From NCBI RefSeq assembly GCF_004323185.1, contig NZ_NAPS01000001.1, forward strand, positions 610,736 to 673,253: 62,518 bases of DNA. Direction: 5' to 3'. The position numbers and the translations under genes were made by a program. Shown in pieces: positions 1 through 62,518 of the stretch; position 1 is the stretch's first letter; the number at the start of each line of letters is the position of its first letter. The notes beneath the pieces are model-generated. The model was not told where the DNA came from. It searched no databases and saw only the letters and a program-made list of their open reading frames with translations. This stretch comes from Westiellopsis prolifica IICB1 (GTDB lineage: Bacteria > Cyanobacteriota > Cyanobacteriia > Cyanobacteriales > Nostocaceae).

Positions 1-34
1 ACGCTAACAAAAATCTAATAGGAATTTTGTATCA

Positions 35-170
35 GCTTGCATTATTAATGTATTGGCTTGCATTATTAATGTATTGGCTTGCATTGTTAATGTATGGGCT
101 TGCATTGTTAATGTATGGGCTTGCATTGTTAATGTATCAGCTTGCATTGTTAATGTATGGGCTTACATTG
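35..170. repeat. 21-bp short tandem repeat, about six copies
   Basis: A 21-bp unit (core GCTTGCATTRTTAATGTAT) is repeated six times head to tail from 35 to 160, then decays. Copies differ at one or two bases. This is the short tandem repeat type common in intergenic DNA of filamentous cyanobacteria. No promoter or gene is evident inside it. The serine hydrolase gene starts about 110 bp downstream. Confidence 0.9.
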
Positions 171-280
171 CGATTTGTTGGGCGATCGCATAAGCTTTAG
201 CTTTACCCATAATCAAGCAATTTAACCCAAAAGAGTTTAAGTTACGAGTCTTCATAACAATACTCAACTAGGAGTCGTCA

Positions 281-1645
281 ATGCCAACCAGTCACGACCT
301 CTCAGTAGTTATAGATGATCTTGTAAAATCAGCTTTCACTCAAGATGAACCTGGAGTAGCAGTCATTGTTACTCAAGCTGGCGAAGTTATCTATCGCAAA
401 GGCTATGGAATGGCAAACCTGGAACTTGGTGTGCAGATTCAGCCAGACATGGTTTTCCGCCTCGGCTCAATCACCAAACAGTTCACAGCAGTGGCTATTT
501 TAATTCTACTAGAGCAAGGTAAGCTCGCCCTTGACGACTCAATTACTAAGTTTTTGCCCGATTATCCTACTCACGACCACTTAATTACAATAGAACATTT
601 ATTGACTCACACTTCTGGGATCAAGAGCTATACCACTATACCTGAGTGGTGGTCTTTACAAACAAAAGATTTCACCGTCAGTGAATTAATTGATTTTTTC
701 AAATATCAGCCCATGCAGTTTGCACCGGGAAAGCAATGGATTTATAACAATTCAGGATATATTTTACTGGGCGCGATTATCGAAAAAATATCGGGGCTGA
801 CTTATGGGGAATTTATTCAGCAGCATATATTTGATGTGCTGGGAATGAAGCATTCCTACTATGATGTGGCACAACGTATTATTCCTCAGCGTGTTTGCGG
901 TTATCAAACTGGAGCAAATGGTTATCTCAATGCCAACTATCTGAGTATGACACAACCCTATGCTGCGGGTTCCTTAGCTGCAAATGTGGATGACTTAGCA
1001 ATCTGGGATGCAGCACTTTACACAAATAAATTAGTCCCACAGAAAACACTCCAGCAAGCATTTACAACCTATAAATTAATAGATGGTTCATTGACTAATT
1101 ACGGTTATGGTTGGTTTATTTCTGATTATGAAGGACATCGATTGGTAGAACATAGTGGTTCAATTAACGGTTTCTCCACCCACGCTATCCGCGTACCAGA
1201 TGACCAAATTTTTGTAGCTGTACTCTCAAATAGTGAAAGTAAAGGTTCAGTTATCCAACAACTCATAGTGAAAATAGTCGCCCTCACCATTGGAAAACCA
1301 TATCAAGAACCACAAGCAGTTCAGGTAAATTCAGAAATTCTTGCGACGTATACTGGTGTCTACCAACTGAACGAAGCTTTAGAAATCATTATTACCTGCC
1401 AGCAAAATACCCTTTTCTGCCAAGGAAAAAGTTCTACTCCCCAAGAACTTATAGCAATTTCCCCAATCGAATTTATTTTCAAATCAAATAGTTTTTCCAA
1501 GCTTCAATTTATAAAAAATACAGAAGGAACAGTTGCAGGAGTTGAGCTACATATTCGTTTAAAACCACCAGAAGTGGCAAAGAAAACAGCTAAACCCTTA
1601 CCGGAGAGTAGTTCCACAAAAGAGAAAACTAGTAGTGGTTTGTAG
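281..1645 (+). CDS. Serine hydrolase, beta-lactamase/class C penicillin-binding family
   Basis: This 454-residue protein has the serine beta-lactamase/D-Ala-D-Ala carboxypeptidase fold. The nucleophile motif SITK is at residues 63-66, the second motif YNN at 155-157 and the third-motif equivalent HSG at 291-293. A C-terminal region of about 110 residues (roughly 345-430) fits the small beta domain often attached to these esterases or peptidases, and the tail is Lys/Ser-rich. No signal peptide is visible, so the protein may be cytoplasmic or leave by another route. The start is supported by GGAG 6 nt upstream of the ATG. The natural substrate cannot be told from sequence; esterase, peptidase and beta-lactamase activities all occur in this family. 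Confidence 0.85.
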   Translation: MPTSHDLSVVIDDLVKSAFTQDEPGVAVIVTQAGEVIYRKGYGMANLELGVQIQPDMVFRLGSITKQFTAVAILILLEQGKLALDDSITKFLPDYPTHDHLITIEHLLTHTSGIKSYTTIPEWWSLQTKDFTVSELIDFFKYQPMQFAPGKQWIYNNSGYILLGAIIEKISGLTYGEFIQQHIFDVLGMKHSYYDVAQRIIPQRVCGYQTGANGYLNANYLSMTQPYAAGSLAANVDDLAIWDAALYTNKLVPQKTLQQAFTTYKLIDGSLTNYGYGWFISDYEGHRLVEHSGSINGFSTHAIRVPDDQIFVAVLSNSESKGSVIQQLIVKIVALTIGKPYQEPQAVQVNSEILATYTGVYQLNEALEIIITCQQNTLFCQGKSSTPQELIAISPIEFIFKSNSFSKLQFIKNTEGTVAGVELHIRLKPPEVAKKTAKPLPESSSTKEKTSSGL

Positions 1646-1866
1646 TGAGGACTTTAGTCCTCAAATGAGCGCGGTAGCGTACCCTACCCTACGGGAACGC
1701 CTTACAGCGTATTAGAAGCCGCTACCCCGTCTACACTACGAACCCATCAAAATTAATATGGTGAACCAATAGTACGCTTTGCTCTCCCGAAAAACCGTAT
1801 TCAAGCACAGTCCATCCCAGTCTAAAATAGTAGCCTGAACAAGCATTAACCATAATTTGTGTTTTT
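1646..1866. other. Intergenic region with hairpin and repeat remnants
   Basis: Just after the hydrolase stop there is a perfect hairpin (TGAGGACT/AGTCCTCA, 1646-1663) without a T-tract. Next come fragments of a dispersed repeat with GC-rich 'GGTAGCG...GGAACGCC' arms, and a partial end (about 1740-1775) of the ACTAGTGG-type MITE seen at 14945 and 18878. A TAAAAT box near 1823 could be the gatB -10 element. No gene is seen. Confidence 0.5.
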
Positions 1867-3342
1867 ATGACTGCTGCTACGACTGTAAAAACAGAGTATG
1901 AAGCGATTATTGGCCTAGAAACCCATTGTCAGCTGAGTACCAAAACTAAAATTTTCTCTTCTAGTTCCACGGAATTCGGAGCTGATCCTAATACTAATAT
2001 TGACCCCGTTTGTATGGGTTTGCCTGGTGTATTGCCTGTACTCAACGAAAAGGTTCTAGAATACGCTGTCAAAGCGGGTTTGGCGCTGAATTGTCAAATT
2101 GCTGAATATAGCAAGTTCGATCGCAAACAATATTTTTATCCTGATCTTCCTAAAAATTATCAAATTTCTCAATACGATCTACCCATTGCCGAACACGGTT
2201 GGTTAGAAATTGAATTGGTAGATGCAGATGGTAATCCTGTGCGTAAAAAAATTGGGATTACTCGTCTGCACATGGAAGAAGATGCAGGAAAATTAGTACA
2301 TGCAGGTAGCGATCGCCTGTCTGGTTCGTCCTATTCTTTGGTAGACTACAACCGGGCTGGTGTGCCGTTGGTAGAAATTGTCTCGGAACCAGATTTACGT
2401 TCTGGACAAGAAGCTGCGGAATACGCTCAAGAGTTACGCCGGATCATGCGTTATCTCGGTGTCAGTGATGGCAATATGCAAGAAGGTTCACTGCGCTGTG
2501 ATGTAAATATTTCTGTGCGTCCCGTCGGTCAAGAAAAATTTGGCACGAAAGTAGAAATTAAAAATATGAACTCGTTCAACGCCATTCAAAAGGCGATTGA
2601 ATACGAAATCGAACGCCAAATTGCAGCCGTAGAAGCGGGTGAACGCATTATCCAAGAAACCCGTTTGTGGGAAGAAGGCGCTCAACGCACAATTAGTATG
2701 CGGACTAAAGAAGGTTCTAGCGATTATCGCTATTTCCCAGAACCAGATTTAGCACCAATTGAAGTATCAGACGAACAATTACTCACATGGCGGTCTGAAT
2801 TACCAGAACTCCCCGCCCAAAAACGCCATCGCTACGAAGATGAGTTGGGTCTTTCAACCTACGATGCGCGAGTTTTGACTGAGGAACGCGCTACTGCTGA
2901 GTATTTTGAAAGTGCGATCGCTCTCGGTGCTAACCCCAAAGCTGCTGCTAACTGGATTACTCAAGATATCGCTGCTTACCTCAACAAAAATAAACTTAGC
3001 ATCACCGAAATTGCCCTCACTCCCCCCAATCTCGCCGACGTCATCAGTCGAATTGAAAAGGGTAAAATTAGCAACGCCCAAGCTAAAGAAAAATTGCCCG
3101 ATTTGCTCAGTGGTGTTTCTCCAGAAAAAGCCTTTGCAGGTCAAGAATTAATCAGTGACCCCAGCGTCTTAGAACCCATCATTGATGAAGTGATTGCTGC
3201 AAATCCCAAAGAATTAGAGAAGTACCGCAATGGTAACGTCAATCTCAAAGGCTTCTTCGTCGGACAAGTCCTGAAAAAAACCAACAAACGCGCCGACCCC
3301 AAGCTCACTAACCAATTGGTAGAGAAGAAGTTGAATGGGTAA
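1867..3342 (+). CDS. gatB: Aspartyl/glutamyl-tRNA(Asn/Gln) amidotransferase subunit B
   Basis: GatB is the kinase/transamidase subunit of GatCAB. It phosphorylates the misacylated Glu-tRNA(Gln) or Asp-tRNA(Asn) and amidates it with ammonia delivered from GatA. The 491-residue length is full. The hallmark opening EAIIGLETHCQLSTKTKIFS, the catalytic-core stretches GLPGVLPVLN and FDRKQYFYPDLPKNYQ, and the C-terminal tRNA-binding YqeY-like domain (about 340-491, ending in FVGQVLKKTNKRADP) are all visible. gatA and gatC are not in the window, as is usual in cyanobacteria where the subunits are dispersed. No clear Shine-Dalgarno sequence precedes the ATG. Confidence 0.97.
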   Translation: MTAATTVKTEYEAIIGLETHCQLSTKTKIFSSSSTEFGADPNTNIDPVCMGLPGVLPVLNEKVLEYAVKAGLALNCQIAEYSKFDRKQYFYPDLPKNYQISQYDLPIAEHGWLEIELVDADGNPVRKKIGITRLHMEEDAGKLVHAGSDRLSGSSYSLVDYNRAGVPLVEIVSEPDLRSGQEAAEYAQELRRIMRYLGVSDGNMQEGSLRCDVNISVRPVGQEKFGTKVEIKNMNSFNAIQKAIEYEIERQIAAVEAGERIIQETRLWEEGAQRTISMRTKEGSSDYRYFPEPDLAPIEVSDEQLLTWRSELPELPAQKRHRYEDELGLSTYDARVLTEERATAEYFESAIALGANPKAAANWITQDIAAYLNKNKLSITEIALTPPNLADVISRIEKGKISNAQAKEKLPDLLSGVSPEKAFAGQELISDPSVLEPIIDEVIAANPKELEKYRNGNVNLKGFFVGQVLKKTNKRADPKLTNQLVEKKLNG

Positions 3343-3345
3343 TAT

Positions 3346-3556
3346 CGGGGATTCTCCAGAGGAGACGCTACGCGAACGGGGAAAGGGGATCAGGGATTGG
3401 GGATCGGGGAAAGGGGATCAGGGATTGGGGAGAGGGGAGAGACAAAAAAACAAATTTCTCCTTCTCCTCCCTGCCTTGTCTGCCTTGCCTTATCATCCTA
3501 TTTCCCTTTCCCCAATCCCCGATCCCCGATCCCCTTTCCCCAATCCCAAAATTTTT
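3346..3556. repeat. Low-complexity GGGGATCAGGGATTGGGG repeat block
   Basis: Iterated G-rich units (GGGGATCGGGGAAAGGGG and similar) are followed by their inverted C-rich counterpart (CCCCGATCCCCGATCCCC), so the block can fold on itself. It opens with GATTCTCCAGAGGAGACGCT at about 3353, a segment found inverted inside the ABC ATPase gene near 57315. Similar blocks lie at 9590-9635, 33830-33910, 41345-41410, 54583-54705 and the window end. Apparent reading frames here are simple repeat translations and were not called as genes. Confidence 0.85.
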
Positions 3557-3569
3557 CCAAAAAGGGGTG

Positions 3570-3597
3570 TTGCCCCTCATGCCAATAATGCTATACT
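3570..3597 (+). promoter_or_regulatory. Promoter of tandem sRNA cassette 1
   Basis: TTGCCC (3570-3575), a 16-bp spacer and TATACT (3592-3597) make a sigma-70-type promoter. The same arrangement precedes cassettes 2 and 3 with the same spacing. A GGGG..CCCC dyad overlaps the -35 box (about 3564-3576). Confidence 0.7.
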
Positions 3598-3603
3598 ATG
3601 CTA

Positions 3604-3657
3604 GTTAGATGCACCCTGATGATCTGGAGAGCTACCCAAGTGGCTCTCTCTTTTTTT
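3604..3657 (+). ncRNA. Putative small RNA, tandem cassette 1
   Basis: A predicted transcript of about 54 nt starts 7 nt after the -10 box. It contains the block TAGATGCACCCTGATGATCT, identical in all three cassettes, and ends in an intrinsic terminator: stem GAGAGCTAC/GTGGCTCTC (3627-3648, loop CCAA) followed by a T-run. No open reading frame or Shine-Dalgarno site is seen, so a regulatory RNA is the simplest reading. The array layout resembles NsiR1 of heterocyst-forming cyanobacteria, but identity was not testable. Confidence 0.65.
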
Positions 3658-3805
3658 GTTTAATTTTTCTTTGATGAATTTTTACTCTGGTTATTTACTG
3701 CGTATCTTTGAAGAATTAAAATGGCAAAACTAACTGTTGTTCTCCCCAATAGTGCATTCACGGAGATTTTTCAGGAAACCTTGATAAAAAACTAGATAAG
3801 GGGTA

Positions 3806-3833
3806 TTGCCCCACACCCCAAAAATGATATACT
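3806..3833 (+). promoter_or_regulatory. Promoter of tandem sRNA cassette 2
   Basis: TTGCCC (3806-3811), a 16-bp spacer and TATACT (3828-3833). It is preceded by the same GGGGTATTGCCCC dyad as in cassette 1. Confidence 0.7.
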
Positions 3834-3839
3834 CTGATA

Positions 3840-3893
3840 TGTAGATGCACCCTGATGATCTGGAGAGCTGCCCAAAAGGCTCTCTTTTTTTTT
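3840..3893 (+). ncRNA. Putative small RNA, tandem cassette 2
   Basis: The predicted start lies 7 nt after the -10 box. The transcript carries the shared TAGATGCACCCTGATGATCT block, then the terminator stem GAGAGC/GCTCTC (3863-3884) with a variant loop (CCCAAAA) and nine T residues. The DNA between the cassettes is not conserved, whereas promoter, transcript and terminator are. That pattern indicates selection on the cassette. Confidence 0.65.
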
Positions 3894-4016
3894 ATCTGTT
3901 GCGATCGCAGTATGATTAAGCAACTAGCAACAAAAAATATTTTTCCTAGTTTTTTCTTATCACCTTTGCTACATACAGTTATCTAACCAAAAACAAAAGA
4001 AGTTAATTAAGGTGTA

Positions 4017-4044
4017 TTGCCCCACACCCTGGAAATGGTATATT
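4017..4044 (+). promoter_or_regulatory. Promoter of tandem sRNA cassette 3
   Basis: TTGCCC (4017-4022), a 16-bp spacer and TATATT (4039-4044). The geometry matches cassettes 1 and 2, with one change in the -10 hexamer. Confidence 0.7.
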
Positions 4045-4050
4045 GTGTTA

Positions 4051-4105
4051 TATAGATGCACCCTGATGATCTGGAGAGCTGCCCAAGTGGCTCTCTATTT
4101 TTTTT
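4051..4105 (+). ncRNA. Putative small RNA, tandem cassette 3
   Basis: It carries the same conserved 5' block and a terminator stem GAGAGCTGC/GTGGCTCTC (4074-4095, loop CCAA) followed by a T-run. Compared with cassette 1, an A-U pair in the stem has become G-U, so pairing is kept while sequence changes. This supports a functional RNA hairpin. Confidence 0.65.
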
Positions 4106-4118
4106 GTCATTGCTTTAG

Positions 4119-4198
4119 AGACGCGATAAATCGCGTCTGTACAATAGAGATTTGATAAATCGCGTCTGTACAATAGAGACCTGATGAATCGCGTCTGT
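4119..4198. repeat. 29-bp tandem repeat derived from a GACGCGAT palindrome
   Basis: Three copies of a 29-bp unit containing GATAAATCGCGTCTGTACAA begin at 4125, 4154 and 4183. The first copy keeps the full palindrome GACGCGATAAATCGCGTC. The same palindrome family (RAGACGCGATATATCGCGTCT) forms the centre of several MITEs elsewhere in the window. Confidence 0.8.
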
Positions 4199-4271
4199 CA
4201 TTGGTCATGATTTATTGATTTTGGACGAAGGACAAATGACAAAGGACAAATAACAGAGGACTAATACTTGG

Positions 4272-4277
4272 TATAAT
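4272..4277 (+). promoter_or_regulatory. Likely -10 element of argJ
   Basis: A consensus TATAAT preceded by TGG (extended -10 character) lies about 38 bp before the argJ start. No good -35 box is seen. The start itself is preceded by AAGGGGGAA. Confidence 0.45.
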
Positions 4278-4314
4278 CGCCAGTCAGCCGAGTAATAGTT
4301 GCAAGGGGGAAATC

Positions 4315-5556
4315 ATGGCAGAGTGGCATGAGATTACTGGTGGTGTGACTGCACCGAGAGGATTTCGGGCATCTGGAATTAAGGCGGGATTGAAACCTTC
4401 AGGATTGCCAGATTTGGCGTTGATAGTATCAGACGTAGAAGCGATCGCAGCTGGGGTATTTACAACCTCTCAAGTCAGAGCAGCATGTGTAGATTATTGC
4501 CGCCAACATTTGCAAGCCAAGCATAACGCCCGTGCTATTCTCTGCAACGCCGGACAGGCAAATGCTGCTACAGGTGAGCAAGGTTGGTTGGATGCGCTAG
4601 AATCGGCGATGGCGATCGCTCAAGGCTTAAATCTCCGCAGTGATTCAATTCTACTGGCTTCGACTGGGGTAATTGGACAGCGTATACCGATGGATAAACT
4701 CAAAGCTGGAATTCCCCAATTAGTAGCAGCACTATCTGAAACTGGTTCCGATGCTGCCGCAGGTGCGATCATTACTACAGACTTAGTACCAAAATCCATT
4801 GCTCTAGAAACAACAATAAGCGATCGCCCAGTCAGAATTGGTGGTATTGCCAAAGGTTCCGGGATGATTCATCCGAATATGGCTACTCTGCTAGCATTCG
4901 TCACCTGTGATGCAGCCGTTTCCCCTCATCTTTGGCAGCAAATGTTAAGTAGGGCAGCAGATAGAAGTTTTAATTCGATTACCGTTGATGGTGATACTAG
5001 TACTAACGATAGCTTAATCGCCCTTGCTAATGGTGAATCCCGCACCCCAGCCATTACCGAAATGGGACAGGAAGCTGAAAAATTAGAAGCGATGTTAACA
5101 GCAGTATGTCAGCATTTAGCCAAAGCGATCGCTCGTGATGGCGAAGGTGCAACTTGTTTGGTGGAAGTGCAAGTCAGTGGCGCACAAGATGAACAAACTG
5201 CACGTCAAATTGCCAAAACTATTGCTGGTTCTTCTTTAGTAAAATCTGCAATTTTTGGACGCGATCCTAACTGGGGACGGATTGCGGCGGCTGCGGGACG
5301 TGCCGGCGTACCTTTTGAACAAGAAAATCTCAGAATTCAGTTAGGGAATTTTTTAATGATGGAAAATGGTCAACCCCTAGCTTTTGACAGAAAAGCAGCA
5401 AGTGAATATCTACAAAAAGCTGCTGCGGGTGCTTATCTCAAAGAAGATACCGTATTAATTTCTGTAAGTATAGGCAATGGTCATGGTTCCAGTAAAGCTT
5501 GGGGTTGTGATTTAAGTTATGACTACGTGAAGATAAACGCCGAATATACGACTTGA
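4315..5556 (+). CDS. argJ: Bifunctional glutamate N-acetyltransferase / amino-acid acetyltransferase
   Basis: ArgJ (413 residues, full length) transfers acetyl from N-acetylornithine to glutamate, running the cyclic arginine pathway; many ArgJ proteins also acetylate glutamate from acetyl-CoA. The self-cleavage motif is intact: KGSGMIHPNMATLL at about residues 180-193, with Thr191 expected to become the N-terminal nucleophile of the beta chain. The STGVIG oxyanion-hole region is at 116-121 and the C-terminal NGHGSSKAWGCDLSYDYVKINAEYTT matches the family end. The ATG is preceded by AAGGGGGAA. It is monocistronic here; the upstream neighbours are the sRNA cassettes. Confidence 0.97.
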   Translation: MAEWHEITGGVTAPRGFRASGIKAGLKPSGLPDLALIVSDVEAIAAGVFTTSQVRAACVDYCRQHLQAKHNARAILCNAGQANAATGEQGWLDALESAMAIAQGLNLRSDSILLASTGVIGQRIPMDKLKAGIPQLVAALSETGSDAAAGAIITTDLVPKSIALETTISDRPVRIGGIAKGSGMIHPNMATLLAFVTCDAAVSPHLWQQMLSRAADRSFNSITVDGDTSTNDSLIALANGESRTPAITEMGQEAEKLEAMLTAVCQHLAKAIARDGEGATCLVEVQVSGAQDEQTARQIAKTIAGSSLVKSAIFGRDPNWGRIAAAAGRAGVPFEQENLRIQLGNFLMMENGQPLAFDRKAASEYLQKAAAGAYLKEDTVLISVSIGNGHGSSKAWGCDLSYDYVKINAEYTT

Positions 5557-5573
5557 GAGGAGAATTTTGCCAT

Positions 5574-5645
5574 GTAGAGACGTTGCAGTGCAACGTCTCT
5601 ATAGATTTTAAATGTCAATCGATTTATATTCTCTAAGCAGTATTG
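5574..5645. repeat. Partial MITE, CAATACTGC family
   Basis: The right half of the element described at 14093-14207 can be aligned: a central palindrome (here GAGACGTTGCAGTGCAACGTCTC), then TTTAAATGTCAATCGATTT and a GCAGTATTG end. The left terminal inverted repeat is missing. Confidence 0.6.
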
Positions 5646-5760
5646 GAAGGCATTCTAGCGAAATTTGATGATAATAAGAGATTTGCAAGACTTAGGCTAG
5701 ATTTTTGCCTTAAAAATCAGTTTTATAACTTCTGAAGCTAATTTAAGACTAAGAAACTTG

Positions 5761-5860
5761 ATTCAGGACTCAAAAACTTGATTCAGGACTCAAAAATTTG
5801 ATTCAGGACTCAGAAACTTGATTCAGGACTCAGAAACTTGATTCAGGACTCAAAAACTTG
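5761..5860. repeat. 20-bp tandem repeat, five copies
   Basis: The unit ATTCAGGACTCAAAAACTTG is repeated exactly five times with single-base variants, preceded by a decayed copy at 5745-5760. No coding or promoter signal was found in it. Confidence 0.9.
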
Positions 5861-5875
5861 AATAGCAATTTGTGT

Positions 5876-5986
5876 CAATACTGCAAGGGATAGGATTTTT
5901 CGTCATATTTTTGGGGTTGTAGAGACGCGATATATCGCGTCTCTACAGGATTTAAATGTCAATTGATTTGTCTTATCTGAGCAGTG
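5876..5986. mobile_element. MITE, CAATACTGC family, abutting the CRISPR array
   Basis: The element opens with CAATACTGCAAGGGATAGGA, has the central palindrome AGAGACGCGATATATCGCGTCTCT and continues with TTTAAATGTCAATTGATTTGT. It ends in a degraded GAGCAGTG that runs straight into a truncated CRISPR repeat. It is closely similar to the copy at 14093-14207. It encodes nothing, so any movement would need a transposase supplied elsewhere. Confidence 0.75.
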
Positions 5987-6372
5987 TAGGGATTTGTGTG
6001 AGTTGCAACCATGAATAATTCCGAAGCGATCGCCGTCGGGAGTCACGTTTCAATCCCTAATAGGGATTTGTGTGAGTTGCAACGAACGCGCACTAAATTG
6101 ATAGACGTGATTGACGATGCGTTTCAATCCCTAATAGGGATTTGTGTGAGTTGCAACATGAAATTAGAAATCTGGGTAAATGTCGTAGAAGTTTCAATCC
6201 CTAATAGGGATTTGTGTGAGTTGCAACTTCAGCAGTATGTAATAGAATCCACAATGGATTTCGTTTCAATCCCTAATAGGGATTTGTGTGAGTTGCAACT
6301 TTGGTGACATCTCCCGCATCTGGTGCGATCGCTATGTTTCAATCCCTAATAGGGATTTGTGTGAGTTGCAAC
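5987..6372 (-). CRISPR. CRISPR array: five full 37-bp repeats plus one truncated repeat
   Basis: Five identical 37-bp repeats lie at 6047-6083, 6121-6157, 6191-6227, 6263-6299 and 6336-6372. A 23-bp truncated repeat is at 5987-6009. There are five spacers of 33-37 bp. On the minus strand the repeat starts GTTGCAAC and ends AGGGATTGAAAC, which would give the ATTGAAAC 5' tag typical of cyanobacterial type III and I-D arrays. I therefore read it as transcribed on the minus strand, with the oldest end at low coordinates where the truncated repeat lies. No cas gene is in the window, so processing would depend on Cas proteins encoded elsewhere. Confidence 0.95.
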
Positions 6373-6518
6373 TGCTCAATTTGGAAGCCTTGCTGTATTT
6401 GGTTTTCAAGGTTCAGTGGTGCAGACCTGGAGTAAATATAGCGTTTGAGCGATCGCACTGTCAACAGTGGTTCGGAAAAAATCGCTTCAAAAGCTTTCTT
6501 AGCAGGAGTTTCAGACAT
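6339..6518 (-). CDS. Small ORF on the leader side of the CRISPR array, reading into the first repeat
   Basis: A 59-codon frame starts at an ATG preceded by AGAGG with 8-nt spacing. The protein begins MSETPAKKAFEAIFSEP, has a basic middle (TVRSLKRYIYSRS) and a Gln-rich end. The last 11 codons and the stop come from the CRISPR repeat itself. The start and composition look like a genuine protein N terminus; I do not recognise the family. It may be the 5' remnant of a gene whose remainder was replaced by the array, or a chance frame. The region also sits where the CRISPR leader would be expected. Confidence 0.35.
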   Translation of the reverse strand: MSETPAKKAFEAIFSEPLLTVRSLKRYIYSRSAPLNLENQIQQGFQIEQLQLTQIPIRD

Positions 6519-7164
6519 TGCGCGAACCTCTTTTTTGTTTTGAGTGGCTCAAATCTAGAACAGGCAAAGCTTTCAGGCGTAAAGTTCGAGTCTTGGTTTC
6601 AAACACCTACAGGTTGGCGCAATCATAGGCTAAAAGAGTTCATGGTCAGGGGAAAATCTCTATACCCCCACACTGATTTTCAATCAATTAAATAAGGGCT
6701 AAAACCCCTACTACAAACCTATCAAAATTAGTGTATTGGGATAATAGTTAATATATCGCTAAAAAAAGCCTATAAGTTTGTTTTCTGCCAAAATGCCAAA
6801 TGCTAGCGAACTGATCCTGTTATTCACGCTATTTTTGGTAGATGGAATTAGATAGATTATTAGGGAGCATCTTATGAAATTTCAAGCTTTTGGGCAGCAT
6901 ATTACTAACACCGATAGTGATGGGCGTGGCAGTGGCAGGTAAGGAAAAAACTATCAATGTTGGGATAAAATTAAAATATTTTCTGTGATTAAAAAACAGA
7001 TTACAATAACCAATATTAGTTAGTTGAAGACTACAGTCTTGACTACCTACCAAAAGTTTTAGTGAATCAAATGCATAATTTTATGAGGTTATAAATCCTC
7101 GTAAAATTATGCATCAAGGCTAAAGTCGCTGACTACGAAAAAACTTTGCGCGTTTCAATTATTA
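6519..7164. other. Intergenic region with repeats and an 18-bp inverted repeat
   Basis: No convincing gene is seen in these 650 bases. An end of the ACTAGTGG-type MITE lies near 6716-6751. A near-perfect 18-bp inverted repeat (ATGCATAATTTTATGAGG and its complement) spans 7071-7114. A possible gene fragment with signal-peptide-like character around 6880-6985 was considered and not called. Confidence 0.5.
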
Positions 7165-7428
7165 CTATGCCGCGTCTCTTAATTGTGCCTTTTCGTTGAC
7201 ATCGGTAACATTCAAAGATAATTGTTCGGCGTAAGGTACAGCTGCTTGTTCTAAAATTTTGACTTCGATATTCACACTTACCAAATAGCTACCGGTGTCA
7301 GCACCAACAGCTTCAGTCACTAGTTTGGCAAGATCAGGACGTTTGGCTGTGAGTGGATCGCGTAGAATACACCGATCCCAGTCATGTTTAGCAGTTGGAT
7401 TGAGGCTGAGGATATAGTGCTTAATCAT
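7165..7428 (-). CDS. Small conserved-looking hypothetical protein
   Basis: This is an 87-residue acidic-to-neutral protein starting MIKHYILSLNPTAKHDWDR. It has no membrane segment, signal peptide or recognised motif. A frame upstream could extend it, but the extension is low-complexity and would cross repeat-like DNA, so I chose the internal ATG at 7428. The codon usage and a soluble alternating alpha/beta pattern look real. Function unknown. An AAGG lies about 11 nt upstream of the start, which is weak support. Confidence 0.6.
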   Translation of the reverse strand: MIKHYILSLNPTAKHDWDRCILRDPLTAKRPDLAKLVTEAVGADTGSYLVSVNIEVKILEQAAVPYAEQLSLNVTDVNEKAQLRDAA

Positions 7429-7663
7429 AGTGGCAAACCTTGATCCATCTCCAAAAGTCTGTCTAGTCTGAGAAAACGTGAAAGGGAAAAGGTAAAGAGA
7501 TAATGTCCTTCCTCCTTTGTCCTTTCCACATTTCACATCGTGAATCCTCTTTTATTATAGTATATTTGTACTAAAAGAGGAAGGTAAATGAAAATTTCTT
7601 GGTGTCTTAGTGTCTTGGTGTTTCAATAATTCTTTTTTCACCACAAAGACACAAAGAGGAAAT

Positions 7664-7697
7664 ATTAGACCTTTTGCATTCGTGCAAAAGGTCTAAT
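7664..7697 (-). terminator. Strong hairpin at the end of the MscS gene
   Basis: A perfect 15-bp stem (ATTAGACCTTTTGCA and its complement) with a 4-nt loop overlaps the stop codon of the channel gene. No T-tract follows, so it may stabilise the 3' end or be a repeat remnant rather than a classical terminator. Confidence 0.45.
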
Positions 7698-9345
7698 GAC
7701 CATTGACTGTTGAGTGTTGCTCCTTGATCCTGGACTCTGAACTAACTAACATTTGACCATCATTTACCCAGATGGCTTGTTGGGGGACGGGAATAGAGAT
7801 TCCAGCATGATCGAAGGCTATTTTGAGACGACGGCGAAATTCTCGCGCGACATCCCATTGTTTGAGTGGTTGAGTTTTGATCCAGACACGAATTAATAAA
7901 CCGCGATCGCCAAAGTTATCGATTCCCAAAACTTGGGGTGTTTCGACTATTTTGTGTTGCCATTCTGGATCGTTATCCATGTCTAAAGCAACTTTTTTGA
8001 TTAAATTCAAGGCTTTGTCAATGTCAGTTTGGTAGTCAACTGGAATTGTTAAATCAGCGCGTGACCAACGACTAGAAAGATTGGCGACAATTTTAATTTC
8101 ACTGTTGGGAATAGTAATTAAGCGCCCTTCTGCATCTCGAACTTGGGTCATCCGCAGATTGAGATTTTCTACTAAACCTCCCACAGTTCCCACAGAAATC
8201 ACATCGCCTAAAGCGTACTGGTCTTCTAGGATGATCAAAAAGCCGTTAATTGCATCTTTGATCAAGTTTTGGGAAGCCAGAGATACGGCCACACCAACTA
8301 AACCTGCACCTGCTAGCAAAGGAACGACATCTATACCTAAGGACACCAGGGCAAATAGAATACCTACACCTAACCAAACAATGGTGACGATACTTTTTGT
8401 GACACCAGAAATCGTAGAAACTCGTAGTTGGAGACGTTCAGAAGTTTCTGGAGTTAGTAAAGCGCTGCTACTGACAAGGGCAGAAGTGAAACGATCTATG
8501 AGGACATAGCTCAGACGCACTGCTACATAAGTGCCAATTGCTACAGCACCTAGTTTGACAGGAATTTGCAAACCCAAAAAAATTCCTAACTGGAGCGATC
8601 GCGTGTAGGGAAATAAGCCCAGGACAAACAAACCTCCACCTCCCCAAATCCCTACTTGGGCGATCTGATGCAGTCGTTTCTGGACTTCTTGGATATGAGT
8701 TTGCTGCTGTTTATTTAATTGCAGTGTAATCGGTTTAGCTGTTGGTGAAGCGGTAGCAGAAGCTAGCTGTTGTTGGATTGAAAGCCTTTGTGAGCGGTTT
8801 TTCCACTGAGTCAGTCCCCAACTAATGGCAAGGATAGTAAGTCCACATCCAACAGCAATTGCACCCTGACGGACTAAAAACTCTGGTTCTCGCTCTTGTC
8901 TTGCTTGTTCTAATTGTTCTTGTAAACTTTCCGAGATTTGCCTTGCTAGTGTTAAAGCATCTACCTGTCGCAGTCTGGCATCTTGGTCAGTAATGGTCAA
9001 TAACTGTCGGTTGTTGACATAAATTACTGGCAATCCGTTTTCGGTCTTAACCTGCACATCCAAATTGGCGTCAGGATTTTGAAAGTAGTTTTGGCTAATT
9101 TGATCGAGATTTTGCTGGATATTCTCTAGACGCTCCGTAATATTCGCCCTTGGTGCGGTGATCTGAAATAAACGCCTACCATCCAAATAAACCCAACCTG
9201 TAACTGTTCTGTTGTCGGAGTCACTACTCCGCAGATTCGGCGGTTGCAGGTTCGGTATAAAAGGAATCTGCGCTGTAGCTTGTGGCATTACTCCAACAGT
9301 GACGACTATTGAAGAGAAAGCGATCGCTACAAATCGAGAGCGCAA
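7693..9345 (-). CDS. Mechanosensitive ion channel, MscS family
   Basis: This 550-residue protein has a cleavable-looking signal peptide (about residues 1-25, ending ATAQ). A periplasmic region follows with coiled-coil character (about 70-145). There are then several membrane segments (about 160-178, 232-252, 262-282, 315-345), and the pore-lining MscS helix is in GVAVSLASQNLIKDAINGFL. The cytoplasmic beta domain includes DVISVGTVGGLVENLNLRMT. It should open under membrane tension to release osmolytes. Start codon TTG is chosen because AAGGAGG stands 6 nt upstream. It is transcribed alone; ahcY is divergent. Confidence 0.93.
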   Translation of the reverse strand: MRSRFVAIAFSSIVVTVGVMPQATAQIPFIPNLQPPNLRSSDSDNRTVTGWVYLDGRRLFQITAPRANITERLENIQQNLDQISQNYFQNPDANLDVQVKTENGLPVIYVNNRQLLTITDQDARLRQVDALTLARQISESLQEQLEQARQEREPEFLVRQGAIAVGCGLTILAISWGLTQWKNRSQRLSIQQQLASATASPTAKPITLQLNKQQQTHIQEVQKRLHQIAQVGIWGGGGLFVLGLFPYTRSLQLGIFLGLQIPVKLGAVAIGTYVAVRLSYVLIDRFTSALVSSSALLTPETSERLQLRVSTISGVTKSIVTIVWLGVGILFALVSLGIDVVPLLAGAGLVGVAVSLASQNLIKDAINGFLIILEDQYALGDVISVGTVGGLVENLNLRMTQVRDAEGRLITIPNSEIKIVANLSSRWSRADLTIPVDYQTDIDKALNLIKKVALDMDNDPEWQHKIVETPQVLGIDNFGDRGLLIRVWIKTQPLKQWDVAREFRRRLKIAFDHAGISIPVPQQAIWVNDGQMLVSSESRIKEQHSTVNGH

Positions 9346-11014
<1,669 letters not shown>

Positions 11015-11089
11015 TCTTTACCGAGAATTTACCAAAAGCCACTAAAGAAAGGCTTAAGCTATAGCTAGGTTTTCTAAGGCTATTGCCTT

Positions 11090-11120
11090 GGGGTAGGCGC
11101 TCCGCCTATCCCTTTTTTTT
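11090..11120 (+). terminator. Rho-independent terminator of ahcY
   Basis: A 9-bp stem GGGGTAGGC/GCCTATCCC (one G-U pair) with loop GCTCC is followed by eight T residues. Confidence 0.9.
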
Positions 11121-11137
11121 ATTTGTTGGTTGTTGGT

Positions 11138-11251
11138 CAATACGATTTGGATAAGACAAATCGATTAACATTTAAACCCACCAGAGACGTGCCATGGCAC
11201 GTCTCTACATACCCAAATTGTGACGAGAATATTCTTAACTGAACCGTATTG
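11138..11251. mobile_element. MITE, CAATAC...GTATTG family, inverted orientation
   Basis: The ends CAATACG and CGTATTG bracket 114 bp. Read on the minus strand, the interior matches the copies at 5876 and 14093: a palindrome AGAGACGTGCCATGGCACGTCTCT, then TTTAAATGTTAATCGATTTG and TCTTATCC. It has no coding capacity. Confidence 0.7.
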
Positions 11252-11428
11252 GGTGGTTGGTGGTTGATTCTGGCTTGATCAACCAATATTTCGCCAGATA
11301 ACTTTATGGATTTTCGGCAATATTTGAATAATTAGAACGTACCATTAAATACAATCATAAGTCTTCTAGGTTACCAACAATTATTTCATTTTATTTCACC
11401 AATCTTAATATTTTCTCAAAAAATTCGA

Positions 11429-11444
11429 TCCGCCTGACGGCGGA
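11429..11444 (-). other. GC-rich hairpin 49 bp after the TIR gene (DGR-type hairpin or terminator)
   Basis: On the coding strand it reads TCCGCC, loop GTCA, GGCGGA. A short GC hairpin with a 4-nt loop downstream of the variable region is a known requirement for DGR homing in phage BPP-1. However, TCGAATTTTTT follows the stem, so an intrinsic terminator is an equally good reading. Confidence 0.5.
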
Positions 11445-11493
11445 AAAGAGAAAAAAACAAGTGTAAAGGGCAAGAGAAATAAAGCATAAAGGG

Positions 11494-12855
11494 CTACTGA
11501 AGAGACTTCCCGACAGCACAGACAACACGAAAACCAATATTGTAGAAGATGTAGTCGCGCTCCGCCCTAAGGTCGTAGTAGCGGGACGCGGAACGGCAGT
11601 ACTTAGGAAGGTCGATCCAAGAACCGCCCCGCAGTACGGCATTTATTCGTTTTTGAAAAAGATCATCATTATTATCAAACCAAGGAGTACCATCTGTAGG
11701 CGCACTTTTATAGTTATCATGCCAATCGTCGAGACACCATTCCCATAGGTTTCCGTGCATATCGTAAAGTCCAAAATAATTGGGCGGAAAACTTCCTACT
11801 GGCGTTGTTTGCCTTCTATAATTTCCCTCGATTCCATCACCGTAAACATAGGTAGCATTATAATTTGCTACCTGATCTGTGATTGTATCGCCAAAGTAAA
11901 AAGGAGTCGTCGTACCTGCACGACATGCATATTCCCATTCTGCTTCGCTGGGTAGTCGATAATTACGACTTGTTTTTTGGGAAAGTCTAGCACAAAATTC
12001 TACCGCATCGTACCAAGAAATCTTCTCTACAGGAAGACGATCATTACCCTTGAAGTAAGACGGTCTTAGTTTTAACTCTCTATTGACCGGAGGACAAGAA
12101 TTGACAACTCTATGCCATTGTTCTTGAGTGATGGTATATTTCCCCATAAAGAAGGTTGGGACTGTTACGTGATGTACGGGGCGTTCAGAATCTCTACTTT
12201 CTTCCTCATTAGCATAAGCGCCCATCAAAAATGTATCACCAGGAATTTCAACCATCTCTAGCTTGACACCAAACCCCAAATCCTCTACAAAATAATTAGC
12301 TTGATTGTTGTAAAAATTACTTTTAATTATAGATTTTCCAGAAGAATCCCTTTCTACAGATAATTTCACTGTTTGGAAATCAAATGTTTGCAATTTTAAG
12401 GAAGAATTTTCTTTTGGTTTATTTATATAATTACTGTTTACGCCTGCTTTTATAAGTGCTGCAATAATATCATCAACAACTTTATCAAGTCCTTTGGAAG
12501 TATTGGATGCAAGTTTGCCAGCAATAATCGGAGAAAAGTCAAAAACTTTCTGATATGAAACATTATGCCAAATTGGCAGTATTACTTTTCCAAACTTTAT
12601 TTCCTTCTGCACAAGCCCTTCTAACTCAGACTTTGGCCATGGCTTGCTAATGAAATTAGGGCTGATGACAATTATTCCAAACCTGGATTCTGAGAGTCCT
12701 TTATTAATTGACTCACTTAAGTTGTCTCCTACTGTCAAAGAAAATTCATCATACCAAACACGATATCCTTTGTTTTGCAATTCTTTAGCTAGTGGTCTGA
12801 CAAAATCTTTATCTTCACTTGCGTGACTTATAAATATGTCATGTTCATAACTCAT
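11494..12855 (-). CDS. TIR-domain protein with C-terminal FGE-sulfatase/C-type-lectin-like domain; likely DGR target
   Basis: Residues 1 to about 135 are a TIR domain (HDIFISHASEDKDFV at the start). KPWPKSELEGL carries the conserved glutamate, about residue 77, that serves NAD hydrolysis in enzymatic TIRs. After a linker, residues about 185-450 are a formylglycine-generating-enzyme-like fold (FLMGAYANEEESRDSERPVH, YRLPSEAEWEYACRAGT, GLYDMHGNLWEWC). This fold carries variable regions in many cyanobacterial DGR targets. The end (VLRGGSW ... NIGFRVVCAVG) is the canonical position for such a region and has the expected base bias. No reverse transcriptase or template repeat is in the window. Inference: a diversified ligand sensor coupled to a TIR effector. 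Start ATG has only a weak Shine-Dalgarno. Confidence 0.85.
   Translation of the reverse strand: MSYEHDIFISHASEDKDFVRPLAKELQNKGYRVWYDEFSLTVGDNLSESINKGLSESRFGIIVISPNFISKPWPKSELEGLVQKEIKFGKVILPIWHNVSYQKVFDFSPIIAGKLASNTSKGLDKVVDDIIAALIKAGVNSNYINKPKENSSLKLQTFDFQTVKLSVERDSSGKSIIKSNFYNNQANYFVEDLGFGVKLEMVEIPGDTFLMGAYANEEESRDSERPVHHVTVPTFFMGKYTITQEQWHRVVNSCPPVNRELKLRPSYFKGNDRLPVEKISWYDAVEFCARLSQKTSRNYRLPSEAEWEYACRAGTTTPFYFGDTITDQVANYNATYVYGDGIEGNYRRQTTPVGSFPPNYFGLYDMHGNLWEWCLDDWHDNYKSAPTDGTPWFDNNDDLFQKRINAVLRGGSWIDLPKYCRSASRYYDLRAERDYIFYNIGFRVVCAVGKSLQ
11542..11616 (-). other. Candidate DGR variable region (core)
   Basis: The 25 codons between the conserved GGSW and NIGFRVV blocks are unlike the rest of the gene. 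Sixteen of 25 end in C, with runs of TAC, GAC, ATC, TCC and CGC codons, and GC is about 57% (43 of 75) against an AT-rich gene. This is what adenine-specific mutagenesis of AAC codons produces. The template repeat, which would show A at the changed positions, is not in this window. Confidence 0.6.
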
Positions 12856-12967
12856 AATTACGACTGTTCAGTACGTATATTATGATAAAAAGTTTAACCC
12901 GGATTTCTTGCAAACCTTGAGAAATATAGCAATCCTAATTGAGTTGTGAGAAAATACGGAATCCCAG

Positions 12968-13145
12968 ATCCCCGACTTCTCAAAGGATACAGCTGGCGAA
13001 TCAGGGGTGACATCCCTCATGAACGATTTTTCGTCATTCCACCAGATGTAGAGACGCGCCATGGCGCGTCTCTACAACCAATTTGTAGACGAACGAGGGG
13101 TCAAACCCACCATTCGCCAGCTGTATCCTCAAAGAAGTCGGGGAT
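12968..13145. mobile_element. MITE with 34-bp terminal inverted repeats
   Basis: The outer ends start ATCCCCGACTTCT and continue into GGATACAGCTGGCGAAT. The two 34-bp arms (12968-13001, 13112-13145) match except for four central bases. The middle holds the palindrome GTAGAGACGCGCCATGGCGC and its partner (about 13049-13076). No gene is inside. The same ATCCCCGACTTCT end appears as a free hairpin at 15766-15798. Confidence 0.8.
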
Positions 13146-13166
13146 TTGAATCAAAATTAGTTGAAT

Positions 13167-14042
13167 CTAAGCCGCAGATAAACAAAGAGGGGTAGGTTCT
13201 AAACCTACCCCCAATTCTTCAGATATTTTTCTGCCAACTGCTGCTGCTACTGGCTTTAAACTTTCAACTAAATCAGCCATATCTTCTAAAGACAAAGCTT
13301 GACGGGCGTCGGAAACAGATTTTTCTGGTTCTGGGTGACATTCAATAATTAAACCATCTGCACCACAAGCAATAGCAGCTCTGGCGACGGGTGCTACTAA
13401 TTCCCGCTTACCGACTGCATGGGAAGGATCTACAATCACGGGTAAGTGGGTAATTTGCTTGAGTGCTGCGACTGCTCCTAAATCCAAAACGTTGCGAGTA
13501 TAGTTATCGAAACTGCGGATACCGCGTTCACACAACACAACATCTGGGTTGCCATGGCTTAAAATATATTCGGCTGCCATGACAAATTCTTCAATTGTTG
13601 CTGCTAAACCACGTTTGAGGAGAATGGGTTTACCTGCTTTTCCTAAAGCTTTGAGTAAATCGAAGTTTTGCATATTGCGGCTACCTACTTGTAGCATATC
13701 AGCGTGGGTGGCGACGACTTCGATTTGAGAAATTGACATGACTTCGGTGACAACAGGAAGATTGTAACGCGATCGCACTTCTGCTAGAACTTTTAATCCC
13801 TCTTCTCCCATTCCCTGAAAAGCATAGGGAGAAGTGCGGGGTTTGTAGACACCGCCACGCAATGCTTGTACAGATGTAGTAGATAGCTTATGGGCGACAA
13901 CCTCCATTTGTTCGATACTTTCAACCGTGCAAGGTCCCCCAATCACTACTACTTCCTGACCTCCAAAAGCAACTGTTTCGGAAATTTTCACAATTGTTTG
14001 GTGCAGGGGATGGGGTTTGGCTGCTAATTTGGCATTGATCAT
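13167..14042 (-). CDS. aroF: 3-deoxy-7-phosphoheptulonate (DAHP) synthase
   Basis: DAHP synthase condenses phosphoenolpyruvate with erythrose 4-phosphate, the first step of the shikimate pathway to Phe, Tyr and Trp. The 291-residue protein is the short class I-beta type: VVVIGGPCTVES (metal ligand Cys about 38), GGVYKPRTSPYAFQG, ILLKRG and PVIVDPSHAVGKR are all present. It has only about 30 residues before the barrel and no ACT or chorismate-mutase domain, so it lacks an obvious allosteric domain. The start at 14042 is preceded by AGGAGAATAACAAA. Upstream lie two aromatic leader peptides with attenuators, and a MITE sits between the second attenuator and the gene. Confidence 0.95.
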   Translation of the reverse strand: MINAKLAAKPHPLHQTIVKISETVAFGGQEVVVIGGPCTVESIEQMEVVAHKLSTTSVQALRGGVYKPRTSPYAFQGMGEEGLKVLAEVRSRYNLPVVTEVMSISQIEVVATHADMLQVGSRNMQNFDLLKALGKAGKPILLKRGLAATIEEFVMAAEYILSHGNPDVVLCERGIRSFDNYTRNVLDLGAVAALKQITHLPVIVDPSHAVGKRELVAPVARAAIACGADGLIIECHPEPEKSVSDARQALSLEDMADLVESLKPVAAAVGRKISEELGVGLEPTPLCLSAA

Positions 14043-14092
14043 TTTGTTATTCTCCTGAAAAATAGAATCATGATGGTAGTTAGTAGTTGGTG

Positions 14093-14207
14093 CAATACTG
14101 CAAGGGATAGGATTTTTCGTCATAATTTTGAATATGTACCAGACGCGATATATCGCGTCTCTACATGATTTAAATGTCAAGCGATTTGTCTTATCCGAGC
14201 AGTATTG
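14093..14207. mobile_element. MITE, CAATACTGC family, inside the aroF leader
   Basis: Terminal inverted repeats CAATACTG/CAGTATTG enclose 115 bp with the palindrome AGACGCGATATATCGCGTCT in the middle. It is nearly the same as the copy at 5876. It lies between attenuator 2 and the aroF ribosome-binding site, so it is part of the aroF mRNA and can fold into a long hairpin there. Confidence 0.8.
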
Positions 14208-14240
14208 GTAGTTGGTGGTTGTTCTAAACAACAAACCACA

Positions 14241-14315
14241 GAAAACAAAAAACCCGGAACCTTGGTTAAGTTCCGGGTGCTGACGTTTCATCGACATGAC
14301 ACTTTACCCGGAACT
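14241..14315 (-). promoter_or_regulatory. Transcription attenuator 2 of aroF
   Basis: Three pairing segments are visible on the minus strand. Segment 1 is AGTTCCGGGT (14315-14306), inside the end of leader peptide 2. Segment 2 is ACCCGGAACT (14278-14269). Segment 3 is GTTCCGGGT (14259-14251), followed by a T-rich run. Segments 1 and 2 pair perfectly over 10 bp (antiterminator). Segments 2 and 3 form a 9-bp terminator stem. The leader stop codon sits at segment 1, so a ribosome that finishes the peptide should cover it and favour termination. Confidence 0.85.
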
Positions 14316-14363
14316 TATTCTGGGCCAAAAATAAAAGTAAAACCAGCTACCGAAGTAAATCAT
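14304..14363 (-). CDS. Aromatic leader peptide 2 of aroF (19 residues)
   Basis: The peptide is MIYFGSWFYFYFWPRISSG. Nine of 19 residues are Phe, Tyr or Trp, eight of them within residues 3-12 and Trp at 13. AAGGAG lies 12 nt upstream of the ATG, a rather long spacing. The run of aromatic codons followed by overlapping pairing segments is the signature of ribosome-mediated attenuation. Scarcity of any of the three aromatic aminoacyl-tRNAs should stall the ribosome and open the operon. Confidence 0.85.
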   Translation of the reverse strand: MIYFGSWFYFYFWPRISSG

Positions 14364-14381
14364 GACGATGGGATTCTCCTT

Positions 14382-14464
14382 AAAAAAACAAAAACCGCAG
14401 AGTTCGCTCTGCGGTTCACCGGGCGGTTTCCATTAGGAAACTGAATTCACTCCCGGTGAACCGC
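14382..14464 (-). promoter_or_regulatory. Transcription attenuator 1 of aroF
   Basis: Segment A GCGGTTCACCGGG (14464-14452) lies in the last codons of leader peptide 1. Segment B CCCGGTGAACCGC (14423-14411) is its perfect 13-bp complement. The terminator stem ACCGCAGAG/CTCTGCGGT (14415-14407 with 14402-14394, loop CGAA) shares its first bases with segment B and is followed by TTTTTGTTTTTTT. A:B pairing therefore excludes the terminator. A small hairpin GTTTCC/GGAAAC lies between A and B. Confidence 0.85.
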
Positions 14465-14503
14465 CCTAAACCAATAAAAAAAGTAGAAGTTACTGCTAAA
14501 CAT
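14447..14503 (-). CDS. Aromatic leader peptide 1 of aroF (18 residues)
   Basis: The peptide is MFSSNFYFFYWFRAVHRE. It has five Phe, two Tyr and one Trp, seven of these packed in residues 6-12. Its stop codon TGA (14449-14447) follows segment A of attenuator 1 directly. The Shine-Dalgarno is weak (GAAAG about 11 nt upstream). It is independent in sequence from leader 2 but has the same logic. Confidence 0.8.
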   Translation of the reverse strand: MFSSNFYFFYWFRAVHRE

Positions 14504-14550
14504 AACGCGAGGTGCTTTCTTGAAAAAATTAATCTAAGCCTATATCCAAG

Positions 14551-14579
14551 AACATAACAGACGATTTGATTATAGTCAA
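14551..14579 (-). promoter_or_regulatory. Candidate aroF promoter
   Basis: On the minus strand TTGACT (14579-14574), a 17-bp spacer and TATGTT (14556-14551). A transcript would start near 14543, about 40 nt before leader peptide 1. A TATAAT overlapping the -35 (14574-14569) is an alternative -10. Confidence 0.5.
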
Positions 14580-14944
14580 GAGCTTTTCCAAGAAAGTTAA
14601 GAAGGATAAGAAAATGCAAATATCGAGAGTAAGAGTGAGAATAAAGAAGTATATAATATCTATTTTTTTAGGTACGTAAGTCAAATGTAGAGAATAAAGT
14701 AGAAGACCCCACAACTGTCCAAAAAACGATAGACTCATTACAAAGCTGGGGTTTAAGACTACGGCTTAATGTACATGTTAAGCGAATTGTTGTTATACAT
14801 ATCTCTCTGATAAATTCAAGATGCCTGTGTTAGTGTGCCAATATAAATTAACAGCAATTAGCTACATTAAATGGTTAATAGTTAGTAATTAGTGGTTAGT
14901 AGTTAATAATGGGTAGGATTGCAAAACTTTTCATTTATACAGTA

Positions 14945-15051
14945 ACTAGTGGTCTGTCCCATTAATTTTGATCGCGGGTCTTCAAATCCCCAACTTTTTG
15001 AATAAGTTTGGGATCTCTTGCCCCTCACAATTAATACGATGAACCACTAGT
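14945..15051. mobile_element. MITE, ACTAGTGGT family
   Basis: The terminal inverted repeats begin ACTAGTGGT and continue into CATTAATTTTGA on the left; the right end reads CAATTAATACGATGAACC then ACTAGT. The element is 107 bp, non-coding, and has relatives at 18878-18985 and fragments at 1740 and 6716. The rest of the interval 14620-15145 holds nothing recognisable. Confidence 0.65.
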
Positions 15052-15145
15052 ACAGCGAAATAATTAATACCCAACACACAATAACCAAAAAACCCAAGGA
15101 CTAGCTATTTTGATTTATTTTCGGCTGAATTCTAGTGATTGTATT

Positions 15146-15637
15146 ATGCCTAGCTCCAAAACCAACATTTTAGCCACATCATTTGACTATAAAGGAGTTT
15201 ATTCATGCCCTGTTTGTCATGTTGGCAAGATTAGTAATATGCCATTGATGGAAGCAATGTCTTGTGATTTTTGCCATCAGATTTTCACTGTTAATTTAGA
15301 ACAACAGCAATTAGTTTTGCCTTCGAGACAACCTCCTTTAATTTGGCGTTGGAATGGCTTCAACTGGACAGAAGCTCATTTAGAAGGGGTTGAATTTGGT
15401 TGGAGTTATGTGGTAGCGGCAATCGCGTTTATACTTCTACCCACCGCTTTAATTGGGACAGTTGCTTACATTTTTCCGCCACATCCATACGCCCCTTTAT
15501 CTTGGGTTCCATACATCTGGACAGTATTAACTTTTATCTCACATTTCACAATTATTGTTTGGCTTTTAATTGAAATTTATCAAATTCCAGTCAGGGCATA
15601 TTTACGCGCTCTGCGACAACGTTTAATCGGTCGTTAA
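15146..15637 (+). CDS. Zinc-ribbon membrane protein of unknown function
   Basis: This 163-residue protein has an N-terminal four-cysteine zinc ribbon (CPVCHVGKI ... CDFCHQIF). A short soluble part follows with WRWNGFNW, then two strong membrane helices (about residues 95-120 and 130-155). The C terminus is basic (YLRALRQRLIGR) and would be cytoplasmic. An upstream start at 15110 would add 12 residues; I prefer the ATG at 15146 because the ribbon region then follows directly. I do not know its role. It stands alone between a MITE and a pseudogene. Confidence 0.7.
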   Translation: MPSSKTNILATSFDYKGVYSCPVCHVGKISNMPLMEAMSCDFCHQIFTVNLEQQQLVLPSRQPPLIWRWNGFNWTEAHLEGVEFGWSYVVAAIAFILLPTALIGTVAYIFPPHPYAPLSWVPYIWTVLTFISHFTIIVWLLIEIYQIPVRAYLRALRQRLIGR

Positions 15638-15765
15638 ATTATAGATGTACTCTCAACAAATGCTCCTGGCTCTTATTCTCGTTACCAGGTTGAACTTGGT
15701 AACAAGAGTTTGAAGTTTCCCTATCCCGATACTGCAACTGGTACTCCACCACATTGATTTTATTC

Positions 15766-15798
15766 AGATCCCCGACTTCTTAAATAAGTCGGGGATCT
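15766..15798. repeat. Hairpin repeat AGATCCCCGACTT / AAGTCGGGGATCT
   Basis: A perfect 13-bp stem with a 7-nt loop and no T-tract. The arm is the same sequence as the outer end of the MITE at 12968-13145, so it is probably a collapsed copy of that element. Confidence 0.6.
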
Positions 15799-15824
15799 AT
15801 AACCAACTAACAAAAAAGTAATCG

Positions 15825-16100
15825 TCTAATAAACTGTATCAAAACTTACAAACTTTTGATTTTGAAAAAGTAATATTACGTAAAAAGCCAATTATTGAGC
15901 ATGTGATGCAGGTAAATCAGCCATTACAAAAAATTGATTATCAAGTTGAGCAGTTAAAACAATTGTTACAATTTTTAGACAATCCTATCAGAGCAGAGCA
16001 ATAACGTATTGCTCTAACCGTAGCAAAAGCAACGGAAAAACTAAGAACTTTAGCTGAAATATTCCCAATAGTAGAAACAATAGATAAAGAATTTAGCTGA
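15825..16100 (+). pseudogene. Remnant of a small helical protein gene, one in-frame stop
   Basis: One frame stays coherent over about 90 codons (TFDFEKVILRKKPIIEHV ... QLKQLLQFLDNPIRAEQ, then RIALTVAKATEKLRTLAEIF ... ETIDKEF). It is interrupted by a single TAA at 16002-16004, and no proper start codon precedes it. The translation is a helical, charged protein with heptad-like leucines. I do not recognise the family. An ATG at 15907 would give a 32-residue piece. Confidence that this was once coding is moderate. Confidence 0.4.
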
Positions 16101-16149
16101 TAGTTGGTTGCATCACTCATAATTAAGTTGATTATCACCAATACGTCTT

Positions 16150-16995
16150 ATGAGAGAGCTGGAGCGGTATTATCGGGTATTAGAGTTGGAGCCTGGAGCG
16201 ACTTTAGAGGAAGTGAACCAGGCTTACAAAGATTTGGCTTTTATTTGGCATCCCGATCGCATCCCCTTAGATAACCAGCGTCTGAGAGAAAAGGCGATCA
16301 AAAAGTTACAAGAAATTAACGAGGCTAGAGAACAATTACGCTCTCTCAAAACCAAGCATCAAGTTCCCCATCATTCTCATCACTCCTATCAATCCCGTCA
16401 ATCTCGTCAACCGAATCAATCTCATCAACCGAATCAATCCCATCAAACTCATCAACCGAATCAATCCCATCAAACTCATCAACCGAATCAATCCCATCAA
16501 TCTCATCAAACCCATCAAACCCATCAATCCCATCAAACCCACCAATCACCCCCACCGAAAAAGCCACAACCACAAACTACGTATTCTTCAACAAACCCTC
16601 AATCACCAAACTACGAACCACCCAAGCAAAACCCAGACTTGAGTGGTCAAGATTTCAGCAGCGCCAATTTAAGCAATAAAGACTTATCTAGCAGAAACAT
16701 GAGTTACGCCAACTTGAGCGGTGCTAATCTCAGTGATACTTTTATGCACAAAGTCATCCTCAGAGGTGCGGATTTATCTGAAGCCAATTTATTTAGAGCC
16801 AACTTACTTTTGGCAGATTTGCGAGAAGCCAATCTCCGAAATGCTAACTTGATTGGTGCTGACTTGAGTGGGGCTGATTTGCGGGGTGCTGACTTGACAG
16901 GGGCGCGTGTTCGTTCTGGCGATCGCTTACTTGTAAAATTGATTGGTGCTAACCTCAGTGGTGCGATTATGCCCGATGGCAATGTTCACGACTGA
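16150..16995 (+). CDS. J-domain / pentapeptide-repeat protein with His-Gln-rich linker
   Basis: Residues 1 to about 68 are a DnaJ J domain (YYRVLELEPGATLEEVNQAY, HPD motif in FIWHPDRI), so it should stimulate an Hsp70 partner. Residues about 75-150 are an unusual linker made of repeats such as HQPNQSHQTHQ, encoded by iterated CATCAATCC-type units. Residues about 165-280 are pentapeptide repeats (A[DN]LSxx), which form a right-handed beta helix. The 281-residue architecture is known from cyanobacteria. Client and cellular role unknown. Downstream SDR gene follows after 28 bp. Confidence 0.85.
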   Translation: MRELERYYRVLELEPGATLEEVNQAYKDLAFIWHPDRIPLDNQRLREKAIKKLQEINEAREQLRSLKTKHQVPHHSHHSYQSRQSRQPNQSHQPNQSHQTHQPNQSHQTHQPNQSHQSHQTHQTHQSHQTHQSPPPKKPQPQTTYSSTNPQSPNYEPPKQNPDLSGQDFSSANLSNKDLSSRNMSYANLSGANLSDTFMHKVILRGADLSEANLFRANLLLADLREANLRNANLIGADLSGADLRGADLTGARVRSGDRLLVKLIGANLSGAIMPDGNVHD

Positions 16996-17023
16996 TAATG
17001 TACCGACTTACTCTAACAAAAAT

Positions 17024-17851
17024 ATGAATATAACAATTATTGGTTGTGGTTATATAGGCTCTAAAGTTGCTAAATTTTGGCAGCAAGAACGGGGTTTTAT
17101 TGTCACTGCAACCACAACCACTGCTGAACGAGTTGCAGAACTAGAAACTATCGCTCAACGAGTTGTAGTAGTAAACGGTAATGATTCTGAGAAGCTAAAA
17201 TCAGTTTTAAAAAATCAAGATGTTGTCCTTTTAAGTGTTGGTGCAAAAAGTTTGAATACTTATGAACAAAGTTATTTAGAAACTGCTCAGACTTTAGTTT
17301 CAGTTCTCAAGCAAATTCCTAGTATTCAACATCTAATATATACCAGTAGTTGTTCTGTATATGGTGAACAAAATGGTGCATTAGTAGATGAAGAAACAGA
17401 GGTTGCACCCACAACTCCCAATAGCGAAATTCTCTCTAAAACTGAGCAAGAATTACTTTCAGGATCTAGTGAGCATCTGCGTGTGTGTATCTTACGTTTA
17501 GGAGGAATTTATGGCCCTGGTCGAGAACTAGTAAAAATATATAGCCGAATTGCTGGTACAACTCGTCCTGGAAATGGTGAAGAACCAGCAAATTGGATTC
17601 ATCTTGATGATATTACTGCTGCTGTAGAGTTTGCTCGTCGTCATCGTTTACAAGGGATTTACAATCTTGTTGACAATGACGATCTTACAACTAGAGAAAT
17701 ATCTGATCGTGTGTGTGAAATACATAATCTGCCTAAAGTTGCATGGGATTCTTCCTTAAGTAGCAAGCGCCCATATAATGCCAAGATATCAAATAGAAAA
17801 ATCAAAGAAGCAGGATATGAGTTGATTCATCCCCAGATGATTTTTAGCTGA
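17024..17851 (+). CDS. NAD(P)-dependent epimerase/reductase, extended SDR family
   Basis: This 275-residue Rossmann protein has MNITIIGCGYIGSKVAKFW at the start (GCGYIGS is the nucleotide motif). YTSSCSVYGE and LRLGGIYGPGRELV are typical of YeeZ-like atypical SDR/NAD-epimerase proteins. The usual YxxxK catalytic pair is not obvious, the segment reading EILSKTEQELL. The start ATG at 17024 is chosen because longer frames would overlap the preceding gene. It is followed after 21 bp by an alpha/beta hydrolase-like gene, so the two are probably co-transcribed. Substrate unknown. Confidence 0.8.
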   Translation: MNITIIGCGYIGSKVAKFWQQERGFIVTATTTTAERVAELETIAQRVVVVNGNDSEKLKSVLKNQDVVLLSVGAKSLNTYEQSYLETAQTLVSVLKQIPSIQHLIYTSSCSVYGEQNGALVDEETEVAPTTPNSEILSKTEQELLSGSSEHLRVCILRLGGIYGPGRELVKIYSRIAGTTRPGNGEEPANWIHLDDITAAVEFARRHRLQGIYNLVDNDDLTTREISDRVCEIHNLPKVAWDSSLSSKRPYNAKISNRKIKEAGYELIHPQMIFS

Positions 17852-17872
17852 TTATTAAAGTAATAAAATATT

Positions 17873-18784
17873 ATGATTACTCAACAGCAAACAGAATTCC
17901 CTACACAGTTTTACACTTGGCAAAATTACCGTTGTGCTTACACAGTTCATCAATCGATTAATTCCCCAGCAAATAGTATACCTCTGCTATTAATTCATCC
18001 CATTGGTGTAGGTTTATCGCGGCAATTTTGGCAAAGGTTTTGTCAGGAATGGGAAGAACAACAACAGCCTAATTTAATATATAATCCTGATTTACTAGGT
18101 TGTGGTGAAAGTGAACAGCCTCATATTGCTTATAATCCCAGTGATTGGGCAGAACAATTACAACATTTTGTGAAAACCGTTGTACAAAAACCTGTAATTG
18201 TTGTAGTCCAAGGAGCTTTATTTGCAGTTGCAATTCAATTAGTTAACAAAGAACCAAATTTAGTAGCGGGATTAGTATTAGCATCTCCTCCAGCTTGGCC
18301 ATTGATCACAAAAGAATTACCAAAATGGCAAGCGAAATTAATTTGGAATCTGTTAGATTCACCTTTAGGTAATGTTTTTTATCGCTACGCCCGCAGAGAA
18401 AAATTTTTGCGTGATTTCTCAACCAAACAACTTTTTGATTCTCAAGAAGATGTTGATTCAGAATGGTTAAATACTTTGTGTGTCGGTGCAGAAAATACTA
18501 CTAGTCGCTATGCTGTGTTTTCATTTTTAGCAGGATTTTGGTTACAAAACTATGGTAGTGCGATCGCAGCAATCAATCAACCTACATTAGTTGTTCTCGG
18601 TGAAAATATATCGAGTATTGCTAAAGAAGGTAAAAAACTTGAACCAGATGCATGGTTATCAGATTATCTTGCAGCTTTACCTCAAGGTCGTGGAATAAAA
18701 ATTCCTGGTCGCAATGTTTTACCATATGAGTCCACGGCTGAATTTGTGAAGGTAATATCACCGTTTATCAATGAATTTGATTGA
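17873..18784 (+). CDS. Alpha/beta hydrolase-fold protein lacking a clear nucleophile
   Basis: This 303-residue protein has the alpha/beta hydrolase opening (LLLIHPIGVGLSRQFWQRF) and the strand-turn-helix around VIVVVQGALFAVAIQLV. The nucleophile-elbow position in QGALFAV has no Ser, Cys or Asp, so it may be non-catalytic or use another residue. The acid/His region (VVLGENIS ... IKIPGRNVLPYESTAEF) also lacks a clear catalytic His. It follows the SDR gene by 21 bp. Function unknown. Confidence 0.75.
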   Translation: MITQQQTEFPTQFYTWQNYRCAYTVHQSINSPANSIPLLLIHPIGVGLSRQFWQRFCQEWEEQQQPNLIYNPDLLGCGESEQPHIAYNPSDWAEQLQHFVKTVVQKPVIVVVQGALFAVAIQLVNKEPNLVAGLVLASPPAWPLITKELPKWQAKLIWNLLDSPLGNVFYRYARREKFLRDFSTKQLFDSQEDVDSEWLNTLCVGAENTTSRYAVFSFLAGFWLQNYGSAIAAINQPTLVVLGENISSIAKEGKKLEPDAWLSDYLAALPQGRGIKIPGRNVLPYESTAEFVKVISPFINEFD

Positions 18785-18877
18785 GTCTATAACTCTATCA
18801 AAACAAAGGAATGCAAATAATAACGATGCAGAGACATATAGTCATTATTAATATATTTCTTAGAATGGAAAGGAATG

Positions 18878-18985
18878 ACTAGTGGTTTATCGCATTAGTT
18901 TTGATAAGTTGCGAAAGTTTGTAATTAGGGCTTTAGCTCTTGAAATTGAGCGATAAATCGCTCACTACAAACCCTTCACACTAGT
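18878..18985. mobile_element. MITE, ACTAGTGGT family, second copy
   Basis: The left end reads ACTAGTGGTTTATCGCATTA and the right end TTCACACTAGT. The interior carries an AGGGCTTTAGCTCTTGAAAT segment of the kind often found in Nostoc intergenic repeats. It is 108 bp and non-coding. Confidence 0.55.
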
Positions 18986-19066
18986 TGTTTCACTACCAAA
19001 TTATTAAATAAAATAAAGCAAAATTTATTTTTAAAAGTAAATTTATGTAAACATTTGCTTGTAATT

Positions 19067-19105
19067 GCTGTTTTTTGGTGAAAAAATTCCAAAAAACAGC
19101 TTTTT
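19067..19105 (+). terminator. Rho-independent terminator about 75 bp upstream of the porin gene
   Basis: A perfect 12-bp stem GCTGTTTTTTGG/CCAAAAAACAGC with a 10-nt loop is followed by TTTTT. It is far from the preceding hydrolase gene (about 280 bp) and close to the porin start, so it may end a short upstream transcript or act as a leader terminator of the porin mRNA. Confidence 0.75.
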
Positions 19106-19178
19106 ATTGTATTGAAAAAAACCCGTTTGATCATTTTTTTGGTTTTCTCTTAGTCTTCTTTAGTTTAGGTGTGAGGCA

Positions 19179-20798
19179 GTGTCATTCAACACTTATTTTC
19201 TTTCTTTTCTTCTCAGTCCAGTAGTTCTGCTATCAGCCTTTGTTGTACCATCTGTAACGGTGGCACAACAAGCCCAAGCAGAATTTCAAATTCAGCCTGA
19301 ATCAATTGCGGAGACTGAATTTTCCTCAAATAAATTAGCACAGGTAAACTCGGTTTCCCAACTTTCTGATGTCCAACCAAATGATTGGGCATTCCAAGCA
19401 TTACAATCATTAGTCGAACGTTATGGTTGTATAGCTGGCTATCCAAATGGTACGTATCGAGGCGATCGCCCGATGACACGATACGAGTTTGCTGCTGGTT
19501 TGAATGCTTGTTTGGATCGGGTGAACGAATTAATCGCTACTGCTACAGCTTCTCTGGTGACAAAAGAAGATTTAGCCACACTACAAAAACTGCAAGAAGA
19601 GTTTTCAGCAGAACTTGCAACACTGCGCGATCGCGTGGATACTTTAGAAGCTAGAACCGCCCAATTAGAAGCAAATCAATTCTCTACCACCACAAAACTC
19701 ACTGGAGAAGTGATTTTTGCTCTTGCAGGTGTATTTGGTGATGAAGCAGCCGATAACAACAATAATTCTGATGACAACCCAGACTTAGAAGATAACATCA
19801 TCCTCGCCGACCGTGTGCGTTTAACTCTTGACACTAGCTTTAGTGGTAAAGATCGTCTGCGAACCCGTTTGCAAGCCAGAAACGTTACTGAGTTTCAAAA
19901 TAATGTGACAGGTACGAGGATGACTCGTTTAGGTTTTGATGGAGATGAAGATAACGATGTCGGGATTTCTGAACTTTACTACAAATTCCCAGTAGGAGAT
20001 AAATTAAAATTCATAGTTGCCCCTGTTAAAGGTAATTTGGATGATCTTGTCCAAACCCTGAGTCCCTTTCAAAGCAGTAGTAGCGGTAGTATTTCTCGCT
20101 TTGGTCGATATAACCCTATCTATCGATCTATTGCAAGTGGATCAGCCTTAGGGTTAACCTATGGTGTCAGTAAAAATACAAGTCTTACTTTAGCCTATAA
20201 GGCTAGTGATGCCGCAGATCCAACTAATAGCAATGGGCTTTTTGATGGTAACTACAGTGCTTTAGCACAACTAATATTTCAGCCAATTAAAAGTTTTGAT
20301 GTCAGCCTGACTTATATTCGCTCCTACAACACTGACAATGGCAATACTGGCGTCAATATTACCAGTAGTACAGGTAGTGAAAATGCCCGTAGACCATTTG
20401 GTAATGTTGCGACTTCCGCAGATACCTTTGGCTTGGAAACCAACTGGCGAATTAGCCCGAAATTTATCATTGCTGGTTGGGCTGGCTACTCGTTAGCACA
20501 GTCAGAAGTCAGTGATGATGATGCAGATATCTTAAACTATGCTGTGACTTTAGCTTTTCCTGATTTAGGGGGAGAAGGAAATTTAGGTGGTATTGTCTTT
20601 GGTATGCCGCCAAAAGTCATATCCAGCAGCCAAACGGAGGATCGGGACACCTCTTTACATATAGAAGGTTTTTATCGCCTCCAAATCACAGATAATATTT
20701 CTATTACCCCTGGTGTATTTGTAATTACCAATCCAGAACACAATGACAACAACGACAGCATTTTTGTAGGTACTATTCGGACTACCTTTAAGTTCTAA
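19179..20798 (+). CDS. SLH-domain outer-membrane porin (OprB / iron-uptake porin family)
   Basis: This 539-residue protein has a signal peptide (about 1-31, ending VTVAQQAQA) and one S-layer homology domain (about 62-115: DVQPNDWAFQALQSLVERYG, GYPNGTYRGDRPMTRYEFAA) that would bind peptidoglycan-linked glycan. A short coiled coil follows (about 125-160, LRDRVDTLEARTAQLEANQF), then an OprB-type beta barrel ending in the aromatic FVGTIRTTFKF. This is the major-porin layout of cyanobacteria. GTG at 19179 is the only good start before an in-frame stop. A terminator-like hairpin stands upstream. Confidence 0.92.
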   Translation: MSFNTYFLSFLLSPVVLLSAFVVPSVTVAQQAQAEFQIQPESIAETEFSSNKLAQVNSVSQLSDVQPNDWAFQALQSLVERYGCIAGYPNGTYRGDRPMTRYEFAAGLNACLDRVNELIATATASLVTKEDLATLQKLQEEFSAELATLRDRVDTLEARTAQLEANQFSTTTKLTGEVIFALAGVFGDEAADNNNNSDDNPDLEDNIILADRVRLTLDTSFSGKDRLRTRLQARNVTEFQNNVTGTRMTRLGFDGDEDNDVGISELYYKFPVGDKLKFIVAPVKGNLDDLVQTLSPFQSSSSGSISRFGRYNPIYRSIASGSALGLTYGVSKNTSLTLAYKASDAADPTNSNGLFDGNYSALAQLIFQPIKSFDVSLTYIRSYNTDNGNTGVNITSSTGSENARRPFGNVATSADTFGLETNWRISPKFIIAGWAGYSLAQSEVSDDDADILNYAVTLAFPDLGGEGNLGGIVFGMPPKVISSSQTEDRDTSLHIEGFYRLQITDNISITPGVFVITNPEHNDNNDSIFVGTIRTTFKF

Positions 20799-20837
20799 TG
20801 TTGGTTCTCATTTCAAATTGTTTATGAGGTCAGACTT

Positions 20838-21608
20838 ATGGAGGTAACGCCTCTACATACAATGAATCCTCTGACTCGATTCTCTGATAGAGCAGAGGAT
20901 TATGTGAAATATCGAGGAAGTTATCCTCCCTCAGCCATAGATGCTATCTTGGCAGGGTTAGCACCACCACAGGAACTGATTTTAGCCGATATTGGTGCAG
21001 GCCCTGGAGTAGCCTCCCAATTGTTTGCCCAAAGGGGAGTGCGTGTCCTAGCAATAGAACCCAACGCTGCGATGAGAAAAGCAGCCATACCTCATCCCTT
21101 GATTGAATTCCGTGATGCGACAGCAGAGTCTACTAATCTACCAGATGCATCTGTTGATGTAGTTACTTGTTGTTCAGCTTTTCAATGGTTTAATCACGAG
21201 GTAAGTTTATTGGAATTTCGCCGGATTTTGAAAGCATCAGGAAGGCTAGCAGTGCTAGCTAACAATCGCTTGAAAAATGATCAGTTTACTGGGGAATATG
21301 TCCGACTTCTGCACGCATCTTCCGAAAATCATCCACCAGAAGCTTGTTTTGGATCAGTGGAACCATTGATCAATAGTCCCCATTTTGTCAATATCCGCCA
21401 ATATACTTTTGACCACAGACGAGAGGTAGATTTAACTGGACTAATTGGAAATGCGATGAGTTATTCCACGGTTCCGCGTCAAGGACTTGCACACCAACAA
21501 CTGATTTCTAGCTTGCAAGATTTACATGAGCGCCACTGCAATGAGCATGGTATGGTTAGCTTAATTTATCGCACCATTGTCCATCTAGCGGAACCAGTCA
21601 ATGAGTAG
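20838..21608 (+). CDS. Class I SAM-dependent methyltransferase
   Basis: This 256-residue protein has a Methyltransf_11-like fold. The SAM-binding motif I is LILADIGAGPGVASQLFA, followed by an acidic strand end (VLAIEPN), FRDATAESTNLPDASVDVVTC and SAFQWFNHE. The beginning (TRFSDRAEDYVKYRGSYP) matches the family of generic small-molecule methyltransferases. ATG at 20838 is kept because TGAGG is 9 nt upstream; an ATG at 20862 is an alternative. Substrate unknown. Confidence 0.88.
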   Translation: MEVTPLHTMNPLTRFSDRAEDYVKYRGSYPPSAIDAILAGLAPPQELILADIGAGPGVASQLFAQRGVRVLAIEPNAAMRKAAIPHPLIEFRDATAESTNLPDASVDVVTCCSAFQWFNHEVSLLEFRRILKASGRLAVLANNRLKNDQFTGEYVRLLHASSENHPPEACFGSVEPLINSPHFVNIRQYTFDHRREVDLTGLIGNAMSYSTVPRQGLAHQQLISSLQDLHERHCNEHGMVSLIYRTIVHLAEPVNE

Positions 21609-21624
21609 GTGATAGTTTAATTTA

Positions 21625-22815
21625 TTAATCTGCACGGATCGGGACTAAGCCAGCTTTCTTAATAAACTGCTGTCCTTCCTTGGATAGCAGTTGGTTAGCG
21701 TATGCGACTCCAGCAGCTTGGTCAGGTGTGTTATCCCGGCGAATCAAAACAAACACACGCCTACTTAGGGGGTAAGTGTTATCTTGTAGAGCTTTGACAT
21801 TGATACGGCGATCGCTAGTGATCACTGGTACATATTCGTTGCTATTATTGGGAGCAACGGCGAGGGAGTGAATAGACCTCTGATTGATAATGTGTGTGGC
21901 TGAAGCAAAACTGATCGCACCTGGAGTTGCGGCTACTTTACGAAAAGCTGTAGTGTTATCCCGCACATACTCCATTTTGGAAGTGAGGCTATTGTTTTCT
22001 ATTCCCAAAACCATTGTTACAGCAGTGGCCTTTTTGAGATAAACAATTGTGATCGGCAGATCAGGTCCTCCAACCTCTTTCCAGTTAGTTATTTGACCTG
22101 TATAAATTCCTTGGAGTTGCTGCACAGAAAGTCCAGGAATGGGCAAATCTGGATGAGTATAGAAGCTCATTCCGTCGAGCGCAATTGGCACAGCCTGCAA
22201 ATTAAAACCCCGTTCTTTTGCCTTGTTGTAATCATCGTCCTCAAATGCTTTACCGGACAAAGCAAAGCTCACTTCCCCATTAAGTAGCATGGAGATACCA
22301 ACACTTGAACTTGGACTACTATTATTGGCAGGCTCAGTGTAGCGTAGGTGAAAATTTGGATGAGCCTGCATCATCGCCTTGTGTGTACCCTGAGCAGTAA
22401 GAGTTGCTACGATCTTGGCACCACCATAGTTGAATGTTCCCTCTGGCACATTTGGGACTTCTTTCATGGAGTTGTAGAGTTTAATGTCTGAAGAAGCCTT
22501 ATCTGGAGAGTTATTCAAACTGCTACTAGTCGTTAAAACTTGCAATTGCTGCCATAAAAAGTAACTTCCCCCACCTACCAGCAACAAGACTACAGCCAGA
22601 GCTAACCAACCTATACCAGGGGCGAGTTTTAATTTGCGAACCCCATCGTTGCTAGGTGCATAAGTAATCACAAGAGGTTTGCCACAATTTTGACAGTGTT
22701 TCGCCCCTACAGGATTGGCATCATAGGAACACCAACCGCAGATTACTGTTCCCCGATTATTAGATCCGTTAGATTCGTTAGAGTTTTCTTTAGTGTTAGA
22801 TTCACCAGTATTCAT
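21625..22815 (-). CDS. Membrane-anchored PstS-like substrate-binding protein with N-terminal zinc ribbon
   Basis: This 396-residue protein has a cytoplasmic zinc ribbon at about 24-45 (CGWCSYDANPVGAKHCQNCG) and a single membrane helix at about 70-92. A periplasmic PstS-like domain follows (GAKIVATLTAQGT, ITNWKEVGGPDLPITIVYLK, SFASATHII, YPLSRRVFVLIR). A signal anchor with a zinc ribbon in front of a phosphate-binding fold is unusual for a free binding protein; it suggests a sensor or tethered receptor. There is no pstCAB nearby. ATG at 22815 is chosen over the adjoining TTG (GGAGG four bases upstream). Confidence 0.82.
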   Translation of the reverse strand: MNTGESNTKENSNESNGSNNRGTVICGWCSYDANPVGAKHCQNCGKPLVITYAPSNDGVRKLKLAPGIGWLALAVVLLLVGGGSYFLWQQLQVLTTSSSLNNSPDKASSDIKLYNSMKEVPNVPEGTFNYGGAKIVATLTAQGTHKAMMQAHPNFHLRYTEPANNSSPSSSVGISMLLNGEVSFALSGKAFEDDDYNKAKERGFNLQAVPIALDGMSFYTHPDLPIPGLSVQQLQGIYTGQITNWKEVGGPDLPITIVYLKKATAVTMVLGIENNSLTSKMEYVRDNTTAFRKVAATPGAISFASATHIINQRSIHSLAVAPNNSNEYVPVITSDRRINVKALQDNTYPLSRRVFVLIRRDNTPDQAAGVAYANQLLSKEGQQFIKKAGLVPIRAD

Positions 22816-23688
22816 CAAACCTCCTGGGAAGCGTATGTATAAACCTCAGTAGCCATAATGAGTGAGAGTGTCGAAATTCTCCCGTAGGGTAGAGTAAAGG
22901 ATAAAGAGTAAAAGGTAAAGAGAAAGTAATTTTTCTTTCCTTTTTCTCTTCTTTTTCAAATTTTTCCCTTTTTATTTGACCTTTGCCCTTTTACCTCTTC
23001 CCAATCTCTGCAAAAAGTCTGGTTGTATAAATCTAGGAGCAGCCACTCTTTTAGCCACAAATTGGTTTGTAGACGCTATGATTTAATCTTTATTTGCGAT
23101 CGCTTTTACGTTTGTGTGAATATTGGTTCATTTATAATAAAAAATAAAGTTTTTCAAGAAAGTCTTTAACCTTTATTATGAATTATCAAAGTATCATAAT
23201 AAACATTCAAACGTTTTTTACAAATGCTTTAACGTTTTCTATAGTTAAGACAACATAATAAGTAAGATAAAAATATTTATCCAAATACTTTTATCTTACT
23301 TATCTTAATATCTTGCACCTAGCCCGAAATTAAAATTTGGGCTTAAAGCTAAAGTCGGTTCAAAACCGACTGATACCATTTCACGTTAATCGCGATACAC
23401 ATAAATCATGTACCAGACGTGCCATGGCACGTCTGGTACAAAAAAATATGTTTCACTTTTATTTAAAGGAAATTGGTATGACTAAGGTTTTAATACCAAT
23501 TCTCCAAAATCAAGCAACAGATCCAAACCCCTAAAACCAGGCTGCATCTAATTTTCTTACTTGCGACTTGCGAATTGCGAATTGGTATAACCCATTAAAA
23601 TGGGTTTAAGCTTTGAGCCGAAAATTTATTTTACGGCTGATTGCTGGTGCAAGATGTTATTTATAGATGAAACAATTTTTGTGCCGAC
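22816..23688. other. 870-bp intergenic region with a hairpin and nested repeat elements
   Basis: A 13-bp stem AAGTAAGATAAAA/TTTTATCTTACTT lies at 23260-23301. From 23310 to 23655 an element is bounded by ATCTTGCACC/GGTGCAAGAT. A second element sits inside it (about 23373-23479, ends ATACCATTT/AATTGGTAT) whose centre is a perfect 30-bp palindrome at 23410-23439 (arm GTACCAGACGTGCCA). No protein-coding gene is seen. Confidence 0.6.
23310..23655. mobile_element. Nested MITE-like element
   Basis: The outer ends ATCTTGCACC and GGTGCAAGAT enclose short palindromic arms (GCCCGAAATTAAAATTTGGGC near 23322; CCCATTAAAATGGG near 23591). The inner element at about 23373-23479 has its own ends and the perfect palindrome at 23410-23439. 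It has no coding capacity. Confidence 0.5.
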
Positions 23689-24753
23689 TTACTTACTACT
23701 TTCATTTTGAGGTTGCCAAACAGCATCTGCTACTTTGACTGGTTTAGTAATTAGCTTCATACGCAATAAGTTATCAGCAAGTTTTTGTTGTTCAGAAACA
23801 ACTTCATTATTGATCGGTTTTATACCGTAGCGTTTTCGCCTGGTTTCTGAAAGTTCTAGTGTGGTAACATCGACTCCCATCTTCGGTGAAAGTAATTCAG
23901 CAACTTGGCGAGGATGATCTTTTGCCCAGTTTCCCGTCTTTTCAATTTCGTCGATAATTTCCTGGATGATCTGGGGATTGGTGTTAGCAAAGTCTCGTGA
24001 TGCAAAATAATATTCCCGTGCTGTTACTAAACCTTTACCATCTTTCAAGATCCGCGCTCCTCCCTCATTTTGAACAGCAGCGAAAGATGGGTCTTGAGTC
24101 GCCCAAGCATCAACATTTCTTCCTTCAAAGGCTGCACGGGCGTCAACACCACTAAGGTAAGTTGGCTGAATGTCAGAGAATTGCATACCTTGCTGTTCCA
24201 AGGCTCGCATCACTAGAAAACTAGAAGTTGAACCTTTATTAAAGGCAATTTTTTTACCTTTGAGATCAGTGACGGTTTTAATTGGGGAATCTTGATGAAC
24301 TAAAATTGCTAGACTTTCTGGACTCGGCGGAGTACTGGCAAGATATACCAATGGTACACCAGCAGATTGAGCAAATATAGGTGGTCCATCGGATGCATGG
24401 GTAAAGTCCATATTACCTGCATTCATGGCTTGAAAAGAGGGAAGAGGGTGAGGAAACTCTGTCCACTTGACAGTAATTCCATTGGGAGATAGGCGTTTTT
24501 CTAAAGTACCTTGTTGCTTCACCAAAGCAAGAGTTCCACTTTTTACATAGCCAATACGCACGACTTTGGCTGTAGATTGTGTATTATTTGCAGAATTGGC
24601 AGAAGAATTTTGAGTGTTGGAAGTGCAACCAGAAAATCCTAAAGTCATGCACAAGCCGACCGTGAATAGCAGTGCAAAAATTTTGACTCTAAAAAATTGC
24701 TGAAAGAATTTTTTCAAAAAAGATAATCGCTTCAAGAAAATGAAAATATTCAT
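23689..24753 (-). CDS. ssuA: Aliphatic sulfonate ABC transporter substrate-binding lipoprotein
   Basis: This 354-residue NMT1/SsuA-family periplasmic binding protein has a lipoprotein signal (FALLFTVGLCMTLGFSGC, Cys about residue 46 as the lipid site). The family pattern is VVRIGYVKSGTLALVKQQG, FPHPLPSFQAMNAGNMDFTHA, LKGKKIAFNKGSTSSFLVMR and VDAWATQDPSFA. It would deliver sulfonates to SsuBC as a sulfur source. Third gene of a minus-strand ssuC-ssuB-ssuA operon. ATG at 24753 is preferred to the TTG six codons upstream. Taurine or another sulfonate is possible. Confidence 0.88.
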   Translation of the reverse strand: MNIFIFLKRLSFLKKFFQQFFRVKIFALLFTVGLCMTLGFSGCTSNTQNSSANSANNTQSTAKVVRIGYVKSGTLALVKQQGTLEKRLSPNGITVKWTEFPHPLPSFQAMNAGNMDFTHASDGPPIFAQSAGVPLVYLASTPPSPESLAILVHQDSPIKTVTDLKGKKIAFNKGSTSSFLVMRALEQQGMQFSDIQPTYLSGVDARAAFEGRNVDAWATQDPSFAAVQNEGGARILKDGKGLVTAREYYFASRDFANTNPQIIQEIIDEIEKTGNWAKDHPRQVAELLSPKMGVDVTTLELSETRRKRYGIKPINNEVVSEQQKLADNLLRMKLITKPVKVADAVWQPQNESSK

Positions 24754-24855
24754 GTCTAAATTCCATGACAAAACTGCGATGGTTAAACTTTAGGGAGCAA
24801 TTCGTTTTTGAATTAGTTTTGGCGATCGCTAAATAATTTGTATTGATTTGATTTC

Positions 24856-25659
24856 TCAAGGGTGGATGTTGGCGATCGCTGATTTGCCCAATGCATACTG
24901 TTGTGGTTCCGACTTTTGAGAATTGGTTTTTGTATTCAAGACTCGCTGTAAGATTTGCTCTACGAGGGTTGCAAAAGCAGCATTTCCACGCTGACGAGGA
25001 CGATTCAGAGCGATCGCCCAATCCATCGCCACTCTACCTTCTTCAATCAAAAGAACTCTATCTGCCAAAGTGACAGCTTCTTCCACATCATGAGTAATCA
25101 ATAAAGCAGTAAATCCTTCTTGCTGCCAAATCTTCTCAATCAGTTGTTGCATTTCGATTCGAGTTAAAGCATCCAGAGCGCCCAAAGGCTCATCTAATAA
25201 AAGTAAACGCGGTTCACTTACCAATGCTCTAGCTAGTGCAACCCGTTGGCGTTCTCCTCCAGAAAGTACCCTGGGCCAATCAAAAGCACGGTCAGCTAAT
25301 CCTACTTGTTCTAAAGCCCAATGCGCCTTGTGTCGCCAGTTTTGCTTCAATCCCAAACTCACATTTTCTAAAACTCGTTTCCACATCAAAAGACGAGCAT
25401 CCTGAAACATCATTCGTATTTCTGGATTGAGCTTGTACAAGGGCTTTTCATCTAGCAATATACTTCCGCTACATGGACGTTCCAATCCTGCTACTAGCCG
25501 CAACAATGTACTTTTACCGCAGCCACTACGGCCGACAATTGCCACAAATTCGCCCCTTGCTATTTCTATATTCAATCTCCGCAATACGTCAATATTTCCA
25601 AAGCTTTTATTCAGACCTAATATCTTCAGGTCTACTCCTATGCTTTTTAGTTTATGCAC
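24856..25659 (-). CDS. ssuB: Sulfonate ABC transporter ATP-binding protein
   Basis: This 267-residue ABC ATPase has Walker [10 protein letters not shown], signature [19 protein letters not shown], Walker [13 protein letters not shown] and switch His in [11 protein letters not shown]. It powers uptake of sulfonates with SsuC. The start is GTG at 25659, 8 nt after GAGGAG; a TTG two codons earlier is less well spaced. The C-terminal tail of about 35 residues after the conserved domain is Gln/Ser-rich. Genes ssuC and ssuB are separated by 25 bp. Confidence 0.88.
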
Positions 25660-25684
25660 CGTCAAATCTCCTCAAAGCTTTAGC

Positions 25685-26467
25685 TTAGATTTGCTGATAT
25701 CCAGGATGCCAAGACAGCAGTTTTTTTTCTAAAAATCTTGCAGATACATCTGCTAACTTACCCAACAACGCATATAGCAAAATACTCAAAACTACGACGT
25801 CTGTTTGCATGAATTCACGAGCATTCATGGCCATGTAACCAATACCAGAATCAAAGGTAATTGATTCCGCAGCTATCAAAATCAGCCACATTACTCCTAA
25901 GGCATAACGCACACCAATCAAAATAGAAGGCATAGCACCGGGGAGAATGATTTGCCAAAACAAAGACCAACTATTCAGCCCATACACTTTCCCCATTTCT
26001 ATTAATCCTGGATCTACAGTACGAATGCCATGAAAAGTATTTATGTATATAGGAAATAATACACCTAAAGAAACCAAAAATATTTTAGCTTCTTCCCCAA
26101 TCCCAAACCATACTATAACTAAGGGAATCAAGGCTAGACTAGGAATATTACGTAACATTTGAATAGATGTATCCAACAGCTTTTCAGCTAAGGGAATAAT
26201 GCCATTTATTAATCCTAAAATGAAAGCGATACTACCGCCTATAGAAAAGCCAATAAATGCCCGTTGCGTACTAACGCCAAAATGATAGGGTAGTTCGCCT
26301 GTGCTAGTCAGACGAATTCCAGCCAGAACAACATCAATTGGAGCAGGCAAAATTCTTGTTGAAACCCAACCAAATTGCACAAGTAATTGCCAAATCACTA
26401 TTAAGATAATCGGTACAACCCAAGGAGAAAATGCATGTAGATATTGATGAAGGTGTTTAGCTTTCAT
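25685..26467 (-). CDS. ssuC: Sulfonate ABC transporter permease
   Basis: This 260-residue inner-membrane permease of the SsuC/TauC family has about six membrane helices. The ATPase-contact EAA-type loop is EMGKVYGLNSWSLFWQIILPGAMPSILIGVRYALG. It is the first gene of the operon. The ATG has only a weak Shine-Dalgarno. No CysB- or NtcA-like operator was recognised upstream. Confidence 0.88.
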   Translation of the reverse strand: MKAKHLHQYLHAFSPWVVPIILIVIWQLLVQFGWVSTRILPAPIDVVLAGIRLTSTGELPYHFGVSTQRAFIGFSIGGSIAFILGLINGIIPLAEKLLDTSIQMLRNIPSLALIPLVIVWFGIGEEAKIFLVSLGVLFPIYINTFHGIRTVDPGLIEMGKVYGLNSWSLFWQIILPGAMPSILIGVRYALGVMWLILIAAESITFDSGIGYMAMNAREFMQTDVVVLSILLYALLGKLADVSARFLEKKLLSWHPGYQQI

Positions 26468-26646
26468 TTCTTAATCTTTAATTTGCCAGATTGAAAATTT
26501 TGAAATCCAAGAGGCATTGACTGAGATGAAGCCGTATTTTACAGTATTTTAAATTTGATTATCTTTTGTAGCTTAAGAAAATGTGAATAAATTTATACAT
26601 AAGAAAAATATATGAATATTATTAAAGTGATGATTTTGACTACCAG

Positions 26647-26760
26647 TTAGGTAAAATAATTTGCTCTACCTCTAGCTAACATATCATAAACAGGATTATG
26701 TTGACGAAAAATCACATACTTGTACTGTAATTTCCTGGTTTTTTGTACTTTATTTTCCAT
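26647..26760 (-). CDS. Possible 37-residue small protein
   Basis: A short frame starts at an ATG preceded by GGAGGAGTG, a near-perfect Shine-Dalgarno. The peptide begins MENKVQKTRKLQYKYVIF, contains RQHNPVYDML and ends ARGRANYFT. It is basic, with no membrane segment. It could be a true small protein or the surviving 5' end of a larger gene. Family not recognised. Confidence 0.35.
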   Translation of the reverse strand: MENKVQKTRKLQYKYVIFRQHNPVYDMLARGRANYFT

Positions 26761-27754
26761 CACTCCTCCAAAAATTAATCGCTTTATTTTCACATTAAAT
26801 TAACTTCTTCATTAAGAAACTTACCATATACTCGATTAATTTCAGGGTTAGATGTCGCAGAAGTGTGTAAATTTTTTTAAGCCTGATTTAGTGAGCATTA
26901 TCAGTAATATAAGTAAGTCGGTGGGAATAAATAAAACTATATTACGAAATTTAAATATAGTTGAAACCCTTACCAATGACATAGGACATAGACGCGCTCA
27001 TGGGCTTCAAGGTAGAGTAGGACAAATGACGACCCCAACTCGTACCAGACGAGCTGTTTGAAGCGTCTCTACAATTTGCATCGACCTACTTACTCTCAGT
27101 GCTAGTGACTTGGCGATCGCATCTGTGAAATTTGAGCGAAAAACCCGCCTCACTACTTAAACCCACAAATTCTTGTTCAGGCGATCGCCAACAGTAACCA
27201 AATCCATTTTTTGATCAGATGATCCCATGTTTGATCCTTGATGATTTGTTTGGTTATCGTAAAGAAATACTTAAAATTATTTTCTAAAATATTGTTTGTA
27301 TTTATACTAATTTTAATTGATATCAAACTCGTTTTTAGTGTTAACACATACTCCAAAAACCTTATTGTTGTGATTTTTAGCTCAATTTTATAGGTAATAA
27401 TTTCTTTGGTTGACAAGGACTAATTTTCCTCAAGCTGAGTTAAATAGACAACAACAATACATCAATCATTCAATATCTGATGTGATATTTTACATTCCCA
27501 GGCTGTACCTTTGCTTTTCTGTTGAAACGCAACTGAGTATTAATTTGCCATGCCATAAATACAAATTATTTTTTGCTCACAATTGCTGAACTTGTAAATA
27601 TGTACATTTGCAAATTTTGCGGAACCGCTTTTTGTGTTGTTGAAGTACACAATAACCCAGCAATCTCAAATCAGCGTTTCACAAATTTTTGGCTTCCTTA
27701 TGTCTTTGTTGGGGCTAATGTAGTAAATTTCGCTGTGCCAGGGGAATATATAGC
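26761..27754. other. 1-kb AT-rich intergenic region
   Basis: Contains a degraded palindromic repeat near 27030-27070 (CGTACCAGACGAGC, GCGTCTCTAC) and two isolated HIP1 sites. Short frames here have no Shine-Dalgarno and no family resemblance. I see no gene. The stretch probably includes the GMC gene promoter, which I could not place. Confidence 0.45.
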
Positions 27755-30085
27755 ATGACTCGTTTATCAAGTCCTATTGAAAACATCAAAAATCACTACA
27801 CAGTAGTAGTAATTGGTTCTGGATATGGGGGTGGAATTGCAGCTTCACGTCTCGCCCGTGCTGGACAACAGGTGTGTGTTCTTGAAAGAGGTAAAGAGTT
27901 TCAACCTGGGGAATATCCAAATCAACCAAAAGAAGCAATCAAAGAAATGCAGGTGGACTTACCTAGTGGTAAACAGATTGGTTCACCCACAGGTTTGTAT
28001 GATTTTCATATTAATAAAGATATTAATGTTTTCGTAGGTTGTGGTTTGGGTGGCACATCATTAGTTAATGCTAACGTCTCTTTGCAAGCGGAACCCCGTG
28101 TTTTTGCAGATACCCGCTGGCCAAAAGGTTTGCGTGATGATGTAGATACTTTATTGGCACAAGGATATCGGCGTGCCGAAGAAATGCTCAAACCAACTCC
28201 TTATCCTCAAAATTTGCCACACATACAGAAATTACAAGCTTTAGAGAAATCTGCTCAATACTTAAATGAGAAATTTTATAGACCACCAATTAACGTTAAT
28301 TTTAAAGATGGGGTAAATCACGTCGGTGTAGAACAGAAGGCTTGTAATCTCTGTGGTGATTGCGTCTCTGGTTGTAATCATAAAGCCAAAAATACTGTAC
28401 TGATGAATTATCTGCCCGATGCTAAGAATCATGGTGCAGAGATATATACGCAAGTATCAGTGCGTTATTTAGAACGGCAAGAAAATCGTTGGTTGGTTCA
28501 CTACCAATTAATGAACACAGGACAGGATAAATTCAACGCGCCGACGATGTTTATCAGTGCTGATATGGTAATTCTGGCGGCGGGTACCTTGGGGTCTACA
28601 GAAATTTTATTACGTTCTCAAGCCAAAGGTTTGACTGTATCTGATCAGCTAGGACACTACTTTACAGGTAACGGTGATGTTTTGGCTTTTGGATATAATA
28701 CCGAACATGTAATTAATGGTGTTGGCTTTGGCGATCGCTCTGCTAACGAACAGGAACCTGTAGGGCCTTGCATTACTGGAATTGTGGATATGCGTCAACA
28801 GCCCATCTTAGACAACGGTATGGTGATCGAAGAAGGTTCCATCCCTGGCGCACTTGCTCCAATCTTGCCGAGTAGCTTTGCAGCGGCTGGTAAAATATTG
28901 GGTGAAGATACTGATCAAGGTATAGGCGATCGCTTACAAGAAAAACTCAGAGAAGCAGAAAGTTTAACTCACGGCGCTTACACCGGTGCAGTCCGCAACA
29001 CCCAGACTTACTTAGTCATGACTCATGATGATGCAGCCGGACGGATGTACTTAGAAAATGATCGTCTTAGTATCGAGTGGGAAAACGTAGGTAAACAACC
29101 CATCTTTCAAAGAGTCAACGATCGCCTAGAAGAAGCAACCCGTCCTTTAGGTGGTACGCAAATTCCAAACCCGATTTGGACTAATGTGTTTGGTCACGAC
29201 TTAATTACCGTTCATCCTTTGGGTGGCTGTATTTTAGCAGAAGATGCTGAACATGGTGTAGTTAACCACAAAGGACAAGTATTTTCTAGCCAACAGGGTA
29301 CAAATGTCTACGAAAATTTGTACGTTGCTGATGGTTCAGTAATACCTCGCACACTAGGAGTTAATCCGCTACTAACTATTTCGGCTGTCGCTGAACGTTG
29401 CTGCGCTTTAATTGCTAAAGATCGGGGTTGGACAATTAACTATGATCTCTCTTCTGCACCAGCACCAACAAACCCCACACCCACAGCCAAAGTTGGAATT
29501 CAGTTCACAGAAAAGATGCGTGGTTTCTTCTCTACCAAAATCAAAGATGATTATCAAAAAGCAGCACAACAAGGTAAAAAAGATGCATCGCCTCTAGAGT
29601 TTACCGTGACAGTCATTGCTGATGATTTAGAGTTATTGCTCAACGATCCTCAGCACCCTGCTAAAATCCTTGGTACAGTCACAGCCCCCGTAATTTCTAC
29701 AGATCCACTGACAGTAACCAAGGGTGATTTTAACTTATTCATTGAAGCAGAAGATCACCCCCAAACCCGTAAGATGTGCTATGGCATGTACATGACCGCA
29801 GAAAACGGGCAAACCTACTATTTTGAAGGCTTTAAGCAAATTCACGATGATCCGGGTTTCGATGTCTGGGCTGACACCACCACTCTCTACGTCACTGTTT
29901 ATGAAGGTGACAGCAACAAAAATCCTGTAATTGGTAAAGGTATTCTCAAAATTAAACCTGTAGATTTCATTAAACAAATGACCACTTTAAAAGTCATTAA
30001 TGCCAAAACCCGTTGGGAACAACTACAAGCAATAGATCGCTTTAGTCGCTTCTTTGCTGGTACCTTAACTAAAATTTACGTTTAA
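27755..30085 (+). CDS. GMC-family oxidoreductase (cholesterol-oxidase-like) with extra C-terminal domain
   Basis: This 776-residue flavoprotein has the FAD motif VVVIGSGYGGGIAASRLARA at residues 17-36. A cysteine cluster CNLCGDCVSGC (Cys 197, 200, 203, 207) sits where some GMC enzymes carry an iron-sulfur-like motif. Further marks are GTLGSTEILLRS, the active-site region WTNVFGHDLITVHPLGGC and the C-terminal GSVIPRTLGVNPLLTISAVAERC. Residues about 575-776 form an additional domain not part of the GMC core. It would oxidise an alcohol or sterol-like substrate. It leads a same-strand group with a 3-beta-HSD-like reductase, an alpha/beta hydrolase and a GH1 enzyme. Confidence 0.88.
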   Translation: MTRLSSPIENIKNHYTVVVIGSGYGGGIAASRLARAGQQVCVLERGKEFQPGEYPNQPKEAIKEMQVDLPSGKQIGSPTGLYDFHINKDINVFVGCGLGGTSLVNANVSLQAEPRVFADTRWPKGLRDDVDTLLAQGYRRAEEMLKPTPYPQNLPHIQKLQALEKSAQYLNEKFYRPPINVNFKDGVNHVGVEQKACNLCGDCVSGCNHKAKNTVLMNYLPDAKNHGAEIYTQVSVRYLERQENRWLVHYQLMNTGQDKFNAPTMFISADMVILAAGTLGSTEILLRSQAKGLTVSDQLGHYFTGNGDVLAFGYNTEHVINGVGFGDRSANEQEPVGPCITGIVDMRQQPILDNGMVIEEGSIPGALAPILPSSFAAAGKILGEDTDQGIGDRLQEKLREAESLTHGAYTGAVRNTQTYLVMTHDDAAGRMYLENDRLSIEWENVGKQPIFQRVNDRLEEATRPLGGTQIPNPIWTNVFGHDLITVHPLGGCILAEDAEHGVVNHKGQVFSSQQGTNVYENLYVADGSVIPRTLGVNPLLTISAVAERCCALIAKDRGWTINYDLSSAPAPTNPTPTAKVGIQFTEKMRGFFSTKIKDDYQKAAQQGKKDASPLEFTVTVIADDLELLLNDPQHPAKILGTVTAPVISTDPLTVTKGDFNLFIEAEDHPQTRKMCYGMYMTAENGQTYYFEGFKQIHDDPGFDVWADTTTLYVTVYEGDSNKNPVIGKGILKIKPVDFIKQMTTLKVINAKTRWEQLQAIDRFSRFFAGTLTKIYV

Positions 30086-30148
30086 GAAAAAGTGAGTGGT
30101 TAGTGGTATTTAGTTCTTTATTGGTTGTTAGTGCCAACAACCAACAAT

Positions 30149-30270
30149 AGACCTCTTGCATGAATCCTAAAAACCCCCCTCAATCGCCCCGTTCACTGGG
30201 GGAAGATTTAGTTCCCTCACTGATTTCGGGGAGGGTTAGGGTGGGGTAAAAAATATTTGTGCAAGATCTG
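30149..30270. repeat. Dispersed repeat with GACCTCTTGCA / TGCAAGATCT ends
   Basis: About 120 bp between GMC and the next gene is bounded by inverted GACCTCTTGCATGAAT and ATTTGTGCAAGATCT. The interior reads CCCCCCTCAATCGCCCCGTT and GGGGAGGGTTAGGGTGGGG, as in common cyanobacterial intergenic repeats. A start codon inside this repeat was not used for the next gene. Confidence 0.6.
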
Positions 30271-30297
30271 AGTCAACAACCAACAACTAAACTATAT

Positions 30298-31362
30298 ATG
30301 CAAATCGACTTTCATCATGGTGTTACTTATGTAGTCGCACGACTCGCCGGATTTGAACATCAAGCGGCTAGTATCGTTGCATATTGCGCTCAATACGTAG
30401 ATGATGCTACGAATGCTGGATTGATCCGCTTTGATAACGGTGCGCTGTTTAGCCGCATGAGTTCGGCACACAAAATGCTTGACTACCGTAACTTTAAGGA
30501 ATTAGCAAATAATCGTGTTTGGATTCCCTTTCATTTTCTACCTGGAAATGGCGGGAAAAAAGCAGAAGAAAATATTACAGGTAGCTTTATTGACAAGCTC
30601 ATTTGTCGTCCCAACAGTTACATAGCTCAGGATATGGTTCGCGAATGCATTCGTCGCCGCGATTCTATCTATGGACTGCATCGCCTGGGAATCACAATGC
30701 ATGTATATGTAGATACTTGGGCGCATCAGGGGTTTGCGGGTGTCAATCATCGAGTTAATGAAGCGAAAAAGCTAGTTGATGAACATGGTAATCCCGATCG
30801 CAGTCTAATGGATCGTCTCAAAAACTATTGTGTCAGTGAAGCTTTACCCCTCGGACACGGTGCAGTTTTGAGTCATCCAGACAAACCTTACTTGCGTTGG
30901 GGTTACACCAATGGACGAGGCGAGAAAATTACCAGAGACAATCCGAAAGATTTTCTGGAAGCAGCAGAGCATATGTGTAAAGCTATGCAACGTTATATAG
31001 CAGGTAATCCAGATGCAGATGTACCAGGTCTACCAGAATCTGATCGGCATACAATAGCTTCTATGCTCAAAAATATTACGGTAAATAAAAGTGATTTTAG
31101 ACACAAAGAATGGTTGGAGGCGATCGCTCAAGGTAAATTTAGTTTTGGTAAAGAATATGTCACTTATATTCCCAAAGGCAAAAATTCTTGGAAATACCAA
31201 GCCCTTGGTACAGAAGCAGAGATAGACCGAGTTAACGAAATTTTTTCCTATCACACCACCTTTTTAGCCAGTGATTGGAAACTATTTCACGATGCTTTAC
31301 AAGCACATCACTTTTACATAGTCCACGAATTATTACCTATGTATAGTATTTGTGTTGCCTGA
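30298..31362 (+). CDS. DUF6765-type protein of unknown function
   Basis: This 354-residue protein begins MQIDFHHGVTYVVARLAGF, with GFEHQAASIVAYCAQYVDDA following. Conserved histidines (DFHH, WIPFHFLPGN, YVDTWAHQGF, LGHGAVLSHPD) suggest a metal-dependent, perhaps HD-like, helical enzyme. I recognise it as the DUF6765 type, for which I know no established function. It sits between the GMC oxidoreductase and the 3-beta-HSD-like gene, on the same strand. The start is placed at 30298 rather than inside the upstream repeat. Confidence 0.75.
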   Translation: MQIDFHHGVTYVVARLAGFEHQAASIVAYCAQYVDDATNAGLIRFDNGALFSRMSSAHKMLDYRNFKELANNRVWIPFHFLPGNGGKKAEENITGSFIDKLICRPNSYIAQDMVRECIRRRDSIYGLHRLGITMHVYVDTWAHQGFAGVNHRVNEAKKLVDEHGNPDRSLMDRLKNYCVSEALPLGHGAVLSHPDKPYLRWGYTNGRGEKITRDNPKDFLEAAEHMCKAMQRYIAGNPDADVPGLPESDRHTIASMLKNITVNKSDFRHKEWLEAIAQGKFSFGKEYVTYIPKGKNSWKYQALGTEAEIDRVNEIFSYHTTFLASDWKLFHDALQAHHFYIVHELLPMYSICVA

Positions 31363-31520
31363 TACTTTAAATTCATAAAGATGTGGAGAAAGAAGGAGAA
31401 TAACAAATGACAAATCATCAACCATTCCTTGATGGTACAAGCCTCCAGATTTATCTGTGGAATAAATCCAAAATCCAAAATCGGATGACCCCGCTTAATT
31501 ATTTATAATCGAGGTTATTT

Positions 31521-32483
31521 ATGAATATTTTTGTCACAGGTGGTTCAGGCTTTCTTGGCAAAAGATTAATCAAACGTTTAATTAATGATAATCACAATGT
31601 TATAGCTTTAGCTAGATCTGATTCTGCACAGAAAACAATTGAGCAGTTAGGCGCAAAAGTTATCAAAGGTAATTTAGACAATATTAACGAATGGGAAGCG
31701 CAACTTTTAGGACAAGATATTGTGATTCATTGCGCCGCACCAGTTGAATTTTGGGGTTCTTGGGATAAGTTTTATCAAGAAATTACTCTGGCTACAAAAA
31801 ACTTATTAATTAGTGCTAGTCGGATGAATGTGAAAAGATTCATCTATATTAGCTCCGAATCAGTTTTACAGGATGTTTCTCCTTTAATTGATATAGATGA
31901 AACATATCCTTATCCAGCAGAACCTAATTCTTATTATGGCAAAGCTAAAAAATTAGCTGAAGAAGAAGTTTTGCATTTTTCTACAAGTATGACATGCATG
32001 ATCCTGCGTCCTACTTATATTTGGGGCAAGGGTGATAAAACTCCCCAAACATTAGCCCAAAAAGTTAAGTCTGGACAATTTTTATGGATAGATAACGGTA
32101 AATGCGTAATTGAGACAGTTCACGTTGATAATCTAGTAGAAGCAATATCTTTAGCTTGTGTCAAAGGAGAAAATAAAGAAATATATATAGTTACTGATGA
32201 TGAACCAATTACTGTGAGAGATTACTTTACTAAACTTTTCAAAATTAGTGGAATTAATCCTCCAAATACTAATTTGCCAAGTTTTATTGTTAATCCTTTG
32301 GCAAGTGTAATAGAAGCAATTTGGAAATTATTCAATATTAAAACCGTACCTCCTCTTTCTCGTTTTGAAATTTCTTTTGTGGCTATGCCGAGAAAATACA
32401 ATATTTCTAAAGTTAAACGGGAGTTGGATTATAAACCGATTGTTACAAGAGAAAGGGGACTACAAGAGATGATGAATGGTTAG
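31521..32483 (+). CDS. NAD-dependent epimerase / 3-beta-hydroxysteroid-dehydrogenase-like SDR
   Basis: This 320-residue extended SDR has the NAD motif VTGGSGFLGKRL at the N terminus, DIVIHCAAPVEFWGSW and the catalytic YxxxK (YYGKAKKLAEEEV). LRPTYIWGKGD and the TVHVDNLVEAI loop are typical of 3-beta-HSD/isomerase-like enzymes. It would oxidise or reduce a hydroxyl on a sterol, terpenoid or sugar-like substrate. The neighbouring GMC oxidase fits the first two classes. The next gene starts 128 bp downstream. Confidence 0.85.
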   Translation: MNIFVTGGSGFLGKRLIKRLINDNHNVIALARSDSAQKTIEQLGAKVIKGNLDNINEWEAQLLGQDIVIHCAAPVEFWGSWDKFYQEITLATKNLLISASRMNVKRFIYISSESVLQDVSPLIDIDETYPYPAEPNSYYGKAKKLAEEEVLHFSTSMTCMILRPTYIWGKGDKTPQTLAQKVKSGQFLWIDNGKCVIETVHVDNLVEAISLACVKGENKEIYIVTDDEPITVRDYFTKLFKISGINPPNTNLPSFIVNPLASVIEAIWKLFNIKTVPPLSRFEISFVAMPRKYNISKVKRELDYKPIVTRERGLQEMMNG

Positions 32484-32611
32484 TAATTAGTGGTGATCAC
32501 GACAATAAATATTAATAAATAGAACAGAGTTATAGATGATTTTGGAAGACTGTACTGCTTCGCAGTTCCCGCAGGGTAGCCCAGACTAAAAACTTAGATT
32601 GAGGTAAATTT

Positions 32612-33742
32612 ATGAAACGTGAAATACCACTTTATACTTTAGAAGGTGTGAAGAATGCAGAAGTTTCTACACATCACTTTTCTACAGAAGATATGTTGGG
32701 ACTGAGTATGTTACGCTTCCAACGTGCAACTTCTGATGATGTAGTTTTGATTATTCATGGTTTGACTACATCAACTGATATGTTTATCATGCCTGAACAT
32801 TACAATCTCGTGCAGTATTTGTTGGACAAAGGGTTTGGTGATGTTTGGACTTTAGATTATCGGATGAGCAATAGACATTCCTATAATTTACAAATGCATC
32901 GTTACAACATGGATGATATTGCGCTGTTTGATCATCCGGCGGCGATCGCGAAGATGCGCGAACACATAGGCGATCGCCGTATCCATGTGATCTGTCATTG
33001 TCTAGGTTCTGTATCCTTTGTCATGAGTCTATTTGCCAAAGCTGTCACGGGTATTTCCAGCGTGATTGCTAATAGTGTGGCATTGACTCCACGTGTGCCT
33101 AAATGGTCGCAAGTTAAATTAACTTTTGCACCTTTCTTAGTCGAATATGTTTTGGGAATTCCTTATATAAACCCACGCTGGAGTGAAGATCCAGGTTTGA
33201 CAAAAGGTAAAATTTTCTCTCAAGCTGTTTCAGCATTTCACCATGAATGTGATGTCCCAGCTTGCCACATGTTGAGTTTAATGTGGGGAACTGGCTGGCC
33301 TGCTTTGTATAGCCATGAAAATCTTCATGATGTTACCCATCGTCGAGGCGGCGATTTGTACGGCGGAAACGGGTTACATTACTATCGCCATGTCCGCAAA
33401 ATGGTGAAAAACAACAATACAGCAGTCAAGTTTGAGCCAAATAATCCTAAATATGATCGCCTACCGAATAATTATTTTGAGTATGCAAGAGAAATCGAAA
33501 CTCCTGTTTTATTCATGACGGGCGATCGCAATCATGTATTTACTGATTCTAATATTGTCTGTCACCAAAGACTTGAGCAAATTGTCCCAGGTAGACACGA
33601 ACTTCACGTATTTCCTGGTTATGGACATCAAGACGTATTCATGGGTAAAAATGTCCACGTCGATATCTTTCCTAGACTGCTGCAATTTTTAAACAAGCAA
33701 CGGTCGAAATATATCAATCAAAACACAGTAGCAGCTGGATAA
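32612..33742 (+). CDS. Alpha/beta hydrolase with cysteine at the nucleophile position
   Basis: This 376-residue alpha/beta hydrolase shows DVVLIIHGLTTSTDMFIMPE, the nucleophile elbow VICHCLGSVSF (CHCLG, so Cys instead of Ser), the acid strand VLFMTGDRNHVF and the His region FPGYGHQDVFMG. Related hydrolases fused to or encoded next to GMC oxidases have the same HCLGS-like elbow. A Cys nucleophile is also known from dienelactone hydrolases and PHA synthases. It is the fourth gene of the oxidoreductase group. GAGG lies about 11 nt upstream of the ATG. Confidence 0.85.
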   Translation: MKREIPLYTLEGVKNAEVSTHHFSTEDMLGLSMLRFQRATSDDVVLIIHGLTTSTDMFIMPEHYNLVQYLLDKGFGDVWTLDYRMSNRHSYNLQMHRYNMDDIALFDHPAAIAKMREHIGDRRIHVICHCLGSVSFVMSLFAKAVTGISSVIANSVALTPRVPKWSQVKLTFAPFLVEYVLGIPYINPRWSEDPGLTKGKIFSQAVSAFHHECDVPACHMLSLMWGTGWPALYSHENLHDVTHRRGGDLYGGNGLHYYRHVRKMVKNNNTAVKFEPNNPKYDRLPNNYFEYAREIETPVLFMTGDRNHVFTDSNIVCHQRLEQIVPGRHELHVFPGYGHQDVFMGKNVHVDIFPRLLQFLNKQRSKYINQNTVAAG

Positions 33743-33746
33743 GACT

Positions 33747-33915
33747 CATCGGGCATTGGGCATTGGGCATGGGGCATCGGGCATCGGGCATTGGGCATTG
33801 GTTATTCTTCCCACACTCCGCACACTCCGCACACTCCCCGATCCCCGATCCCCGATCCCCGATCCCCAATCCCCGATCCCCGATCCCCGATCCCCGATCC
33901 CCAATCCCGAATTTC
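33747..33915. repeat. GGGCATTGGGCATC and CCCCGATCCCC tandem repeats
   Basis: About eight copies of GGGCATYGGGCA-type heptamers are followed by a dozen C-rich CCGATCC or CCAATCC heptamers, filling the gap between the hydrolase and the GH1 gene. Apparent frames on either strand are repeat translations. Confidence 0.85.
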
Positions 33916-33944
33916 CATAACAACTAAAAAAAGGAGATTTGAAA

Positions 33945-35381
33945 ATGAGCGCTCTGACACCATTTCCAGAATCATTTATGTTTGGTGTTGCTTCTGCTGA
34001 CCACCAATGTGAAGCTTATGATGCTAACTTTGAAGACATTCGCGATGTTTGGGAACGTCGTCGTGCGATGACGCTACGGGGTCAGGCTACAGATTTTTGG
34101 AACCGCTATGCTGAAGATATTGCGCTTGCTAAATCTCTTGGTTGCAAGATGTTCCGTTTTTCTCTTGCTTGGTCGCGGTTAGAACCGGAACCAGGAAAAT
34201 TTAGCGATTCAGCTTTTGACCACTACCGCCAAGTCATTGAAACTATCCGTTCCCATGGTATGGAACCTATTGTCACCCTACACCACTTCACTCATCCGTT
34301 ACATGTGGAAAAACGGGGTGGTTTGATAGCTAAGGATTTTCCCACGATTTATGCCAGTTATGCCACAGAAGTTGCTAAACGTTTAGGTAATTTAGCTCGC
34401 TACTGGGTTACTTTTAATGAACCTAGTCAATTAATTTACGGTTACGTCAAACCTTGGTGGGAACGAGCTTATTTTATGCCTCCTGGGCTATCTCGTGGTG
34501 CTTCTATGTCAGAACAAATGTCAGCAGTAGGTGATTTGATGCGGAATTTGTTCATTGCTCATACTAGAGGTAGAGCCGTTCTCAAGCAATTTAACCCAGA
34601 TGCTCAGGTCGGAGTCAACCCGATGTTGCTAGGTTTACCTCTGTGGTTGCAAAAAATTGCGGATTACAACGTCACCCGTCTTCGCAGCAAAGAAGATTTA
34701 ATATCTCAAGGTAAACGCTTTACCGAACGAGCTTTACTAGAAAAAGGACAGGTAGATGTAGTGATTGCTACGCTTACCGTGAGCCAAGAACGAGAAGAAC
34801 AAGTAGCATTTTCCGAGGTTTATTATCTAGCAGGTGAAGTTTTATTGGTTAAGTCCCGTAGTCAATTTCAACAACTAAGTGATTTCGCTGGGAAAAAAGT
34901 AGCAGTTATCAAAAGTACTACTGCTGAAACTAATATCTACGCAATGCTACCTAACACCGATGTCGAGGTGTTGCCAGATTATGAAGATGCCCTGAGAGCC
35001 TTGGACTATGATCAAGTCAGTGCAATTTTGGCTGACGATGCCATTTTGTTAGGAGTTATCCAGCAGCATCCAGAACAGTATCGAATTGTTAATCATAGAT
35101 TGACAGAAGAACCCTATGCTGCTGCTGTGGTAAAAGGCGATCGCTTTTTACTCAATGCTGTAGATCAAGCAGTGCGGCGCTTCAAAGAATCTGGTGCTTG
35201 GTCACAAAGCCTTCACGAGCATTTCCCTGGTCAATCGATACCAGAACCACCGAAAATAGGTAGACGTTCGACTTTAGGGGATATTACTGGTAAAGATAGA
35301 GTAGAAGACGCGGGGAGGTGGGGAATTCCCTTGCTAAACCAGGAACGGCGTTACGTCGCATTCAAGATCGGGGTTATTTGA
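33945..35381 (+). CDS. Family 1 glycoside hydrolase, N-terminal half, with start of an inserted permuted solute-binding domain
   Basis: Residues 1-265 are the first half of a GH1 beta-glycosidase: FPESFMFGVASADHQCEAY, RFSLAWSRLEPEPG, and the acid/base Glu in YWVTFNEPSQ. From about residue 266 the sequence switches to the second part of a type 3 periplasmic binding domain (EKGQVDVVIATLTVSQERE, DFAGKKVAVIKSTTAE, ALDYDQVSAILADDAI, RFKESGAW). A linker follows, and the frame closes at 35381 after a -1/+2 shift around 35300-35345 near GGGGAGGTGGGG. The ATG at 33945 has AAGGAG 8 nt upstream. If the shift is a sequencing error, the intact protein would be about 733 residues. Confidence 0.8.
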   Translation: MSALTPFPESFMFGVASADHQCEAYDANFEDIRDVWERRRAMTLRGQATDFWNRYAEDIALAKSLGCKMFRFSLAWSRLEPEPGKFSDSAFDHYRQVIETIRSHGMEPIVTLHHFTHPLHVEKRGGLIAKDFPTIYASYATEVAKRLGNLARYWVTFNEPSQLIYGYVKPWWERAYFMPPGLSRGASMSEQMSAVGDLMRNLFIAHTRGRAVLKQFNPDAQVGVNPMLLGLPLWLQKIADYNVTRLRSKEDLISQGKRFTERALLEKGQVDVVIATLTVSQEREEQVAFSEVYYLAGEVLLVKSRSQFQQLSDFAGKKVAVIKSTTAETNIYAMLPNTDVEVLPDYEDALRALDYDQVSAILADDAILLGVIQQHPEQYRIVNHRLTEEPYAAAVVKGDRFLLNAVDQAVRRFKESGAWSQSLHEHFPGQSIPEPPKIGRRSTLGDITGKDRVEDAGRWGIPLLNQERRYVAFKIGVI

Positions 35382-35548
35382 TTGTTGCAGTTAAAGATAA
35401 TGTCCCCGGTTTTGGCTATCGTGACCCAAAAACAGGTGAATTTAGCGGTTTGGAAATAGATTTGGCGCGGACAGTCGCAGAACAAATTTTTGGCGATCGC
35501 ACTAAAGTCCAGTTTCGCCCAGTCAAATCTGAACAACGTTTACCCCTG
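34740..35548 (+). other. Circularly permuted solute-binding (SBP_bac_3-like) domain inserted in GH1
   Basis: Order in the gene: binding-domain part 2 (from EKGQVDVVIATLT), linker, then part 1 (RRIQDRGYLIVAVKDNVPGF ... SEQRLPLL). In an ordinary binding protein part 1 precedes part 2, joined as RLPLL-EKGQVD. Both insertion boundaries carry Leu-Leu (34734-34739 and 35546-35551). Swapping at these points regenerates an ordinary binding protein and an ordinary 462-residue GH1. Confidence 0.75.
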
Positions 35549-36145
35549 TTGCGTTCTCTTGTTAGCATCTTTGACCCGGTGCAGAAGATTTTCAGCATCT
35601 TGTCAACATCCTTAACGAGTAACTGGTGGCACCTCGGTATGGCAGGAAAATTACCAGAATTCCTCTGTCCTAAAGAATGCATCGGTCAACAGGATTTTGT
35701 CGGTTTTGACTATTACTGGGGTACTAGCAATTTACAGATTCACCGCGTTAAACAATTGATGGATGCTGCTTTCGGACGGTATAATAATGCACCCGTTTGG
35801 TCTGGTGTACTTTACGATATGCTCAAATTCCACGCCAAACTATTCCCAGACAAAGAAATCTTGATCGCTGAAAATGGTTGCGTTGATGTCGCAGATGGTG
35901 TGAAGCGCGAAGAGTACCTGCGTCAGCACATCCAGCAAGTGCAACGCGCTTGTAACGAAGGTGTCAAAGTCATAGGTTATGTCTGCTGGAGTCTGACCTC
36001 AAATCGTGAGTGGGGTTTGAAGTTCAACTCAGCCAGCGACTTTGGACTGTATCACATAGACTTAGACACAGATTGGGAGTTAAAGCGCATACCAACTCAA
36101 GCGGCGGCTACGTATCGAGAGATTATTGAGAAGCGCAGTGTGTAA
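35318..36145 (+). CDS. Family 1 glycoside hydrolase, C-terminal half, preceded by the rest of the binding domain
   Basis: This frame continues the protein after the frameshift. It carries the first lobe of the binding domain (GYLIVAVKDNVPGFGYRDPK, GEFSGLEIDLARTVAEQIFG), then GH1 part 2: FVGFDYYWGTSN, the catalytic nucleophile in ILIAENGCVD, VIGYVCWSLTSNREW and DFGLYHIDLD. Both catalytic glutamates of GH1 are thus present but on different frames. A GTG at 35318 could restart translation, though no Shine-Dalgarno supports it; a single broken or mis-sequenced gene is more likely. Confidence 0.75.
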   Translation: MGNSLAKPGTALRRIQDRGYLIVAVKDNVPGFGYRDPKTGEFSGLEIDLARTVAEQIFGDRTKVQFRPVKSEQRLPLLRSLVSIFDPVQKIFSILSTSLTSNWWHLGMAGKLPEFLCPKECIGQQDFVGFDYYWGTSNLQIHRVKQLMDAAFGRYNNAPVWSGVLYDMLKFHAKLFPDKEILIAENGCVDVADGVKREEYLRQHIQQVQRACNEGVKVIGYVCWSLTSNREWGLKFNSASDFGLYHIDLDTDWELKRIPTQAAATYREIIEKRSV

Positions 36146-36265
36146 ATTCATGTGCTGCGGCAAGCCGATGTCACGTCTACGTTACTTTTCCAAGCATTGT
36201 TAGTGTGACAGAGTACTAGTCTGCTTTAGCAGACTTTAGCTATTAGCCCGCAATTTATTGCAGGG

Positions 36266-37360
36266 CTAAGTTCCATCTGCCAACAAAAAATTAGTAGCAT
36301 TGACAACAGCCTGCGCGGCTGATGTAAAAAACGAACGTTCAATATTAGAAGGAAGATCACTTGGTTGATGGTAGTGGGAACTACGGAGATTAGCTGTATC
36401 TGTCACCAAGACAGCACCCACCCCTTGCAACCAGAAAGGAGCATGATCGCTGCGTAGGGTATCTGGAGTGAGTAAGCCTTTGAGAGGAACTGGCAAAGTA
36501 AATATAGGTGGTAGAGTAGTTGATGCAGAGAGATTAATTGAGGAATTCTCCACATCTGTCTTTCTCCGTATTCCCGTGTTCTCTTTCTTTACGATGTCTG
36601 AATTAGAACGTTCAAAAGCCTGCAACAACGGTAAATTTTCTGTATCGCCTACTACCGCGAGAAAATCTCCTTTGTTGCTGGGTGGGGTTATTGGTAAATT
36701 TGCAGGGTATTTTTGACAATCAGCAGTGTAGCAAGCGTAACCAACCATATCTAAGATAATTACACCATCCAAGTTTTTGAGATTGGCTGGTTTTGCTGTA
36801 AAAGCTTGACTTCCTAATAATCCGGCTTCTTCTTTGTCGAAAAATGCTAGTTGCAAAGTTCGGGGTGTGGGACGAGAACCAAGTAAACGAGCAATTTCCA
36901 GCACCACAGCCACACCACTAGCATTATCATCAGCACCAGGGGAAACAGCAACGGTATCGTAATGCGCCCCTACTAAAATTGCTTTTGCTGTTTTGTCAGT
37001 TCCTTGACGTTGGGCGAAAACGTTAATACCTTCAGAGAAATTTTGTAGCTGGGGTTTCCAGCCAAATTTTTTCAGTTGAGAAATTATGTAAGTGCGGGTA
37101 CGCGATCGCTCTGCATTAGTATAGCGTTTAAAATTTAAGTTTTGAATGTGGGTAAATAGCTTTTGTTTCGAAACTTGAGGAGGTTGGGGAGCGATTGGTA
37201 TTTTTCTTGAAGACTGAGGTGGAGTAGTTTGCGCGTCTAATTTTACTGTTTCGATCACAGCTGGTTGTTGCTGCTGTCGCCAAAAGCCGCTACTACCTAC
37301 CGCTGCAAATGCTACTATTACCACCAACAGCAACCAAATCCATTTTTTCATGGGATGCAT
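36266..37360 (-). CDS. M28-family zinc aminopeptidase/peptidase
   Basis: This 364-residue protein has an N-terminal membrane anchor or signal (WIWLLLVVIVAFAAVGSSGF). Zinc and catalytic residues are visible: VGAHYDTVAVSPGADDNASG (His, Asp), FFDKEEAGLLGSQAF (Glu pair), VIILDMVGYACY (Asp) and SSHYHQPSDLPSN (C-terminal His). It would cleave N-terminal residues from peptides, probably in the periplasm. Start at 37360 or the ATG three codons later. Transcribed alone and convergent with the GH1 gene. Confidence 0.88.
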   Translation of the reverse strand: MHPMKKWIWLLLVVIVAFAAVGSSGFWRQQQQPAVIETVKLDAQTTPPQSSRKIPIAPQPPQVSKQKLFTHIQNLNFKRYTNAERSRTRTYIISQLKKFGWKPQLQNFSEGINVFAQRQGTDKTAKAILVGAHYDTVAVSPGADDNASGVAVVLEIARLLGSRPTPRTLQLAFFDKEEAGLLGSQAFTAKPANLKNLDGVIILDMVGYACYTADCQKYPANLPITPPSNKGDFLAVVGDTENLPLLQAFERSNSDIVKKENTGIRRKTDVENSSINLSASTTLPPIFTLPVPLKGLLTPDTLRSDHAPFWLQGVGAVLVTDTANLRSSHYHQPSDLPSNIERSFFTSAAQAVVNATNFLLADGT

Positions 37361-37480
37361 CCGTGCTTTTTTGACTTAATGTTATACATAGTTTGATCGC
37401 TCCGGTACTAACCTGTACTCATTGTTGATTTGCTAATATGCCGATGAGACCATCGTGCGTACTGCGGAGGAACAGCACCT

Positions 37481-37666
37481 ATGGAACAAGCAGGTCCAAA
37501 CTTCACGGTTGAAGACTATTTCCATCTCCTCAATCAAGCTGGATTTATGATTGAGGATCTGCGTGAAGCGCGTCCGCAACGCGAACATTTTCACGACGTG
37601 CAAACCTACGAGCGGCGAAAGCGTATTCCACTGTTTTTGATTCTCGCAGCACGCAAGCCCGTATAG
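37481..37666 (+). pseudogene. C-terminal remnant of a SAM-dependent methyltransferase
   Basis: The 61 residues (FTVEDYFHLLNQAGFMIEDL, ERRKRIPLFLILAARKP) match the last part of a class I methyltransferase; the SAM-binding region is absent. An ATG with GGAGG 10 nt upstream happens to open the frame, so a short peptide could be made, but it cannot be an enzyme. The rest of the gene appears deleted between the M28 peptidase and the SafE-like gene. Confidence 0.65.
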
Positions 37667-37751
37667 CCTCCAACTTTAAATTTGACAGTTTGTCTTTTGA
37701 CAGACGTACAAACTTAGCTTAAAGTCTCTCAAGAAACACAGCTAAGTTAAC

Positions 37752-38987
37752 ATGCTCGATTTGTGGCTACTCATAACTTTAGGATTCTTGGGAAGTTTTG
37801 GACATTGCTTAGGAATGTGTGGCCCTTTAGCAGTGGCTTTTTCTCTTTCTCATCAACAAGAAACTGCTAACTGGCGACAACAAATCAAATTTCACACCCT
37901 GCTAAATTTAGGGCGGATGCTGAGTTATACCCTAGTTGGTGCGGGAATTGGGGTATTAGGTTCTGTATTACTTGCCAGTGGTCAAATGGCAGGAGTTGGT
38001 AGTCAATTACGCCAGTGGGTTGCTATCTTAACTGGTGTGATGTTGATTTGGTTTGGGTTAGGACACATCAAACCCGATTTATTACCGCGTATACCAGTGT
38101 TACACCCTTTATTACAAAAAAGTTTGCACAACCGTTTGAGCAGTGCAATGGTCAAACTTTCGCTACAAAATAAATGGTGGACACCAGCAGTTTTGGGTAT
38201 GACTTGGGGTTTAATGCCTTGTGGTTTTTTATACGTTGCCCAAATTAAAGCTGCGGAAACTGGTAATTTATGGATGGGTGCAGCAACAATGCTGGCTTTT
38301 GGCTTGGGAACTTTCCCAATGATGTTGGGTGTAGGTGTGTCTACATCTGTATTAAGTAAAGACAGACGCAGTCAATTGTTTCGTTTGGGTGGCTGGGTAA
38401 CTCTTATCATTGGTGTGCTGACACTGCTGCGGACTGGTGACACAATGGCAGATTACACCGGACATGCAGCACTGATATTGTTGATGCTAGCACTGGTTGC
38501 TCGTCCGATTAGTAACTTATGGGCAACACCTTTGCGTTACCGTCGTGCTTTGGGGGTAGGCGCTTTTGTACTTGCTGTTGTCCACGCTGTCCACATGATG
38601 GAACACTCGCTGCAATGGAATATTGATGCTTTTTGGTTCTTACCGCCTGATTTTCAATGGGGAATGACTGCGGGTGCTGTAGCCTTAGTTTTGATGACTC
38701 CTGCTGCTTTGACAAGTTTCGATTCGCTGCAAAAGTCTTTAGGTAAACGCTGGCGACAGATTCATTTATTAAGTTTACCAGCTTTATTCTTGACTACCAT
38801 GCATATCGTCATGATTGGTTCCCATTACTTGGAAAATAAATTCACAACAATACTATTGGGAATAATTACTCTGACTGTATTGCTAGTCAGAACCAAATTA
38901 TTCTGGTCAATATTATCGTTAGAAAAATTTTATGTACCTCCGAATAAATCAAACCGTATTGAATCACAAAAGAACCAGATTATTTAA
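37752..38987 (+). CDS. SafE/UreH-like membrane protein with extra C-terminal membrane domain
   Basis: The N-terminal half (about 1-215) is the sulfite exporter TauE/SafE or UreH/DsbD_2-like fold: GSFGHCLGMCGPLAVAFSL with paired cysteines, and WGLMPCGFLYVAQIKAAETG, each at the start of a helix bundle. The second half (about 215-395) adds about five more membrane helices. The CxGMCGP and MPCGF motifs suggest metal or redox-related transport, as in cytochrome biogenesis or copper proteins. Total length 411. No partner gene adjoins it. Confidence 0.8.
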   Translation: MLDLWLLITLGFLGSFGHCLGMCGPLAVAFSLSHQQETANWRQQIKFHTLLNLGRMLSYTLVGAGIGVLGSVLLASGQMAGVGSQLRQWVAILTGVMLIWFGLGHIKPDLLPRIPVLHPLLQKSLHNRLSSAMVKLSLQNKWWTPAVLGMTWGLMPCGFLYVAQIKAAETGNLWMGAATMLAFGLGTFPMMLGVGVSTSVLSKDRRSQLFRLGGWVTLIIGVLTLLRTGDTMADYTGHAALILLMLALVARPISNLWATPLRYRRALGVGAFVLAVVHAVHMMEHSLQWNIDAFWFLPPDFQWGMTAGAVALVLMTPAALTSFDSLQKSLGKRWRQIHLLSLPALFLTTMHIVMIGSHYLENKFTTILLGIITLTVLLVRTKLFWSILSLEKFYVPPNKSNRIESQKNQII

Positions 38988-39084
38988 AATTTAATTCAGT
39001 TGAAGGGTAAAGTTTCGGAAAAACTTGCCAAAATGAAAGAAACTTAAAAACCCTTTACCCTTTACTCAAACTCTTGCAAAAGAT

Positions 39085-40296
39085 TTAATGATTCGACTCA
39101 ATTGTTGTTGAGCCATCAGCTTTCACCCAAGCAATCTGAGCGATGGAGCGATCGCGTGCATATTGGCGAATTGCTTCGGTGTCTTGTCCCCCCAAATCCA
39201 TTTCTACACGCACTAAATGAGTAGAATTACGGAGTTTTTCAGCATAAGCAAAAGCCGCATCATATGCATAATCATTTTCTGCGACGACTAACCAATTACT
39301 AGCTGGTGTTGTTTGCGGTAATTGCTGAGAATAATCAAGGGCTTGGTATAAATCTTCAATAAAGAAAGCAAAACCAATACCCGGAATATTATTCCCTTGG
39401 GGATGATACTGTCCTAATAATTGGTCATAACGACCACCACGCCCTAATACTCTTGCTCCAATTCCGGTATCACTTACTACCTCAAAAGAAATGCCAGTAT
39501 AGTAGTCAAAAGTTTGAATCAGGCTCAAATCCAAAATTAATGGGAACTTTGAGCGATTTTCTAATAACTCGACCAAAGATTTGAGGTTGTTCACCGCTTC
39601 TTGCTGGGAAGCATCCAGATCCAGGCTACTAACTTTTTGTAAAACATCACCACTGTTTCCACGCAAATCCAAGATAACTCTGGCGCGGGAGCGTAATTCT
39701 TCAGTTAGAGGTAGATTATCGATCGCAATTCGGTCAAGATGAGCGATCGCATAACGGACTTTGTTACGTACATTAGCGGGAAATACCTGTAACAACGATT
39801 GGGTAATTCCAGCTTCGCCTAAAATTAAATGCCAGTGGTTAATTGAGAGTGCTTGCAAACAATCTGCCAGCAAAAGCACCACTTCTGCATCAGCAAGTAA
39901 GCCACCAGCACCTAATAACTCTACTCCAGCCTGATAAAATTCCTGCGGTTGATTGCGCCGATAATCCGAGGAGCGCTGGAAAACATTGGTATTGTAATAC
40001 AAACGCTGGGGATAGGTAACACCCGCCATGCGAGTGACGGCTGTACGAGCAATTGAAGCTGTCAGTTCGGGACGTAACCCCAATTCTTCGTTTTCGGCAT
40101 TTTGCAATTGAATCACAGTTGAGCGTTGAATCGCACCCCCCGCCATCAGCGTATCTATCCGCTCTAGGGTTGAGGTGATAATTCTGTGGTATCCCCAACG
40201 GTGAAATACCTGCTGTAGCCTATCTTCGATCCAGCGTTTCTGAGCCACATCAAGGGGTAAGAGATCCCTAGCTCCCGCCGGTGGTTGATACACCAT
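39085..40296 (-). CDS. hisZ: ATP phosphoribosyltransferase regulatory subunit
   Basis: HisZ is a histidyl-tRNA-synthetase paralogue that activates the short HisG, the first enzyme of histidine synthesis. The 403 residues show class II synthetase motifs (GARDLLPLDVAQKRWIEDRL, ENEELGLRPELTASIART, RDxxQ-type site altered to NTNVFQRSSDYRRNQPQEF, GIGFAFFIED) and no anticodon-binding domain. Start and the upstream stop overlap as TAATG, so it is translationally coupled to the J-domain gene. Confidence 0.92.
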   Translation of the reverse strand: MVYQPPAGARDLLPLDVAQKRWIEDRLQQVFHRWGYHRIITSTLERIDTLMAGGAIQRSTVIQLQNAENEELGLRPELTASIARTAVTRMAGVTYPQRLYYNTNVFQRSSDYRRNQPQEFYQAGVELLGAGGLLADAEVVLLLADCLQALSINHWHLILGEAGITQSLLQVFPANVRNKVRYAIAHLDRIAIDNLPLTEELRSRARVILDLRGNSGDVLQKVSSLDLDASQQEAVNNLKSLVELLENRSKFPLILDLSLIQTFDYYTGISFEVVSDTGIGARVLGRGGRYDQLLGQYHPQGNNIPGIGFAFFIEDLYQALDYSQQLPQTTPASNWLVVAENDYAYDAAFAYAEKLRNSTHLVRVEMDLGGQDTEAIRQYARDRSIAQIAWVKADGSTTIESNH

Positions 40297-41240
40297 TATT
40301 TTTTCTTCCCACCAAACAAACCACCAAAAAGACCGCCACCTCCAGATTTATCTGGTTGTTTAGCCGCAGCAGATGAAGTCGCCGCAGCTTTTGCGCCACC
40401 GGGTTTTTGACCCGATATTTGTTCAATTTTGCGTTTCCCCTCCAACGCTGTTTCGTTTTTGGGGTCTAATTGCAAGGCGCGGTCAATATGAACTTTTGCC
40501 ATCGTGGTTCGATTTTGCCTTAAATAGACCATCCCGATCAAGCTATGGCAATGACTATTATTTGGCTCAAGCTTGAGAGCATCTCGTAATTCTACTTCTG
40601 CTTGGGTAAGTTGATTTTTGGCAATTAAGTCTTGAGAACGACGGATATATTGAAGAACTACGACTGAATCTTCCTTGGGTGATTCAGATTGGGGTAAAGA
40701 GGTTGCAGTGGCTTTGTTTATTGTCGGTGGCGCAGGTTGTGATGGCGGTGTAGCGATAGATTTACCAGCATTCCGCATTAAATAAACCAAGTTTAACTCG
40801 CTGACTAAACCAATAATTTGCACCGCTCGCTCTAAACAGTCATATTGAGTTTCAGCAATTTTGGCGATCGCAACTTTATAAGCATGTTCTACATTGGGCG
40901 CATTTACTAGCTGTTTTGCTACATCGGTAGTGAGTTCCAAACTAGCAGATTCTTGTAATAAACGCTTACCCATTTGCGACAGAACAAGAACATACTCTGT
41001 ATATTTTTTTTCTCTAGAAAGTTTTTCGTAAGCAGGATTAACTAACTTTGACAACAAATTGCTTGCTAGCTGTTTTTCCATTTCACCAGATACAGAAGAA
41101 CTATCCGGGTGCAGACGCCGAGCTATTTTCAAATAACGTTTGCGGATCTCTTTTATATCTGCATTAATTGGCACACTTAGAATTGCGTGGTAATCTATGA
41201 AATCATATTTAAACAGTCCTTGGTCTATTTTGAAAGACAT
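40296..41240 (-). CDS. J-domain and TPR protein
   Basis: This 314-residue protein has a J domain at about 10-75 (DYHAILSVPINADIKEIRKR, HPD motif in RRLHPDSS). A helical region follows, then at least two TPR units (about 200-275: LTQAEVELRDALKLEPNNSH, MAKVHIDRALQLDPKNETAL). The low-complexity end is rich in Gly, Ala and Lys (GGGGLFGGLFGGKKK). It would recruit Hsp70 to a client bound by the TPRs. Translationally coupled with hisZ (1-nt overlap); the linkage may be only transcriptional. Confidence 0.88.
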   Translation of the reverse strand: MSFKIDQGLFKYDFIDYHAILSVPINADIKEIRKRYLKIARRLHPDSSSVSGEMEKQLASNLLSKLVNPAYEKLSREKKYTEYVLVLSQMGKRLLQESASLELTTDVAKQLVNAPNVEHAYKVAIAKIAETQYDCLERAVQIIGLVSELNLVYLMRNAGKSIATPPSQPAPPTINKATATSLPQSESPKEDSVVVLQYIRRSQDLIAKNQLTQAEVELRDALKLEPNNSHCHSLIGMVYLRQNRTTMAKVHIDRALQLDPKNETALEGKRKIEQISGQKPGGAKAAATSSAAAKQPDKSGGGGLFGGLFGGKKK

Positions 41241-41344
41241 AGAGCAGTTTTATACCAATAATTATGTGATTCTTACTAGTTTATCTTCTGAGTTAAGCTT
41301 ACCCGCAAGAGTTATACCATTTTGAATTTTGGATTTTGGATTGT

Positions 41345-41410
41345 CCCCCTTGCGATCCCCAATCCCCTTTCCCCCTTATCCCCGATCCCCGATCCCCGAT
41401 CCCCTTTCCC
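41345..41410. repeat. CCCCGATCCCC repeat block
   Basis: C-rich heptamers of the same family as at 3346 and 54583 lie between the J-domain gene and the inositol monophosphatase gene. Confidence 0.8.
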
Positions 41411-42208
41411 CTAAGATCTAACTTGCTGAAGTTCTTGACTTAGACTTTGGTGAAGATGTCCATTTGTTGCCAAAATTCTACCTGACTCAATTTTTACAGG
41501 AGTGCGATCGTAAGCAGTGACTTCCCCCCCAGCTTCACGCACTATAATTATGCCTGCTGCTATATCCCAAGGAGAAAGACCTCTTTCCCAGTAACCATCC
41601 AAACGTCCACAAGCAACATGAGCTAAATCCAAGGATGCTGAACCACTGCGTCGTACTCCTTGGGTAAGATGGGTAAGATGACAAAATTCTGCGTAGTTGT
41701 TATCAGAAGTTTCACGGCGATCGTAAGCAAATCCCGTCACCAGTAGACTCTTACTTAATTCAGAAGTGTCCGAAACTTTGATTGGACGACGGTTACGGGT
41801 TGCACCCATATCTTGAGCTGCACGAAATAGTTCATCGTGAAAAGGATCATAAATAACCCCTACTTGGGGAACACCATTGATCAGTAATCCAATGGAAACA
41901 GCAAAAAATGGGTATTGATGAGCAAAGTTTGTTGTACCATCTAAAGGATCGATCGCCCAAAGAAATTCATTGTCTTGATTTCCCAGTTTCCCCGATTCTT
42001 CTGTGAGAATGGCATGATCAGGAAAGTGACGATCTAAAGCTTGTAAAATAACTTCTTCGGAAGCTTTATCCGCAACAGTCACTAAGTCCCCAGGACGTCC
42101 TTTTTCAGTAATTGCGTCTTCTACCTTACCCAAGTAACTTTGCAAAACCGCACCAGCAGCCAGCGCCGTTTCTGTGGCAATATCTAGAAAAATTTGTAAA
42201 TTAGTCAT
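41411..42208 (-). CDS. suhB: Inositol-1-monophosphatase family protein
   Basis: This 265-residue Mg-dependent phosphatase has the metal-binding motif DPLDGTTNFAHQYP, the upstream Glu in ILTEESGK and the second motif WERGLSPWDIAAGIIIVREAGG. It would hydrolyse inositol monophosphate or a related sugar phosphate; histidinol-phosphatase activity is also known in the family and the neighbouring hisZ makes it worth considering. The symbol marks the family, not a proven role. ATG at 42208 has only a weak Shine-Dalgarno. Confidence 0.88.
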   Translation of the reverse strand: MTNLQIFLDIATETALAAGAVLQSYLGKVEDAITEKGRPGDLVTVADKASEEVILQALDRHFPDHAILTEESGKLGNQDNEFLWAIDPLDGTTNFAHQYPFFAVSIGLLINGVPQVGVIYDPFHDELFRAAQDMGATRNRRPIKVSDTSELSKSLLVTGFAYDRRETSDNNYAEFCHLTHLTQGVRRSGSASLDLAHVACGRLDGYWERGLSPWDIAAGIIIVREAGGEVTAYDRTPVKIESGRILATNGHLHQSLSQELQQVRS

Positions 42209-42348
42209 TGGTTGTTAGTTATTGATCATTGGTCATTGGTCATTTGTCATTAGTCCATAATCGATGGTTAAGAGTCAACAACTAACAACGAAGTAACTAA
42301 TCACTAGTAACTAATAATTAACAACTAACAAACAAAACAATAAAATTT

Positions 42349-42945
42349 ATGAATGCTTTTCGAGTCGGAGTTGCTGGGCCTGTAGGATCAGGAAAAACTG
42401 CTTTAGTCGATGCTTTGTGTAAGGCGATGCGTGACAAGTATCATATTGCGGTGGTAACTAATGATATTTATACACAGGAAGATGCACTATTTTTAGTACG
42501 TTCTCAGGCTTTAACGAGCGATCGCATTATCGGTGTAGAGACTGGCGGTTGTCCTCACACTGCTATCCGTGAAGATGCTTCGATGAATTTAGCAGCAGTT
42601 GAACAATTAGAAACACGTTTTTCTGATTTAAACTTAGTATTTTTAGAAAGCGGTGGCGATAATTTAGCTGCAACTTTTAGCCCCGAATTAGTAGATTTAA
42701 CAATTTACGTTATCGATGTTGCTGCTGGTGATAAAATTCCCCGCAAAGGTGGCCCTGGTATTACCAAATCTGATTTATTAGTGATTAATAAAACTGATTT
42801 AGCTCCCTACGTTGGTGCAGATTTGAGCGTCATGGAACGAGACGCTAAAAAAATGCGCGGCGACAAACCCTTTATTTTCACAAACTTAAAAATAAAGTCA
42901 GGTTTAGCAGATGTAATTGAATTTGTGACTAAAAATATTTGTTAG
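42349..42945 (+). CDS. ureG: Urease accessory GTPase
   Basis: UreG is the GTPase that drives nickel delivery into urease together with UreF, UreH/D and UreE. At 198 residues it is full length. P-loop [15 protein letters not shown], the nickel-site region [39 protein letters not shown] and the base-specificity motif [14 protein letters not shown] are all present. No other urease gene is in the window. The region before it is filled with GTTAGTTATTGATCATTGG-type repeats. Confidence 0.95.
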
Positions 42946-43086
42946 TAACTAGTAGTTTTTTATTACTTAATCTCTCTACTCTACTCCTCACAGTCCCCTT
43001 TCCAGGGTTGTTTTTTTCTCTAAAACATGTAAAAGAATAGTCAATCGCACCTCAATTTTAAGAAGTGCGATCGCTTTTCCATAACT

Positions 43087-43323
43087 TTAATTCAAACTTT
43101 CATCTGCTTGACAATCAAACATAACCATAAAATTAGCTTCCGGTGAAATTTGGCGTAAACGTTGCATGTGTCCGTCGGCGTCAGAGCGACTACGGAAGCG
43201 AGCAATAATCTGACGCTGTGTATCAGGTAGCAAACGGGCAATTACCCAGGAATTTAGGCGATTTTTATAGGCTACTGTCTGGGTGCTGGTCTTCGGCTCG
43301 TTGTATTGTGTATTTTGTGTCAT
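43087..43323 (-). CDS. Small conserved-looking cyanobacterial protein
   Basis: This 78-residue soluble protein contains LNSWVIARLLPDTQRQIIAR and FRSRSDADGHMQRLRQISPE. The pattern of a short beta strand plus 'RSRSDADGHMQ' looks like a small cyanobacterial family in which a fully soluble alpha/beta mini-domain is conserved. I know no function. Bounded by 1 kb of non-coding DNA on its 5' side. Confidence 0.7.
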   Translation of the reverse strand: MTQNTQYNEPKTSTQTVAYKNRLNSWVIARLLPDTQRQIIARFRSRSDADGHMQRLRQISPEANFMVMFDCQADESLN

Positions 43324-44402
43324 GATTAAGTTATCGATAAAGTGTTTAACAAAGGGCGTTAGTGACTCTCTGAACAGGAATGTGCTAGCGCCTTACTTCT
43401 TTGAAGCATTTAACCCCATATCACAATTATTGTCAATTGTCAATTAACACCATCAACTTAGGTAGTGCGTACAGTCAGAGAAAACGCGCAGAAGTTGTGA
43501 AATATTAAAGTAGCAGTTAGACTAAGTACACCTGGTATTAAAAATAGGGTTTAGGTGATCAGGGCTTGCAGACTAAGCACGAAAGACCTCATGTAGTCTG
43601 TTTGTGATGTATCACAATTAGTTGTTCGTCTTTAATACATAACCAAGAATACCAGGAACACTGAAAAAGAAGGAATAAAATTCCACCTCTATTGTGTAGG
43701 TCTAAGATTATGGGCTTCCATTTTTATATTCCTAGTTGGAAAAAAGATTCAGGAACACCCAAGCAGAAAATTTGGTTCGTATTTCCGCTTACGTGATTTG
43801 TATCAAAGCACAGAATTTGGACTAGTGCAAGTAATTCATGAGTCAACCCATTTTGGATTGATCTTCAGCCCCCATTCTCCCAAATTGGGGGTTAAGGGGA
43901 AGGGCTTGTACCATAGAGGAATTATCGATCATTATGAACTATAAATATGCCACTTTGTAAACTGCCCTTTTGTGTCTAAGTATATGGGCATCTCTAAAAA
44001 CTGTCATCCTCTAACAGGATTTTAGATTTTTGAAAATGGAATTGACCTTACAGATAAATCTGGGGACTTGTACCATCAAGGAATTATTGGTCATTAAATA
44101 TTCTACGAAAATGGCAGAAAATTTGAGGTAATGACAGATTTATATGGTTTTTTGAAAGCATAAGCTTGTAAATTTTCTAATCAAACAAGATTTGGAAGCT
44201 CCTCAAGCGATTATTACAAATATCTCTATACTCCAAATGATAACCTTCATATTTACAGTTTTGGCAAAATGGCAACTCAAGTAATTTGATGCTACTTATG
44301 ATGTAATGAAGCTTTCCAGTGAAATGGCAGCGCAGGCTCAAACAAACTTCCACAAGCATGATTTTTCATGCTGTGGAATTTTTCAGAATTTCCAGCAAAA
44401 AT
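43324..44402. other. 1.1-kb non-coding region before the polysaccharide cluster
   Basis: A duplicated segment is visible: CTTGTACCAT then RAGGAATTAT and TCATTA, near 43905-43935 and again near 44068-44100. A palindrome TGTGATGTATCACA is at 43603-43616, and a hairpin CCACAAGCATG/CATGCTGTGG near 44350-44376 lies just before the Wzt-type gene. No convincing gene is present. Confidence 0.45.
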
Positions 44403-45674
44403 ATGGGAGAAGAAATAGCAATTTCCCTAAAAAATATCTCAAAGTGCTTTAAATGCTATATTCATCCTGTAGATAGGCTCAAAGAAATTTTTTTACCAGG
44501 TAAAAGCAGAGCTAGTGAATTTTGGGCTTTACGAGATATTAATTTAGAAATTCCAAAAGGTGAAACTGTAGGAATTGTCGGTAAAAATGGCTCTGGTAAG
44601 AGTACCTTACTACAAATTATTGCTGGTACTTTGACACCAACTACAGGTGAAGTAATAGTGAATGGCCGTGTATCGGCATTATTAGAATTAGGTAGTGGAT
44701 TTAACCCGGAATTTACTGGTAGACAAAATGTATTTTTTAATGCCCGATTACTAGGATTAAATCAAAAAGAAATTGAAGATAAATTTGATGCAATAGCTAG
44801 TTTTGCTGATATTGGAGATTTTATTGATCAACCAGTTAAAACTTATTCTAGTGGAATGTTTGTCCGCTTGGCTTTTGCGGTAGCAGTGAATGTCAATCCA
44901 GAAATTTTAATTGTCGATGAAGCGTTAGCGGTGGGGGACATAGTTTTTCAACATCGCTGTATGCGACGGATGCGAAGTTTAATGGATTCTGGAGTTACCA
45001 CATTATTTGTATCTCATGATTCTGGAGCAGTCAAAACATTATGTAATTCCGCAGTCATGATTCATGAAGGTAAAAATTACTTTTCGGGAACGCCTAATGC
45101 TGTAATTATCAAGTACATGAAGCTGGTTACAGAAACAGAATTAGGAATAGTTACCAAAGAGGAAGATTCTTCTCAGCAATCTTTAGTAAAGTCCCAGCCA
45201 ATTCGCAGAGGAAATCGGAAAGCATTAATCACAAATATTCAATTACTTAACTCAATGGGAGAAGAATTAGGAGAAACACCTACTATAGGATTTAATGAAC
45301 AAGTTAAATTAATTGTTGAAATAGATGTTCATGAGGCTTTACACGCATGTATAGTTGGGTTTTTTATTTGTGATAAAAATGGCAATGAACTAATTGGTAG
45401 TAACACCTTTGAAGAAAATTATCCGATTGATAAATTAGAGCCAGGAGAACAGTTAAAAATAGAATTTATATTTCATTTACCATTACGTCCAGGCTCTTAT
45501 AGTTTGACTGTAGCAGGTGCAGAAAACTATACAGCAATGACATTTGATTGGATTGACAATGCAATGGTATTCCAAGTGCTTCCCCCTGATACAGGTAAGC
45601 GCATCCATGCTTGGGTAGATTTGCCAATAAGTGTTCAGGTGTCACCTCAAAAATTACCAGCAATCAGATCATAA
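44403..45674 (+). CDS. ABC transporter ATP-binding protein for surface polysaccharide export (Wzt type)
   Basis: This 423-residue protein has an ABC domain (Walker A GKNGSGKST, signature YSSGMFVRLAFAVAV, Walker B LIVDEALAVGD, switch in LFVSHDSGAV) and a C-terminal Wzt-like beta-sandwich (about 280-415). That domain recognises the modified end of the glycan chain. A longer frame could start at 44319 but would run through the hairpin; MGEEIAISLKNISKCFK is the family start. The partner permease (Wzm) is not in the window. It opens a cluster with a methyltransferase and two GT2 enzymes. Confidence 0.9.
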   Translation: MGEEIAISLKNISKCFKCYIHPVDRLKEIFLPGKSRASEFWALRDINLEIPKGETVGIVGKNGSGKSTLLQIIAGTLTPTTGEVIVNGRVSALLELGSGFNPEFTGRQNVFFNARLLGLNQKEIEDKFDAIASFADIGDFIDQPVKTYSSGMFVRLAFAVAVNVNPEILIVDEALAVGDIVFQHRCMRRMRSLMDSGVTTLFVSHDSGAVKTLCNSAVMIHEGKNYFSGTPNAVIIKYMKLVTETELGIVTKEEDSSQQSLVKSQPIRRGNRKALITNIQLLNSMGEELGETPTIGFNEQVKLIVEIDVHEALHACIVGFFICDKNGNELIGSNTFEENYPIDKLEPGEQLKIEFIFHLPLRPGSYSLTVAGAENYTAMTFDWIDNAMVFQVLPPDTGKRIHAWVDLPISVQVSPQKLPAIRS

Positions 45675-45686
45675 GAGTGTATTTGT

Positions 45687-46775
45687 ATGATGATTAAATC
45701 TGAAAAAGATTATCCTTTATTACCAAATATAACTATAGAAGAACTAGATGAAAATAGTAGTTTAAAAAAAATGCTCCATTGGGTAGGAGAAAATAAACGT
45801 GTCATTGATTTTGGCTGCGCTACAGGTTATTTTGCGAGATTGCTAAGTAGTAAAGGCTGTCAAGTTACTGGAATTGAAATTAATGCTAAGGCTGCGAAAA
45901 TAGCTGAAGAATACTGCGAAGAAGTGATTGTTGCTGATTTAGATTTTGTAAATTTAAGAGATATTTTATCAGGAAAAACTTTTGATGTTGCTGTATTTGG
46001 AGATATTTTAGAACATCTGCGAAATCCCTGGAGAATACTAGAAGAAACTAGGCAAATATTACAGCCAGGAGGATATGTCATCGCTTCTATTCCTAATATT
46101 GCTCATGGAGCAATTCGACTAGCTTTATTACAAGGAAAATTTGAATATACAGAACTCGGTATTTTAGATAATACACATTTACGATTTTTTACTCGTCAAA
46201 CAGTTAGAGAATTATTTGAGCGTTCTGGATATTTTGTTGATATTTATGAACAAATTAAATTACCAATTTTTTCTGGCTCAGACTGGATACCTTATATAGA
46301 TAAAAATAAAATTGATATTAATGTAATTCATACTATTGAAGAAGATGAGGATGCTGATACGTTGCAGTTTGTCCTGCGAGCGTTCCCATTAAGTTTAGAG
46401 GGTAAATATTCATGTTTATATCAACAATATTCTCAGTTGTCAGAAGAATATAATTATTGCCAAAATCAGCTAAAAGAAATATATGCTGAATTAAAGCGAT
46501 CGCAGTTTAATTTAGAAGATCAACAAATTCAGTTAGAAAAAACTCAAACCCAACTAGAACAAACAAAAAATCAACTGCAACAATCTCAATCTCAGTTACA
46601 AGAAATTCAGCACCAATGGGAAAATACACAAACTCAGTTACACCAAGCTCATACAGCTTGGGAGTATTGTCAAAACATTATCAAAGCAATGGAAACTAGT
46701 AAATTTTGGAAACTTCGTCAAGCTTGGTTTCAAATCAAAAAAGCTTTTATTTTGCAAAAGGAAACTCAGCAATGA
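45687..46775 (+). CDS. SAM-dependent methyltransferase with C-terminal coiled coil
   Basis: Residues about 20-230 form a class I methyltransferase (RVIDFGCATGYFARLLSSKG, FDVAVFGDILEHLRNPWRIL, GGYVIASIPNIAHGAIRL). Residues about 250-330 are a Gln-rich coiled coil (repeats of QTQLEQTKNQLQQSQSQLQE). The tail AMETSKFWKLRQAWFQIKK recurs in the next gene. Such enzymes cap or modify O-antigen-like chains recognised by Wzt. It overlaps the next gene by ATGA, so the two are co-translated. Gene spacing to the Wzt-type gene is 12 bp. Confidence 0.88.
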   Translation: MMIKSEKDYPLLPNITIEELDENSSLKKMLHWVGENKRVIDFGCATGYFARLLSSKGCQVTGIEINAKAAKIAEEYCEEVIVADLDFVNLRDILSGKTFDVAVFGDILEHLRNPWRILEETRQILQPGGYVIASIPNIAHGAIRLALLQGKFEYTELGILDNTHLRFFTRQTVRELFERSGYFVDIYEQIKLPIFSGSDWIPYIDKNKIDINVIHTIEEDEDADTLQFVLRAFPLSLEGKYSCLYQQYSQLSEEYNYCQNQLKEIYAELKRSQFNLEDQQIQLEKTQTQLEQTKNQLQQSQSQLQEIQHQWENTQTQLHQAHTAWEYCQNIIKAMETSKFWKLRQAWFQIKKAFILQKETQQ

Positions 46776-48046
46776 TTAAAGCAAAAGAACAGTCTCAATT
46801 AATATTAGAGCAGAAAAAACTGGACTCTCGTCACTCAGACTTATTAACAAATCAAATCAATTTAAATACTGAATATTTACAACCGCAGTTGATTTTCAAC
46901 TCTCATCATGTTCATCATGAAAAACTTTTTTATAAATCCACGCAATTAGAACCAAAACCCGTCCAAATCAAAGACTCAAATTTAACTATAGACGAAAAAA
47001 GACTACTATATATATCTCGCTTAAAAGCCGCAAATTTATGTGATGACATGGGTAATTATCCGTGGAATTTGCAATCAAATTCTGCATACAATAGGTGCAA
47101 CAAACCGTCTATATCAGTAATTATTACACTTTACAACTACTCAGAATATATTTATGAATGTTTAGAAAGTGTTGCTAAAACAGACTTAGCTAACATACCA
47201 GGAGGTATTGAAGTCTTAGTTATTGATGACTGTTCAACAGATAACTCAGCTAATCTAGTCGCAGAATATCTACAACAATCTCAATTACCAATTTCTTTAG
47301 TTAGTAAGTGGTTTAATACTGGTTTAGCAGATGCTAGAAACGTAGGATTGAGACTCTCTCGTTCTCCCTATGTTTTTATCTTAGACGCAGATAATTGGAT
47401 TTCCCCAAATTGTTTATCTGTTCTTTATGAAACAATTAAATCTTCCCGATATGCTGCGGTTTATGGTGAAATACAAAGATTTGATCACCAAACTAAACAA
47501 GAAATTAATCGCATCTCTTGCTATGACTGGGATGTAAATAAATTAGTTAAACAGCCATATATAGATGCTATGGCTCTGTTTGATAAAAATATATTACTCC
47601 AATTAGGTGGATATTCTACAGAATTAATTGAATATGGTTGGTTTGGATGGGATGACTATGATCTTTGGTTAAAAATTGCTCAGTCAAACTACTCTTGTAA
47701 ACTTGTCCCAACAGTACTTAGTTACTATAGAGTACATTCAGAATCCATGATTCATACTACTAACAAATATGCGCTGAATATAGCTAAATATTTTTGTCAC
47801 AAATTTAAAAATTTAGCTAGCAAATATTATGCTTCAGATATGTGGTTTGGATTTCCTAAAAGTGAAATTTATCTCGAACTAAACTTATCTTCTCAACATA
47901 ATCAAAATAATTTAATTCTGCAAGAACTGCAATATGCTTATGCTCAAATTGCAGCAATGGAATCAAGTAAGTTTTGGAAACTGAGAAATCAATGGTTGAA
48001 AGTGAAAAAGATGTTAGGTTTAGCGAAAGGTATTGAGATTCATTAG
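46772..48046 (+). CDS. Family 2 glycosyltransferase
   Basis: This 424-residue GT-A fold enzyme has the nucleotide-sugar-binding strand SISVIITLYNYSEYIYECLE, VLVIDDCSTDNSANLV, and the metal-binding region YVFILDADNWISPNCL (DAD). The later acidic motif is in YGWFGWDDYDLWLK. It ends with AMESSKFWKLRNQWLKVKK, sharing the tail with the preceding methyltransferase. An N-terminal stretch of about 110 residues before the catalytic domain has no recognised domain. Start is the ATG at 46772 (ATGA overlap). Likely acts on a surface glycan. Confidence 0.88.
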   Translation: MIKAKEQSQLILEQKKLDSRHSDLLTNQINLNTEYLQPQLIFNSHHVHHEKLFYKSTQLEPKPVQIKDSNLTIDEKRLLYISRLKAANLCDDMGNYPWNLQSNSAYNRCNKPSISVIITLYNYSEYIYECLESVAKTDLANIPGGIEVLVIDDCSTDNSANLVAEYLQQSQLPISLVSKWFNTGLADARNVGLRLSRSPYVFILDADNWISPNCLSVLYETIKSSRYAAVYGEIQRFDHQTKQEINRISCYDWDVNKLVKQPYIDAMALFDKNILLQLGGYSTELIEYGWFGWDDYDLWLKIAQSNYSCKLVPTVLSYYRVHSESMIHTTNKYALNIAKYFCHKFKNLASKYYASDMWFGFPKSEIYLELNLSSQHNQNNLILQELQYAYAQIAAMESSKFWKLRNQWLKVKKMLGLAKGIEIH

Positions 48047-48082
48047 TTGTTTGTAGTGAGTGCTTTAGCACTCTAAACTTAA

Positions 48083-49012
48083 ATGAAAAACTATAGAGTA
48101 GCAGCTTACATAACAGCTTATCAGGAAATAGAAGCACTTCAGAAAACTATTACAGCCATCACAAAACAGTCATACCCAATTGAAAAAATATTTATAGTTG
48201 ATAATTCTAACAGTCAAATCATTGCCAATAACACTCAGGAAAATATAATTGTAGATTTCCATCCTGAAAACATTGGAGTTGCTGGAGGTTTAAAAATTGC
48301 TGTTAGTTGGGCGATCCAAAAAGGCTATGATTTTATTTGGTTGTTTGATCAAGATAGTGAACCTGATTCTGATGTTTTAGAAAAACTATTAACTAATTAT
48401 CAAGATTTATCCAAAAATCAAAACATAGGAATTATTGCTCCTGCAATATTCGATATTAATACAAAGCAAGAATTTCCCGGTTGTCTGTTTACAGATTACA
48501 AGCTTGCACCTATACCCGGAATTGATGTAATTCAAAAATTTTATCAATGTGACGCTGTGATTACATCGGGTTCTTTAATTAATATCAATGCAGCCAAATG
48601 TATCGAATTACCAAGAGCAGATTTATTTTTAGATGCTGTAGATTATGCTTACTGCATGAATTTCCGCAAGCAAGAATATAAAATCATTGTTGTCAAAAAT
48701 GCGATGATGAAACATCGGATTGGAAATTATTCTCAAGTGAAAGATAGATTTAAAAGATATACCAACACATTTAGTACTTTTCTTTGTTCTCCTTCCCGAT
48801 ATTACTATGCTTGTAGAAATCATACTTTTTTTGAAACCCGCATTGTACAAAAAGAATTCTTACATCGTTCAATAGCTTACAGAATAAAAATTTTACTGAC
48901 GATGATGGAAAGAATTATCCGTTACGAGCCAGATTCCATATTCATCAAATTATGGGCTTGTATTGTGGGAACTTTTGATGGTTTTCGTGGTAGACTGGGT
49001 AAGACTTGGTAA
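48083..49012 (+). CDS. Family 2 glycosyltransferase, rhamnosyl/galactofuranosyl-transferase-like
   Basis: This 309-residue GT2 enzyme opens with AAYITAYQEIEALQKTITAI, has IFIVDNSNSQ, DFHPENIGVAGGLKIAVSWA and the DxD-like FIWLFDQDSEPD. VDYAYCMNFRKQEYKI resembles the acceptor-site region of rhamnosyl- and galactofuranosyltransferases. It lacks the shared SKFWKLR tail of the two genes upstream. It follows by 36 bp and completes the cluster. Confidence 0.87.
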   Translation: MKNYRVAAYITAYQEIEALQKTITAITKQSYPIEKIFIVDNSNSQIIANNTQENIIVDFHPENIGVAGGLKIAVSWAIQKGYDFIWLFDQDSEPDSDVLEKLLTNYQDLSKNQNIGIIAPAIFDINTKQEFPGCLFTDYKLAPIPGIDVIQKFYQCDAVITSGSLININAAKCIELPRADLFLDAVDYAYCMNFRKQEYKIIVVKNAMMKHRIGNYSQVKDRFKRYTNTFSTFLCSPSRYYYACRNHTFFETRIVQKEFLHRSIAYRIKILLTMMERIIRYEPDSIFIKLWACIVGTFDGFRGRLGKTW

Positions 49013-49051
49013 ATAATATTTACAGTAAATATTTTAAGCTACAAACTAAAT

Positions 49052-49654
49052 TTACAAGAATATCTGTAAAATAAATACTGCGATCGCACTTAATCCATCA
49101 CCAAATTCTGGAATCAAAAATAGCATCATTAAAGCAAACAATCCAAAGTGTGTATATTCTAGTTCTCTTAAACGTGGGAATATTTCACTAAATATATAGA
49201 AACCGTCCAAAGGTGGAATCGGTAGGAAATTAAACAAGAACAGCATCAAATTAATATGTGCTGCTATATAAAAAAATTTAAAACTCAAAAACTCTGCATG
49301 TGTGGAATCAGCAAGTAATTTTAGTATTGCAATACATAAAAAAGCCAAACCTAAATTGCATAATGGCCCTGCTGCGGATACTAAAATATTACCCAATCTT
49401 TTTGAGCGAAACTTAGATGCATTTATTGGCATTTTTCCCCAAGCAATACCAGCTACACACAAAAATAAAATTGATTCCCAACCCATATGTACTAAAGGAT
49501 TAAAAGTTATGTGTCCTTCTTTGCGGGGAGTATCATCTCCTTGACTCAAAGCAACTAAACCATGAGCAAGTTCATGTAAACTAATTGAGATGATGACAAT
49601 AATCACCACTCTCAAAAAGACTATTGGGCTAATAATTATTGTTTCGATAAACAT
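49052..49654 (-). CDS. Site-2-protease-family (M50) zinc metallopeptidase
   Basis: This 200-residue integral membrane protein has the zinc motif HELAH in SISLHELAHGLVALSQGD and the later NFLPIPPLDGFYIF (NPDG-like motif with a conserved Asp). It has about five membrane helices. It probably performs intramembrane proteolysis of a regulatory or signal-sequence substrate. It lies 12 bp after the SPFH gene on the same strand, so both may act together at the membrane. Confidence 0.88.
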   Translation of the reverse strand: MFIETIIISPIVFLRVVIIVIISISLHELAHGLVALSQGDDTPRKEGHITFNPLVHMGWESILFLCVAGIAWGKMPINASKFRSKRLGNILVSAAGPLCNLGLAFLCIAILKLLADSTHAEFLSFKFFYIAAHINLMLFLFNFLPIPPLDGFYIFSEIFPRLRELEYTHFGLFALMMLFLIPEFGDGLSAIAVFILQIFL

Positions 49655-49666
49655 ACTGAAAATCAG

Positions 49667-50512
49667 CTACTGATTCGCTTGTTTTTGAGAGTTTAAATTA
49701 GCAGGGTTAATATTAATTAATGGCAAGCTGCCATTACCACCCATGACTGTAGGAAAATGTCCATCCCATTTTTCGATTGCTTGCTTTTGTAATAACTCTG
49801 GAGTTAAAGTCAGTCGTAGTAATTTTTGTGCTTCTGCTTGACCTTTTGCACGGTTAATATCTGCTTGTGCTTCTTGTGTTGCTCGTTTCGCAATAAATTC
49901 TGCTTGTTTAGCTTCTTGTTCAGCTATTTGTTTAGCTTCAATCGCCCGACTAAACTCTGGAGAAAAAGCAAAATCCACTAAAGAAACATCATCAACAATT
50001 ACACCATAATCAGCAAGACGGTTTTTTAAATCATTATCAATTTCTTGTTTTAATTCTGTTCTTTTAGTGATAATTTCTTCTGCTGTTTTTTTAGCAGTAG
50101 CTGCTTTCAACACTTCAGATACTGCGGGAGTCATAATTCCCACAACAATTTGTTCATTATCTCCAACTTGTTGAAAAACTTTATTTATCCGTGTTGGATC
50201 TATATGCCAATTTACAGCAAGTTCGGTTGTAACTTTTTGCAAATCACGAGAAGCAGCATCGGCTTTAAAACTATTTTGAGCAACTCGAACATTCAGTCTT
50301 CTCACAGATGTGATTACTGGCACAATTGGGTGGATACCTTCATCTAATACCCTGTCTTGAACTTTGCCAAATTGCATGACAACACCCCTTTCTCCGGCGT
50401 TTACAATAGTAAAGGGGCGGAAAAAAACTGCCAATATTAATACCATCACTCCTCCACCCAAATAAAATGCAAGAGGAGAGTTTTTTTCTATGTTTCTTCT
50501 GTTGTTATGCAT
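49667..50512 (-). CDS. SPFH / prohibitin-family membrane protein
   Basis: This 281-residue protein has an N-terminal membrane helix (LAFYLGGGVMVLILAVFF) and an SPFH domain (AGERGVVMQFGKVQDRVLDE, LNVRVAQNSFKADAASRDLQ). A helical C-terminal part follows (about 170-250, IEAKQIAEQEAKQAEFIAKR) that would oligomerise into rings. Prohibitins scaffold membrane microdomains and restrain proteases. The adjacent M50 protease makes that role plausible here. Cyanobacterial homologues include slr1106-like proteins. Confidence 0.9.
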   Translation of the reverse strand: MHNNRRNIEKNSPLAFYLGGGVMVLILAVFFRPFTIVNAGERGVVMQFGKVQDRVLDEGIHPIVPVITSVRRLNVRVAQNSFKADAASRDLQKVTTELAVNWHIDPTRINKVFQQVGDNEQIVVGIMTPAVSEVLKAATAKKTAEEIITKRTELKQEIDNDLKNRLADYGVIVDDVSLVDFAFSPEFSRAIEAKQIAEQEAKQAEFIAKRATQEAQADINRAKGQAEAQKLLRLTLTPELLQKQAIEKWDGHFPTVMGGNGSLPLININPANLNSQKQANQ

Positions 50513-50778
50513 ACTTGTGTTATCCCCAGTAAAGTATATTGAAATAATGGGAAATACTTAGTGAGCAAGTGCGAAATCACTCACCAACAACATCGCAACT
50601 TTAATACGTGGCTAACTACTACTCTGCTAAAACTAAAATTTGATATCCAAGGTTTAACAAAAAGTTACAAATTTGTCTAATATTAATGACATGATTTAAA
50701 TACACAATTTCCTGTAATGATTTCGGAACAATTCTTTTCTACCTGGTAGTAGTTAGTTGCTACCCATAAAATTTAGAT

Positions 50779-51444
50779 ATGAAGATTAGCCAGCGTCATG
50801 CTTGGACTCTAACACTAGAAGAAGCGATCGCTATCCAAGAACAAATGCAAACTGAGGTGATCACCTCAGATCAACTCCAAGAACCTGTACAATACGTTGC
50901 TGGCGTCGATATGGGTTTTGAAGCTGATGGTACTATTAGCAGAGCAGCAGTAGCAGTACTGAGTTTCCCAGATTTGAAATTACAAGAAACGAGTATAGCC
51001 CGCCGTCCAACATCTTTTCCCTACATCCCTGGTTTCCTTTCATTTCGGGAAATACCTGCTGTCCTAGATGCTTTAGAAAAGATAAAAATTACACCAGATT
51101 TGATTTTATGCGATGGTCAAGGAATAGCCCATCCTCGCAGATTTGGCATAGCTTGTCACCTGGGAGTCATCATAGATATACCTAGTATCGGTGTAGCAAA
51201 ATCATTGCTCATCGGGAAACATGAAGAATTACCAGATATACGAGGTAGTTGGCAACCCTTAATTCATAAAGATGAAATAATTGGGGCAGTATTGCGAACC
51301 CGTGTGGGAGTCAAGCCCGTATATGTTTCTAGCGGACATCGCATTAGTTTACCCACAGCAATTGATTACGTATTACGTTGTACGCCAAAATATCGTTTAC
51401 CAGAAACTACACGAATTGCTGATAAATTAGCAAGCGATCGCTAG
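50779..51444 (+). CDS. nfi: Endonuclease V (deoxyinosine 3'-endonuclease)
   Basis: This 221-residue DNA repair enzyme nicks the second phosphodiester 3' of hypoxanthine. The family motifs are VAGVDMGFEADG (metal-binding Asp), RPTSFPYIPGFLSFREIPAV (the PYIPGFLSFRE block), ILCDGQGIAHPRRFGIACHL and IGVAKSLLIG. Length and order are standard. Transcribed alone, divergent from the SPFH gene. Confidence 0.95.
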   Translation: MKISQRHAWTLTLEEAIAIQEQMQTEVITSDQLQEPVQYVAGVDMGFEADGTISRAAVAVLSFPDLKLQETSIARRPTSFPYIPGFLSFREIPAVLDALEKIKITPDLILCDGQGIAHPRRFGIACHLGVIIDIPSIGVAKSLLIGKHEELPDIRGSWQPLIHKDEIIGAVLRTRVGVKPVYVSSGHRISLPTAIDYVLRCTPKYRLPETTRIADKLASDR

Positions 51445-51617
51445 GTAAAAATTTGCACAAATTTGTAACAAATTAAGTTTGAAAATACTATCAATATAAG
51501 TTACTTTTTAAAGTTTCATCTAAATATGTTTTGATTAGTTGCTTACACCTGCCTCATCATGCTAGGAATCGCACAGGGAGGAATTGTATTTAAAATATAG
51601 GTTTTGGGGGGAGAACA

Positions 51618-52313
51618 ATGAATGCACTAACTTTACAATGGCACGACGCAGGTCAAATAAAAACTCAGAAAATTCACGAAACACAGCCAAGTAAAAATCC
51701 TGGCACTATCCGTATTGGTCGTGATCCAGTCCGGTGTGATATTATTTTGAGTCATCCTACGGTATCAGGCTTACACATAGAAATCTTTTTTAACGCCCAA
51801 CAGCAGCGTTTTTTGATTAAAAATTTGCGTGAACAAAATCCTCCCCTTGTAGATGGGCAGAAATTGGTACAAGGTGAAATGCCTTTGAGTGAAGGTAGCA
51901 TTATTTATCTAGGACAACAACAACTCAAAGTCACAGAAGTTTCTGTTCCAGGAGGTAGCACCGTACCGCCAACAATTTTGACTCCCCCACAGCCACAAGC
52001 TATAAATCCTCCCCCAATTCCTGTAGCACAACCACAGTTACATCCCAATTATTACCAGCCCAAGCCCACACCACAACCACAGGTACATCCCAATTATCAT
52101 CAGCCCGCACCACAACCACAAGTAGCAGCACATCATCACCATCATCCAGTCACACCCCCCGTACAACAGCAACCACAACCACAAGGGGTTTATGGATTGC
52201 AATGTCCCAGATGTAAAAAACTTTCCTCGTATAAACACTTACTATTAGGCTGTCAGCACTGTGGACATTCTTTACAAGATGCCCACAGTGTATTAGTACC
52301 ACCAAATCGTTAA
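51618..52313 (+). CDS. FHA-domain protein with Pro/Gln/His linker and C-terminal zinc ribbon
   Basis: This 231-residue protein has an FHA phosphothreonine-binding domain at about 28-105 (IRIGRDPVRCDIILSHPTVS, SGLHIEIFFN). The Pro/Gln-rich linker with a run of histidines is at about 115-195. A C-terminal zinc ribbon CPRCKKLSSYKHLLLGCQHC closes it. It would read Ser/Thr-kinase phosphorylation. The next gene also begins with an FHA domain. The Shine-Dalgarno GGGGGGAG stands 4 nt upstream. Confidence 0.85.
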   Translation: MNALTLQWHDAGQIKTQKIHETQPSKNPGTIRIGRDPVRCDIILSHPTVSGLHIEIFFNAQQQRFLIKNLREQNPPLVDGQKLVQGEMPLSEGSIIYLGQQQLKVTEVSVPGGSTVPPTILTPPQPQAINPPPIPVAQPQLHPNYYQPKPTPQPQVHPNYHQPAPQPQVAAHHHHHPVTPPVQQQPQPQGVYGLQCPRCKKLSSYKHLLLGCQHCGHSLQDAHSVLVPPNR

Positions 52314-52424
52314 AGAATTGTAAATAAATAAAAGAGGACATATCAATTCAAAATACCTGCGGAAGCCGCTACGCGTCTACAAAATTCAAAATTCAAAATT
52401 CAAAATTAAGAACTTGTTGCCCGA

Positions 52425-52480
52425 TGCCCAATGCCCGATGCCCAATGCCCAATGCCCAATGCCCAATGCCCAATGACTAT
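52425..52480. repeat. GCCCAATGCCC tandem heptamer repeat
   Basis: Eight or nine GCCCRATG-type heptamers stand between the two FHA genes, flanked by three copies of AAAATTCAAAATTC and a GACGCGATTTATCGCGTC palindrome (about 52486-52505). Confidence 0.85.
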
Positions 52481-52572
52481 TGTACAGACGCGATTTATCG
52501 CGTCTCTACCAATGACAAATGACAAATGACTAACTACTTTAAATATTTATTTGCTTATAAACAAAAATAATT

Positions 52573-54579
52573 ATGAATAGTGGTTCTTTAGAAATTCAAT
52601 TACTTTGGCAAGATCCTGTCACAGGAGAAAGACGAGAACCAAAATTGAGGGTACCTGTTGCTTTCGGTAGAGAATTTGCCCGGATGCCTGCTGAACTTAG
52701 GGGACAACCAGTTGCCCGGATGGTATTAAATAATGACCAAGTTTCTCGCTTCCATGCCTTAATTGAATGGGAACAAAATCAACTGCTGGTGACAGACCAA
52801 GGCAGTGTCAACGGTATCTACGTCAATGGTCAACGCCAGACACAGGCCGTGATCAATAGTGGCGATATTGTACAAATAGGCCCTTTTGTCATTTCTGTAA
52901 CTTTTGCTGCTTCAATTCCAACGAGTCCACCTACACTAACAAGTCCACCTAGTCCTGTCCCACCAGTCCCCAGTGGAAATTCGGTCATTGTCTTTAATCC
53001 TAACACCAACCTCCCAGATCCTACCTTAGTTCCGCAAGTAGTAACACCACTGAGCAGCAGTTTTCCGCCACCAGTATTTCTGCAAGAAGTTGTTCCTGTC
53101 CAAGCACTTCATGCAACGGGTATGCCAGTCGATGAAACTTATTATTTAGCTGTTGGGGCAGGATTAGGTAGTTTTATTTGGGTAGATTTGCTGAGATTAT
53201 CTGGTGTTCCAACTGACAAAATAGTGGCTTTGGGTATAGATAAAGAACCCTATGCTCGTTACAAACTTTTGTGTATGAATTCGCAAATTCCTTTACATGA
53301 AAGATTACGTTCCAATTCTGACTCTTGTCCTGATAATATTTGGGGTTGGCCTAGCTATGCTTTACGAGAAGCTTGGCATGACTTTGGCAAAGGTAGAATC
53401 AATGATTCTATGAAACATCTGTGGAAGGTTTTTGCAGAACCTACTTTTTCTGAAACCTATACTCCCCGTGCAGGTAATGTTTTTAATTCTATTGATCGGG
53501 AAGCAAAACGCATCGGTTGGGACAAAATTTATCAGTTTGGACGAGTTTTGGCAATTCGTAAAACCAATGATGGTAGATACTGCGTAGCTTATTCTCGCGG
53601 ACGTGGGAACCATGCTTTTTTCGTGACTCGTTATTTACACTTAGCGACTGGTTATCCAGCGCTACAATTTCTTCCCCATTTACAAGTTTATCGGGAAAGA
53701 TATAAAGATTTTAAGTCGGTTGTGAATGCTTACGAAAACCACAACCATGTTTATGAACAGCTAGAACGTCAAGGCGGTAGAGTCTTAATTCAAGGACGAG
53801 GAATTGTTGCTTCTCGCATTGTGCAACGCATCTATGAGGCACGTCAAAAAAACCCGAATATTTCTATTTTGCATTTAATGCGATCGCCAAAACCCCAAGG
53901 TAATAAATATGGTACTTCTCAGCGTACCGTCAAAAATCATATCGAATTGCAACCATTTAACTGGCCCAAAGCTTGTTGGGGTGGAGAACTACGAGAAACC
54001 CTAGAAAAAGCCAATCCAGAACAGCGTAAAGAATTAATATCTAATCGAGTCTGGGGTGGAACCACCACCGCAGACCGCTTAGATTGGCAGTTGATCACAG
54101 AGGTTGGGCTGAGAGAAGGTTGGTATAAAATTCAGTTTGCAGTCGTCACCAGAGTCGAACAGGATGGTCAAAACCATCTGATTGCCTATATTCAAGATAA
54201 AGATTTTGGCGAAATTCAACTCCCTACTGTTGATTTTATTATTGATGCCACTGGTCTTGATGCCAAGGTCAAAGAAAGCCCCCTACTCCAAGATTTAGTT
54301 GAACACAACCACTTACCACTTAATCCTGTGGGACGTTTGAGTGTTGCCAACGATTTTGAATTAGTAGAAATGCGTAATGATCAAGGTAAACTTTATGCTG
54401 CGGGTGCAATCACATTCGGTGGCCCTCACGCAGCAGTTGACAGCTTCCTCGGCTTGCAATACGCCTGTCTGTGTGCTGTTGATGGTTTAGCCGCAGCCCG
54501 TGCGCCTGGTGTGCGTCGTCTCAACTTTATCAGCTCCTTTGCACAATGGTTAAAGTGGGTGTTTAATCAATCACCTTAG
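52573..54579 (+). CDS. FHA domain fused to FAD/NAD(P)-binding oxidoreductase-like protein
   Basis: This 668-residue protein has an FHA domain at about 20-110 (FGREFARMPAELRG, LNNDQVSRFHALIEWEQNQL, GSVNGIYVNGQ). A proline-rich linker (about 120-180) leads to a large Rossmann-like region. LAVGAGLGSFIWVDLLR looks like the first dinucleotide motif, GRVLIQGRGIVASRIVQRI a second, and FIIDATGLDA the late FAD-type motif. The C terminus (KLYAAGAITFGGPHAAVDSF) matches FAD proteins. A phosphothreonine reader coupled to a flavin-type enzyme is an unusual pair. Substrate unknown. Confidence 0.85.
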   Translation: MNSGSLEIQLLWQDPVTGERREPKLRVPVAFGREFARMPAELRGQPVARMVLNNDQVSRFHALIEWEQNQLLVTDQGSVNGIYVNGQRQTQAVINSGDIVQIGPFVISVTFAASIPTSPPTLTSPPSPVPPVPSGNSVIVFNPNTNLPDPTLVPQVVTPLSSSFPPPVFLQEVVPVQALHATGMPVDETYYLAVGAGLGSFIWVDLLRLSGVPTDKIVALGIDKEPYARYKLLCMNSQIPLHERLRSNSDSCPDNIWGWPSYALREAWHDFGKGRINDSMKHLWKVFAEPTFSETYTPRAGNVFNSIDREAKRIGWDKIYQFGRVLAIRKTNDGRYCVAYSRGRGNHAFFVTRYLHLATGYPALQFLPHLQVYRERYKDFKSVVNAYENHNHVYEQLERQGGRVLIQGRGIVASRIVQRIYEARQKNPNISILHLMRSPKPQGNKYGTSQRTVKNHIELQPFNWPKACWGGELRETLEKANPEQRKELISNRVWGGTTTADRLDWQLITEVGLREGWYKIQFAVVTRVEQDGQNHLIAYIQDKDFGEIQLPTVDFIIDATGLDAKVKESPLLQDLVEHNHLPLNPVGRLSVANDFELVEMRNDQGKLYAAGAITFGGPHAAVDSFLGLQYACLCAVDGLAAARAPGVRRLNFISSFAQWLKWVFNQSP

Positions 54580-54582
54580 AGT

Positions 54583-54705
54583 TGTGGGGATCGGGGATCG
54601 GGGATCGGGGACAAGGAAGTGTGGGGAGTGTGGGAAGTGTGGGGGGAATTATTTAACAAGTCTGGTTCCCAATACCCAATCCCCAATCCCCAATCCCCGA
54701 TCTAT
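54583..54705. repeat. GGGGATCGGGG and related dispersed repeat
   Basis: A GGGGATC run is followed by GACAAGGAAGTGTGGGGAGT and GGGGAATTATTTAACAAGTC, then the C-rich CCCAATCCCC block. The middle part is nearly the same as a stretch inside the ABC ATPase gene (57238-57300). Confidence 0.85.
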
Positions 54706-54796
54706 TGACCATAGTCATTTGCCTAAAAATCAGATACTCTGAAATGGTGTAGAAATGTATAGAATTCTGTAAAGATATAAAATATAGTTTGTTCAA

Positions 54797-55531
54797 ATGC
54801 AGTTATTTTTAACACCTTCTTCAATGCAGCTGTCTACTCGACCAACTAAAAGTCAACCTTTAAAGATTGTCGCACTAGGAGACAGTTTAGTATATGGATT
54901 CGGTGATCCAGAAGGAGGTGGCTGGGTTGAACGACTACGGCGACAGTGGATGTCACCTGATAGTCCTGGTCATATCATCTATAATTTGGGTGTCCGGGGC
55001 GATCGCGTCCAACAAGTAGCCCAAAGATTAGAAGTTGAATTTCGTCATCGTGGTGAACTACGCAATCAAGTTCCAGATTTAATCATTCTCTCAGTCGGTG
55101 TCAATGACTCAGCCCGCTTAGGTCGTCCCAATGGACGCAATTATACAGACTTTGAAACTTTTCAAACACAAATCACTTCCTTACTCGAAATGGCCCAGCA
55201 ACTGTGTCCTGTATTATTTGTCGGTATGACACCTGTTGATGAGTCAAAAATGCCATTTCTTGATTGCTTGTATTACAATCACACAGATCAGCACCACTAC
55301 AAAGAAGCAACTAGAATAGCTTGTCTGCAAAGGGGAATTCCCTATCTTGATATCTTCCGAAAATGGACTGAACGTGGTAGGGATTGGTGGTCAAAACGCC
55401 TGAGTCATGACGGTCTTCACCCCAATACCTTAGGTTATCAAGCTTTATTAGCAGATGTTACTCATTGGGAAGCGATCGCAACTTATCAACATAAATCCTA
55501 TTTTTCAACCTCAAAAAAAGATAACATCTGA
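54797..55531 (+). CDS. GDSL/SGNH-family lipase or esterase
   Basis: This 244-residue SGNH hydrolase has block I VALGDSLVYGFGDPEGGG (catalytic Ser), block II NLGVRGDRVQQ (Gly), block III LSVGVNDSARL (Asn) and block V DGLHPNTLGYQ (Asp/His). No signal peptide, so it is cytoplasmic or surface-associated by other means. Start at 54797 or nine codons downstream. It could act on lipids or acetylated sugars. Confidence 0.88.
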   Translation: MQLFLTPSSMQLSTRPTKSQPLKIVALGDSLVYGFGDPEGGGWVERLRRQWMSPDSPGHIIYNLGVRGDRVQQVAQRLEVEFRHRGELRNQVPDLIILSVGVNDSARLGRPNGRNYTDFETFQTQITSLLEMAQQLCPVLFVGMTPVDESKMPFLDCLYYNHTDQHHYKEATRIACLQRGIPYLDIFRKWTERGRDWWSKRLSHDGLHPNTLGYQALLADVTHWEAIATYQHKSYFSTSKKDNI

Positions 55532-55635
55532 AATAAGATCAAAAATTATTCTTTCTGATTTTTGAGTCTGGAATTTTGTACACCCTTGGCATTCCAGTCA
55601 GGAATTTTGAATTTTGAATTTTGAATTTTATAAAG

Positions 55636-56070
55636 ATGACTCCCACTTTATTAGGTCGCTGGCAAACTCGATTATTATTACTAGCAACTGTAGGTATATT
55701 CGTATCCATACCCTTTGCATTGGGTTTAGTTGCTTCTCCCCCTGGCATAGTTTATTTTTGGATCATTATATATGTCGCTATATTTGGAATTGTTTGGGAT
55801 ATAGTGTATGACCAAATCCAAAAAAAACGCTGGGATAGAGATTGGCCAGCACTTTATCAAGTATTAGCTGGTATCTGGGAATTTATATTTATACTTTGTG
55901 GAATCAAAGTTTTTGGCTTTTTACCTGTATTAATTCCCAAAGAACGATTATCTCCTTTCTGGATATTTGCACATTATAGTGTTGTTTGGCTAGCAGTTTT
56001 TATTGCTTCGCAATCCTTAATGCGAATCATATTTCCTCGGTGGCGTTTCCGTGGAGGTGAATGGCTATAA
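55636..56070 (+). CDS. Small integral membrane protein of unknown function
   Basis: This 144-residue protein has four predicted membrane helices (LLLLATVGIFVSIPFALGLV; IVYFWIIIYVAIFGIVWDIV; FIFILCGIKVFGFLPVL; VVWLAVFIASQSLMRII). The loop DQIQKKRWDRDWPALYQ is polar. The start at 55636 is chosen because the upstream extension lies in AATTTTGAATTTTG repeats. Function unknown; same strand as the GDSL gene with an 89-bp gap. Confidence 0.7.
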   Translation: MTPTLLGRWQTRLLLLATVGIFVSIPFALGLVASPPGIVYFWIIIYVAIFGIVWDIVYDQIQKKRWDRDWPALYQVLAGIWEFIFILCGIKVFGFLPVLIPKERLSPFWIFAHYSVVWLAVFIASQSLMRIIFPRWRFRGGEWL

Positions 56071-56136
56071 GGTATGACAACAGAGGGAAGCAGTTCAACG
56101 TACTAACTTCCCTAAAGTAATTTTATTTTTGTTTGA

Positions 56137-56370
56137 TTAATAACCTCTAAATCCTACACAAAGACTAAAATTTTCACCAAACCATGCGAAATCTAACTCA
56201 GTTTCAGTGAAATTGAAACCAATAGAAGCAGCAAAATCAACTATTTTAGTTTTGTCCCAATCCCAGATACCAAAAACACCTTTATTAGAGCATTTATTAT
56301 AATATTGCTCGTAGAGGACTTGATCTGAATTTAAAAGCTCATAAAAAGCATTTACTTGTTCTAGTGACAT
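56137..56370 (-). CDS. Nif11-like domain protein
   Basis: This 77-residue protein matches the Nif11 leader-like fold: MSLEQVNAFYELLNSDQVLY, then IVDFAASIGFNFTETELDF. Nif11 domains occur as leaders of ribosomally made natural products and as stand-alone proteins. Here no Gly-Gly cleavage site and no Cys/Ser/Thr-rich core follow, and there is no modification enzyme nearby, so a free regulatory or orphan form is more likely. Confidence 0.75.
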   Translation of the reverse strand: MSLEQVNAFYELLNSDQVLYEQYYNKCSNKGVFGIWDWDKTKIVDFAASIGFNFTETELDFAWFGENFSLCVGFRGY

Positions 56371-56513
56371 AAAATTTTGTTTCCAATGATAGGATTTTGT
56401 GAGTTTACTAAAAACTACACAGCTTACTAGGACAATTTCCGTCTAGATACTTTTGATCTTCAATATTCTTGCTTCGCCACAAGGATAAAATTGAAAATAG
56501 TCACTAAAATTCT

Positions 56514-58094
56514 ATGATTCCCCGTTTGCAAGTTAGCAATATTAGTAAATCTTACCTTGGTTATATAGCAAACAAGCAGGTGAATTTGACAATTCAACCA
56601 GGTGAAATTCATGCTTTGTTAGGAGAAAATGGGGCGGGTAAAAGTACCCTCATGAAAATTATCTACGGGGTGGTGCGTCCTGATCATGGTGAAATTTTTT
56701 GGCAAGGACAACAGATTAATATTAATCACCCAACAAAAGCGCGATCGCTAGGAATTGGTATGGTATTCCAGCACTTTTGTTTATTTGAAACCCTGACTGT
56801 AACAGAAAATATCGCCCTTGCACTTCCTCCTAAGGAAAAATGGGATTTAACAGCAATTAAGCGCAAGATTCGTGTTTTATCTCAAGAATACGGTTTAGAT
56901 ATCAATCCTGATCGCCCAGTTCATACATTATCTGTAGGTGAAAAGCAGCGAGTAGAAATCATCCGTTGTTTATGTGTTGCAACCAAGTTACTAATTTTGG
57001 ATGAACCCACAGCGGTGTTGACTCCCCAAGAAACAGAAAACCTATTCGTGACCTTGCGCCAAATTACTGCTAGTGGTTGCAGCATTTTATTTAGCAGTCA
57101 CAAATTACAAGAAGTGCGATCGCTATGCACTCACGCAACAGTATTAAGAAATGGCGAGGTAGTCGCAGAATGTAACCCCCAAGCAGAGACAATTCAGAGT
57201 TTGGCAAAGATGATGGTTGGCGAGGATGAGATTTTGGGACAAGGAAGCAGGGAGTGCTTGGAGTGTGGGGAGAATTATTTAACAAATCTGTTCCCGCTCC
57301 CCGTTCGCGTAGCGTCTCCTCTGGAGAATCCCCGATCCCCAATTTACTTGCAAGTTCGCGATTTGTGCTTGGAATCAAAGCATTCTTTGGGAACAACGTT
57401 GCAGCACATTAATTTAGAGGTTCACAGTGGTGAAATTGTTGGTATTGCAGGAGTCGCGGGGAATGGACAAAGTGAACTTATTGCAGCTTTAAGCGGTGAA
57501 ATCATCTGTCCTCAGGCAGATATGATTAGGTTGGGAGAAATATCTATTGGTGATTATGATACCCTCAAACGTCGGCGTTTGGGTTTGGGATACGTGCCAG
57601 AAGAACGCTTGGGAGTGGGTGTTGTGCCGAATATGAGTCTTTCGGAAAATGCTCTATTAACTGGTTACTCACAAGGGTTAGTGCGGCGTGGTATAATCCG
57701 GCAGCGCAAGTTAAAAACTTGGACTAGTAGAATTTGCAGTGCTTTTAATGTCAAACAGGCGGGGTTAAATTCTCTTGCTGGGAGTTTATCGGGTGGTAAT
57801 CTGCAAAAGTTTATTATCGGGCGAGAGATTCAGCAAAACCCGACCATATTGATTGCAGCACATCCGAGTTGGGGTGTAGATGTGAATGCAACTGCGACTA
57901 TTCATGAAGCTTTAATCGAAATCCGAGATTTGGGTGCAGGGGTGCTGGTGATTTCTGAAGATTTGGATGAGTTGTTGATGTTGTGCGATCGCATTGGCGT
58001 AATTTACAAAGGACAACTTTCTCCTTTCGTACCAATAGCAGATATTAGTCGCGAGCAAATTGGCCGTTGGATGGGAGGAATTGGTTTTGTTTGA
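56514..58094 (+). CDS. Nucleoside/simple-sugar ABC transporter, double ATP-binding subunit
   Basis: This 526-residue protein holds two ABC domains. Domain 1 has Walker A LLGENGAGKST, signature LSVGEKQRVEI and Walker B LLILDEPTAVL. Domain 2 has a degenerate Walker A (GVAGNGQSEL) and signature LSGGNLQKFIIGREI, as in the YufO/BmpA-type purine-nucleoside and basic-membrane-protein transporters. Between the domains (about 241-277) lies an insertion that is a dispersed genomic repeat read in frame. The permease gene overlaps its 3' end. The substrate-binding protein and second permease are not in the window. Confidence 0.88.
   Translation: MIPRLQVSNISKSYLGYIANKQVNLTIQPGEIHALLGENGAGKSTLMKIIYGVVRPDHGEIFWQGQQININHPTKARSLGIGMVFQHFCLFETLTVTENIALALPPKEKWDLTAIKRKIRVLSQEYGLDINPDRPVHTLSVGEKQRVEIIRCLCVATKLLILDEPTAVLTPQETENLFVTLRQITASGCSILFSSHKLQEVRSLCTHATVLRNGEVVAECNPQAETIQSLAKMMVGEDEILGQGSRECLECGENYLTNLFPLPVRVASPLENPRSPIYLQVRDLCLESKHSLGTTLQHINLEVHSGEIVGIAGVAGNGQSELIAALSGEIICPQADMIRLGEISIGDYDTLKRRRLGLGYVPEERLGVGVVPNMSLSENALLTGYSQGLVRRGIIRQRKLKTWTSRICSAFNVKQAGLNSLAGSLSGGNLQKFIIGREIQQNPTILIAAHPSWGVDVNATATIHEALIEIRDLGAGVLVISEDLDELLMLCDRIGVIYKGQLSPFVPIADISREQIGRWMGGIGFV
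57238..57345. repeat. Dispersed repeat embedded in frame within the ABC ATPase gene
   Basis: GACAAGGAAGCAGGGAGTGC, GGGGAGAATTATTTAACAAA and CTGTTCCC parallel the intergenic repeat at 54609-54670. CGTAGCGTCTCCTCTGGAGA then matches, inverted, the stretch at about 3352-3375. It keeps the frame and falls in the linker between the two ATPase domains. Confidence 0.75.
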
Positions 58095-59148
58095 TTTCAA
58101 ATTAGAACCCCGTGAACAACCTGCAAAAATTTGGTTAGTTTTATCACCTCTACTAGCATTACTAGGAACAATAATTGTAGGTTTTTTTCTATTTCGTTTG
58201 TTGGGTAAATCTCCCCTCACAGCATTTACTACTTTATTTATCTCGCCTTTAAGTAGTTTGCACGGAATCACAGAAATCGCAGTTAAAGCAGCACCAATTA
58301 TGTTGATTGCAGTTGGTTTAGCTATATGTTTTCAAGCCCAAGTTTGGAATATTGGTGCAGAGGGACAATTTACTCTTGGGGCAATTTTTTCTAGTGCGAT
58401 CGCTTTAATATTTGCTAATTTTGATAACTATATTTTACTTTTATTTTGTTTACTGGCTGGGATAATAGGTGGTGCAATTTGGGCTAGCATTCCTGCTGTA
58501 TTAAGAGTGAAGTTTCATACCAATGAAATCCTTACTAGTTTGATGCTGAATTATATAGCAATTTCTATCTTAAATTATTTAGTTAGAGGAATCTTAAAAG
58601 ATCCACAAGGATATAATTTTCCCGAATCTGCACCTTTTAGTGAATATGCCAGCTTACCATCATTAATTATCGGAACACGCTTGCATTTGGGTGTAATTTT
58701 CGCTTTGGTAGCAGCATTATTAATTTGGGGAATGCTGCGACAAACATTTTTTGGTTTTAGTGTGCGCTTAGTTGGTGCAAGTCCTAGGGCTGCAAATTAT
58801 GCTGGAATAAAAAGCGGGAGAATTATTTGGCTAACTTTAATTATCAGTGGTGGTTTAGCAGGTTTAGCAGGTGCGTGTGAAGTTCTCGGTCCCATTGGAC
58901 AATTGCGCCCTTTTATTTCTCCTGGTTACGGTTATGCTGCTATCCTGGCTGCATTTATTGGTCGCTTACACCCATTGGGAATTATTTTATCAAGTTTATT
59001 GATGGCACTATTTTATGTTGGCAGTGAATTATTACAGATCAAATTAGGACTTCCCTTAGCTTTAGCAGGAATTTTTCAAGGTATTTTGTTTTTCTTTCTT
59101 TTAGCAGGTGATTTATTGATTTCTCATCGAATCATCAAGAGTCATTAG
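58087..59148 (+). CDS. Nucleoside/simple-sugar ABC transporter permease
   Basis: This 353-residue inner-membrane permease (BPD_transp_2 type, as in YufP/NupP) has about nine or ten helices. Family marks are VWNIGAEGQFTLGAIF, LRVKFHTNEILTSLMLNYIA, VGASPRAANYAGIKS and GPIGQLRPFISPGYGYAAI. TTG at 58087 is preferred: GGAGG stands 8 nt upstream and the gene overlaps the ATPase stop by 8 nt. Other TTG codons upstream are possible. Pairs with the preceding double-ATPase. Confidence 0.85.
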   Translation: MFDFKLEPREQPAKIWLVLSPLLALLGTIIVGFFLFRLLGKSPLTAFTTLFISPLSSLHGITEIAVKAAPIMLIAVGLAICFQAQVWNIGAEGQFTLGAIFSSAIALIFANFDNYILLLFCLLAGIIGGAIWASIPAVLRVKFHTNEILTSLMLNYIAISILNYLVRGILKDPQGYNFPESAPFSEYASLPSLIIGTRLHLGVIFALVAALLIWGMLRQTFFGFSVRLVGASPRAANYAGIKSGRIIWLTLIISGGLAGLAGACEVLGPIGQLRPFISPGYGYAAILAAFIGRLHPLGIILSSLLMALFYVGSELLQIKLGLPLALAGIFQGILFFFLLAGDLLISHRIIKSH

Positions 59149-59324
59149 TTATCTGATTGTTGATTTGAAAGTGGGGGAGCATCCCAATTTTTCAAAAATT
59201 CACGGGAGACGCAAAAACCCTTTAGAGTTATGCTAACTTTGCGTTCTACTCTGCGGGAATCCGCTTGCGCGTCTAATGCGTCCTACCTTTACAGGAAGTC
59301 ATGTGGTTCGTTTGTTCATAATCT

Positions 59325-59471
59325 GTTATGGCAAAACATGCTGATGTTATAGCAAAACATGCTGATGTTATAACGAAACATGCTGATGTTATAGCAAAAC
59401 ATGCTGATGTTATAACGAAACATGCTGATGTTATAGCAAAACATGCTGATGTTATGACGAAACATGTCGAT
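59325..59471. repeat. 21-bp tandem repeat, seven copies
   Basis: Seven head-to-tail units of GTTATAGCAAAACATGCTGA plus T, alternating AGCAAAA and AACGAAA variants in consecutive copies. It fills the gap between the permease and the MacB-like gene. Same 21-bp period as the repeat at 35-170 but different sequence. No coding signal; remaining intergenic bases (59149-59324) hold only a short GCGTCT palindromic repeat. Confidence 0.9.
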
Positions 59472-59524
59472 GCTTCTTAATAACGCTTGAGTGCTAAAGC
59501 ACTTACTACAAACCTTTCACAAAA

Positions 59525-60742
59525 TTAAGCGCTTCTTAACGCTACAATTGGGTCGAGTTGAGCAGCACGACGAGCAGGAACAACGCCAAAGAATAAACCT
59601 ATACCACCAGAAACGCCGACTGTAAGACTAATAGCGACAACAGAAAGACCTGCATCTAATGGTGTTAAGGCTGCTACTAACAAAATACCACCGACACCGA
59701 TCGCAGTTCCAATCAAACCACCTGCTGCTGAGAGAATCACGGCTTCAATGATGAATTGTAATAAAATATCTTGCTGGGTTGCACCAATTGCTTTCCGCAA
59801 TCCAATTTCTTGAGTACGTTCGGTGACAGAAACAAGCATAATATTCATGATGCCAATACCGCCAACAATCAAAGAAATAGCCGCGATCGCAGCTAACATA
59901 ATTGTCAACGCACTAGTGATTTGACCGATAGTTTGCATTGCATCTTTTTGAGTGCGGATTGTAAAATCATCTTCACCATTGATTTTGTGTCGCTGACGGA
60001 GCAAATTTGTAATTTGAAATTCTGCTGCATCAACACTATTTGCATCACGAGCCGAGAGGACAATATAATCTAGACCGATCCCATAGGGAGAATTTCGTCC
60101 CACCAATCGGTTCGCAGATGTAGTGATTGGTATTAATGCTGCTTCGTCATAATCTGCACCCAAGCTTGAGCCTTTAGCTTCCAACACACCAATGACTTGA
60201 AAGCTGGAATTTTTGATTCGTAATTGTGCGCCGACAGGATTACTACTACCAAAAAGTCTTTCTGCCAATTTTGCACCTAGCACCGTAACTTGATTATTGC
60301 GCTTAGTATCTACTTCGGTGAAAAACCGTCCTTTAGTAGTGTTGAAATCCCGTACCTCTGGGAAAGTGGAAGTTGTGCCAATAATGTTGACGTTGGTATT
60401 GCGGTTTCGGTAACTAACTGCTTGTCTTCTATTCAACTCTGGTGCAACTCCTGCTACCGTTGGTACTTGAGTAGCGATCGCTTCTGCATCAGCCAAAACG
60501 AGAGTTTTCGGTACTTCAAAAGAAATACGTTGTGTTTCCCGATTTCCAGGAAGCACAAACAACACATTTGGTCCCAAAGATTCTAATTGCTTATTGACAT
60601 ACTTTTGTCCAGCTTCACCAATACCAATCATAGCAATTACCGAAGCATTACCAATGACGATACCCAACATGGTGAGAGTGCTACGTAATTTATTAGACAG
60701 CAGGGTTTTTCCTGCCATTTTGATGCTTTCTGCTAGGTTCAT
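59525..60742 (-). CDS. MacB/DevC-like ABC transporter permease (FtsX fold)
   Basis: This 405-residue protein has one N-terminal membrane helix (NKLRSTLTMLGIVIGNASVI) and a large periplasmic MacB_PCD domain (about 45-245). Three C-terminal helices follow with the FtsX signature MNIMLVSVTERTQEIGLRKAIG. It would work with an ATPase and the HlyD-like adaptor encoded immediately upstream (4-bp ATGA overlap) and an outer-membrane TolC. No ATPase gene adjoins it within the window. Similar pairs (DevB-DevC) export heterocyst glycolipids; the cargo here is unknown. Confidence 0.9.
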   Translation of the reverse strand: MNLAESIKMAGKTLLSNKLRSTLTMLGIVIGNASVIAMIGIGEAGQKYVNKQLESLGPNVLFVLPGNRETQRISFEVPKTLVLADAEAIATQVPTVAGVAPELNRRQAVSYRNRNTNVNIIGTTSTFPEVRDFNTTKGRFFTEVDTKRNNQVTVLGAKLAERLFGSSNPVGAQLRIKNSSFQVIGVLEAKGSSLGADYDEAALIPITTSANRLVGRNSPYGIGLDYIVLSARDANSVDAAEFQITNLLRQRHKINGEDDFTIRTQKDAMQTIGQITSALTIMLAAIAAISLIVGGIGIMNIMLVSVTERTQEIGLRKAIGATQQDILLQFIIEAVILSAAGGLIGTAIGVGGILLVAALTPLDAGLSVVAISLTVGVSGGIGLFFGVVPARRAAQLDPIVALRSA

Positions 60743-62247
60743 TTTTGTTCTTTTGCTTGCTGTTCACGTTTATAGTCTTTGGGTGGGTTGATAAATACGC
60801 GATCGCCTTCTTTAACACCAGACACAACCTGAGTTTGATCTTTTACCTGCGCCCCTACTGTTACTGAACGGAACAGGGGTTTATTTTGAGCATCTGGGAC
60901 AAGTACTCCAGTGTCACCTTTTTCCGTCACAATTGCTACGGTTGGTACTAGTAAGGCATCGTCTACTTGATCACCTAAAAACGTCAAATCAACATTTAAG
61001 CCAGAACGTAATTGTTCTTGACCAGTATTAATCGTTACTCGCACTTGGAATAATGTCACGCCTTCTTCTTTGACGGCTTCAGGAGCAATCAGGCGCACAC
61101 GACCTTTAAATACTTGGTCAGGATAAGCATCGGTAACAATTTCTACCTGTTGTCCCTCTTTGATTCTGCCAATATCGGCTTCTGGAACTTGGGCTAATAC
61201 CTCTAAACCTTTAGCTAGAGCCACGATAGAACTGGAAGTAGCCGAAGCACTCGAAGAAGCAGAAGTAGTCGGTGCTACATAGGCTCCGTCGTTAGCATAT
61301 TTCTGAGTGACAATTCCTGCAAAGGGAGCGCGGATAACTGTATCTTCTAAATTTACCTGAGCCGATTTTAATTGGGCGTCAGCAACAGCCACTGCTGCTT
61401 GACGTTGAGCAATAATTTCTGGACGTGTACCGTTTTCCAGCAACTTTAATGCAGCTTTGGCTTCTGCAACGGCGGCTTTTTGACGATCAATTTCTTCAGA
61501 ACGAGAGCCATTGCGTAGCTTTATGAGTTGTTGTCTAGCAGATTGGAGACTCGCTTGAGCTTGTTGGAGATTATCTTTAGCGTTTCGTTCTTCAGCCAAT
61601 GCTTCATCCAATGAATCACGAGATATCGCTCCTTGGGAAACTGGATATTCTCGGCGCTTGACTCGCACAGATGCTAATTCCAAACGAGAACGAGCTTGCT
61701 GCAATTGTGCTTCAAATTTATTAACATCTGCTTCTGCTTGAGCAATTTCTTCTACACGAGTTCCAGTTATAGCTTCCTCAAGCTGTGCTTCTGCTTGTGC
61801 TAGACGCGCTCTAGCTTGAGTAATTTCTTGAGGGCGACTCCCAGCTTGGGCTTCAGCTAACTGTGCTTTGGCTTGTTGTAAGCTGGCTTGATATTGTAAA
61901 ATTTGAGTCTTGACATTTGCACTATCCATCACAGCCAGAATTTGTCCCTTTTGGACGCGATCGCCTTGTTCAACCTTTAACTCTGCAACAATACCCGGTT
62001 GTTTTGGGCTAATATTCACGCTTTGATCTGGCACTACCTTACCACTGGCAGTGATCCGCAAGGTAACATCTTTTGCTTCTACAGGAATAGTAAGTGCCGC
62101 AATATCTTCTCTACTTGCTCCCCGATTTACCAAAGTATAAGTTGTAGTGCCGCCAACAACCAAAATACCAGCTGCAACTAGCCCAATTAGCCAGCGTTGG
62201 GGATACTTTATTTTGCCAATAACGGGAATTTCTATATACGTATTCAT
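60739..62247 (-). CDS. HlyD/MacA-like periplasmic adaptor protein
   Basis: This 502-residue protein has an N-terminal membrane helix (LIGLVAAGILVVGGTTTYTLV) and a biotinyl-lipoyl domain split by a very long coiled-coil hairpin (about 110-300, rich in AQLAEAQAGSRPQEI-type repeats). APFAGIVTQKYANDGAYVAP and the beta-barrel region (VEIVTDAYPDQVFKGRVRLI) follow. The coiled coil has near-duplicated SRPQEI/TRVEEI segments, probably from internal duplication. First gene of the pair with the MacB-like permease. Confidence 0.9.
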   Translation of the reverse strand: MNTYIEIPVIGKIKYPQRWLIGLVAAGILVVGGTTTYTLVNRGASREDIAALTIPVEAKDVTLRITASGKVVPDQSVNISPKQPGIVAELKVEQGDRVQKGQILAVMDSANVKTQILQYQASLQQAKAQLAEAQAGSRPQEITQARARLAQAEAQLEEAITGTRVEEIAQAEADVNKFEAQLQQARSRLELASVRVKRREYPVSQGAISRDSLDEALAEERNAKDNLQQAQASLQSARQQLIKLRNGSRSEEIDRQKAAVAEAKAALKLLENGTRPEIIAQRQAAVAVADAQLKSAQVNLEDTVIRAPFAGIVTQKYANDGAYVAPTTSASSSASATSSSIVALAKGLEVLAQVPEADIGRIKEGQQVEIVTDAYPDQVFKGRVRLIAPEAVKEEGVTLFQVRVTINTGQEQLRSGLNVDLTFLGDQVDDALLVPTVAIVTEKGDTGVLVPDAQNKPLFRSVTVGAQVKDQTQVVSGVKEGDRVFINPPKDYKREQQAKEQK

Positions 62248-62518
62248 TACAGCAGCCTTGAGGAATAACTTGGATTTAAAGATGATATGGGGGGAGGTAA
62301 AGCAGAAACATTGATTAGAAATCTTTATCTGTTGTAGGCAATATCATTAACTTTCTATAGAGCTTAAGTTCTGTTAACATTCATCTTGCGTGAGAGAGAA
62401 AATGAGTATAAATAGCGAACTTATAGTTTCTTAACTTTTATTTGATGTTAACCCTTCCCAAGTATTCTTCACTTCACCTGAATGGGTGACTCTAGGGGAT
62501 CGGGGAAAGGGGATCGGG
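62248..62518. other. Upstream region of the adaptor gene, ending in a GGGGATCGGGG repeat
   Basis: No gene is seen in the last 270 bases. The final 30 bases enter another GGGGATCGGGGAAAGGGG block, as at 3346. The adaptor promoter should lie here but was not placed. Confidence 0.5.

Follow-up and report, generated by a model that had tools for sequence, protein, structure and literature searches.

Analysis of the DNA upstream of the aroF gene of Westiellopsis prolifica IICB1 revealed two short open reading frames rich in aromatic codons, L1 and L2, lying in series on the minus strand. Each is followed by an intrinsic terminator, and the last codons of each can pair instead with the 5' arm of that terminator. 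We conclude from sequence comparison and folding models that aroF is very probably controlled by two ribosome-mediated transcription attenuators in series, which sense aromatic starvation. The conservation of the pair, the constraint on its codons, the covariation of its helices, its geometry and its link to aroF are shown by the analysis. As judged from sequence and modelling, the locus has short ORFs rich in end-product codons, a terminator before the gene, an exclusive antiterminator that would be covered by a ribosome at the stop codon, and a downstream gene of the pathway concerned; equilibrium folding is adverse.

Organisation of the aroF upstream region

The features of the locus are given in Table 1; the window is the whole stretch of 62,518 nucleotides that was analysed. 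A preliminary description had reported both leader ORFs with their aromatic counts, and an intrinsic terminator after each, and all of this was confirmed; a T run follows each terminator. It had also put the perfect complements of the last leader codons at 13 and 10 bp; the first length is correct, and the second is 11 bp. Each stop codon was said to stand directly at the pairing segment. In L2 the two overlap by one base; in L1 they are separated by AG, the end of the final codon GAG. The antiterminator complement takes in part of the terminator 5' arm in L1 and all of it in L2. At the candidate promoter, an alignment of 78 upstream regions of near relatives contains a TCTTGAC block conserved at 80% or more in each column, and a loose −35/−10 pattern is found in 51 of the 78.

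Table 1. Positions of the leaders, pairing segments, terminators and gene in the window
Feature	Position	Strand	Remarks
Candidate promoter, TTGACT-17-TATGTT	14551..14579	-	Ends 47 nt before leader 1
Leader ORF 1 (L1), MFSSNFYFFYWFRAVHRE	14447..14503	-	8/18 aromatic; present in 78/78 near-relative and 67/67 class loci
Antiterminator 1, 5' arm, last codons of leader 1	14452..14464	-	13 bp perfect with 14423-14411; covaries
Antiterminator 1, 3' arm, overlapping terminator 1 5' arm	14411..14423	-	Complementarity and covariation
Intrinsic terminator 1 with U tract	14382..14417	-	Hairpin 14417-14392, then T run; helix covaries
Leader 2 start region, 5' side of proposed protector helix	14353..14370	-	Duplex with 14303-14288, −15.2 kcal/mol
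Leader ORF 2 (L2), MIYFGSWFYFYFWPRISSG	14304..14363	-	9/19 aromatic; present in 78/78 near-relative and 65/67 class loci
Antiterminator 2, 5' arm, last leader 2 codons and first stop base	14306..14316	-	11 bp perfect with 14278-14268; covaries class-wide
Leader 2 post-stop segment, 3' side of proposed protector helix	14288..14303	-	Duplex with leader 2 start region
Antiterminator 2, 3' arm, identical with terminator 2 5' arm	14268..14278	-	Complementarity and covariation
Intrinsic terminator 2 with U tract	14242..14278	-	Hairpin 14278-14252, then T run; helix covaries
aroF, type I DAHP synthase, 291 aa	13167..14042	-	Lacks N-terminal ~69 positions of PRK08673 profile

The product of aroF is identified as a DAHP synthase, which catalyses the first step in making aromatic amino acids, by the models NF006421 (406 bits) and TIGR01361 (367 bits), and it matches PRK08673 from profile position 70 on, the N-terminal part being absent. 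The lack of a visible allosteric domain had been taken to fit control at transcription. The absence itself is borne out, but the paralogue L082 of the same genome, which has no leader, also lacks the N-terminal PRK08673 part; its absence therefore does not set the attenuated copy apart, and lends weak support to transcriptional control. Another paralogue, L083, has this part. No leader passed the ORF filter at the two own-genome paralogues (L164, L165). Chlorogloeopsis fritschii is likewise described as having three DAHP synthase homologues (PMC7693272).

A terminator-like hairpin lies at the end of aroF (13212-13188, minus strand), its stem overlapping the last codons, and given this hairpin the gene may be monocistronic. 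Palindromic repeats of similar type occur in the gap between terminator 2 and aroF (14160-14141, AGACGCGATATATCGCGTCT) and behind aroF (13075-13048, GTAGAGACGCGCCATGGCGCGTCTCTAC), and look dispersed. Elsewhere in the window there are five copies of a CRISPR repeat of the Rfam family CRISPR-DR5 (6047-6372, minus strand) and a 453-aa ORF (11494-12855, minus strand) which, from reading, appears to carry a TIR domain and a formylglycine-generating-enzyme-like domain. The ORF at 16150-16995 (plus strand) reads as an N-terminal J-domain-like part, an HQ-rich repeat and pentapeptide-like repeats; its repeat gives rise to long overlapping open frames on the opposite strand.

Conservation of the leader pair

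The near-relative set was drawn from 538 homologues, of which the best 80 were used; to judge by their titles, most of these are Nostocales. The window was added to them, and three loci without upstream DNA (L007, L027, L054) were left out. Both leaders are present in all 78 sequences, that is, in 77 near relatives from among these best 80 and in the window. Across the class, 77 of 194 genomes, counting the own one, contain an aroF orthologue at E ≤ 1e-90. Upstream DNA was taken from 73 other genomes, omitting G003, G056 and G059, in which contig ends lie close by; some of these genomes may share species with the near-relative loci. Both leaders occur in 65 of the 67 class orthologues of at least 65% identity, and the other two (L156 and L157, of one family) have leader 1 only. 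The conservation of leader aromatic codons in relatives that the preliminary description had predicted is therefore found in both sets. In six homologues at 54–56% identity the pair was absent from all six. One of these six (L158, in G020; about 55% identity) has a single leader-like ORF (MKNSQFWYSFTFRSATGVRHRSG) and behind it a strong terminator, which may represent a lone attenuator or one of another construction.

A terminator-like hairpin with a T run follows every one of the 145 L1 and 143 L2 leaders. The spacing from the L1 stop to the L2 stop has a median of 148 nt (5–95% range 143–203; 143 loci), and that from the L2 stop to the aroF match is variable, at 76 to 660 nt (143 loci).

Covariance models were built from the class-wide elements, R2 for leader 1 and R3 for leader 2. 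In the own genome each gives one strong match, R2 with 109.6 bits (E 3e-20; next match E 0.34) and R3 with 93.8 bits (E 4e-18; next match E 0.06). Among the 194 class genomes, most of the matched ones having supplied sequences for the models, R2 is found in 73 and R3 in 69, at one place each at E ≤ 0.01. In 70 of the 73 genomes R2 shares its strand with the AroF match and lies 137–370 nt ahead of it; the same holds for R3 in 67 of the 69, at a distance of 21–202 nt. Three genomes have R2 without an AroF match. At a contig end of G105 an aroF-like start is preceded by both elements, the contig of G124 stops after L2, and G112 has leader 1 fused directly to a broken aroF remnant (L188), leader 2 being absent. 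Conversely, AroF occurs without R2 in G003, where the gene is cut by a contig end, and in the six distant homologues. R2 without R3 was found in G010, G045 and G059, which represent the L156/L157 family, and in G112.

A sample of 194 genomes drawn from the phylum, which overlaps with the class set, gave R2 matches in 27. The two R2 matches outside the class (in G278 and G330, with E 0.001 and 0.006) and an additional weak R2 match within G290 proved to be terminator-like hairpins without an aromatic leader, and were rejected. So was the second-best own-genome R2 match, at 56157-56248 of the window (minus strand), which by eye has no leader–terminator layout. The third R2 match in the genome falls on leader 2 itself (14246-14354, minus strand; 22.6 bits, E 0.5), and is perhaps the trace of a duplication.

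Both elements fold better than shuffled sequences, with a z of −3.66 for L1 (none of 200 shuffles as good) and −3.28 for L2 (1 of 200). We also screened for the layout as such: a leader in which a nine-codon stretch with at least five aromatic residues ends at a distance of 5 to 9 codons from the stop; a terminator of −10 kcal/mol or better, starting 14–42 nt behind the stop; and an overlapping antiterminator duplex of −14 or better. With these limits, chosen after both elements were known, the screen returned exactly L1 and L2 from the 12 aromatic ORFs of the window. It gave no match in 35 segments of 20 kb from the own genome, searched on both strands, which serve as a control of 700 kb out of 7.3 Mb and contain 70 aromatic ORFs, none with a terminator. 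Screens of 700 kb for leaders of 15 other residue classes likewise gave no full match.

Codon usage in the leaders

Comparison of reading frames points to constraint at the level of codons. In the aromatic block of L1, frame 0 holds 359 aromatic codons out of 396 (66 loci), against 279 (sd 4.8) after shuffling of codon positions within columns; the corresponding values for L2 are 418 of 512 (64 loci) against 310 (sd 5.9). The other frames hold 129 and 94 of 396 in L1 and 177 and 117 of 512 in L2. There is no in-frame stop in the block of either leader, where about 15 would be expected in each. Since F, Y and W interchange at most leader positions, what is kept is the class of codon and not the peptide. 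The pair had been described as covering all three end products. This applies to each leader separately, F, Y and W all being present in 142 of 145 L1 and 137 of 143 L2 loci. The distance from the last aromatic codon to the stop has a median of 21 nt, with quartiles of 21–21, in both leaders.

The leaders may be translated in vivo: the constraint on their codons is strong, but a Shine–Dalgarno-like motif precedes L1 at only 6 of 145 loci, and L2 at 75 of 138. In 5 of 143 loci no ATG, GTG or TTG occurs 54–81 nt before the end of the L2 stop codon, and in L097 and L100 there is no start codon within 40 codons.

Covariation of the helices

Covariation was analysed in alignments of 87 L1 and 85 L2 sequences, made up of 21 of the 78 near relatives with 66 of 67 (L1) and 64 of 65 (L2) class loci. 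The number of double changes was compared with that in 500 shuffles, which ignore relatedness, and in six slid registers, which keep it but favour a structure drawn from one sequence. In antiterminator 1, double changes occur in 10 of 15 pairs, a number reached by 1 of 500 shuffles, and in 88 cells, against a shuffled mean of 30.6 and 13–35 in slid registers. The core of terminator 1 has double changes in 5 of 7 pairs and in 14 cells, against 1.3 in shuffles and 0–2 in slid registers. For leader 2, the count of cells exceeds the shuffled mean in both helices, at 69 against 32.3 for the antiterminator (slid registers 5–47) and 52 against 20.0 for the terminator (slid registers 2–21). The numbers of pairs with double changes are not above those of shuffles, being 5 of 11 in antiterminator 2 (a count reached by 258 of 500) and 4 of 9 in terminator 2 (86 of 500), and the outer pairs of antiterminator 2 are poorly kept. 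Antiterminator and terminator helices of both leaders thus covary, as the preliminary description had anticipated for the two stems.

In the near relatives alone the sequences are too alike and the signal is small; antiterminator 2, for example, has 4 double-change cells against 2.0, which 43 of 500 shuffles reach. These alignments had 74 rows for L1, 4 of the 78 segments being identical to others, and 77 of 78 for L2, where L026 failed the terminator pattern. Individual loci illustrate the coupling of peptide end and RNA partner. In L022, L035, L042 and L057 a change of HRE to HWE accompanies that of CACCGGG/CCCGGTG to CACTGGG/CCCAGTG, so that both sides of the helix change together. Leader 1 has diverged furthest in L155 (G057), where ACCCAA/TTGGGT stands in place of the terminator core ACCGCAG/CTGCGGT and the leader arm has changed to match.

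Ribosome position and folding

The consequences of ribosome position were modelled on RNA ending before the terminator 3' arm, with the stretch under the ribosome held unpaired. In the main setting, the edge of the ribosome was placed 8 nt past the first A-site base (A+8), and 145 L1 and 143 L2 loci were analysed. The predicted occupancy of antiterminator 1 is 0.93–0.95 for an A site up to 24 nt before the stop, falling to 0.64 at 21 nt, 0.18 at 18 nt and 0.00–0.11 later. That of antiterminator 2 is 0.62–0.85 up to 15 nt before the stop, 0.19 at 12 nt and 0.01 thereafter. The aromatic codons occupy positions −36 to −21 from the stop in L1 and −42 to −21 in L2, and are rare from −18 on (0–11% per position). 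From these positions and the modelled boundaries, the aromatic run ends at the boundary in L1 and two codons short of it in L2. The L1 boundary depends on the footprint assumed: with the edge at A+12 it moves up, the occupancy being 0.43 with a stall at −24 and 0.04 at −21, the last aromatic codon, so that stalls at these positions would have a partial effect or none. For the window's own L1, the A+12 setting predicts 0.52 when the last sense codon occupies the A site. In the untranslated state, the truncated-RNA model gives an antiterminator occupancy of 0.93 for L1 and 0.59 for L2.

Full-length RNA at equilibrium behaves differently, in a way adverse to the switch. For L2, the mean pair probability of the terminator exceeds 0.5 in 96–140 of 143 loci in every state. 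For L1 it does so in 99–107 of 145 loci in the free and early-stalled states, and in 143 of 145 with the ribosome on the final aromatic codon and 141 with it on the stop. With the terminators prevailing at equilibrium in most loci, the switch must be a kinetic one, in which the antiterminators take effect by being the first to form; attenuators usually work in this way.

A probable start-codon helix in leader 2

The start region of L2 has a second potential partner in the segment behind its own stop codon. In the 61 of 65 class loci for which an L2 start codon was found, this region pairs better with its own 16 post-stop nucleotides than with those of other loci, at −7.54 against −6.36 kcal/mol, a difference reached in none of 200 permutations, which ignore relatedness. 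Control segments lying deeper in the leader or upstream by 40 nt gave no such signal (52–59 of 200), and the segment just upstream of the start a weak one (5 of 200). Shifting the post-stop segment by 8 or 16 nt left a weak signal (7 and 1 of 200), and by 24 or 32 nt none. For L1 no signal was obtained at the start codon (116 of 200), and the segment just upstream of it gave a weak one (5 of 200).

The helix would cross the antiterminator and so exclude it when the leader is untranslated, a possible protector role of the kind known from the three-state attenuator of E. coli trp. It is weak in part of the loci, for example L132, L138, L146–L148 and L151. For the window's own L2 the truncated model shows hardly any of it (0.1 pairs, with the antiterminator at 0.97 when free), and so predicts no protection there ahead of terminator synthesis, though it is present in the full-length fold of the same element. 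Overall, we regard the L2 protector as likely for the group. As L1 gave no signal at the same place, the two leaders do not appear equivalent.

Alternative explanations

Since every aromatic codon starts with T and T runs are common beside terminators, low-complexity T-rich DNA might by chance be read as aromatic codons. The probability of this is negligible, given the count of 359 and 418 in-frame aromatic codons against 94–177 in other frames, the absence of screen matches in 700 kb and the class-wide conservation. A switch operated by a bound protein or ligand, such as a T-box or riboswitch, would also present alternative structures before a biosynthetic gene, and the short ORFs would then be incidental; T-boxes bind tRNA and use no leader peptide. 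We consider this very improbable, because the ORFs are constrained at the codon level, the last aromatic codon stands at a fixed distance from the stop, and an Rfam scan at gathering thresholds gave no match at 14241-14579, the matches in the window being to CRISPR-DR5 only.

The remaining alternatives assign a function to the products of the leaders. The nascent peptide could itself stall the ribosome together with a free aromatic amino acid or other ligand, as an arrest peptide that signals excess and not lack. TnaC is a precedent for such a mechanism, and the peptides encoded here are aromatic-rich with conserved residues after the run (VH.., ..SG). Those C-terminal residues, however, sit in the antiterminator arm and change together with their RNA partner in the HRE to HWE loci, and F, Y and W swap at most positions, unlike in a fixed arrest sequence, which renders arrest improbable. 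The conserved function might instead be one of the terminated leader RNAs or peptides in trans, more than the attenuation of aroF, as two short terminated transcripts would arise and a leader peptide with a trans function, peTrpL, is reported from Sinorhizobium (S. meliloti) (PMC7298713). Against this, the peptide is loosely kept, and in the 194 class genomes, searched at E ≤ 0.01 under filtering that may miss the weaker matches, no element was found away from aroF except at the aroF remnant and contig ends. A function in trans as the main reason for conservation is thus quite improbable; trans action could take place alongside attenuation.

A model for serial attenuation

Serial attenuation by translating ribosomes is the reading that we prefer. 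RNA polymerase would traverse the two leaders in turn, leader 1 first, with ribosomes translating each of them. When Phe-, Tyr- or Trp-tRNA is scarce, a ribosome would halt in the aromatic run, leaving the leader end free to pair with the terminator 5' arm, and the resulting antiterminator would let transcription continue. With charged aromatic tRNAs the ribosome would reach the stop codon and cover the antiterminator 5' arm, so that the terminator forms and transcription ends. As aroF would be transcribed only if both attenuators are passed, their effects may multiply. The two should differ when they are not translated: the helix between the start codon and post-stop segment of leader 2, crossing the antiterminator, would tend to cause termination, whereas leader 1, which has no such helix, would read through.

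Pursued further, this difference suggests a composite gate of two unlike attenuators responding to the same three amino acids, class-wide in cyanobacteria. Leader 1 would be open by default and closed only when a ribosome finishes the leader; leader 2 would be closed by default through the helix that sequesters its start codon, and open only while a ribosome is stalled. Then aroF would be on only if translation can start and, at the same time, aromatic tRNAs are in short supply. We offer this proposal tentatively, as one rather more apt to fail than to hold; if true, it presupposes close coupling of transcription and translation in cyanobacteria.

Relation to known systems

Ribosome-mediated attenuation, single aroF attenuators and tandem attenuators for two signals are already known. 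With attenuators of the trp and pheA type the cyanobacterial pair shares a short ORF containing end-product codons, an intrinsic terminator and an alternative pairing set by ribosome position; it differs in comprising two elements in series, in having all three aromatic residues in each leader and in that no protector was detected for L1. Nearest in function is the aroF gene of Corynebacterium glutamicum, described as having the leader-peptide attenuator aroR, with Phe-Tyr-Phe (PMC4046766, PMC11802643), and according to a review Phe limitation raises transcription and Tyr is irrelevant. As described, aroR is likewise a ribosome-stalling attenuator before a DAHP synthase gene, but it has one leader, is presented with no mention of Trp and belongs to another phylum. 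The Acholeplasma uORFC-13-1 motif before aroF, reported with 24 representatives from one genus and environmental sequences (PMC8632094), similarly combines a uORF containing a Phe-coding U run with a terminator before a DAHP synthase gene; it is single and, as described, concerns Phe only.

More than one attenuator before amino acid genes has also been described, with two predicted attenuator units in the aromatic supraoperon of Streptococcus pneumoniae (PMC1173090) and double T-boxes in Firmicutes (PMC9413887). In mgtCBR of Salmonella, the tandem attenuators mgtM and mgtP sense ATP and proline, a case termed singular by its authors (PMC3641672). There, two leader ORFs, each within an attenuator, share one transcript; the two cyanobacterial leaders likewise lie on one strand before one gene. 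The signals in mgtCBR are described as different, whereas the cyanobacterial leaders contain the same three residues and have an intrinsic terminator each. A 2016 paper states that there were no reliable data on an attenuation mechanism in cyanobacteria (PMC4833913). The preliminary description knew of no established double aromatic attenuator in these organisms, and the part of the literature covered here contained no report of a cyanobacterial leader-peptide attenuator or of a same-signal twin; attenuation of a DAHP synthase gene as such is known in Corynebacterium.

Biological significance

Leader 1 of the candidate attenuator pair, which covariation and codon evidence support, is present in 73 of 194 class genomes, and leader 2 in 69. 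A twin with the same signal raises the question of its use: it might sharpen the response, weight Phe/Tyr separately from Trp, or verify that translation initiates. The L156/L157 family, with leader 1 only, offers a natural test of what the second attenuator contributes. The finding is of practical relevance to the engineering of aromatic compounds in cyanobacteria. If the proposed mechanism is true, cyanobacterial ribosomes must follow RNA polymerase closely, and entry into the shikimate pathway in these bacteria would be controlled partly by RNA.
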